Source: Halobacteriovorax sp. (GTDB lineage Bacteria > Bdellovibrionota > Bacteriovoracia > Bacteriovoracales > Bacteriovoracaceae). Taken from it: a stretch of DNA of 35,393 nt. Made by a program: the position numbers and the translations under genes. The notes beneath the pieces were generated by a model. It was given only the letters and a program-made list of their open reading frames with translations, was not told the origin of the DNA and searched no databases. The stretch is from contig JAIBDQ010000017.1 of assembly GCA_024686135.1 (NCBI GenBank), positions 1 to 35,393 of the forward strand, read 5' to 3'. Positions 1 to 35,393 of this stretch are shown one piece after another (the stretch's first letter is position 1; each line of letters begins with the position of its first letter).

Positions 1-417
1 ATTTTAAGCCTTTTTCCACAAGGAACAATTTACGAAACCTTACTAACACCTGAGGCTAGAGACTCTATTGGTCGTGTCGGCAGAGAAACTGAACCCGTAA
101 AAAAGATGCTTGAGTCGATTGGCTTTAATTACACAAATGAAGTAGACCCTTTTGATGGCGGCCCTCATTACCGAGCGGCATTACAAGATATAAAGCTCGT
201 TAAAAACGCTTTTAAAGGTGAAATAGTACTTTCCCCTACAGATGATGATTCATTTAAGAAGCTCTTACTGAATCTCAACCACAAAGATTTTCCATTTTAT
301 TCCGTTCTTGTTAATGGAAATATTGAAAATGGTAAGATAAGTTTAGACCAAGAATCATATAACAAGATCGAAGCCTTAAACTTAGAAGATAAATCAAGTT
401 ACGGAATTTTATTTTAG
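1..417 (+). CDS. astA: Arginine N-succinyltransferase, C-terminal part (5' end outside window)
   Basis: The reading frame is open from base 1 to the TAG at 415-417, giving 138 residues that cover roughly the last 40% of a protein usually near 340 residues. The visible part has the AstA signatures IGRVGRET near residue 23 and the VDPFDGGP stretch before the C-terminal region. AstA transfers succinyl from succinyl-CoA to the alpha-amino group of arginine, the first step of the arginine succinyltransferase (AST) pathway. astD follows after 8 bases, so the two are almost certainly co-transcribed. The first ATG inside the window (106) is an internal methionine. The family call is by recognition of conserved motifs; the N-terminal half cannot be checked. 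Confidence 0.85.
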   Translation: MLSLFPQGTIYETLLTPEARDSIGRVGRETEPVKKMLESIGFNYTNEVDPFDGGPHYRAALQDIKLVKNAFKGEIVLSPTDDDSFKKLLLNLNHKDFPFYSVLVNGNIENGKISLDQESYNKIEALNLEDKSSYGILF

Positions 418-425
418 GACAACTT

Positions 426-1931
426 ATGAAATTTAAAATGTTAGGTGATTATTATAATGGTGAGTTTCATTCAAACACTGACAGGCAAGACAATATTATA
501 AAAAGAGAATGTCCCGCTAATACAGATGAAATTTTGTATGAAGCCAATATTAGTTATAAAAATATTGGGACTGTTGTTCAAAGTGTGAATGATGGATTCA
601 AAACTTGGCGTAATATTTCAATCGAAGAAAGAATTTCATTTCTTAAAAAATATCAAGATGAAGTTAAAAAAATTAAAGAACAAATGGCTGAAGCCATTAG
701 TCTAGAATCTGGAAAGCCTCTATGGGAGGCCCTTGGAGAAGCAGGCTCGGTAATTGGAAAAGTTGATGTAACGATTAATGATGGCCTACCAAGGATTCAG
801 CAAAAAAGTTATCCCAATATAATGCCTGATACCCAAGGCGAGCTATATCACAAACCCCTTGGCCCCTCGTTGATCATTGGCCCTTTTAATTTTCCATGCC
901 ATTTGGCTAATACTCAAATTTTAAATTCCTTAATTTCTGGAAACAGTGTTATTTTCAAGCCTTCCGAGAAAACAGCTTATAGTGCTCAACTAATGATTGA
1001 GTGCTTTCATAGAGCAGGGTTTCCCAAAGGTGTCGTTAACCTTTACCAAGGCGATGGAGAAGTCGCCCGCAGACTACTTAAAGAAAAATCTCTGAAGGGT
1101 ATCTTTTTCACAGGCTCAAAGGAAGTTGGATTAAAGATTATTGAAAACACCTATAAAGATTTTAGTAAGCTCGTTAGTCTTGAACTAGGTGGAAAGAACC
1201 CCGCGATAATTCATTCCGATACAAACCTTAATCATGCGCTGGCCGAAATGATTAAAGGTTCATTCATGACAACAGGTCAAAGATGTACCTCTACAAGTTT
1301 AATTATACTTCATAGATCGTTAGTTAATGAGTTTACTGAAAAATTTCACCACTATGCTAAAAAGATTATAATTGATCATCCCATAGAGCACGAAGTTGAT
1401 CCCTTCATGGGCCCACTCGTGGACAAGAACTCACTCGACAGCTACCTCCTCTATATGGGAATGGCCAAAAGAGAAGGTATCGAAGAAGTCATGCGAGGGA
1501 AATTAATAGAAAAAAAATACCGTGGATATTATGTAACGCCATCAATTCATGTGGCTAAAAAATTTGATCCCAAAAGTATCTTTCTAACTAGTGAAATTTT
1601 TGGACCCAATGCTACAATCATACCTTACGACGATATCGAAGAAGCAATAGCACTTGCTAATAGTAATGAATACGGACTCGCCTCTTGTGCATTTACAAAA
1701 GATAAAGAACTGTTCAAGAAATGTGCCGCAGAAATAGATTCGGGCTTAATAAACTGGAACCGGTCTACCGCCGGAGCTAGTCCTAAGCTTCCTTTTGGGG
1801 GAGTTAAAAATTCTGGTAATTATAGACCGGCGTCAATTGCAACAATTGATTCTTGTGTTTACCAAATGGCAAGCCTGGAAGTTTCCGATGAGAGTGATGA
1901 TCTTAACAGCATTAAGGGTATAGCCTACTAG
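426..1931 (+). CDS. astD: N-succinylglutamate 5-semialdehyde dehydrogenase
   Basis: This 501-residue protein belongs to the aldehyde dehydrogenase superfamily. It carries the GPFNFPCHLAN cofactor/active-site segment near residue 152, the LELGGKNPA motif near 251 that holds the general-base Glu, and TTGQRCTS near 282 with the catalytic Cys at about 286. It would oxidise N-succinylglutamate semialdehyde to N-succinylglutamate with NAD, the fourth step of the AST pathway. Length matches AstD (about 490). The specific assignment rests on the family look plus its place directly after astA. AGGAC ends a few bases before the ATG and serves as the ribosome site. Its stop overlaps the stop of the opposing gene by 4 bases. 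Confidence 0.9.
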   Translation: MKFKMLGDYYNGEFHSNTDRQDNIIKRECPANTDEILYEANISYKNIGTVVQSVNDGFKTWRNISIEERISFLKKYQDEVKKIKEQMAEAISLESGKPLWEALGEAGSVIGKVDVTINDGLPRIQQKSYPNIMPDTQGELYHKPLGPSLIIGPFNFPCHLANTQILNSLISGNSVIFKPSEKTAYSAQLMIECFHRAGFPKGVVNLYQGDGEVARRLLKEKSLKGIFFTGSKEVGLKIIENTYKDFSKLVSLELGGKNPAIIHSDTNLNHALAEMIKGSFMTTGQRCTSTSLIILHRSLVNEFTEKFHHYAKKIIIDHPIEHEVDPFMGPLVDKNSLDSYLLYMGMAKREGIEEVMRGKLIEKKYRGYYVTPSIHVAKKFDPKSIFLTSEIFGPNATIIPYDDIEEAIALANSNEYGLASCAFTKDKELFKKCAAEIDSGLINWNRSTAGASPKLPFGGVKNSGNYRPASIATIDSCVYQMASLEVSDESDDLNSIKGIAY

Positions 1932-2446
1932 GCCTGCTTTTTATTTACAAGAACCCCAACATTAGAGGAGCTAGAAATATCTTCTTTTTGGTTTTTTTCT
2001 CTTTGTATATCAAAGGAAGCATTTTTTTCATAAAGTGAAAGAACTTCTTTAGATTTGATTTTATTGTAGTTTTCTTTAAATCTTGTTTTTTCACTTATAA
2101 TAAAACTTGAAGTTTCCTGGTTAACTGGACAGTTCTTCGAATAGGCTCTATCCAAAATAGTTATCCTTTTCACATGATCATCAAGGATAGACTTACACTT
2201 CGCTCCACATTCAATGGTGATGGCAAGAGCCTCTCCTGCATCCTCACTTTCATGGGACTCTTCGCTTTCTTCTTTTCTTTTAAAAGGTAGGATCTTTGCG
2301 CCAGATTTTTCATCATCCAAGTCGCTAGTGAGCATCTTAGTCAACGATACTAAGTTTCTCCCTTTTGATGTCGTCGTAAGCTCATTTAACTCGTCCGGAG
2401 TTAGAATTCTGAGCAAGTGACCTAAAAGTAGGTTCTTTCCAACCAT
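1928..2446 (-). CDS. Hypothetical protein, 172 residues
   Basis: I do not recognise this protein. It opens with a short hydrophobic helix-like segment (LLLGHLLRILTPDELNEL), then a charged Ser/Glu-rich linker near residues 60-75, then a Lys/Glu-rich helical C-terminus. Three cysteines sit in the middle (ECGAKC and later NCP). There is no clear signal peptide. I place the start at the ATG at 2446 because GAGG lies 5 bases upstream at 2452-2455; a TTG at 2458 would leave that site inside the gene. It is convergent with astD and divergent from tRNA-Asn. Function unknown. Confidence 0.6.
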   Translation of the reverse strand: MVGKNLLLGHLLRILTPDELNELTTTSKGRNLVSLTKMLTSDLDDEKSGAKILPFKRKEESEESHESEDAGEALAITIECGAKCKSILDDHVKRITILDRAYSKNCPVNQETSSFIISEKTRFKENYNKIKSKEVLSLYEKNASFDIQREKNQKEDISSSSNVGVLVNKKQA

Positions 2447-2551
2447 ATGATACCTCAATGACTTATCGTCACATTAAAATATTACTTGAGCGTTTTAATC
2501 AAACACAAGGAAAATCAACAACTTAGCCTCAAGAAGCATAAATTTGGACGG

Positions 2552-2580
2552 TGGACAAAAAGGCAATTCGAAATTATAAC
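2552..2580 (+). promoter_or_regulatory. Sigma-70-type promoter for tRNA-Asn
   Basis: TGGACA at 2552-2557 and TATAAC at 2575-2580 are separated by exactly 17 bases; each hexamer matches 5 of 6 consensus positions. The predicted start near 2587 lies about 14 bases before the mature tRNA-Asn 5' end. Because the protein gene at 2683 follows with no room for its own promoter, this promoter probably drives both. Confidence 0.7.
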
Positions 2581-2600
2581 ATTATCTAATTTCAATCTGT

Positions 2601-2675
2601 TGGGGTGTGGCGCAGTGGTAGCGCAGAAGACTGTTAATCTTTTGGTCGTGGGTTCGAGTCCCTCCACCCCAGCCA
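2601..2675 (+). tRNA. tRNA-Asn (anticodon GTT), CCA encoded
   Basis: A full cloverleaf can be drawn. The acceptor stem TGGGGTG (2601-2607) pairs fully with CACCCCA (2665-2671). The D stem is GCGC/GCGC. The anticodon stem GAAGA/TCTTT holds the seven-base loop CTGTTAA with anticodon GTT at 2633-2635. The T loop is TTCGAGT. The discriminator is G and CCA is encoded at 2673-2675. The T stem (2648-2652 with 2660-2664) carries one U-U mismatch at the second pair. GTT reads both Asn codons. Confidence 0.95.
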
Positions 2676-2682
2676 CTTTTTC

Positions 2683-3978
2683 ATGTCAGTAAATATTCAT
2701 TCAAACGACTTTCAAAAGAACTCTATTGAGAAAACCAAGGCTCAGCTAAATTCCTATTGGGAAAATTTAGAGATACCTGAAGCCCTTTTAACTAAATTTG
2801 AAGAAAACCAACTCTTTCCAGATAAGCTTCGAAAGATTTTTATTGAAGAACCCTTTTCCCCTTTAAAGGTTTATTTCACACAGCTTTTAATTGATATCAT
2901 TTATATAAATGAGCTGATTTTTGAAGAAATTGAAGAAGAGATTTTTGAGTTCTGGGAACAATCAGATTTTGCTTCGATCTTCTTTTCTCTTCATGAAAAA
3001 AGTATTATTGAAACATCTAAGAAAGTTCTAGAAAAAATTGAAACTCATTTTATTAACTATCTATTACTTAATTATACTAACGATCTGCCTGAAGGCTCTG
3101 TCGTTAAAAAGATGCCTGAGATAGGAGACTTTGAAAAAATTCTTTACTTGGATCAAAGTCGTGGACTTAACTTAAATAACCAGAGCTCAGGAACGCTTGA
3201 AAACGAATTCATAAAAATAAACAAGCTTAAATACTGTGAAAAATTACCACAAGAAACCATTCAACTAAAATCATCTTCATTAATAATTAGACCAGGATCA
3301 CAAAAAGGTGAAGATAAAAAAGTCGAGTTTATTGAAAAGATCAAACACTCACTCTTGGTACTTGAATCCATAGCCCCTGATCTGTATGAGCTTTTTGAAA
3401 GATTTACCCATACGATAATTGCTCTAGATGAGCCCAGCATGGTTAGCTATTCATTACAGAACCTTCCTGGATTTTCTTCAATCAATTTACACAATAGGGA
3501 TAGGGTTGACTGCATTGATGATTTAATCCATGAAAATGGTCATCATTATTTAAACTATATTCTAAATTCAAGTGAGTTAATAACAGAGGACCCCGAGAAG
3601 GCCTACTTCTCACCATGGAGAAAGTCTCCTCGCCCACTAAGAGGAATTTACCACGGAGTGTTTACATTCTATTGGGCCTTAAAACTCTTTGGATCACTCA
3701 GTTTAAGCACCAAGATCTCTAAGTTCTACAGCGATATCGAAATAGAAAAAGTAAGGTATCGATTTGTTGAAGAGTATTACATGCTAAGCTTTTGTCAGTT
3801 CTCGTTGAATCTTGCACGTAAAAACCAGCTTATTTCTGACTATGGCTGGGAGCTGATTCAGAATGTCATGAAAGAGGTCGAGAACTTAAAAATAAATGCT
3901 CTCCAAATAGAGAATCAGTTGAGTGATGCTCAAAAAGATAAAATTACTAAATTGAAGGAATCTCTAAAGAATTTATAA
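2683..3978 (+). CDS. Probable aKG-HExxH-type peptide beta-hydroxylase (HEXXH-motif protein)
   Basis: This 431-residue soluble protein has an HExxH motif, HENGH at residues 283-287. About 30 residues later comes the block SPWR-x-x-PRPL-x-G-x-x-HG, with a candidate third metal-ligand His at 324. This combination is what I know from the HEXXH-motif family found with ribosomally made peptides, renamed for alpha-ketoglutarate/iron peptide beta-hydroxylases. The N-terminal 200 residues are acidic, helical and not recognised. No peptide precursor, transporter or cyclase lies nearby, so its substrate is unknown. The ATG begins 8 bases after the tRNA-Asn CCA and has no Shine-Dalgarno sequence. A plain zinc protease is the main alternative. 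The last 32 bases overlap the opposing YgfZ-like gene. Confidence 0.6.
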   Translation: MSVNIHSNDFQKNSIEKTKAQLNSYWENLEIPEALLTKFEENQLFPDKLRKIFIEEPFSPLKVYFTQLLIDIIYINELIFEEIEEEIFEFWEQSDFASIFFSLHEKSIIETSKKVLEKIETHFINYLLLNYTNDLPEGSVVKKMPEIGDFEKILYLDQSRGLNLNNQSSGTLENEFIKINKLKYCEKLPQETIQLKSSSLIIRPGSQKGEDKKVEFIEKIKHSLLVLESIAPDLYELFERFTHTIIALDEPSMVSYSLQNLPGFSSINLHNRDRVDCIDDLIHENGHHYLNYILNSSELITEDPEKAYFSPWRKSPRPLRGIYHGVFTFYWALKLFGSLSLSTKISKFYSDIEIEKVRYRFVEEYYMLSFCQFSLNLARKNQLISDYGWELIQNVMKEVENLKINALQIENQLSDAQKDKITKLKESLKNL

Positions 3979-5440
3979 GCGACTGTGTCTCATTGGCTAA
4001 AACAAAATCCCCTTTATCTCCTGATAGTAATGAAACTTTTTTTAGCAGCTCCAAGGCTTCACTATTGCGGCCTTCCTTTATAAATATCTTAGCCATAAGT
4101 GCCATTGCTTTGTAGTCTTTCTCATTATTGCTAATTAATCGATCTAGATGAATTTTACTTTTATCTAGCTCTCCAAACTCAAAAAAAATCTCTGCCGATC
4201 CTTGGTTAGCCAATTCATCGTCCTCATCTATTTCGAGCACCTGAGTAAACATATCAAGCCTCTTAGACAACTCTTCTTTTTTGTCTGTATTTTGTTTAGC
4301 TGTGTTCTGGAAGCTTTTAACCGTGGCTTTTGATTTTTCATCTTCCGCTTTTTCTATTTGGCCTAGCTTCATATAGAAAAGTGACTTATTTGTATGGGCC
4401 ATAATTGAATTAGAATCAATAATCTCCAGGTGATCCATAATCTCTATGGCCTTATTTAAATTACCTAGCCGACCCTCGAGGGCACCATAGGCTTCAGAGA
4501 TTTCGACGTCTTTTGGGTTAATTTTAAAGGCCAGCGCCATCCACTTTAGTGCTTCGTCGTCGTTGCCACCTGTGAATAACATTACTGCTTTTTCATAATG
4601 ATCTGTTGCTAATTTCTCAATTGACTCAGCTGCAACTGGAAACAACTTAACCTTCGCTTCATATTTTTTACCATTTAATTCAATTGAATATTGCCTATTC
4701 TGAACTCTAAGACTTCTCTTACCCTCAATAGAGATAAAGCTGGACTTATGATTCTTCCAAGAATTTAAGATTTTATACTCTTCTTCGTCTATTAACACAG
4801 ACCCATAATTACCAGGCAGATCTTCTATAACCTCTAGAGCAATAGCTTTTTTACCAGCGCCTCTATTGGCCTCTATCTTTTTTACGGTTTCCTGACCAAC
4901 GTAACAACCTTTATCGTTGGAAACGGCTTCGTCTACTAAGACCGTTTGATTTATTAAAAGTTTTGAATCTTTAAGATGTGAAATATTAGGTAGGCCAAAC
5001 CCTAACTCTAGCTGATGAGAGTTAAACTCAGGAAAGTCATCAGAATCTAAAACAAACTTAATTGAAGAAAGTCTACCAAGGAAGTTAACTATATATTCTC
5101 CACCTAGAAGAACGTCATCTTTAAAACCAATAAGTATTTTTTCATTAGATTTTTTGACTTCGACTTCATCCATGATCACAAACTTCTCAAGGTCGACAAT
5201 AAAGTCTTTTAACAAGTGATCTGGTGAAATAATTTTATATTCATTATTTTTTTGAAATATTAAATATCCAAAAAAAAGAAGCTGTCCAGTTCTTGAAACT
5301 CTAGCGGTCAACTGAGACCCTTTTATTGGAAGTTGACTTAGGTCGCTTGTTAGCTGTCCGCTTAAGAATCGCTTCGAATCTACTCCCGTAATATCGAAAG
5401 TAGACCAAGATTTTAAATTATAATAATGATCGTTTTTCAT
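3947..5440 (-). CDS. YgfZ/GcvT-type folate-binding protein with C-terminal TPR domain
   Basis: The first 270 or so of 497 residues form a YgfZ-like folate-binding domain, shown by the family signature KGCYVGQE at residues 177-184 with its conserved Cys179. YgfZ helps assembly or repair of some Fe-S proteins, using tetrahydrofolate. Residues from about 280 to the end look like four or five tetratricopeptide helical pairs (for example DDEALKWMALAFKINP and NSEALELLKKV), which YgfZ of Escherichia coli lacks. The ATG directly abuts the stop of the upstream A-type carrier gene (TAAATG), so translation is probably coupled. The two genes together make a small Fe-S maturation operon. The role of the TPR tail is unknown. 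Confidence 0.8.
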   Translation of the reverse strand: MKNDHYYNLKSWSTFDITGVDSKRFLSGQLTSDLSQLPIKGSQLTARVSRTGQLLFFGYLIFQKNNEYKIISPDHLLKDFIVDLEKFVIMDEVEVKKSNEKILIGFKDDVLLGGEYIVNFLGRLSSIKFVLDSDDFPEFNSHQLELGFGLPNISHLKDSKLLINQTVLVDEAVSNDKGCYVGQETVKKIEANRGAGKKAIALEVIEDLPGNYGSVLIDEEEYKILNSWKNHKSSFISIEGKRSLRVQNRQYSIELNGKKYEAKVKLFPVAAESIEKLATDHYEKAVMLFTGGNDDEALKWMALAFKINPKDVEISEAYGALEGRLGNLNKAIEIMDHLEIIDSNSIMAHTNKSLFYMKLGQIEKAEDEKSKATVKSFQNTAKQNTDKKEELSKRLDMFTQVLEIDEDDELANQGSAEIFFEFGELDKSKIHLDRLISNNEKDYKAMALMAKIFIKEGRNSEALELLKKVSLLSGDKGDFVLANETQSLINSLEIPSI

Positions 5441-5776
5441 TTAGACCGAAAAGGATTCCCCGCAACCACAGGTATTAGCAGCATTCGGATTTACAAAAAC
5501 AAATCCTTTACCGTTGAGCCCATCTTTAAAGTCTAAAGTGATTCCTTTTAAATAGATGGCTGACTTTAAATCGATAAAGACCTTCACATCTTCAAACTCA
5601 AGGATATGGTCTTTCTCTTTATGGGAATCAAAGTCTATCTTGTAGCTCAGACCACTACACCCGCCGCCTACAACACCCAACCTAAGGCCTACGCCTTCTT
5701 CTCTAGATTCAGCCTCATATATCTTAGCGATCTGTTCAAGTGCTTTTTCTGTGATATCTACTAATTTTTCTTCCAT
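5441..5776 (-). CDS. erpA: A-type iron-sulfur carrier (ErpA/IscA family)
   Basis: This 111-residue protein has the full A-type signature: GGGCSGLSY with Cys40, and the C-terminal CGC pair Cys103 and Cys105 in NTCGCGESF. A-type carriers bind a [2Fe-2S] or [4Fe-4S] cluster and pass it to target apoproteins in the cytoplasm. Length is normal for ErpA, IscA or SufA. I cannot separate these three by sequence alone; ErpA is chosen because no isc or suf operon genes are present. The YgfZ-like gene follows with no gap. It is transcribed divergently from the FHA gene across 134 bases. Confidence 0.85.
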   Translation of the reverse strand: MEEKLVDITEKALEQIAKIYEAESREEGVGLRLGVVGGGCSGLSYKIDFDSHKEKDHILEFEDVKVFIDLKSAIYLKGITLDFKDGLNGKGFVFVNPNAANTCGCGESFSV

Positions 5777-5825
5777 AAATAACTGCCATTTACATGTTAT
5801 AATGCTTTAAATCGTAGTTTAACAT

Positions 5826-5871
5826 AAGTTTACAATAGAAAAATAGGTTTCTACCCTTCTTTTGTAAACTT
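5826..5871. repeat. 10-bp inverted repeat in the erpA/FHA divergent region
   Basis: AAGTTTACAA at 5826-5835 is matched exactly by TTGTAAACTT at 5862-5871, with 26 bases between. The right arm overlaps the -35 element of the FHA promoter. This could be a shared operator for both divergent genes; no regulator is known. Confidence 0.4.
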
Positions 5872-5889
5872 TAGAAGTTAGATTATAAT
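5862..5889 (+). promoter_or_regulatory. Sigma-70-type promoter of the FHA gene
   Basis: TTGTAA at 5862-5867, a 16-base spacer and a perfect TATAAT at 5884-5889. The predicted start near 5896 leaves a short leader with AGGGAG at 5898-5903 before the ATG at 5911. Confidence 0.65.
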
Positions 5890-5910
5890 TAGATTCTAGG
5901 GAGTTAGCTA

Positions 5911-6555
5911 ATGCCTGTTGTTCTAGTTATTGAAAATGGTGATGAAGTCATCAAATCTAAGGTTGGGGCAAATCCTATTCTCCTAGGTAGGTCTAGTAAG
6001 TGTCACCTTAAGCTATCAGACGATCAAATCTCAGGTAAGCACCTAAGCGTATCCATTAACAAAGAGGGTAAAACCTTAGTTAAGGACCTAGAAACCACAA
6101 ATGGTACCTACTTAAATGGCTCGAAGATCATGGAGGCATACCTTTTTTTAGGTGATGAAATTATGATTGGTGAAATCCGAATATTTTTGGATGATTCTGA
6201 AATGGGCCCATCGGAAAAATCAAAACACACAAGAGATGGAGAAAGAACTCAGCACACATTTATAAACCTCAGAGTCGATGATAAGGAAGCTATTAAAAAG
6301 GCGATGAAAAAAACAGCTGATGAACGAAAAAGAAAAATTGAAGAACTTTTAAAAAGTGAGAAAAAAGAAGCGAAAGAGGATGCTAAACCAGGTATGCGTA
6401 CTCGAATTATAAACAAAGCCAAAGAGAAGGTTAGTAAAGAGTCAGTTAAAAAAGGGGTTGGGGAAGTTCGAGATGGTGAGAACTTTGAACTAGAGGAATC
6501 ATCTGGTGAAACCAAAATGTTAAAAATTGATCGACCTAAGAAGGGTAAGAAATAG
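5911..6555 (+). CDS. FHA domain protein with basic C-terminal tail
   Basis: Residues 3-95 form a forkhead-associated domain, a phosphothreonine-peptide binding fold. The conserved residues are present: GRS (26-28), SGKH (41-44) and TNG (63-65). The remaining 120 residues are very rich in Lys and Glu and contain no recognised domain; they are probably a flexible or coiled tail. There is no signal peptide, so the protein is cytoplasmic. No Ser/Thr kinase gene lies in the window, so its partner is unknown. It has its own promoter and a good ribosome site (AGGGAG). The stop lies 2 bases from that of the opposing adenosyltransferase gene. Confidence 0.85.
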   Translation: MPVVLVIENGDEVIKSKVGANPILLGRSSKCHLKLSDDQISGKHLSVSINKEGKTLVKDLETTNGTYLNGSKIMEAYLFLGDEIMIGEIRIFLDDSEMGPSEKSKHTRDGERTQHTFINLRVDDKEAIKKAMKKTADERKRKIEELLKSEKKEAKEDAKPGMRTRIINKAKEKVSKESVKKGVGEVRDGENFELEESSGETKMLKIDRPKKGKK

Positions 6556-6557
6556 AC

Positions 6558-7109
6558 TTAACTATTCCAAATAACTTCATCAACTTTCAAATTTAAATTA
6601 ATCAATCTAGCTAAATAAAACAGATAGTCAGACATGCGGTTTATAAACTTAAGAGAATTCTCTGGGATAAATCCGCCCTCATTCTTAAGAGCAACCATTA
6701 TTCGTTCAACATTCCTCGCTTGAGTTCTACAAAGATGGGCATTAGCCGCTGCAAGACTTCCCCCTGGTAAGATGAAAAACTTTAGTGGTGGTAATTGTTC
6801 GCCAACTGAATCAATTTGCTTTTCAATGGAGTCCACAAACTCTTTTGTGATTTTTTTCAACTTAAAGGTTTCAACTTTGTCCTCTGGGCAAGCGAGTAGA
6901 GCCCCTAAATCGAAAAGTTTATTTTGAACATCCAAGAGCAAGGTTTTATCTGGTCCGTCTTCTAGATATTGTATTAAGATTCCAATCATGGAGTTGAAAT
7001 GATCCACTTCACCATAAGTCTGTAATCTTGAGTCTGATTTACTAACCCTGGCGCCTGATAATAACGAAGTCGTTCCATCGTCACCTGTTTTTGTATAAAT
7101 CTTAACCAT
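6558..7109 (-). CDS. Cob(I)alamin adenosyltransferase, PduO type
   Basis: This 183-residue protein transfers the adenosyl group of ATP to cob(I)alamin to make adenosylcobalamin. It shows the PduO/MMAB family N-terminus YTKTGDDGTTSLLSGARVSK, followed by YGEVDHFNSMIG, where most relatives have DELN or DEAN. The LPGG and AANAHLCRTQARNVER segments near residues 115-135 form the rest of the active site. It overlaps the upstream icmF stop by one base (TAATG). The pair therefore makes both a B12-dependent mutase and the enzyme that supplies its cofactor, in one transcript. Confidence 0.9.
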   Translation of the reverse strand: MVKIYTKTGDDGTTSLLSGARVSKSDSRLQTYGEVDHFNSMIGILIQYLEDGPDKTLLLDVQNKLFDLGALLACPEDKVETFKLKKITKEFVDSIEKQIDSVGEQLPPLKFFILPGGSLAAANAHLCRTQARNVERIMVALKNEGGFIPENSLKFINRMSDYLFYLARLINLNLKVDEVIWNS

Positions 7110-10100
7110 TACATATTCCTTCTGTATCGACCGCCGACCTCATAAAGAACCGAGCTAATCTCACCCAAACTACAAAAATTAACGGCTATTAAAAGCTCTT
7201 CAAAGATGTTTTCACCGCTTAATGCCACTTCCCTAAGCTTATCCAAAGACTCTTTTGATTTTTCTTTATTGGAATCTTTAAATTTATTCAATCTATTAAT
7301 CTGATCCTGCTTCTCATCATCAGAGCATCTCGAAATCTCTATTTCTTGTTGTAACTGATCTTGAATATTATCTGCTATATAAGTGTTAACTCCAATAATT
7401 GGAAGCTCACCGCTATCTTTTAAGCCTTCATAATAAAGTGACTCTTCTTGAATCTTACTTCTTTGGTACATACTTTCCATAGCACCAAGTACTCCACCTT
7501 TATCCGAAATTCTTTCAAACTCAGACAAGACGGCCTCTTCCACTAGATCAGCAAGTTCTTCAAAAATATATGAGCCTTGTAATGGATTATCAGTCTTATT
7601 TAAGCCAAACTCTCTATTGATGATCATTTGAATTGCCATCGCCCTTCTAACTGATTCCTCAGTAGGCGTGGTGATTGCTTCATCATATGCGTTTGTATGA
7701 AGAGAATTACAGTTATCTGAAAGTGCTAGAAATGCCTGTAAAGTTGTTCGAATATCATTAAAGTCAATTTCTTGTGCATGAAGAGACCTACCAGAGGTTT
7801 GTACATGATACTTAAACTTCTGTGACTTTTCACTAGCTCCATACCGATCCCTCATGGCCACGGCCCAAATTTTTCGAGCCACTCTACCGATCACTGTATA
7901 TTCGGGGTCTAGCCCATTACTGAAAAAGAATGAAAGATTCGAAGCGAAGTCATCAACTTTCATTCCTCTGCTCAAGTAATATTCAACGTATGTAAAACCA
8001 TTTGAAAGTGTAAACGCAAGCTGACTAATAGGATTAGCTCCTGCTTCAGCAATATGGTAACCCGATATAGAAACCGTATAATAATTTTTAATTGCATTTT
8101 TGCAAAAGTACTCTTGAACATCTCCCATCATCTTCAAAGCGAACTCAAGGCTAAAAATACATGTGTTCTGAGCTTGATCTTCTTTTAGAATATCTGCCTG
8201 TACAGTTCCACGTACCATCCTCATAACTTCAAGACGTTTCTCTTCATTAAAAAACTCATCTCCATTTAAATTCTGTGAAATCGCGGCATTCATATACATG
8301 GCCAAAATAATTGGCGCTGGTCCATTGATCGTCATAGATACTGACGTTTTCGAATCAGTTAGTTCAAATCCTTTAAAAAGAGTTTTCATATCTTCTAGAG
8401 TTGCGATGCTAACTCCAGCTTCTCCAATTTTCCCAAATATATCTGGCCTTTTATCCGGATCCTCACCGTATAAAGTTACAGAGTCAAAAGCAGTTGAAAG
8501 TCTTTTCGCTGGATCATCTTCAGAAAGATAATGAAATCTTTTGTTAGTTCTACTCGGTCCACCTTCTCCAGCAAACATTCTCTTTGGATCTTCATCAGCT
8601 CTTTTAAATGGAAAGATCCCTGAAACATAAGGGAAATGGCCCGGTAAATTCTGATTTCTTATAAACTTAATCTTCTCAGATAAAGAATTTGTTGAAGGAA
8701 ATGCAACTTTAGAAATATTTAACCCAGAAAGACTTGTGAACTGAGAAGCAACCTTTAAGTTTTTTCCTCGAACTTCAAAGTTAAATTCCCCTGTCTTGTA
8801 TTCTTTAACTGTACTATCAAATCTATTAATTTTTTCTAAGACTTCAGAAGGTAAGGCTTCTTCTACCTTTTTCAGTTCATCTTTTATCTCAGTATTATTT
8901 GGAAGAACTTTCAAGGCTCCTCTTAAAGATTCTAGTTCTGCTACCTTCTCTATGATCTCAAGAGTCTCTTCATTGTAATCTTTTACGGCCTTTGAAATCT
9001 CTCGAAGATACAGTGCTCTATCTGGAGCTATAATTCTGGATTTCAAGCTTGGAACTTTTTGACAGTCTAAGCTATCAAAAGCTTTTATATCAAAATCAAA
9101 CTCGCTACAAATATCTTTAAAAAGAGCATTTACTCCAGGATCGTTAAACTGTGAAGCAATGGTCCCATAAATCGGTAAGTCTTTGTCCTCAGGACTTCCT
9201 GGATGACCAGCAAAGAGTTCATGATCTCTTCGATATTGTTTTCTAATATCCCTCATGGAGTCTTCAGATCTAGGCTTCTCAAACTTATTTAAAACAACAA
9301 AATTGGCAGACTCTAACATCTCAATTTTTTCTAATTGAGACTGGGCTCCATATTCTGGAGTCATCACATAAATACATTTATCTGATATTTTTGTGATAGC
9401 GTCTGAGGCTTGACCAATCCCACTCGTCTCCACAATTATGAAGTCAAAATCTTGAGTCTTTAAGAAGTTCACTACTTTTTGAATCTGTGGACTGAGCTCG
9501 GTTCCGGAGTCTCTAGTTGCCAGAGACCTTATAAAAAAGTTTTCATATTGAGCCGAACCTAATCTAATTCTGTCACCTAGCAAGGCACCTTGTGATTTCT
9601 TTTTAGTAGGGTCTACTGAAACGAGGGCGACTTTTTTGTCTTTATAAATTCTGTTAAATCGAAGCAAGATCTCATCTATAAGACTTGATTTCCCAGCACC
9701 ACCAGTACCCGTAATCCCAAGGACTGGAGTATTTTTTGAAGTGAACTCTATTGGAGTTTCTCCTTCATTTTCAATATGCGTAATACATTTAGAAATTTCC
9801 CTGAAGTTTAAATCACTTTTTGAAAAAGTATGCCCTTCAAGTGTTGAAAATTTACTCTTTTCGACCATATCTTCGATAATACCTTTAAGACCTAAGGTCA
9901 TCCCGTCTTCTGGACTGTAAATCCTTGTAATTCCTTTTTCATGGAGGGCCTTAATTTCGGACGGGGTAATAACTCCGCCACCGCCACCAAACATCTTAAC
10001 GTTCTTAGCACCTGCCTTATCTAGAAGTTCTCTAATGTAGGCAAAGTACTCATTATGACCACCTTGGTATGAACTTAAAGCGACAGCATTAGCATCTTCC

Positions 10101-10255
10101 TGAATAACAGCATCAACAACCTCTTGGGCCGAACGATTATGACCTAAGTGGATGACCTCCACCCCATTGGCCTGAAGAAGCCTTCTCATTATATTGATTG
10201 AAACATCGTGCCCATCGAATAAACTGGCTGCTGTGACAAATCTGATCGGTTTCAT
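7109..10255 (-). CDS. icmF: Fused isobutyryl-CoA mutase IcmF
   Basis: This 1048-residue enzyme has the IcmF domain order. An N-terminal cobalamin-binding domain has DGHD at 14-17, with His16 as the likely cobalt ligand. A MeaB-like G-protein chaperone domain starts near 175 with Walker A GTGGAGKS at 183-190. The methylmalonyl-CoA-mutase-like barrel fills roughly 520-1048, with VSGIFPFKR, SISGYHIAEAGA and NSLHTNAYDEA. IcmF interconverts isobutyryl-CoA and butyryl-CoA using adenosylcobalamin, with the G domain guarding cofactor loading. Methylmalonyl-CoA mutase normally lacks the fused G domain, which is why I prefer IcmF; relatives acting on pivalyl-CoA are possible. AGGAAA precedes the ATG. 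The adenosyltransferase follows with 1-base overlap. Confidence 0.92.
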   Translation of the reverse strand: MKPIRFVTAASLFDGHDVSINIMRRLLQANGVEVIHLGHNRSAQEVVDAVIQEDANAVALSSYQGGHNEYFAYIRELLDKAGAKNVKMFGGGGGVITPSEIKALHEKGITRIYSPEDGMTLGLKGIIEDMVEKSKFSTLEGHTFSKSDLNFREISKCITHIENEGETPIEFTSKNTPVLGITGTGGAGKSSLIDEILLRFNRIYKDKKVALVSVDPTKKKSQGALLGDRIRLGSAQYENFFIRSLATRDSGTELSPQIQKVVNFLKTQDFDFIIVETSGIGQASDAITKISDKCIYVMTPEYGAQSQLEKIEMLESANFVVLNKFEKPRSEDSMRDIRKQYRRDHELFAGHPGSPEDKDLPIYGTIASQFNDPGVNALFKDICSEFDFDIKAFDSLDCQKVPSLKSRIIAPDRALYLREISKAVKDYNEETLEIIEKVAELESLRGALKVLPNNTEIKDELKKVEEALPSEVLEKINRFDSTVKEYKTGEFNFEVRGKNLKVASQFTSLSGLNISKVAFPSTNSLSEKIKFIRNQNLPGHFPYVSGIFPFKRADEDPKRMFAGEGGPSRTNKRFHYLSEDDPAKRLSTAFDSVTLYGEDPDKRPDIFGKIGEAGVSIATLEDMKTLFKGFELTDSKTSVSMTINGPAPIILAMYMNAAISQNLNGDEFFNEEKRLEVMRMVRGTVQADILKEDQAQNTCIFSLEFALKMMGDVQEYFCKNAIKNYYTVSISGYHIAEAGANPISQLAFTLSNGFTYVEYYLSRGMKVDDFASNLSFFFSNGLDPEYTVIGRVARKIWAVAMRDRYGASEKSQKFKYHVQTSGRSLHAQEIDFNDIRTTLQAFLALSDNCNSLHTNAYDEAITTPTEESVRRAMAIQMIINREFGLNKTDNPLQGSYIFEELADLVEEAVLSEFERISDKGGVLGAMESMYQRSKIQEESLYYEGLKDSGELPIIGVNTYIADNIQDQLQQEIEISRCSDDEKQDQINRLNKFKDSNKEKSKESLDKLREVALSGENIFEELLIAVNFCSLGEISSVLYEVGGRYRRNM

Positions 10256-10319
10256 AGAGATTTCCTAACTATCGCATAGTGCCAAAAATTAACTAAGCTA
10301 CTAAATTTACACCTTGGGG

Positions 10320-10347
10320 AATATAACTTATAAAACCATCTAAGCAA
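10320..10347 (-). promoter_or_regulatory. Possible icmF promoter
   Basis: On the minus strand TTGCTT (10347-10342), a 16-base spacer and TATATT (10325-10320) precede icmF by about 65 bases. The -35 match is weak. No cobalamin riboswitch is visible in this 137-base region. Confidence 0.35.
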
Positions 10348-10374
10348 AATAGCTTTGGATTAATGATAGTTTGA

Positions 10375-10380
10375 TATAAA
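10375..10380 (+). promoter_or_regulatory. Possible -10 element very close to the ferredoxin start
   Basis: TATAAA at 10375-10380 would start transcription near 10387, only about 6 bases before the ATG at 10393. No Shine-Dalgarno sequence or convincing -35 is visible. Confidence 0.3.
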
Positions 10381-10392
10381 CTGTACGTAGTT

Positions 10393-10842
10393 ATGGACGA
10401 AAAAAGAAACATTATAGTCGAAAACCCGTTTCACACGGCGCGTCTTAAACCCAAAAGAAAAGGGAAGATACCCCCGAAATTACTAGCGGTTGTGCACCAA
10501 TCTGGCTGTACTGGCTGCGAAGTATGTATTGCTGGTTGCCCCGTAGATAGTATTGAACTTGTCCCTGGACCAAACCCAACAAATCCACAGTTCCAACAAA
10601 CAGTAGAGATCGACCTTGCTAGATGTATTGGATGCCAAAACTGTAGCCAAGATTGCCCGTGGGAAACTATCATGATGTACGACAGTAATGATGCTTTTAC
10701 TGCCTGGGGATCTGAAACTCTTTTTAGTGAACTATATGTTGAAGAAAGTAAGATAGACGAAATTAAAGAAAAATTTGGAGCTGTTGATAAACCCGAAGAA
10801 CCTGCTCCAGACGATACACCTAACGAGCAAGACGCTTCTTAA
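10393..10842 (+). CDS. Dicluster 4Fe-4S ferredoxin-like protein
   Basis: This 149-residue protein has two full CxxCxxCxxxC cluster motifs: Cys39, 42, 45, 49 and Cys78, 81, 84, 88. They are separated by a 28-residue insert that includes GPNPTNPQ. It should carry two [4Fe-4S] clusters and move electrons in the cytoplasm. The 30-residue basic N-terminus and acidic, Pro-rich C-terminus are not recognised. No oxidoreductase subunit is adjacent, so its partner is unknown; the ETF system or Fe-S enzymes elsewhere are possible. The final 23 bases overlap lgt on the other strand. Confidence 0.8.
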   Translation: MDEKRNIIVENPFHTARLKPKRKGKIPPKLLAVVHQSGCTGCEVCIAGCPVDSIELVPGPNPTNPQFQQTVEIDLARCIGCQNCSQDCPWETIMMYDSNDAFTAWGSETLFSELYVEESKIDEIKEKFGAVDKPEEPAPDDTPNEQDAS

Positions 10843-11557
10843 TTAGAATAGTTCCTGAAACAAAAATAAGACTGATTGCAATCCACTGACTTGTAGAAAC
10901 CCCTTCTCCAGAAACTCCGCGAATAAGATCCCCTCTAAAAAGTTCCGTGACGTACCTAAGTCCAGAATAAAGAAAAATATAGAGTAAATAATCTTCAGCT
11001 TTTTCTTTATTTTTGAGAATTTTCCACAAAAAATAAAAACCTATTGTGAACAGTCCCATTGCTTCATAAAGTTGAACAGGATGCCTATCCATTCCATGCA
11101 AATGAATAGAGAAAGGAAGGTCGCATTGTGAACCGAAACAACAGCCCGCTAATAAGCAACCCACTCGTCCTACACCATGGGAGAACGCTATTGAAGGTAA
11201 TAAGAATTTAAAATTCTCTAATTTCCACTTTTTAAGCACCTTCGTGTAAAAAAGTACAAAAGCTGCTGCGAGCAGAAATCCTCCGTAAAAGACAAATCCC
11301 CCGCCAAGCCAAAACTCTGAAGCTCCCGCATACTCAGTAACCTTATCCTCTGCAGAGGAAAACAAAAATAAAACCTTAGAGCCAATCCAACTAGAAGCAA
11401 AGATTCCTATATAAAGGAGTAGGAATCCATCCCTTGAAATATTTCTTTTATTGAGAAGATAAAGAGAGAGCTGGTATCCCAGCCCCCAAGATAAACCCAT
11501 AAAAAAGGGATAAGAAAAAACCTGAGACCCGAATAATTCAAAAAGAATTGGTCTCAT
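10820..11557 (-). CDS. lgt: Prolipoprotein diacylglyceryl transferase
   Basis: This 245-residue integral membrane protein has about seven hydrophobic segments and the Lgt signature region HGVGRVGCLLAGCCFG near residues 127-142, followed by HPVQLYEA. Lgt moves diacylglycerol from phosphatidylglycerol to the lipobox Cys of prolipoproteins, the first step in lipoprotein maturation. The signature is the Cys-rich variant, not the GRIGNFING form of gamma-proteobacteria. At least three lipoprotein genes lie in this window. It sits 5 bases after the response-regulator gene, so it is probably the last gene of that operon. The C-terminal RGDLIRG block is also typical. Confidence 0.88.
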   Translation of the reverse strand: MRPILFELFGSQVFSYPFFMGLSWGLGYQLSLYLLNKRNISRDGFLLLYIGIFASSWIGSKVLFLFSSAEDKVTEYAGASEFWLGGGFVFYGGFLLAAAFVLFYTKVLKKWKLENFKFLLPSIAFSHGVGRVGCLLAGCCFGSQCDLPFSIHLHGMDRHPVQLYEAMGLFTIGFYFLWKILKNKEKAEDYLLYIFLYSGLRYVTELFRGDLIRGVSGEGVSTSQWIAISLIFVSGTILIKKRLAR

Positions 11558-11562
11558 ACGGC

Positions 11563-13056
11563 CTAGTAATACTCTTTCGGATTAATTTCGTATTTCTCTA
11601 TTTTTCTTAAAAGAGTTTTTTTAGGAATATTCGCCTTCAATGCCGTTTGGTTAATTTTGCCTTTATTTAATTGAAGGGCATGAATAATAAATTCTTTTTC
11701 AAACAACTCTTTAGCAACCTGAAAATCCATCTTGATTTCATTGTCTTCAGTTTTGGTAGCAAAAGTGAATTGATATCCCTCTGACTGCTCATTGGTTGGC
11801 CTTTCGGTTACAACTGAATCTTGAATATCTTTGAAGTCGATGATTCCCTGTAGAGACTCATCCTTCTCAGCTTTACCACCTACCGTTTTCCTAATCACAT
11901 CTGGCAATGAGGCGGGCTGGATGGTGTCAGTAGACTCAATGATAAAGGCATGCTCGACTACGTTTCTAAGCTCCCTAATATTCCCTGGCCACGTATACTC
12001 TTTAACAAGTGCAGTCGATTCTGGACTAAGTCCCTTTATCTCTAAGTTATGAACGCCATTAAAGTATTTAATATAGTAGTCAATCAGGTGAGGAATATCT
12101 GAAAGCCTTTCTCTTAGTGGCGGTAAATAAACAGGCAGAACATTTAATCTGTAAAATAAATCTTCTCTAAATGACCCATCTTTAATCATTTCTTCGAAAG
12201 GCTTATGAGAGGCTGCAATTATACGTACATCAACTTTCACATCTCTATTTGAACCTACAGGCGTAAAAGATCTCTCTTGCAACACCCTTAGTAGTTTAAC
12301 TTGCATGCCTGGTGAGATATCTCCAATTTCATCTAAAAATATCGTTCCGCCATCGGCATACTGAAACTTCCCAAGTTTTCTTTCGGATGCCCCTGTAAAG
12401 GCTCCTTTTTCATGTCCAAACAATTCCGACTCAATCAAGTTTTCAGGAACAGCTGCCAAGTTTATGGTAACAAATTTTTCATCTTTTCTTGGACCGTTGT
12501 AATGAATTGCTTTTGCGACGAGTTCTTTACCGGTACCACTTTCACCTCTAATTAATACTGGTGTATTAACCTGCGCCAGCTTACTAATAACATTAAAAAC
12601 TTTAATCATTACATCTGATTCACCAACAAACTTATCATCTGAATTTCCACCAAGTGATAATTGTGGTGCTGAGAAGATTGATGTTTCAACGAGTGATCTG
12701 GCTTTTAAAGCTCTTTTAATTAGTGCAACTAAATTATCAGAAGATATTGGTTTCTCTAAATAATTGTAAGCCCCTTCTTTCACTACCTTTACGGCGTCAC
12801 CAACATTTGAATAGGCCGTAAGAATTAAAACTATAATTGAAGGGTCATATTTTTTTATATGTCCAAGCGCTTCGATCCCATCCATTTCTGGCATGTTCAC
12901 ATCCATAACAACTAGGTCATACTTTTCAGCTGTAACTTTATTTAATGCTTCTTTTCCATTATCTGCTACATCTACAAAAAAGTGATGGTATTCTAGGGCT
13001 TGCCTTACGGAGTCTTGTAAAACCTTATCATCATCTACTACTAAAACTTTATGCAT
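11563..13056 (-). CDS. NtrC-family sigma-54-dependent response regulator
   Basis: Of 497 residues, 1-120 are a receiver domain with phospho-acceptor Asp52 (VVMDVNMPEMDG) and the acidic cluster VDDD at 7-10. Residues 140-375 form the AAA+ domain: Walker A GESGTGKE at 171-178, the sigma-54 contact loop GAFTGA at 218-223 and Walker B FLDEIGD at 240-246. The C-terminus carries a Fis-type helix-turn-helix (INQTALKANIPKKTLLRKIEKYEI). It should bind an upstream enhancer and open sigma-54 promoters once phosphorylated. The CHASE2 kinase gene ends 19 bases upstream and is the natural partner. A candidate target promoter is present at 27768-27783. Confidence 0.93.
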   Translation of the reverse strand: MHKVLVVDDDKVLQDSVRQALEYHHFFVDVADNGKEALNKVTAEKYDLVVMDVNMPEMDGIEALGHIKKYDPSIIVLILTAYSNVGDAVKVVKEGAYNYLEKPISSDNLVALIKRALKARSLVETSIFSAPQLSLGGNSDDKFVGESDVMIKVFNVISKLAQVNTPVLIRGESGTGKELVAKAIHYNGPRKDEKFVTINLAAVPENLIESELFGHEKGAFTGASERKLGKFQYADGGTIFLDEIGDISPGMQVKLLRVLQERSFTPVGSNRDVKVDVRIIAASHKPFEEMIKDGSFREDLFYRLNVLPVYLPPLRERLSDIPHLIDYYIKYFNGVHNLEIKGLSPESTALVKEYTWPGNIRELRNVVEHAFIIESTDTIQPASLPDVIRKTVGGKAEKDESLQGIIDFKDIQDSVVTERPTNEQSEGYQFTFATKTEDNEIKMDFQVAKELFEKEFIIHALQLNKGKINQTALKANIPKKTLLRKIEKYEINPKEYY

Positions 13057-13075
13057 AGAACTTCTCCATCCCAGT

Positions 13076-14959
13076 TCATTGGTTTCTCAATTTTACAGTA
13101 AATTTAGTCCCTTGTCCCAATGTTGATTCCGCGTCAATGATGCCTCCATGAAGCTCCACAAAATATTTAACTAAATATAAACCAAGACCCGTGCCTTTGA
13201 TGCTATGACTTGCATCATTTTTTACCCGATAGAACTTGTCAAAAATGTGCTCCAAATCATCTTTTGGAATTCCTACTCCATTATCTTGAATTTCTACATG
13301 AACCCACTTTTCATCATCCCAGCTTTTCACCTTAACAGCAGTGTTCTCACCAGAGTACTTAATGGCATTCTCAATTAAATTACTTAAAACTCTTTTCATT
13401 AAATTTTGATCAAACTCAATGGGATAAAGTGGAGACAACTCCATATCAACAACAACATTCTTATTCGTTGCTTCATATCTTAGGCCTTCGACCGTGCTCT
13501 CAATAACAGTATTAATATCTCTAGAGACTAAGGAGAGATCTAAATTCCTTGATTCTATTTTAGTCAAATCTAGGATCGAGGTGATAAACCTGTTTAGCTC
13601 CTTAGTCGAATCCATAATTGATTGTAGGTTTCTTTTATTTTGTTCTTCATCAGAGTTTTGATTCAGCATTATATCTGCTAAACCTGCAATTTTGGCCACG
13701 GGTGTTTTAAGGTCATGGCTCATTAAAGAAATAAAGTTTTGTTTAAGGTTTTCAACTTTTTTTAACAGCTTAGTTTCTTCTTGTATTGCATATCTTCTTT
13801 GATATTCACCAATAGCTCTGAAGGGAACCCAAATATAATAAACGACAAAGACGGTGAGTACGAGATGAGTGACGTAAAGCCAAAGACCCATAAAAGAGAA
13901 CATAAGATAGGAAATTAAGAAAATCCCCAACATCACTACTATCGTAATAAAAAGACCACTCGTTGGTTTTACTTTAGATATGGTGATTGAAAGAAAGATC
14001 GCGATAATTATAGCAAGCGTATAAGTTACGTAGCGTGGAATCTGGTAAACAGTTTTATTATTAATCAAAGCTTGCATGATCGAAGCATGAACCATTAATT
14101 TAGGAGCTTTGTACTCCTCTTTATTAAAAGGCGTTAAAACAAAATCCGGAGCGTTGGTCATATATGAAGGACCAATCAAGACTATTTTATTAGTAAAAAA
14201 TCCTTTAGGAAAATTTCCTACCCTAACCCTATGAAAGGGTATCTTTTTAATTCGGCCATTGGACTCCAGTGGCGAAGTGTAATACCTAAAGAGCGTAAAA
14301 GTTGCGTCAGCCTTTCTAACATAGTAAGCCCCAAGGATTGAGTTTATATTTAACGGCTCTAACTCCTTAGCCTGTCTAAATTTGTTTGCAGACCACAGGT
14401 GAATCGAGTCTTCCCCTCCAACATTTAAAATAGCTCGTCTACAAACGTCATCTTTAGCAAAGGTTAGACCATCTAAGTTTATTAATGAAGATGAGTGACC
14501 AAAATCCCTAAGATCAACCGGAGGTAACAACTCACCCCAGGCATCCCACTCTGTACCAAATCGAAACTCACCACCAAGGCCCTTGAACTTTTCTATTGAG
14601 TTGGTGAATTGTCCCAGATGTTTTCGATCTTGTGTTGTCACAGGTTCTAGAAAATTAACAAAGTAATTAACTAAAAATGGCCGATCTTTTATCAGCCTCT
14701 CAAGCATCTTACTATGTGAAGCGTACGTGTAAGGGTATGACTCGCCTAAAAAGCGATCGCTATCATCGTCTAGTGTTATTAAGACGATATTATCTTCATA
14801 GCTTGTCCCAAAGTCCCACTTAACCCTTAGGTCGTAAAAGATAGCCTCTTGAGCTGAAAAGGAATATTGAAAAAGAATGACGACAAAAATAACCGTGAAG
14901 AATAACGGGTAATATTTTGAAATATCAATTGTCCGTTTCTTCTTAGGTTCTGTTTTCAA
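13076..14959 (-). CDS. CHASE2-domain sensor histidine kinase
   Basis: This 627-residue protein has one membrane helix near residues 17-35, then an extracytoplasmic CHASE2 sensor domain to about 300, then three close membrane helices (about 308-380). The cytoplasmic part has a HisKA domain with HDLKTP, phospho-acceptor His415, and an HATPase_c domain with the N-box NLIENAIKY, DNGVGIP and GTGLGL. This is the standard CHASE2 kinase layout. The signal is unknown. The response-regulator gene follows after 19 bases, and an unrecognised membrane protein gene precedes it by 12 bases. The kinase would control the sigma-54 activator. Confidence 0.92.
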   Translation of the reverse strand: MKTEPKKKRTIDISKYYPLFFTVIFVVILFQYSFSAQEAIFYDLRVKWDFGTSYEDNIVLITLDDDSDRFLGESYPYTYASHSKMLERLIKDRPFLVNYFVNFLEPVTTQDRKHLGQFTNSIEKFKGLGGEFRFGTEWDAWGELLPPVDLRDFGHSSSLINLDGLTFAKDDVCRRAILNVGGEDSIHLWSANKFRQAKELEPLNINSILGAYYVRKADATFTLFRYYTSPLESNGRIKKIPFHRVRVGNFPKGFFTNKIVLIGPSYMTNAPDFVLTPFNKEEYKAPKLMVHASIMQALINNKTVYQIPRYVTYTLAIIIAIFLSITISKVKPTSGLFITIVVMLGIFLISYLMFSFMGLWLYVTHLVLTVFVVYYIWVPFRAIGEYQRRYAIQEETKLLKKVENLKQNFISLMSHDLKTPVAKIAGLADIMLNQNSDEEQNKRNLQSIMDSTKELNRFITSILDLTKIESRNLDLSLVSRDINTVIESTVEGLRYEATNKNVVVDMELSPLYPIEFDQNLMKRVLSNLIENAIKYSGENTAVKVKSWDDEKWVHVEIQDNGVGIPKDDLEHIFDKFYRVKNDASHSIKGTGLGLYLVKYFVELHGGIIDAESTLGQGTKFTVKLRNQ

Positions 14960-14971
14960 TTGCTATACACC

Positions 14972-15673
14972 TTAAGCTCTTTCTTTATTAAATATAACAC
15001 TAACCAAATCAGTTTCCTGAATTTTATAAATTCCCAATATTCTAACCAGTTCACAAGTAAAGGTGTCTAAGGCAGGGATGTCTGAATTGTAGTAAGAATG
15101 TTCATGCTGATCAATTTTGGTTTTAACAACAGACTCTATAAGTAATCTAAATGGAGTCCCCCAGATACCTACTAACAAACTAAAGAACCAGGTCCTTCCT
15201 AAAGACTTTTCAATTATCACAAGAGGGAGATTATAAATTGAATACAGATACATTAATCTCGAATTCTTTTTAGCCGTCTTATCTTTAAACATACTTATAA
15301 CGTGACGAAATGCTTCATCTACATGGTTTGTATCTTTAAAGCTTTTATCGATTATTACGAATTTCTTACCGCGCCATTCAAAACAAATAACGTTCTTTAA
15401 CCCAACCCTTGAATAGCACAGTGTTAATCCATGTTGATTATGTCCATATGACAAGTTGGATAGTCTCTCCAAAAGCTTGTCACCCCTTTTGGCCGGCACT
15501 GCTAACAAAAAAAGCAAAATCCATTTATCTATAAATGAGTATATTAATAGTAAGTAAACAAGAGCTATTGTAATACCGACCAATTCTCCCTTTACCGGGA
15601 AAATTAGAAACGAAATTGAGGCCACGGCATATAACCAAAGGCCAAATAATATCAAGAGCTTTACGCTTTGCAC
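14972..15673 (-). CDS. Membrane protein of unknown function, possibly a degenerate M48-like fold
   Basis: This 233-residue protein starts at a GTG preceded by AAAGGA. Two membrane helices fill residues 5-58. The soluble part has a weak resemblance to HtpX-type M48 peptidases: KKFVIIDKSFKD..HVDEAFRHVISMF lies where the strand and HExxH helix would be, but there is no HExxH. A third hydrophobic segment is near residues 160-180. It is the first gene of the kinase/regulator operon, so it may feed information to the kinase. The M48 link is only a pattern impression; treat it as unknown. Confidence 0.6.
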   Translation of the reverse strand: MQSVKLLILFGLWLYAVASISFLIFPVKGELVGITIALVYLLLIYSFIDKWILLFLLAVPAKRGDKLLERLSNLSYGHNQHGLTLCYSRVGLKNVICFEWRGKKFVIIDKSFKDTNHVDEAFRHVISMFKDKTAKKNSRLMYLYSIYNLPLVIIEKSLGRTWFFSLLVGIWGTPFRLLIESVVKTKIDQHEHSYYNSDIPALDTFTCELVRILGIYKIQETDLVSVIFNKERA

Positions 15674-15852
15674 AATATCCTTTAACGTGGTGCGTTTTTA
15701 GTAATTACTCGAAGCAGTGATAAGTATAGACAATATAACCCCCAAGGGCTATAACGCAGTCACGTATATGAACCCAAGTTTTAGATAGATCGTTTTACCT
15801 TTTACCATATAACTATCTGAAATCAGGGGCAAAATTTGAGCGGGATGACAAT

Positions 15853-16689
15853 ATGAGTCTAGAAACTTTACTATTTGGTACTGCCGGTGTTCCGAACAGC
15901 ACCCAAAAGAAAAACAATCCAATTGAGGGTGTTAAGCAAATACACGCCTTAGGTTTGGACTGTATGCAGCTAGAGTTCGCACATGGCGTAAGGATGAAAG
16001 AAGAAGTTTCCTCTGGCCTAAGAAAGATCTCTTACGAGTTAGGTGTGCCTTTAACTTCGCATGGTCCTTACTATATTAATTTAAATGCAAGAGAGCAGGA
16101 CAAAATCGATAGCTCTGTTGAAAGAATTATTCAAACTGCAAAAATTTCAGACCTTTGTGGTGCAGAGAGTATGACCTTTCATGCTGCTTTCTACATGAAA
16201 GATTCTCCTTATGATGTATTTGATCTTGTTGAAAAATCAATGAACGTCATTGAAGAAAGACTTGGTCGATTAGATATTGAAATCGAACTAAGACCAGAGC
16301 TTACTGGAAAAACCAGTCAGTTTGGTTCTCTAGAAGAACTAATAAGCCTAACCAAGAATGTTAATAGCTGTAGACCTTGTATGGACTTCAGTCACCTGTT
16401 CGCAAGAACCGGGAAATACAACTCTGAGGCTGAGTTTGAAGAAGTAATTCAAACACTAAAAGCTGAACTAGGTGAAGAAAGTGTTAAAAACATGCATATC
16501 CATCTTTCAGGAATAAGTAGCAACTCAAAAGGTGACTTGAAGCACTTAAACCTAGATGATTCATCATTCAACTGGAAAGATCTTCTAAAAGTTTTAAAGA
16601 AGAATGATTCAAGAGGATATGTTATTTGTAATAGTCCAAATCTTGAAGATGATGCTTTAAAGATGAAGACTTTTTACAGAGAAGCTTAG
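15853..16689 (+). CDS. Endonuclease IV-like TIM-barrel protein
   Basis: This 278-residue protein resembles AP endonuclease family 2 (Nfo) in its shorter archaeal-type form. Metal-ligand positions can be lined up with Escherichia coli Nfo: His70, His110, Glu145, Asp178, His181, His217 and the DLKHL block with His231. The last ligand, normally Glu261, falls at Asn260 in VICNSPNLEDDA. Nfo cuts DNA at abasic sites through three zinc ions. Loss of that Glu may weaken or change activity, so this could be a nuclease with altered metals or a sugar-isomerase-like barrel. A GGGA stretch precedes the ATG. It ends 4 bases inside the opposing hypothetical gene. Confidence 0.75.
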   Translation: MSLETLLFGTAGVPNSTQKKNNPIEGVKQIHALGLDCMQLEFAHGVRMKEEVSSGLRKISYELGVPLTSHGPYYINLNAREQDKIDSSVERIIQTAKISDLCGAESMTFHAAFYMKDSPYDVFDLVEKSMNVIEERLGRLDIEIELRPELTGKTSQFGSLEELISLTKNVNSCRPCMDFSHLFARTGKYNSEAEFEEVIQTLKAELGEESVKNMHIHLSGISSNSKGDLKHLNLDDSSFNWKDLLKVLKKNDSRGYVICNSPNLEDDALKMKTFYREA

Positions 16690-17084
16690 GCTGCTAATTT
16701 AAAATCAGTTTTATCGAAGATGAGTGAGTGGAGATCTTTTAAATTGGTCTCCATTTTTTTTGGAATAAAAACTAAGTAAGTTTGATGGCCAGAAAATAGA
16801 AATGCTGATTTAACGTCATCCCCAACAAGTGAACCAAAAACAGAATTAAAGTACTCCATATCTCCATCAATAATAAATCCTTCGCCTTCTCGCTCATGAA
16901 CTTTTACAAAAGGTCCCCAGTTTGAAGGAAATGTATATAGCTTCTCACCAAGCTCAACCTGATAGCACTGGAGATTTCTATGATAAAAAACCTCGTACGT
17001 TATCATCTCCAAAGGACCACTTTTCTCCTCTAGGGTTTCTTCAACAAGTTGATTTAAAAGAATTTCATCATCAAGAAAACTCAT
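16686..17084 (-). CDS. Hypothetical protein, 132 residues
   Basis: I do not recognise this protein. It is acidic, has no signal peptide or membrane helix, and contains aromatic-rich beta-strand-like stretches (TYEVFYHRNLQCYQVEL and GHQTYLVFIPKK). The start has only a weak ribosome site. It may be transcribed ahead of the lipoprotein gene that follows? No: it lies downstream of the 17139-18313 gene pair on the same strand, 54 bases after it. Function unknown. Confidence 0.6.
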   Translation of the reverse strand: MSFLDDEILLNQLVEETLEEKSGPLEMITYEVFYHRNLQCYQVELGEKLYTFPSNWGPFVKVHEREGEGFIIDGDMEYFNSVFGSLVGDDVKSAFLFSGHQTYLVFIPKKMETNLKDLHSLIFDKTDFKLAA

Positions 17085-17138
17085 ATAATCTTATCGACTA
17101 TTGAATAAGAATCTTTATTATCCGATGGAACAGGTTGG

Positions 17139-17579
17139 TTATGGCTCTATATCTTTCTTAGACTCAAAATAACTCTTTAACCCACCAATACTTCCTATCT
17201 TCCACGCACCTTCTACAAAGGACAGGTTTGCCACATTTCGAATCTCAGCATTATATGGATTACCATCAGTTTTCTTCTGATAGGAGATGATATAGGTGAT
17301 TTTACAGGTCTTTTTATTACAGTCTCTTGAAAGCACTTTTAGTGTTTTCTTAGTAAACTGACTAGATTGGTCAAACTTTTTTCTAGCCTCTTCCCCGAGG
17401 GTACTCAAGGATTCTAAATCAGCCTTTAGCTCTCCCGTTGTTTTATTAATCAAGGCCTTTAGGTTATCCCCTTTTTGAAATCTTAAATTTACATAACTTC
17501 TTAAGACTTGCTCCGGACCTTGATCTTGGTTGCAAGAAATCGTTAAAAGGGACACTAAAATATAAGCTAAAATTTTCAT
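17139..17579 (-). CDS. Putative lipoprotein, 146 residues
   Basis: A short signal peptide ends in the lipobox LTISC with Cys16 as the likely lipidated residue. The mature part (QVLRSYVNLRFQKGDNLKALINKTTGELK...FVEGAWKIGSIGGLKSYFE) has the look of a small NTF2- or DUF4878-type lipoprotein that ends with a strand after a Trp, but I cannot name a family with confidence. It starts 2 bases after the stop of the upstream membrane protein gene, so the two are probably co-translated. It would be a substrate of the Lgt encoded in this window. Confidence 0.7.
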   Translation of the reverse strand: MKILAYILVSLLTISCNQDQGPEQVLRSYVNLRFQKGDNLKALINKTTGELKADLESLSTLGEEARKKFDQSSQFTKKTLKVLSRDCNKKTCKITYIISYQKKTDGNPYNAEIRNVANLSFVEGAWKIGSIGGLKSYFESKKDIEP

Positions 17580-17581
17580 AA

Positions 17582-18313
17582 CTACGCCGTTAGGTTTGGA
17601 GAATATCCTCTAGATTGAATTATATCATAAAACTCGTTCCACCCGAACACTCCATCTTCTTCATTTTTCTGATCAATTAGCCTTAGGCCAATACCGAAGT
17701 CAGCGGAGCCTGAGACAACAAAACCCTTACAAGAGTATTTAATTCCTTCAAAGTTCCATTTTACAAGAACTTCATTCTTAAGTTTATTAATAGGGCCATC
17801 CACCTTTAAAAAGCAGGTAGATTGATCCCAGTTGATGAATGTAGCTTTATATTTCTCTTCTTTGCAAATAATTACAATATCGCTATCAATCGTAAGCCCG
17901 GTGTAGAGGTCGCCCTTACTGGCCAAGGGAGTATTCGATGCCTCTGCTAAATCAGAGTTCATGAATAAATAGAAGTAGTAACTCAGAATCACAAATAAAA
18001 AATTTAAAATAAGTATAAACTTATCTAAGGCAATCATATATTGAACAAAGGCGTAGTAGATACACTGGAAAACAAAGGCTGAATAAAAGTATTTTGAAAA
18101 TTTACGTCCATTGAGAATCGTCAAACAAAACAAAACTAAAGTTATAAAAAGAACTCTATGGGAATCAAAGAAGCTCAAATAGGACTCGAGATTAAAGGTT
18201 GAGATTCCTTTAACAAAAGACTCTAGAACGTGAAGATACAACATTGCAAAAACAGCAAATACCGCTGTATTTCGCATTACTGGACTTTTTTTATATATCT
18301 TTAAATTCTGCAT
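17582..18313 (-). CDS. Membrane protein with C-terminal PilZ-like domain
   Basis: This 243-residue protein has about four membrane helices in residues 12-125. A cytoplasmic domain follows whose end, KGFVVSGSADFGIGLRLID, resembles the last strands of a PilZ domain. The cyclic-di-GMP-binding RxxxR motif is not visible, so binding is doubtful. The ATG is preceded by a strong GAGGTGG. The lipoprotein gene follows after 2 bases. It is divergent from a small ferredoxin gene across only 30 bases. Role unknown; PilZ similarity is inference. Confidence 0.6.
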   Translation of the reverse strand: MQNLKIYKKSPVMRNTAVFAVFAMLYLHVLESFVKGISTFNLESYLSFFDSHRVLFITLVLFCLTILNGRKFSKYFYSAFVFQCIYYAFVQYMIALDKFILILNFLFVILSYYFYLFMNSDLAEASNTPLASKGDLYTGLTIDSDIVIICKEEKYKATFINWDQSTCFLKVDGPINKLKNEVLVKWNFEGIKYSCKGFVVSGSADFGIGLRLIDQKNEEDGVFGWNEFYDIIQSRGYSPNLTA

Positions 18314-18330
18314 TAATTTACCACCTCAAT

Positions 18331-18336
18331 TATAAT
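18331..18336 (+). promoter_or_regulatory. -10 element placing transcription start at the ferredoxin ATG
   Basis: A perfect TATAAT at 18331-18336 predicts transcription beginning at about 18343-18344, which is the first base of the ATG. No Shine-Dalgarno sequence precedes the gene, so the mRNA may be leaderless. The -35 region is poor. Confidence 0.45.
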
Positions 18337-18343
18337 ATTCCTT

Positions 18344-18550
18344 ATGAAGCCTAAATTGGAAATAAATAATACATGTATTCATTGCGACAACTGTAGATTA
18401 ATCTGCCCAGAACATTCTGTTATGAAGAGCAAAGACACTTATCGCATCGAACCCTGGAGCTGTACGTTATGTCAGTTATGCATCGAAGTATGTCCAGTCG
18501 ACTGCATTAAGTTCACAAGTGAAGAGAAAGAGAATGAGTATATTACTTGA
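18344..18550 (+). CDS. Small dicluster 4Fe-4S ferredoxin
   Basis: This 68-residue protein is a compact bacterial-type ferredoxin with two CxxCxxCxxxC motifs: Cys11, 14, 17, 21 and Cys40, 43, 46, 50. It should carry two [4Fe-4S] clusters and shuttle electrons in the cytoplasm. Its size matches classical 2[4Fe-4S] ferredoxins, unlike the 149-residue one at 10393. The coding region starts 8 bases after a TATAAT box and has no ribosome site. Its last 8 bases overlap the opposing nucleotidyltransferase gene. Redox partner unknown. Confidence 0.85.
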   Translation: MKPKLEINNTCIHCDNCRLICPEHSVMKSKDTYRIEPWSCTLCQLCIEVCPVDCIKFTSEEKENEYIT

Positions 18551-19421
18551 TGTTAATCTTTTCACTTAGATTAGTTCCATCACTCCAGATTTCACCTTGG
18601 TCTAAAACAATTTTTTTATCGCTTTTGATTTTTTTATCTGACCTAAAGTTTAATCCATAACTTAAGCAATAATTTATTCCATCAACGCCAATAAGCTCAG
18701 TTACTTTATTAGAATTATTTTTTTCTATTATTTTTTTCGTGTTAATACATAGATCAAAATATGTACTTAGCTTTCCAAAATCGTAATATTCCGATTCTTC
18801 AACTTTTTGAACTAACACTGTTTTTTCTTCAAAATTTCCAATTGATTTAAAAAGTGGAAGTGCTTCATTCTGATACTCTTGTTTTTCGACTTTAATCAAC
18901 GCCATTCCGGAGTAAGTATCAAAGCCTACCGAAGACACATCCTCATTTTTTTTAATTCCCTCTAGGGTATCCTTTGAGTTAATTATTAACTCATTATAAC
19001 CCTCAGTTTTTTTTACTTTTAACCCAAATAATACAACAGAGGCTTCTTCTAGCTTTCCTAGACCTTTCATAAAGATCTCCCTATCAAAAAAATAAAACTG
19101 ATCTGCATTATTTATTAACAAGGGTGTATCCCACAAATTGAACTTTTTGGTTATATTTAAAATCCCCCCTCCCTGATCTAAGAGATTCGGTTCAAAAACA
19201 ATAGATATCTTTTCAGAGTTAAAAGAAGAAAACTGCTCTGCCAGATGATGAGTATTAACAAAAAATCTCTCAATACCAAACTTATCGTGAAGAAACTTAA
19301 TCTGTAACCCTAAAAGGTTATGCCCAAAAAAAGGCCAAAGAGGCTTAGCTAAAATTTTGCCAATCTCCCCCATTCTGGTTCCTTTCCCTGCAGCTAAGAT
19401 AATTGCGTGCTTAACTTGCAT
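18543..19421 (-). CDS. murU: Nucleotidyltransferase, MurU-like (MurNAc-1-phosphate uridylyltransferase)
   Basis: The N-terminus AIILAAGKGTRMGEIGKILAKPL is the nucleotide-binding signature of sugar-1-phosphate nucleotidyltransferases. NNADQFYF near residue 105 holds the metal-binding Asp. At 292 residues it is longer than typical MurU (about 225), with a C-terminal extension I do not recognise. It overlaps by 11 bases the gene for an AmgK-like sugar kinase. That pairing is the known AmgK-MurU route, which turns recycled N-acetylmuramic acid into UDP-MurNAc while bypassing early Mur steps. The specific substrate is inferred from this neighbour; another sugar phosphate is possible. Confidence 0.7.
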   Translation of the reverse strand: MQVKHAIILAAGKGTRMGEIGKILAKPLWPFFGHNLLGLQIKFLHDKFGIERFFVNTHHLAEQFSSFNSEKISIVFEPNLLDQGGGILNITKKFNLWDTPLLINNADQFYFFDREIFMKGLGKLEEASVVLFGLKVKKTEGYNELIINSKDTLEGIKKNEDVSSVGFDTYSGMALIKVEKQEYQNEALPLFKSIGNFEEKTVLVQKVEESEYYDFGKLSTYFDLCINTKKIIEKNNSNKVTELIGVDGINYCLSYGLNFRSDKKIKSDKKIVLDQGEIWSDGTNLSEKINIK

Positions 19422-20409
19422 AATATATTTTTGCTAAGGTTACTTTAAGATCTGTCAATTGCTCATATCTTGAAAGCTTGGCAAGGACCGTTTCGAAAGC
19501 TCTTCCAATAAACTTTAAGTATCTACTGTCCCCTCTCGTATTATAAATCAATGAGAAACTGCCTATTGCCTTATAAAGTCTTTGAATTGCCATATAGTCA
19601 TAATACTTTTCAAAATTATCCATTTTTAATTTACTTTTTTCTAAATAATAATTTATTAATTCAGTTTTCACTTCCTTATTTACAAAAAAATAACAATCTT
19701 CAAGAAGACTAACTAGGTCATACTGAGGAAGACCTAATCGAGCATCCTGAAAATCTATAATAACGGGTCTAGCATCAACCAACATCACATTTCTTGAATG
19801 AAAGTCTCTATGAGTAACTACCATAGGTTCTGTATCTAAGAATTTGCATATCCCTGTAAACGCCTGATCAATTATATTAATACTTGTATCATCAGCATTT
19901 GTTTTTAAAAGCTTTATAATAAAGTTTGCGTTAGTTACTCTTGTCTCATCTAATAATTTTGCAGTATCAAATCTAAGTTTAGTAAAACATGTATTTTGGT
20001 GGTCGCTAGGACTTATCGCATGAATCTTTAAAAGCTCATCAAGAACCGGGTAATAAAGCTCTAGCTTTTCTTTTTTATTTCTTGTCTGCCCCAAGGCTTC
20101 TAGTAACGTCAGATTACCTAAATCCTCTTCAAGAATAAAACCCTTCTCTCTATTTAGGTAGAATATATCAGGGACTCTTACTCCGCTTTTTTTTAAAACT
20201 AACTGCATCTCCTCAAAGTCATATCTATCATCTTTTCCTATAGGGTTATCCAGACAGGCCACATAGCTTTTGGAACTATCTATTAATCTAAAGTATCGTC
20301 TTGTCGATGCATCACCCGTAAGTTTTTCAACTGTTAGATCACCACTCTGAAGTCCCGAACTTTTGAATAAACTTTCGATAAACAGCCTTTCTGTTTCTTC
20401 TGGCTTCAT
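19411..20409 (-). CDS. amgK: Aminoglycoside phosphotransferase-family kinase, AmgK-like
   Basis: This 332-residue protein belongs to the APH/choline kinase fold. It shows LTGDASTRRYFRL near residues 30-42, EEDLGNLTLLEAL near 94, the catalytic loop HRDFHSRNVM near 200 and the metal-binding IDFQDARLGLPQYDLVSLL near 218. This set matches AmgK, which phosphorylates MurNAc or GlcNAc at the anomeric position. The MurU-like gene follows with overlap, supporting cell-wall sugar recycling. Its ATG overlaps the upstream lipoprotein stop (ATGA), so translation is coupled. Confidence 0.8.
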   Translation of the reverse strand: MKPEETERLFIESLFKSSGLQSGDLTVEKLTGDASTRRYFRLIDSSKSYVACLDNPIGKDDRYDFEEMQLVLKKSGVRVPDIFYLNREKGFILEEDLGNLTLLEALGQTRNKKEKLELYYPVLDELLKIHAISPSDHQNTCFTKLRFDTAKLLDETRVTNANFIIKLLKTNADDTSINIIDQAFTGICKFLDTEPMVVTHRDFHSRNVMLVDARPVIIDFQDARLGLPQYDLVSLLEDCYFFVNKEVKTELINYYLEKSKLKMDNFEKYYDYMAIQRLYKAIGSFSLIYNTRGDSRYLKFIGRAFETVLAKLSRYEQLTDLKVTLAKIYYAS

Positions 20410-21197
20410 AGTAATGACCTTTGCAATTGATAAAATCCTCTAGATGAGTTTTTTTCTGGGTTTTCGCTATCAGACTGTCTTTTCCCTACTTCTTGAGCTA
20501 AAAAACTTTTAAATAAAAATTCTTCCCTTGTTTGTGCTTGTGTAGCACCTAACTGCATAGAGAATTCAAGACTATTTTTATTTTGCATTTGAATCCAGTT
20601 GAGTACCGAGTAAGGATCATAGCCCGCTCTTTTTAATAAAAAATATGACCATTTAAGTGATTCTACTCTGACTTTTAAAGGTAAACGATAAAGGGAGAGC
20701 ATTTTCTTAGTACTAGAAAACCCCAAAGGGACTAGTACTTTTTTTTCATAAAGATTTTTATGTATTCTGTAAATCTCATTCGCTATCAAAGAGACAAATA
20801 AATCCTCACTTTTTAGATATTTTCTTATCAATGTATCACTAAAAAAGAACCTTCCACTCGGTAAACTAAAGTAAAATGGTGATTCAGATTTAATTACATG
20901 AAATTTAGGAACGATTTTTTTCTTAAGAATAAGTTCATTATTCAATACTATTCTTTTATAAATTCCTTCCAAGTAATCTCTATTTGTTTTTGATAGTCTC
21001 AACTCCTTTATCGACGGAGTATTCAGGTAATCGTTTGCTAAATATTCAAGATGATCTACATAGTCTTGATCTGTGATGGTCGTTGAGTTTTTTTGAAAAT
21101 AAGTTTTCTCTCTACTACCGCAGGCAGTTACTAGACAAACTAAGAGAATAAAAAAAGCCCTCTTAGAGAGGGCTGTTTTTTTATATAAGGTGTTCAT
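20406..21197 (-). CDS. Lipoprotein with catalytically dead M48-type peptidase fold
   Basis: A signal peptide ends in the lipobox VTAC with Cys26. The mature part follows the M48 metallopeptidase pattern: a FHVIKSESPFYFSLPSGRFFFSD-type strand region at about 99-121, then LFVSLIANEIYRI at 133-145. Where M48 has HExxH this protein has NEIYR, and where it has ExxxD before the AGYDP block it has RVESLKWSYFLLKRAGYDP. Both zinc His are gone, so it is probably a pseudo-protease with a binding or chaperone role at the envelope. It starts 2 bases after the LysM gene stop. A strong terminator hairpin lies within its signal-peptide codons. M48 assignment is by motif reading. Confidence 0.65.
   Translation of the reverse strand: MNTLYKKTALSKRAFFILLVCLVTACGSREKTYFQKNSTTITDQDYVDHLEYLANDYLNTPSIKELRLSKTNRDYLEGIYKRIVLNNELILKKKIVPKFHVIKSESPFYFSLPSGRFFFSDTLIRKYLKSEDLFVSLIANEIYRIHKNLYEKKVLVPLGFSSTKKMLSLYRLPLKVRVESLKWSYFLLKRAGYDPYSVLNWIQMQNKNSLEFSMQLGATQAQTREEFLFKSFLAQEVGKRQSDSENPEKNSSRGFYQLQRSLL
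21149..21182. terminator. Bidirectional intrinsic terminator inside a coding region
   Basis: AGCCCTCT (21156-21163), loop TAG, AGAGGGCT (21167-21174): an 8-bp perfect stem. On the minus strand the stem runs into seven T (21156-21150); on the plus strand into G and seven T (21176-21182). The hairpin occupies about codons 8-14 of the lipoprotein gene that starts at 21197 and comes right after the LysM gene, so it would stop LysM transcripts unless read through. Confidence 0.85.
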
Positions 21198-21199
21198 AA

Positions 21200-21838
21200 T
21201 TATTCAGATGCTACGTCTCTTTCTGGCACATAGTAAAGCGTAAACCCAGCAAAGATCAGATTTGGATCATGAATCATTGGTCTATTATTATCATATAATA
21301 ATTTCCACTTACTCGTTGTTCCATATTTATCATTTGAGATTGTTCCTAGAGTATCACCTGTCTTAATTAAATAAGGCAGTCCTTCTGGGCTCCAAACAAA
21401 CTTCTCTGAAGGAACATTATACTTTAAAGCTGCACCCTCAGCTAAAGCACCTGTGCTCACGCCTGGATTTAACTCTTGTAAAGATTTCCATTTTCTGTAA
21501 TCACCATAAAGCTTAAAAGCAATGAGCATTAAGGTGTCACCTTTTTCAATTTGGTAGTCAGCTACACCCTCTGTCATCGCAATCGATGTTGAGTTATCTG
21601 ATCCATCCATGACTTGAACATCACTAGAAGACTCAGAAACCAGTTCGTCTGACTCTAGCGATGCATCACCTTCAGAAAGTTCTAGATCCTCTTCATCAGA
21701 ATCTACAATGAAGTCAGATTCATCTTCCATTTCTGCAACCGTATTATCAGTTGGCTTATCTGCTGCTTTTTTCTTGTTATTAGAACAAGACACTAATGCG
21801 AAAATTGATATTAAAAGGAACACCTTTAAAAGCTTCAT
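21200..21838 (-). CDS. LysM-domain lipoprotein
   Basis: This 212-residue protein has a signal peptide with lipobox LVSC (Cys18), then a very acidic Ser/Asp/Glu linker at about 33-90. Two LysM peptidoglycan-binding domains follow: residues 94-142 (YQIEKGDTLMLIAFKLYGD) and 155-204 (YLIKTGDTLGTISNDKYG). It should be anchored in the outer or inner membrane by lipid and hold peptidoglycan through LysM. No catalytic domain is present. AAGGAGAG precedes the ATG. It is the first gene of a run with the M48-like lipoprotein, AmgK and MurU, which fits a cell-wall theme. Confidence 0.88.
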   Translation of the reverse strand: MKLLKVFLLISIFALVSCSNNKKKAADKPTDNTVAEMEDESDFIVDSDEEDLELSEGDASLESDELVSESSSDVQVMDGSDNSTSIAMTEGVADYQIEKGDTLMLIAFKLYGDYRKWKSLQELNPGVSTGALAEGAALKYNVPSEKFVWSPEGLPYLIKTGDTLGTISNDKYGTTSKWKLLYDNNRPMIHDPNLIFAGFTLYYVPERDVASE

Positions 21839-21921
21839 AGCTCTCTCCTTGAGTTTGTTTGCTATAACATATTATCGGCTCGTTATATTTTAACCTTTAA
21901 TAAATTTGGTTACTTGTTATA

Positions 21922-21927
21922 TATAAT
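21922..21927 (+). promoter_or_regulatory. Possible -10 element for the exported protein operon
   Basis: TATAAT at 21922-21927 lies 59 bases before the ATG at 21987. No good -35 is spaced correctly, so this is weak. The 148-base divergent region must also hold the LysM gene promoter, which I cannot place. Confidence 0.3.
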
Positions 21928-21986
21928 GGGGAATTTTTGCCGCCCCTCGCTAGACACAGCATAACGCCCTTGGGTAAGATGGAAGC

Positions 21987-22964
21987 ATGTATAGGATTAG
22001 CTTAATATTAACCTCCTTTATTTTTCTGAGTTTTTCACTCGGAATTAATGCCCAGTCAGTTCTCGATGACCTGTCAGGTGGAGATGATACATTTAACAAT
22101 GCACCGCTAGCTAATGAGAAAATACAGAAGATTTCTATCTCTAAGAGAATTTTCATTTTATCTAATAACGAAAGATCCTATGATAAAGGTGATTTCATCA
22201 GCTTAATTTTTAATGATGAGTTAGTCTGTAGAGCATTGGCCGCAAAAACCAAAGACAATCAGTCGGGTGTTAAAATTATTAAAATTTATAATCTCGACTT
22301 GTGGAACTCACTAAGAGCTGGTTCTGACGTAAAGGTCCTGCGTGGAGACGATAGTTACTATAGGAAAAATAAGAAAGACAATGTCGCAGAATCTAAGATC
22401 GACGATGAAGACGATTTATTTAATGAAACGACCGTTCTAGAAGACAGTCTTAATATTGATGATAATAAAAAAAGGGTTATCAAAACAGATAACTTAGTCA
22501 GCCTTGTTCTAGGAAAGATAGAAGGTCTAGACACTGATGGCAGTCCCCAAAGATATAATCAGCTAAATGCATATTGGGCCTATCAGGTTGATGATAATAT
22601 TTATGTCGAAGCTGGGTACGGACAAAATCTTATTAATGATTATCCGACTCTCGGCTTGGATGCAAAACTAACTAATATGGTCATTAGAGGGAAATACACT
22701 ATATCTGGTCCGATGTTTAGCTTCATTCAGCCTTATGTTGGATTTCAGGTCCTGGGTGCAGAAAGCCCTGGCGCTGGACAACAGGACCCTGTAGACACAA
22801 GGTCAGCTGCAGAGCTTGAGCTAGAACTTCAAAAGGTTGAAGATCTTAAAAAGAAGTCGATCGTTTTTGGAGTTACAGTCTTAAAAAGGTTAGTTCCAGG
22901 ATGGTTTTTTAGATTAGACCTTGGGTCTGATCTTATCTCAGGTGGATTTAGTCTTGAATTTTAG
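21987..22964 (+). CDS. Exported protein, possibly with C-terminal outer-membrane barrel
   Basis: I do not recognise a family. A signal peptide is clear (ISLILTSFIFLSFSLGINA, cleavage probably after residue 22). An acidic low-complexity stretch covers about 105-155. From 165 to the end are alternating strand-like segments (NAYWAYQVDDNIYVEAGYG, RGKYTISGPMFSFIQPYVGFQV), and the last residue is Phe (SLEF). Those are common marks of outer-membrane beta-barrels, but this is inference. A small lipoprotein gene starts inside its last 11 bases and folK follows. Confidence 0.65.
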   Translation: MYRISLILTSFIFLSFSLGINAQSVLDDLSGGDDTFNNAPLANEKIQKISISKRIFILSNNERSYDKGDFISLIFNDELVCRALAAKTKDNQSGVKIIKIYNLDLWNSLRAGSDVKVLRGDDSYYRKNKKDNVAESKIDDEDDLFNETTVLEDSLNIDDNKKRVIKTDNLVSLVLGKIEGLDTDGSPQRYNQLNAYWAYQVDDNIYVEAGYGQNLINDYPTLGLDAKLTNMVIRGKYTISGPMFSFIQPYVGFQVLGAESPGAGQQDPVDTRSAAELELELQKVEDLKKKSIVFGVTVLKRLVPGWFFRLDLGSDLISGGFSLEF

Positions 22965-23106
22965 AATCATCTTTCTAGCCATTTTAATTATTTCTGGATG
23001 CGGTGTTAAGTCAGACCCCATCCCGCCTAATAATGCAATTCTCCCCTCTTACCCAGATGAGTTTTTAAAACCCATTGAAGAAGAAGTTAAAAAGAAAAAA
23101 AATTAA
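22954..23106 (+). CDS. Small lipoprotein, 50 residues
   Basis: I choose the TTG at 22954 because AGGTGG lies 9 bases before it and the resulting N-terminus (MNFRIIFLAILIISGCG) is a neat signal peptide with lipobox ISGC. An open frame continues upstream to a TTG at 22921, but that would spoil the signal peptide. The short mature part begins CGVKSDPIPP and ends in Lys-rich residues, recalling the CGxKGPxxxP start of the small LptM/YifL-type lipoproteins that assist LPS-transport assembly; this link is tentative. Stop and the folK ATG overlap by one base. Confidence 0.6.
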   Translation: MNFRIIFLAILIISGCGVKSDPIPPNNAILPSYPDEFLKPIEEEVKKKKN

Positions 23107-23573
23107 TGTCCCTTATAATTTCACTCGGCACGAATATTGGAAACAGATTCGAAAATCTTCGATTAGCTAAGAAACTCCTATCGAAGAATCTGGTGCTATT
23201 AAATGAAAGCCGTATTTATAGCTCTCCCGCCGTTGATTACTTAGATCAACCTGAATTTTTAAATCAAGTACTATGTTTTGAAATTCCCAATTCCCTTCCT
23301 CAAGAATGTCTTGAGTTAGTGCTTAGCATTGAATCTAAAATGGGAAGAGTTAGACATATCCCCAAGGGCCCACGAGTTATCGATATTGATATATTATTCT
23401 GGGGTAATGAAACCTTAAATTCTCCTAACTTAGAGATTCCGCACCCAAGGCTTTTTCAAAGAAGTTTTATTGTCTTGCCGCTCAAAGAGTTACCAATCTT
23501 TCAAACGCTTAGCAGTAATTTTAAATTTCCAAGTAAGTTTTGTAATGAAGCCTTTCCATTGGATAATGTCTGA
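23106..23573 (+). CDS. folK: 6-hydroxymethyl-7,8-dihydropterin pyrophosphokinase
   Basis: This 155-residue protein matches HPPK. It begins ISLGTNIGNRFENLRLA, has YSSPAVDYLDQPEFLNQV near residues 38-55, and the signature GPRVIDIDILFWG near 88-100 with the two Asp that bind magnesium, followed by IPHPRLFQRSFIVLPL. HPPK moves pyrophosphate from ATP to the pterin in folate synthesis. Length is normal. Its ATG overlaps the stop of the lipoprotein gene. The rest of the folate genes are not in the window. Confidence 0.92.
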   Translation: MSLIISLGTNIGNRFENLRLAKKLLSKNLVLLNESRIYSSPAVDYLDQPEFLNQVLCFEIPNSLPQECLELVLSIESKMGRVRHIPKGPRVIDIDILFWGNETLNSPNLEIPHPRLFQRSFIVLPLKELPIFQTLSSNFKFPSKFCNEAFPLDNV

Positions 23574-23584
23574 AATTTGCTAGA

Positions 23585-23613
23585 TTGACCCCAAAAGACT
23601 CCGTCCATATAAT
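23585..23613 (+). promoter_or_regulatory. Sigma-70-type promoter of the acyl-CoA dehydrogenase/etf operon
   Basis: TTGACC at 23585-23590, a 17-base spacer and a perfect TATAAT at 23608-23613. This is the best housekeeping promoter in the window. The predicted start near 23620 leaves about 15 bases to the ATG at 23635. Confidence 0.85.
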
Positions 23614-23634
23614 TCTATATTCATTGGAAAAAAT

Positions 23635-24777
23635 ATGGACTTTAGTTACAACACAGAACAGCAAGAAATACGCGAGCAAACTTTAAAGTTTGCTCGAAAT
23701 GAAATGCTACCTAATGCTTCTAAGTTTGATCAATCAGGAGAAATGCCTTTAGAGATTTTAAAAAACGCCTGGGAGTTAGGGTTTGTTAATACTTGCATCC
23801 CTCAAGAGTACGGGGGTGTTGGCTTCACTGCAGGGGATACTGTTTCAATAACTGAAGGCCTTGCTTACGGATGCATGGGAATGAATACCATCCTAATGGC
23901 AAACGACCTAGCGCTACTTCCAATTGTTATTGGTGGCACTGAAGAACAAAAGAAAAAGTTTTTAACACCTTTTACTGAAGATTATAAAATTGCTTCATTT
24001 TGCTTAACAGAACCAGGTAATGGTTCTGATGCTGCCGGCATCAAGACAACTATTAAAGAAGATGGTGACTCATATATCATTAACGGCGATAAGATGTGGA
24101 TTACTAATGCGGGACATGCTGACCTCTTTGTTGTTTATGGAACTTTTGACCCAAACTTAAAACATAAAGGCATATCAGCCATTGTTGTTGAAGCTGGTAC
24201 TGAAGGGATTGAGGTTGGTGCACCTGAAAAAAAAATGGGGCACAGATGTTCCGATACAAGGGGCATGAGATTTAACAACGTCAGAGTACCCAAAGAAAAT
24301 ATGCTTGGTAAACCTGGGGATGGTTGGACAATTGCAATGAAAACCTTGGATCACAGTCGTCCAATGGTTGCAGCGAGTGCTCTCGGTGGAGCCCAGTGCG
24401 CATACGATCATGCTGTAAAGTATTCAAAAGAAAGAACACAATTTGGAAAACCTATTTCAAATTTTCAGGCCATTCAATTCATGATTGCAAATATGGCAAT
24501 GAAGATCGAAGCATCAAGGCTTTTAATTTCAAAGGCTGCCTGGATGTTGGACAATGGTATTTCTAATACCAAGGTTGCAAGTTACGCTAAGGCCTTTGCT
24601 GCAGATTCCTGCATGGAGATTACAACCGATGCTGTACAGATATTTGGTGGCTATGGTTACTCCACAGAATACCCGGTAGAAAAATTAATGAGAGATGCAA
24701 AGCTTATACAGATCTATGAGGGAACATCTCAAATACAAAGAATGGTTATAGCTAAAGAAATTTTTTCTAGGCATTAG
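23635..24777 (+). CDS. Acyl-CoA dehydrogenase
   Basis: This 380-residue flavoenzyme has the family signatures in order: CLTEPGNGSDAAGIKT near residue 122, FAD-binding DKMWITNAGHA near 152, and the C-terminal QIYEGTSQIQR with the catalytic base at Glu362. It oxidises an acyl-CoA to the trans-2-enoyl-CoA and passes electrons to ETF. Glu in this C-terminal position and the length suggest the short/branched or butyryl type rather than the isovaleryl or long-chain type. Exact chain length cannot be read. The ETF genes follow immediately, and IcmF elsewhere in the window makes butyryl-CoA, a possible substrate. Confidence 0.9.
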   Translation: MDFSYNTEQQEIREQTLKFARNEMLPNASKFDQSGEMPLEILKNAWELGFVNTCIPQEYGGVGFTAGDTVSITEGLAYGCMGMNTILMANDLALLPIVIGGTEEQKKKFLTPFTEDYKIASFCLTEPGNGSDAAGIKTTIKEDGDSYIINGDKMWITNAGHADLFVVYGTFDPNLKHKGISAIVVEAGTEGIEVGAPEKKMGHRCSDTRGMRFNNVRVPKENMLGKPGDGWTIAMKTLDHSRPMVAASALGGAQCAYDHAVKYSKERTQFGKPISNFQAIQFMIANMAMKIEASRLLISKAAWMLDNGISNTKVASYAKAFAADSCMEITTDAVQIFGGYGYSTEYPVEKLMRDAKLIQIYEGTSQIQRMVIAKEIFSRH

Positions 24778-24794
24778 ATAAGGAGAATTCCATT

Positions 24795-25583
24795 ATGAAT
24801 ATTTTCGTCTGCGTAAAGCAAGTTCCAGACACTGAAACAAAAGTTGTGCCTAATGGTGATGGTACTTTTATAGAAACAAATGCAATCAAGTGGATTATGA
24901 ATCCCTATGATGAGTTTGCAGTTGAGCAAGCGCTTCTCGTAAAAGCAAGTAATGCTGGGTCTACTGTTACTGTAGTCAGAGTAGGTGCTGTGCATGATAC
25001 AGAAGCTCTTAGAACTGCTTTAGCAATGGGTGCCGATGATGCAATCCTTGTTGAGGGAGATGATAGCTTAGATTCTTATATGACCGCTAAAGCGTTAAAG
25101 GGTGCTATTGAAAAATCAGGAAAGTCTCCTGACTTAATCTTTTCAGGTAAGCAAGCAATCGATAGTGACTGTCTTCAGGTGCCACAATTACTGGCCCAAA
25201 TGCTGAACCTTCCCTCTGTTTCAGTAGTGGTTGGATATGAGGGTGATTCTTCAAAAATTACTCTCAAAAGAGAAATTGAAGGGGGAGCACTAGAGGTCTA
25301 TGACTGCTCAACTCCCGCTGTTATTGCTTGTAACAAAGGTATTAACACACCAAGATATGCTTCTCTTCCTGGGATTATGAAGGCAAAAAAGAAACCATTA
25401 GCTCAACACAGCTTAGCAGATGTCGGGGTATCCACAGATGATCGTCGAGTTGTATATTCAGAGTTTCACTTACCACCAGAAAAGCCGGCAGGGAAAAAAT
25501 TTGATGCAATGGATGAAGCTAACCAAGCAAATATTGTTAAAGAAGTTGTTGGCTTACTTAGAACTGAAGCAAAAGTAATTTAA
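24795..25583 (+). CDS. etfB: Electron transfer flavoprotein beta subunit
   Basis: This 262-residue protein starts MNIFVCVKQVPDTETKV, the standard EtfB N-terminus, and has the AMGADDAILVEGD and GKQAIDSDCLQVPQLLAQ segments of the AMP-binding domain. EtfB with EtfA takes electrons from acyl-CoA dehydrogenase. AAGGAG precedes the ATG. It is 17 bases after the dehydrogenase stop and 10 before etfA. Confidence 0.94.
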   Translation: MNIFVCVKQVPDTETKVVPNGDGTFIETNAIKWIMNPYDEFAVEQALLVKASNAGSTVTVVRVGAVHDTEALRTALAMGADDAILVEGDDSLDSYMTAKALKGAIEKSGKSPDLIFSGKQAIDSDCLQVPQLLAQMLNLPSVSVVVGYEGDSSKITLKREIEGGALEVYDCSTPAVIACNKGINTPRYASLPGIMKAKKKPLAQHSLADVGVSTDDRRVVYSEFHLPPEKPAGKKFDAMDEANQANIVKEVVGLLRTEAKVI

Positions 25584-25593
25584 AGGATAAAAG

Positions 25594-26553
25594 ATGGCTA
25601 AAATATTAGTATTTACAGAAACAAATAAAGAAAATGTTAAATCAGTTAGTTTAGAAATTGTTGGAAAACTAAATGGACATGATGTCGACGTTGCCTCGGT
25701 TGGTGACATCGGTGCTGAAGGTGTTGCTGAGCTCGCAAAGCATGGGGCTGCAAACATTCATTGCCTTAAGGGAGATAATTTAGATGAGTATACTCCTGAA
25801 GGTTTTGCGAACGCCTTAAAAGAATTTATTTCTTCTAATTCATATGATTACGTATTTGCAGGGTCTACTCCTACAGGAAAAGATCTTCTTCCAAGACTAG
25901 CTGGAATGTTTGATGCTGGAATGGCGAGTGAAGTTACTAACTTTCAGTTTGACGGTGACGAATTTCAAGGCACAAGACCAATGTTCGCGGGTAAGTGCTT
26001 ATGTAAAGTAAGGATCCAAGGTCCTAAGCCCCACTTTGTTAGCGTTAGACCAAATGCACTTGGGTTGAACGAATCACCTACTGCAGGCGCTGGAAATAAA
26101 GCTGATGTGACTGCTTCGGCAGGCGAAATTAGAGCAGCCATTAAGGAGATTATTAAAGGTGCCTCAGAAAAAGTTGATTTATCTGAAGCCAATATTATTG
26201 TCTCAGGTGGTAGGGCCATGAAAAATGCTGAAAATTTCAAAATTTTAGATGAGCTTGCGGAAGTCATTGGTGCAACAGTTGGTGCATCAAGAGCTGCTGT
26301 AGATTCGGGCTATGCTCCTCACTCTATGCAGGTAGGACAAACTGGCAAAACCGTTGCCCCATCCCTTTATATAGCTTGTGGAATATCTGGAGCGATTCAA
26401 CATCTTGCAGGTATGAGAACTTCTAAGGTTATTGTAGCAATCAATACTGACCCAGATGCTCCTATTTTTACGAAAGCTGATTATGGAATTGTTGGTGACT
26501 TATTTCAAATCGTCCCAATTTTAAAAGAAGAATTAAAACAACTATTAGGTTAA
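25594..26553 (+). CDS. etfA: Electron transfer flavoprotein alpha subunit
   Basis: This 319-residue protein has the FAD-binding C-terminal domain of EtfA: GASRAAVDSGY, QVGQTGKTVAPSLYIACGISGAIQHLAGM and the ending PIFTKADYGIVGDLFQIVP. It binds the FAD that accepts electrons from the dehydrogenase and delivers them to ETF-quinone oxidoreductase, which is not in this window. AAAGGA precedes the ATG. A strong hairpin follows its stop. Confidence 0.95.
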   Translation: MAKILVFTETNKENVKSVSLEIVGKLNGHDVDVASVGDIGAEGVAELAKHGAANIHCLKGDNLDEYTPEGFANALKEFISSNSYDYVFAGSTPTGKDLLPRLAGMFDAGMASEVTNFQFDGDEFQGTRPMFAGKCLCKVRIQGPKPHFVSVRPNALGLNESPTAGAGNKADVTASAGEIRAAIKEIIKGASEKVDLSEANIIVSGGRAMKNAENFKILDELAEVIGATVGASRAAVDSGYAPHSMQVGQTGKTVAPSLYIACGISGAIQHLAGMRTSKVIVAINTDPDAPIFTKADYGIVGDLFQIVPILKEELKQLLG

Positions 26554-26560
26554 CAAACAG

Positions 26561-26590
26561 GTTCCCGGCCTAGGAGGCTGGGAACTATTT
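26561..26590. terminator. Terminator hairpin between etfA and the opposing exported-protein gene
   Basis: Arms 26561-26571 (GTTCCCGGCCT) and 26575-26585 (AGGCTGGGAAC) form an 11-bp stem with one G-T pair and a three-base loop. TATTTT follows on the plus strand. The U tract is short, so strength is uncertain. The end of the stem touches the stop codon of the minus-strand gene, so it may serve both. Confidence 0.7.
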
Positions 26591-27745
26591 TACACTTGCT
26601 GGCTTTCTTTCAGAAGATTTTCCAAAAGCAAATCCATACTGAGCAACATATTCTAATTTAGTTTCATTACTTTCAAATATTACAACGTCCTCTTCTTGGT
26701 TTTCTTCAGCCGGTACTCTTTCAACTTCCTCTTCCTTTTCTTGAGCCTTAATTCTTAGTGTAGCTTCACCGCTTCTCGCTTCTTGTAATTTCTCTTCATA
26801 ATTTGCATACTTCTCTTGAGCTTGATCATATTTTTCTTGAGAAACGAATGTTAAGATTGCACCCTGAAGTGGGCCAGTTGCAAACCTTACTTTATAGCTA
26901 TGCTCACCATTATTTGTAATTATTCCAGTCGCCTTATCTCCACCAATTTCTGCTTCAAACTGACCACCGTCCTTGATTTCTGCGAATGAAAAGTCCAAGT
27001 TAACTTCTTTTGCTGATCCAGTGTTTAAAGAAGCATTAAAATCTTGAATGCTTCCGTCAAAAACACTTAAATTACCATTAACCTGAGTTATGTTTAAAAT
27101 ATTTCTAGACTGTAACGGGTTCAAAGCACTTTCTAAAAAGAGATCCATATCATTCATTCTAATTCCCTTTTTAGCGGGCTTCACTTCATCTTTTTGAGTT
27201 GGCTGTGTAAGAACTGGTTTATTATTCGCCAACTTATTAAACTTAGGTTTTGGAATTATCTTTTTCGCTTCAAGAATTTCGTAACCACCGTTGATGATTT
27301 TAAATAAAGCGATTGTATTTCGCTTTGTAAGAAGTGATATCTTAAAAGTTTGATTTAGGTCTTTATCAAGAACAACAGTACTCGTTGCTACTAATTCCAT
27401 ATTTACTATAATGATAGATTTTTTATCTTCTTCATTTTTAAAAGAGTCATATATCGGATTACCTTTATTATCGATAACTCTAGTTACTTCCCATCTTCCA
27501 TTTATTTTCTCTTTATTCTTTTTTGTAACTCCTAAATAAGTTACAGCTGGGGAATTAAAATCATGGGCCCTAGAAGCTACATTTCTATTGGTTTCTTCTG
27601 GTTGAAAAGAGACAACATCTAACTTCTCTTCATACATAAATGAATTAGACTTAAGTTTTAGATCAGCATAGGTGCCGGCGATAACCGCAGTAGTTATTGC
27701 TGCTGAAAATAAGTAGGTCTTCATTGTAGATAGTGTCGTTTTCAT
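26585..27745 (-). CDS. Exported protein of unknown function under a sigma-54 promoter
   Basis: I do not recognise this 386-residue protein. An N-terminal hydrophobic segment (about residues 10-27, ending AGTYA) is a signal peptide or membrane anchor. The middle has beta-rich stretches (NGRWEVTRVIDNKGNP, GQFEAEIGGDKATG). Residues 305-350 form a Glu/Lys/Ala-rich coiled coil. The C-terminus is charged and then ends with QYGFAFGKSSERKPASVK. AGGAG lies 6 bases before the ATG. Upstream is an exact -24/-12 sigma-54 promoter with palindromes further away, so expression is probably switched by an activator such as the NtrC-type protein at 11563. Convergent with etfA. Confidence 0.7.
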   Translation of the reverse strand: MKTTLSTMKTYLFSAAITTAVIAGTYADLKLKSNSFMYEEKLDVVSFQPEETNRNVASRAHDFNSPAVTYLGVTKKNKEKINGRWEVTRVIDNKGNPIYDSFKNEEDKKSIIIVNMELVATSTVVLDKDLNQTFKISLLTKRNTIALFKIINGGYEILEAKKIIPKPKFNKLANNKPVLTQPTQKDEVKPAKKGIRMNDMDLFLESALNPLQSRNILNITQVNGNLSVFDGSIQDFNASLNTGSAKEVNLDFSFAEIKDGGQFEAEIGGDKATGIITNNGEHSYKVRFATGPLQGAILTFVSQEKYDQAQEKYANYEEKLQEARSGEATLRIKAQEKEEEVERVPAEENQEEDVVIFESNETKLEYVAQYGFAFGKSSERKPASVK

Positions 27746-27767
27746 TTTTTTCTCCTACAGTACTTAC

Positions 27768-27783
27768 TGCAACTGCCGTGCCA
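27768..27783 (-). promoter_or_regulatory. Sigma-54 (-24/-12) promoter
   Basis: The minus strand reads TGGCACGGCAGTTGCA, matching the consensus TGGCAC(G)N4TTGCW at every conserved base; GG and GC are 10 bases apart, the strict sigma-54 spacing. The predicted start is about 12 bases downstream near 27757, just before the AGGAG of the gene starting at 27745. Confidence 0.88.
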
Positions 27784-27869
27784 CACCGCAGCACAAGGTA
27801 CGCGAGAAATCCTGTCACTCAACAACCTTAAGTAGTTGAAAATACTGGAAAAATTGAAAAGGAAACTTG

Positions 27870-27905
27870 TTTTTAGACGGCCCCACTGTCTAAAAATTAG
27901 ACAGT
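27870..27905. promoter_or_regulatory. Nested palindromes, candidate enhancer (upstream activating) sites
   Basis: Two overlapping inverted repeats share a centre arm. TTTTTAGAC (27870-27878) pairs with GTCTAAAAA (27888-27896) across 9 bases, and ACTGTCTAA (27885-27893) pairs with TTAGACAGT (27897-27905) across AAA. TTAGAC thus occurs three times. The block is 112-148 bases upstream of the predicted sigma-54 start, the usual place for enhancer-binding protein sites. Confidence 0.5.
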
Positions 27906-27919
27906 AGTGAAAAATATAC

Positions 27920-28453
27920 TTAAGAAATTACCTTCAAAGCTCCCTTCTTGCGAAGGGAAACAAGACTATTTGTTACCTCAAAATCATATAAAAATGAGTT
28001 TTCGTAGATATCCTGGATTTTACCAAAGTCACTTATCAGGCAAAGAATATCAAATTCTTTTGGGTCTATCTCTGCACCTCTACAAACAAAGTCAGAGTTA
28101 ATAACAACTCGCTTGTTTCCAGGGGGTTTTAGTTTTTTGTTTTTCTCCGTTTGCTCTAAAAGATACCTAAACTCACTTTCTAAATTTGAGAGCTCAAGCT
28201 CAAATTGAATAAGTTCCAGACCAATAACCTCAGGCTCTACAACATACTCCAGGCTAGAGTCTTCTGAAAACTCCTGCATCAGCAAGTTAAGAAGCGACTT
28301 CCTACCTGTTTCTTTTTTAAAACTACAACCAACGACTGTTCCTGCACATAGGAGAATATTTCCCAGATGCTGTGATAAAGATTTATCTTGAACAACGATT
28401 TTTCCATCAAAACCAATAGCTGACTGTTCTCGTAGGATTTTTATAAGTGCCAT
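27920..28453 (-). CDS. Hypothetical protein, 177 residues
   Basis: I do not recognise this protein with confidence. It has no signal peptide. The N-terminus (AIGFDGKIVVQDKSLSQHLGNILLCAGTVVGCSF) recalls DUF4388-type regions and the end FEVTNSLVSLRKKGALKV looks like a winged-helix tail, but both are weak. A coiled segment lies at about 75-105. It is divergent from the HAMP-like membrane gene across 90 bases, in which I find no clear promoter. The sigma-54 enhancer block begins 15 bases beyond its stop. Confidence 0.55.
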   Translation of the reverse strand: MALIKILREQSAIGFDGKIVVQDKSLSQHLGNILLCAGTVVGCSFKKETGRKSLLNLLMQEFSEDSSLEYVVEPEVIGLELIQFELELSNLESEFRYLLEQTEKNKKLKPPGNKRVVINSDFVCRGAEIDPKEFDILCLISDFGKIQDIYENSFLYDFEVTNSLVSLRKKGALKVIS

Positions 28454-28543
28454 AATTAACCAAATTTGCCTTTTTTATTTAAGTAGATACAAACTTAAAA
28501 CAATATTATCATTAATAGAGTTTATTTAAAATTCGGAAATCAA

Positions 28544-29101
28544 GTGGCATATAAAAGATCAATATTATTAATAAACCCTAAGTTTCAGCTTAAGATAAGT
28601 GCTTTAGTTTGCTTTTTAGCTATCGCCTCAAGCCTCATTTATCCTTGGACGATATCGGACCTGCTATCAAGCTTCTCAGCCTTTATCCAGGCCAATCATC
28701 CAGAAGCAGCCAAAACCATACTTAAAAAAGAAGAAAACCTAATGTCGGTTCTTCTACTTTGGCAAATAGGATCTAATGGTTTTATTTTTCTATATTTTAT
28801 TTATGTAACACATAAAATAGCAGGGCCGATGCATAAACTACAGCTCTACCTTGAAAATATAAAAAATGGTAATCCCATTTCGAAACTTTATTTTAGAAAT
28901 GGTGACTCGTTTCAGGAAGTAGCAGACTCTATCAATGATGCTTTTGACACTCTGGAAGAACAAAGAAAGCAAGATTTTATGTACCTATCTGAAGTTAATT
29001 CTTATTTAAAAAATCTGGAAGTTGTTCTTCCTGAAGATAAAAAAGTTGTCCTGCAAGAAATTACAAACAAACTTAACGATATCCAAAAGAGATTCGATTA
29101 A
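28544..29101 (+). CDS. Membrane protein with HAMP-like region
   Basis: This 185-residue protein starts at a GTG with only a weak GGAA upstream. It has two membrane helices (about 17-35 and 68-88) flanking a short loop outside the cytoplasm. The following HKIAGPMHKLQLYLENIKNGN...RNGDSFQEVADSINDAFDTLEEQ is HAMP-like in shape: a Pro-containing first helix, a connector and a second helix. No kinase or cyclase domain follows, so it may be a free-standing relay or scaffold. Its stop directly abuts the ATG of the lytic transglycosylase gene, suggesting a joint function. Confidence 0.7.
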   Translation: MAYKRSILLINPKFQLKISALVCFLAIASSLIYPWTISDLLSSFSAFIQANHPEAAKTILKKEENLMSVLLLWQIGSNGFIFLYFIYVTHKIAGPMHKLQLYLENIKNGNPISKLYFRNGDSFQEVADSINDAFDTLEEQRKQDFMYLSEVNSYLKNLEVVLPEDKKVVLQEITNKLNDIQKRFD

Positions 29102-31075
29102 ATGCTCAAAAGCAAAGCTTGTTTATTTATTTTTGTCTTCTTGCAAGTCATAAACTTGTCTTATGCTTCCATTAAGAAAAATCCAGAGATCAGTAAAAAA
29201 GAATTTGATAAAATCTCCCTATATTTCAATTATCTAAGCAAAGGTGTTCATAAATCTAGGCTTACAAAAAAAGTTAGACAGGTCTTTATTAAACTTGGAG
29301 ACGAGTTCAAAGAAGAGCTTCTGGTGGTTAATCAACAAATTGAAATCAACAGGAAACCTTTTAACTCTTCGAATTGCAACACCAATTTGGCGAACTTTAG
29401 CTCCAGCGTATCAAAGTATCACTACTTGCAAGTGCTCCGCTTTTGCCACAAAGAACTAGTTAAAAATAAAAAAGAAGAAGATTTAAGTAAAAATGAGATT
29501 AGTTTTATAAAAAACTTTTACAGCGCACTCGTTGAGACCGAGAATGTTGGTTTAATTAGACTAAGAACTAAAAGAACTGTTTTCCCAAAAGCCTTGGCAG
29601 AAGTTTTAAGCTTAAAAAAGTTTGATGTTGATGAAATAACCACGTTATTTCAAAGAACTTACGCCTCAAGGCACCTTAATTATGGTCGAGAACTTACTAA
29701 ACATCTCCAAACGACAGGGCTTTTTCCATCAAAGGAAAGTCGTCTTTTCCGAAGGGAGTTTAAAAATCTTTGTTCGAAGTTTCTAAACTCTAAAGATCAT
29801 ATAAAAAGATTAAGATTTCTCGAAGAAATTCTCTCTTTTTACTCTGAAAATAAAACTCTTATTGGGTATCGATACAGTAATAAAAAATTCAGACAAATCT
29901 CCAGACGACTTTCGAGAAGTAATCAAATTAAAGACGCCAAGCGCTTTATAACGAGGTCAATCCAATCTCAATCAGAAAAGTATCGAGCTCCGCTATATTT
30001 TGAAAGAATTTATCTAGATATTGTAAGGGGTGATTATAAGTCTGCCATGAAGTATATTAACCGATCAGGTCTTCTAGGAATGGAAAACAATTACGATTCG
30101 AAATTAAGATACTGGATCGGAAGAGTTTTTCTTAAAAATAATGAAAAGTCATTGGCTGAGTTTCTTTTCAAAACACAAGTCACTAAAAACCCATTAAGTT
30201 ATTATTCAATATTAAGCACAGCACATCTTAAAAAACTAGGATTAAACAGTTTTTTAGAAAAAAACTATCTATACAATATAGACAATGGAATCACCTCTCT
30301 AGGACCTTCCATTAATAAAGATGATAAAACTCAACTAGAAAGGTTAAGGGTTTGGCTTAAAAGTGATAGTCAAAAATTAGCCGCGCTAGAAATAAGAGAA
30401 ATTCTATCAAAACCAAGAAGTAATCAAATCGGGCGAGGAATAGCCTCCAAGGACAGCAAACTCAAGACGTCATTTCAAATACTAAAGCTTTTTCAGGAAG
30501 AAGATGATTATTTAAGCTCATTCAAGTTTTTTAGTAGAAATAGGTTTGTCTCTAACCTAGATTTTTTGCCGACTACAACTAAAATCCTTTTTCCTACACC
30601 TTATCTTAATAAAATTAAACGCTATTCTAAAAATATGGATCCCGTTTTATTGTTGGCCCTAATTAGACAAGAAAGTGCATTTGACCCCAGAGCAAAATCC
30701 TCAGCTGGAGCAAGAGGCTTAATGCAACTAATGCCCAACACTGCCAGGATATATAAGAAACGATTAAGAAAATCTGATCTCTATAGGCCAAAACTAAATC
30801 TATCTATTGGTAGCCGCTATTTAAATTATCTCTATAAAAAGTATGACAAGTCTCTGATTCATACCCTCGCTTCTTATAATGCAGGGGAAACTAACCTTAG
30901 AAGATGGAAAACCAAATATTTAAATATGGAAGATGATCTTTTAAAGGTTGAGTCTATACCATTTGAAGAAACTGAAAAATATGTGAAGTATATAACTCGG
31001 AATATATTTTTCTACAAAATTATCTTTGGTGAACCACTTCTAGCTGGGCTTGAATGGATCAAAGACTCAATTTAA
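29102..31075 (+). CDS. Soluble lytic murein transglycosylase (Slt-like)
   Basis: This 657-residue protein has a signal peptide (ending near SYA, residue 23), a long helical region (about 30-480) with TPR-like repeats like the ring of Slt70, and a C-terminal GH23 domain. The catalytic Glu524 lies in LIRQESAFDP, followed by SAGARGLMQLMPNTA and the ASYNAGETNLRRW block. It cleaves glycan strands of peptidoglycan to anhydro-muropeptides in the periplasm. In a predator it could act on its own or the prey wall; nothing in sequence tells. It ends 4 bases inside ychF. Confidence 0.9.
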   Translation: MLKSKACLFIFVFLQVINLSYASIKKNPEISKKEFDKISLYFNYLSKGVHKSRLTKKVRQVFIKLGDEFKEELLVVNQQIEINRKPFNSSNCNTNLANFSSSVSKYHYLQVLRFCHKELVKNKKEEDLSKNEISFIKNFYSALVETENVGLIRLRTKRTVFPKALAEVLSLKKFDVDEITTLFQRTYASRHLNYGRELTKHLQTTGLFPSKESRLFRREFKNLCSKFLNSKDHIKRLRFLEEILSFYSENKTLIGYRYSNKKFRQISRRLSRSNQIKDAKRFITRSIQSQSEKYRAPLYFERIYLDIVRGDYKSAMKYINRSGLLGMENNYDSKLRYWIGRVFLKNNEKSLAEFLFKTQVTKNPLSYYSILSTAHLKKLGLNSFLEKNYLYNIDNGITSLGPSINKDDKTQLERLRVWLKSDSQKLAALEIREILSKPRSNQIGRGIASKDSKLKTSFQILKLFQEEDDYLSSFKFFSRNRFVSNLDFLPTTTKILFPTPYLNKIKRYSKNMDPVLLLALIRQESAFDPRAKSSAGARGLMQLMPNTARIYKKRLRKSDLYRPKLNLSIGSRYLNYLYKKYDKSLIHTLASYNAGETNLRRWKTKYLNMEDDLLKVESIPFEETEKYVKYITRNIFFYKIIFGEPLLAGLEWIKDSI

Positions 31076-32181
31076 ACATTGAATCTAAAGTGCATAACAT
31101 CACCATCTTTTACCAGATATTCCTTACCTTCCATCCTGAATTTTCCATTTTCTTTAACTTTTGATTCGGAACCAAACTCAAAAAGATCGTTGCAAGAATA
31201 AACTTCAGCTTTAATAAAGCCTTTTTCAAAGTCAGTATGTATGACCGCTGCTGCCTGAGGAGCTTTGTCTCCTTCTTTAAAGGTCCAAGCTCTGACTTCC
31301 TTTACGCCTGCAGTAAAGTAAGTTCTCAAACCAAGCATCTTGTAAGCTGCCTGAGTTAAAACTTCTAAACCTGAAATCTCTATTCCAGCAGCCTCTAAAA
31401 ACTCATCTTTTTCTTCTTGTGTTTCTAATGCTGAAATTTCTGACTCTAGCTTTCCACATATTTTTATAACTTCACCATTTTCTTTTAAAGCATAACCCCT
31501 TACCTTTTTAACAAGGTCATTATCCTCATGAAGACTATCCTCATCGATATTACAGGCATAAAGAACTTTTTTAAGAGTTATCAAGTTTAAGTCGCTTATT
31601 AACTCAAGATCTTCTTCGCTCAACCCTAAAGATCTGGCCTGAACTCCTTCTGATAAACTATCCTTTAGCTTCTCTAATAGTGGTAGCTGCATTTTTGCAT
31701 TACTGCTAATTTCTTTATTCTGATTTTTAATAAGTTTTGGAATGTTTTGCAGTCTTTTCTCTACTGAGTCTAGATCAGCAAGAGCAAGTTCAAGGTTTAT
31801 AACTTCTATATCTTCAATAGGATCAACTACACCAGAGACATGAACAACATCAGGATCCTCAAAGCATCTAACGACATGGACAATAGCGTTTACCTGTCGA
31901 ATATGACCTAAAAATTGATTCCCAAGTCCCTCGCCTTTACTGGCTCCCTTAACTAGACCTGCAATATCTACAAATTCTACAATTGCAGGAATAATTTTTT
32001 CGGGTCCAATTAGGTCTGCTATCTTTCCCAGACGACTATCAACAAGATTAACAATTCCGACATTTGGCTCGATTGTACAAAAAGGATAGTTAGCAGCCTC
32101 AGCTGGAGCAGAGGTTATTGCTTGAAAGATTGTTGATTTTCCTACGTTGGGAAGCCCAACTATTCCACAGTTTAATGCCAT
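31072..32181 (-). CDS. ychF: Ribosome-binding ATPase YchF
   Basis: This 369-residue P-loop protein has Walker A GLPNVGKST at about 9-17, the YPFCTIEPN switch region, DIAGLVKGAS, and NIDE near 211 in place of the G4 motif NKxD. That change is the known YchF mark for ATP preference. A C-terminal TGS-like domain ends the protein (RAWTFKEGDKAPQAAAVIHTDFEKGFIKAEV). It binds ribosomes and takes part in stress responses. The pth gene sits 8 bases upstream, a common neighbour. AGGATA precedes the ATG. Confidence 0.95.
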   Translation of the reverse strand: MALNCGIVGLPNVGKSTIFQAITSAPAEAANYPFCTIEPNVGIVNLVDSRLGKIADLIGPEKIIPAIVEFVDIAGLVKGASKGEGLGNQFLGHIRQVNAIVHVVRCFEDPDVVHVSGVVDPIEDIEVINLELALADLDSVEKRLQNIPKLIKNQNKEISSNAKMQLPLLEKLKDSLSEGVQARSLGLSEEDLELISDLNLITLKKVLYACNIDEDSLHEDNDLVKKVRGYALKENGEVIKICGKLESEISALETQEEKDEFLEAAGIEISGLEVLTQAAYKMLGLRTYFTAGVKEVRAWTFKEGDKAPQAAAVIHTDFEKGFIKAEVYSCNDLFEFGSESKVKENGKFRMEGKEYLVKDGDVMHFRFNV

Positions 32182-32189
32182 AAATTATC

Positions 32190-32762
32190 CTATTCTATTA
32201 ATTGTTTTTTCTTATATTTAGATGCGATTTTACCAAAACCACTTTCCACGACTTGCTCTAATACTGACTTTGTTCCATCAATATAGTCTCTCAGTTTTAT
32301 CTGCTCTTCATTGGAGAAGTTAGAAAGGACAAAGTTAGAGACGTCCCCATGAACGGGTCTTCCAATGCCTAAACGAAGCCTTAAGAAATCCCTAGTCGCC
32401 ATTATCTCTGCTATCGATTTTAGTCCATTGTGACCTGCTAAACCTCCACCCTTCTTCAACTCTACGCAACCATAGGGTAGATCTAACTCGTCGTGTATTA
32501 CTAATATATTTTCTTTTTCTACTTTAAAAAATTGAGCTGCTTTTTGAACACTGTCGCCGCTAAGATTCATATAAGTCATTGGTTTTAGCAAATAGCCCTT
32601 TTCCCCCTTGTAGGTAAAGGTCGAATATTCACCATTGAACTTTTCTTTCCATGGAAGCCCATTCGCATCTAGAAAGTTATCAACTGACATGAATCCAATA
32701 TTATGTCTTGTATCTCTATATTTATTTCCGGGATTGCCTAGTCCGACTATTAAGTAACTCAT
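32190..32762 (-). CDS. pth: Peptidyl-tRNA hydrolase
   Basis: This 190-residue protein starts MSYLIVGLGNPGNKYRDTRHNIGF with catalytic His20, and has PMTYMNLSG, HDELDLPYG and GGGLAGHNGLKSI, all Pth signatures. It releases peptides from peptidyl-tRNA dropped by stalled ribosomes. It sits between prs and ychF with gaps of 9 and 8 bases. In many bacteria a ribosomal protein L25/CTC gene lies between prs and pth; here it is absent. The ATG has no strong ribosome site. Confidence 0.95.
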   Translation of the reverse strand: MSYLIVGLGNPGNKYRDTRHNIGFMSVDNFLDANGLPWKEKFNGEYSTFTYKGEKGYLLKPMTYMNLSGDSVQKAAQFFKVEKENILVIHDELDLPYGCVELKKGGGLAGHNGLKSIAEIMATRDFLRLRLGIGRPVHGDVSNFVLSNFSNEEQIKLRDYIDGTKSVLEQVVESGFGKIASKYKKKQLIE

Positions 32763-32771
32763 AAAACTGAA

Positions 32772-33716
32772 TTATATAAAAAGTGAACTCACAGAATCAT
32801 TATTAAACGTTCTATGGATCGCCTTTGAAAGTAATTCTGCAGTTGAAAGGACAACAATCTTTTCAACCTTCTTTGCTTCATCACTTAAAGGAATTGTATC
32901 TGTAACAATAATTCTATCTAGCTCATCAGAGTTAGATATTCTTTCTATTGCAGGGTCGGAAAAAATAGGGTGGGTAGTACAGCAGTACACCTTAGTTGCA
33001 CCATTATCTTTTAAAGCTCTACAAGCCTCAATCAATGTTCCGGCAGTATCGACCATATCATCTATGATAATACATTCTTTACCTTGTACATCTCCGATAA
33101 TATTCATCGCCTTAGCGACATTTTTACCCGTTCGTCTTTTGTCTATCATAGCGATGTCAGACTTTAGTTTTTTGGCATAGGCCCTAACTCTTTCCACTCC
33201 TCCTGCATCAGGTGAAACAAAAATAGTATTTTCGCTCATAAGTTCATTTTTTATATAATTCACCAAAACTGGTGACGCATAAATATTATCAAATGGAATA
33301 TTAAAAAATCCCTGAATTTGGCCAGCATGTAGATCCATCGTAATAACTCTAGATGTTCCAGCAACGGTTAAAAGGTCCGCTACAAGCTTTGCTGAAATAG
33401 GAGTTCTTGGGCTCACTTTTCTATCTTGCCTAGAATAACCATAATGTGGAATCACTGCTGTAATACTCGAGGCAGACGCCCTCTTCAAAGCATCAACTGT
33501 AATCAGAAGTTCCATTAGATTGTCATTAACAGGTGTACAGGTTGATTGAATCACAAATACGTCTGCCCCCCGAACATTTTTTTCTATCTCACAAAAGATT
33601 TCACCATTCGCAAATTTTACAAGCTGAGGATCAACGAGAGAGACATCGAGAAAATCGGAGATACGTCTGGAAAGATCTGTGTTTGATGAGCCTGATACTA
33701 AGACAATTCGTTTCAC
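32772..33716 (-). CDS. prs: Ribose-phosphate pyrophosphokinase
   Basis: The protein makes PRPP from ribose-5-phosphate and ATP. I choose the GTG at 33716, preceded by GGAGG 4-8 bases away, giving 314 residues, the normal length. The open frame runs 43 codons further upstream, but those bases lie in tRNA-Gln and its leader. Signatures: LVKFANGEIFCEIEKNVRG, HYGYSRQDRK, DLHAGQIQGFF and the PRPP loop IIDDMVDTAGT. It heads prs-pth-ychF and probably shares the tRNA-Gln promoter. Confidence 0.95.
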   Translation of the reverse strand: MKRIVLVSGSSNTDLSRRISDFLDVSLVDPQLVKFANGEIFCEIEKNVRGADVFVIQSTCTPVNDNLMELLITVDALKRASASSITAVIPHYGYSRQDRKVSPRTPISAKLVADLLTVAGTSRVITMDLHAGQIQGFFNIPFDNIYASPVLVNYIKNELMSENTIFVSPDAGGVERVRAYAKKLKSDIAMIDKRRTGKNVAKAMNIIGDVQGKECIIIDDMVDTAGTLIEACRALKDNGATKVYCCTTHPIFSDPAIERISNSDELDRIIVTDTIPLSDEAKKVEKIVVLSTAELLSKAIHRTFNNDSVSSLFI

Positions 33717-33744
33717 GGTTCCCTCCAGGGAATTAGAAAAGAAA

Positions 33745-33819
33745 TGGTTGGGGTGATAGGACTCGAACCTATGCATGACAGAATCAAAATCTGTTGACTT
33801 ACCACTTGTCGACACCCCA
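33745..33819 (-). tRNA. tRNA-Gln (anticodon TTG), CCA encoded
   Basis: On the minus strand the acceptor TGGGGTG (5' end at 33819) pairs fully with CACCCCA. The D stem is GAC/GTC. The anticodon stem ACAGA/TCTGT holds loop TTTTGAT with anticodon TTG, reading CAA and CAG. The T stem ATAGG/CCTAT is perfect with loop TTCGAGT. The discriminator is A and CCA is encoded at 33747-33745. Its acceptor stem is identical to that of tRNA-Asn at 2601. Confidence 0.95.
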
Positions 33820-33836
33820 ACAATTTCAGTGGGTTG

Positions 33837-33865
33837 AATATACACAAGCTCATTTTCTTTTGCAA
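33837..33865 (-). promoter_or_regulatory. Sigma-70-type promoter for tRNA-Gln (and probably prs-pth-ychF)
   Basis: Minus strand: TTGCAA (33865-33860), 17-base spacer, TATATT (33842-33837). The predicted start near 33830 lies about 11 bases before the tRNA 5' end. No separate promoter fits between the tRNA and the prs GTG, 28 bases apart. Confidence 0.72.
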
Positions 33866-33905
33866 TAGGCTCATTCTGAGGAATCGTTGTTTTACCCTCA
33901 CAATT

Positions 33906-35393
33906 TCAATTGGTTAGCATTGGCTGGCCACAACTAAATTCCCCAAATCTTTGCCCCGAGTTTAAATATAAATCTTTAAATATACTAAATGATGTTGTGC
34001 CGCCATAGAGTTTTAGATCTCCACCAACTCTTCTTCCCTCAAGACCAACCCAAATAACCCCTAAGCGATTGCCTTCATAAAATACAAACCAATTATCAAA
34101 CCCATTATTAGAGGTACCTGTCTTTCCAAAGAATTTTAGTCCTCCAAAATCTTTACCAACTAATTTTCTAATTGTTGTTTCTCTTGGGTCTGATAATATC
34201 TCCACAATTCCGCCATTTTCTCTTTTGCATTCTTTTTCTATAAAATTTCTATAAACTCCAAAAAGTTTCTCTAAACTTATCTCAACTGTACCCAGTAACT
34301 GGGCCGGATATTCTGAAAGAGGTTTTTTTAATTCTGGAAAGAGCTTCTCTAGCTCTACCTCAACTTTTTCATAACCCTGCGAGATAACCTCTCTAATAAC
34401 TGGCCTATTGTAAGAAAGCTTCAACGCTTTATCTAAGGTGATCCATTTCTCTGGTATTTTATGAGCCTCTCTTGGTTTCCAAACACCAGATTTTAATTGA
34501 ACCTCTAACGGACCCGTCTCTACTTCCTTTTCCATTGAAGTTCCTAAATCAACTAGAAGAGAGTAAATCAAGGGTTTTATCGTACTGCCTAATGTGTGTT
34601 GCTCTATAGATTTTGCTTTTTCCCAATTTCGTTCATATTTTGAATAGTAAAAATAGTTACTATCGGGGTTTTTAGTATTTCCAAAGTAAGCCTTAGCCGC
34701 AATATCTTTTCCACCAAGCCTTTCCTTTGCGCTTGAAATGATACTTTTTACTTTTGTGTGGAGAACATATTTTTCATAGAGACTTAATTCATTTTTTTCT
34801 AAGTTATTGCTTAACCACCAATTGTTCCTAAAAGGTTTACTCTTTTGTAATTTTTTAAGATTTTCTATCCAATTTTTCCATTTACCATCAGACCATCTTT
34901 CACCGTTTTCAGAAGGAAAAAGGTTCATTAAAACAAGTTTTTTAAAAACTAAATCAGCTCGTGACCTTAACCTAGCTTCCCTCGTTAATGGGTTGTAATA
35001 ATTTGGACCTTTAAGAAGTGCAATTAAAATAGCGGCTTCATAAGGAGTGACAAATTCAGGTTTCTTAGAAAAATAAAATAGGGAAGCTGAATAAAGCCCC
35101 TTAATTTTGATACCTTGCTTACCACCCCATATAACCTCATTAAAGTAAGCCTCAAGGATTTTTTCTTTTTCATATAATGATTCCAAATAGACTGCGACAA
35201 TCATTTCTTTGAGTTTCCGAGAAAACTTTTTTTCGTTTGTGTAAAATAAATTTTTAACGATCTGTTGAGTTAAGGTTGAACCGCCTTGCTCGAGCCTCAT
35301 AACTCGAATATCATGAATAAAGGCTCTCAGAAGTGATTTAAAATCAATCCCTTTATGCAGTAAAAACCTTTCATCCTCTATTCCGATAAGCCC
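33906..35393 (-). CDS. Class A penicillin-binding protein (5' end outside window)
   Basis: The frame is open to the window edge, giving 495 visible residues; the ATG at 35300 is internal. The visible part starts within the glycosyltransferase GT51 domain: IEDERF at residues 5-10 with the catalytic Glu, then GGSTLTQQIVKNL and AYFNEVIWG. The transpeptidase domain follows with Ser270 in STIK, SYN and KTGTS near the end. It polymerises and crosslinks peptidoglycan on the outer face of the inner membrane. The linker between domains is short and no C-terminal extension follows, so this is a compact class A PBP. Whether it is PBP1A, 1B or 1C type is not clear. Confidence 0.9.
   Translation of the reverse strand, partial: GLIGIEDERFLLHKGIDFKSLLRAFIHDIRVMRLEQGGSTLTQQIVKNLFYTNEKKFSRKLKEMIVAVYLESLYEKEKILEAYFNEVIWGGKQGIKIKGLYSASLFYFSKKPEFVTPYEAAILIALLKGPNYYNPLTREARLRSRADLVFKKLVLMNLFPSENGERWSDGKWKNWIENLKKLQKSKPFRNNWWLSNNLEKNELSLYEKYVLHTKVKSIISSAKERLGGKDIAAKAYFGNTKNPDSNYFYYSKYERNWEKAKSIEQHTLGSTIKPLIYSLLVDLGTSMEKEVETGPLEVQLKSGVWKPREAHKIPEKWITLDKALKLSYNRPVIREVISQGYEKVEVELEKLFPELKKPLSEYPAQLLGTVEISLEKLFGVYRNFIEKECKRENGGIVEILSDPRETTIRKLVGKDFGGLKFFGKTGTSNNGFDNWFVFYEGNRLGVIWVGLEGRRVGGDLKLYGGTTSFSIFKDLYLNSGQRFGEFSCGQPMLTN

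Follow-up and report, generated by a model that had tools for sequence, protein, structure and literature searches.

The window, by which is meant the whole 35,393-nt stretch of DNA that was analysed, carries on its minus strand a gene for an exported protein of 386 residues, the target of the control elements that lie in front of it. Also on the minus strand are the genes of a two-component system that may act on those elements. The features are:

27920-28453, minus strand: upstream neighbour gene encoding a conserved protein of 177 aa, with no Pfam match
27887-27903, minus strand: TGTCTAATTTTTAGACA, a perfect palindrome of 17 bases and enhancer type, the presumed activator-binding site (the sequence to which the activator would bind is also written TGTCTAANNNTTAGACA)
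27871-27878, minus strand: GTCTAAAA, a possible second activator half-site just downstream of the palindrome, as read from the sequence
27829-27841, minus strand: TTTCAACTACTTA, an IHF-like site between the palindrome and the promoter, matching 8 of the 9 positions of the consensus WATCAANNNNTTR
27768-27783, minus strand: TGGCACGGCAGTTGCA, a sigma-54 -24/-12 promoter element of perfect consensus, with GG-N10-GC spacing
27757, minus strand: predicted start of transcription, 12 bases beyond the GC of the -12 box, as the usual sigma-54 geometry would place it
27752-27756, minus strand: Shine-Dalgarno sequence AGGAG, six bases before the ATG, likewise read from the sequence
26585-27745, minus strand: open reading frame of the target protein (386 aa), with its ATG at 27745
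26561-26585, no strand assigned: GC-rich hairpin, a likely shared terminator, between the convergent stops of the target gene and etfA
13076-14959, minus strand: CHASE2 sensor histidine kinase, adjoining the activator gene and its presumed partner
11563-13056, minus strand: NtrC-type response regulator (receiver, AAA+ domain with GAFTGA, Fis-type helix-turn-helix), the best candidate for the activator
10820-11557, minus strand: prolipoprotein diacylglyceryl transferase (Lgt), its gene immediately following that of the activator

The hairpin at the end of the target gene (-18.1 kcal/mol, z -2.5) is terminator-like on the plus strand. Since the target gene ends at this structure, which it has in common with the convergent etfA, it is probably transcribed alone and looks monocistronic. 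At homologous loci in other genera, such as L020, L009, L012, L023 and L028, a gene of about 65 codons for a ribbon-helix-helix-like protein (...LVVIALKRFRxSHxDYEG...), absent from the window's genus, lies between the gene for the 177-aa neighbour and the target gene; further upstream at homologue loci of other genera there is an Mrp/ApbC-like gene.

The target protein and its promoter

The target protein begins with an N-terminal signal or anchor, followed by two domains (domain 1, residues ~75-162; domain 2, ~196-302) and a charged coiled-coil tail. Alignment of 38 family members picks out a near-invariant GFxF motif close to the C-terminus (371-374), preceded by a charged tail of variable sequence. 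Domain 1 is missing in many genera, and domain 2 with GFxF makes up the conserved core; GFxF may reasonably be guessed to be a docking motif carried by a flexible tail. The preliminary description had pictured a protein with a signal peptide and a coiled coil but no recognised family, and that is how it stands after sequence searches of Pfam, NCBIfam and the PDB with the 38 members and their profile, which yielded no consistent match. A lipocalin-like domain 1 was considered on the strength of its strand pattern, an ING-x-W motif and weak DUF5004 matches in two members, but a loose scan for domains lent the idea no support. Structure prediction from two sequences was uninformative (pLDDT 31).

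The genus belongs to the class Bacteriovoracia (NCBI taxonomy). Single-sequence searches find the target family in 63 of 95 genomes and a profile finds it in 113 of the 129 genomes of the class; outside the class, the libraries searched have no record of it. Far from being a niche accessory, then, the target protein belongs to a family that is nearly universal in its class, is preserved together with its promoter, and is among the most widespread of the class's proteins of unknown function; it is also one of many exported proteins that are similarly controlled.

The promoter element TGGCACGGCAGTTGCA fits the extended consensus TGGCACG-N4-TTGCW as well as the GG-N10-GC core, and no other exact match occurs in the entire window. 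Matches with up to two mismatches number 8 where 10.3 are expected, which is chance level, so that similarity to the consensus is in itself weak evidence; the telling evidence comes from conservation. All 30 of the best homologue loci have a sigma-54 site before the start of the gene (12.3-22.0 bits), usually of the form TGGCA[CT]G....TTGC[AT] and a short distance before the ATG, and on both strands of these loci merely a handful of other positions score equally high. Such a site also precedes 18 of 20 remote homologues (one of the two exceptions has a site that scores 10.2, the other has none within 300 nt), making 48 of 50 in total, down to approximately 20% protein identity. Exact TGGCAYRNNNNTTGCW sites number 10 in this assembly (G000), 15 in G053, which is of the same genus, and 8 in G007; the reversed control pattern occurs 2, 2 and 1 times, respectively. 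A chance resemblance, with the gene transcribed instead from a sigma-70 promoter, would suit the behaviour of the looser matches, but it is rejected as extremely improbable, because the site is kept among the homologues though its flanking sequence diverges, because exact sites are rare genome-wide, and because no sigma-70-like site is correctly placed within 26400-28600.

Thus, what the preliminary description had proposed, an exact sigma-54 promoter with strict GG-N10-GC spacing before AGGAG and ATG, is confirmed as TGGCACGGCAGTTGCA at 27783-27768, and the conservation upstream of orthologues that it had suggested looking for is there. That the site serves as a sigma-54 promoter for an exported protein without a recognised family is strongly supported. 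The leader that is predicted from a start at 27757 is very short (~12 nt), which counts against this reading. A further point against it is that the gene for sigma-54 itself, rpoN, was not found in this assembly (3.29 Mb, 82% complete); the other two genomes of the genus do have rpoN, as do 51 of 59 genomes of the family.

Palindrome, IHF-like site and a regulon of exported proteins

The palindrome, of the type TGTC-N9-GACA with fixed TAA/TTA, sits 103 nt upstream of the -24 box, and 105 nt upstream in both other members of the genus. Of the regions upstream of 48 homologues, 42 agree with the palindrome at 10 or more of its 14 positions, where shuffled sequence would lead one to expect about 3. 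A relaxed IHF consensus is fully matched in 26 of the 48 (0.6 expected). In 19 of these 26 the IHF-like site starts 58-61 nt before the -24 box and otherwise 48-49 or 37 nt before it; these clusters, approximately one helical turn apart, would fit a DNA-bending protein. Helical phasing of the distance from palindrome to promoter is suggestive but not significant (p 0.08).

The palindrome is not confined to the target locus. With up to one mismatch allowed, there are about 15 copies in each of the three genus genomes. A sigma-54 site lies 20-130 nt away from 24 of the 38 intergenic copies, a far higher rate than in control windows (6 of 651; Fisher 4e-29), and the association persists when the target locus is left out (21/35, 1e-25); none of the 9 palindromes inside open reading frames has a sigma-54 site nearby. 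In the 129 genomes of the class, strict palindromes number 328, compared with 19 for the reversed control pattern. They are missing in 21 of these genomes (for example, G019, G025 and G028), most of which have the window's activator.

The genes that are served by palindrome and sigma-54 site have a property in common: all 15 families have an export-type N-terminus, as do the products of the 7 remaining genes of this genome that have exact sigma-54 sites. The pooled count, 22/22 against 38% of background open reading frames, gives a p of 5e-10 that is indicative only, because the export call is made by a simple rule of N-terminal hydrophobicity, which is crude, and the background is small. Among the products are lipoproteins, proteins that are phospholipase-D-like, beta-helical or rich in glycine and asparagine (one of each), and small secreted proteins of 64-65 residues that come in pairs; few of the served genes have a Pfam family. 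The association of palindromes with sigma-54 sites and the uniformly exported products (15/15) together make the promoter at 27768-27783 one target of a sigma-54 regulon. On these comparative grounds the palindrome is common to a predicted regulon of a dozen or so genes, whose products are exported proteins and lipoproteins, and palindrome and promoter recur across the Bacteriovoracia. It is at the level of sequence that the elements, their conservation and the sharing of a regulon are established.

Several genes merit description in their own right. The small secreted proteins (61-65 aa) have a mature start AGYGEDMKGEC and a lysine-rich end; their genes come in pairs, and every one has a palindrome and a sigma-54 site to itself (L086:1629-1823 and L087:1644-1835 on contig C125 of this assembly; also L068 and L103). 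Two copies are found within ~2 kb of DNA. On contig C42, L081:252-1388 encodes a palindrome-linked exported protein in which a long Gly/Asn/Asp repeat is followed by an outer-membrane-beta-barrel-like region. A response-regulator activator with GSFSGA replacing GAFTGA, encoded in G053 (C17:289809; L064/L126) and not seen in the G000 assembly, has its own exact sigma-54 site.

The palindrome might instead be bound by an unrelated regulator that does not work with sigma-54, such as a repressor of genes for exported proteins, its proximity to sigma-54 sites being coincidental. The 14 of 38 intergenic palindromes that have no clear sigma-54 site nearby speak for such a regulator, and count against the reading preferred here, but it is an unlikely one: palindromes are strongly associated with sigma-54 sites at 38-105 nt, they are always upstream of the site in the direction of reading, and at the target locus the palindrome lies behind the IHF-like site, which is the textbook arrangement for a sigma-54 activator.

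Candidate activators

The GAFTGA-containing sigma-54 activator and the CHASE2 kinase that had been described as encoded in the window are indeed there, at 11563-13056 and 13076-14959. They form part of a same-strand run with short gaps (10820-15673) that comprises genes for a 233-aa protein of no assigned function, the kinase, the activator and Lgt, and that links the sensor system to lipoprotein anchoring. Lgt anchors lipoproteins, and the placement of its gene directly after that of the activator, on the same strand, is in keeping with a role of the system in the cell envelope.

The window activator is found in 121 of 129 genomes of the class and is 68-83% identical in most of those outside the window's own. 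Among 20 genomes that span many genera, the core of its helix-turn-helix, INQTAL[KN]ANIPKKTLLRKIEKY, hardly varies, and the recognition helix does not vary at all. In every one of the 66 genomes that have activator and target gene on one contig, the two lie within 30 kb of each other, a linkage that may reflect an old conserved gene block which also holds etfAB and neighbouring genes. Because the activator is present in nearly all genomes, only one, G026 (99% complete, rpoN present), is informative for co-occurrence. It has no window activator, no target family and no strict palindrome, yet it keeps the activators of groups C and D, and for that reason the window activator is favoured. Co-occurrence does not separate it from the activator of group A, which is also missing in G026.

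Whether the window activator, with its CHASE2 kinase, would be what drives transcription from this palindrome and promoter is put at about an even chance. The link is plausible, with indirect support from conserved linkage, from the helix-turn-helix and from the joint absence in G026. There is a considerable chance, short of even, that another NtrC-type activator, for example that of group A (517 aa, contig C210 of this assembly), drives the promoter and that the window activator has other targets. The genus has several conserved GAFTGA activators, G026 has no group A activator either, and neither palindrome nor sigma-54 site precedes the window activator's own operon. Set against these points are the linkage of the window activator to the target in 66/66 same-contig genomes, its near universality, the fitness of a class-wide and almost invariant helix-turn-helix for a class-wide site, and the presence of groups C and D in a genome that has neither palindrome nor target.

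Proposed mechanism and comparison with known systems

The reading that we prefer, and hold to be very probable, is that a functional sigma-54 promoter, with an enhancer and an IHF-like site upstream, drives expression of a single exported or membrane-anchored protein of a core family as part of a regulon. A phosphorylated NtrC-type activator would bind the palindrome as a dimer, IHF would bend the DNA between palindrome and promoter, and ATP-driven remodelling by the activator would open the sigma-54 polymerase complex, with all-or-none expression in response to the kinase signal as the expected outcome. Binding by the activator, transcription and the identity of the bending protein as IHF are what we infer from the arrangement of the sites.

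A more far-reaching proposal, which we consider rather improbable, is that one ancient two-component system, the CHASE2 kinase with the window activator, turns on a large set of secreted and cell-surface proteins throughout the class, the target being the most conserved of them. If true, this system could be a switch for prey contact or life phase in a mostly predatory class. How the Bacteriovoracia control their cell-surface and external proteins is little known, and the regulon offers a concrete and testable case: a promoter, an enhancer, a probable bend site, candidates for activator and sensor, and a set of targets that are all of export type and for the most part without known function.

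One known system with a similar binding site is the GlrR/QseF regulon (E. coli glmY and rpoE), with sites of the TGTC...GACA type and envelope-related targets, as here (PMC8745638, PMC6075780). The published spacing is TGTCN10GACA (PMC8745638), whereas here it is N9, with fixed TAA/TTA. The window activator scores 350.9 bits against the GlrR model NF011695 (cut-off 763), over residues 3-382 only, the helix-turn-helix not being covered. Identity with GlrR/QseF is rejected on both counts, the score below the cut-off and the different spacing. The sigma-54 regulome of Desulfovibrio vulgaris, in which promoters and activator sites were also reconstructed comparatively, likewise has exterior-related targets, the cell exterior being its largest group (PMC4641369); flagella, EPS and metabolism dominate there, and the text has no TGTC/GACA motif. 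The exterior theme agrees with the view of sigma-54 as a controller of the bacterial exterior (Francke et al. 2011, PMC3162934; Bdellovibrio is not mentioned in its text), which puts targets at the cell surface and stresses the synthesis and transport of surface molecules, whereas the targets described here are themselves exported proteins, mostly without a known family.

The literature searched on sigma-54 in Bdellovibrio and Halobacteriovorax contains no description of this regulon. Like sigma-54 (RpoN) promoters that work with NtrC-type activators and IHF, the locus has a -24/-12 element, a palindrome, an IHF-like site between them and GAFTGA activators encoded in the genome. No mechanistic difference from such promoters is seen, and it is the enhancer sequence and the set of targets that are specific to the class: the type of mechanism is a familiar one, while the regulon and the target protein family are apparently new.
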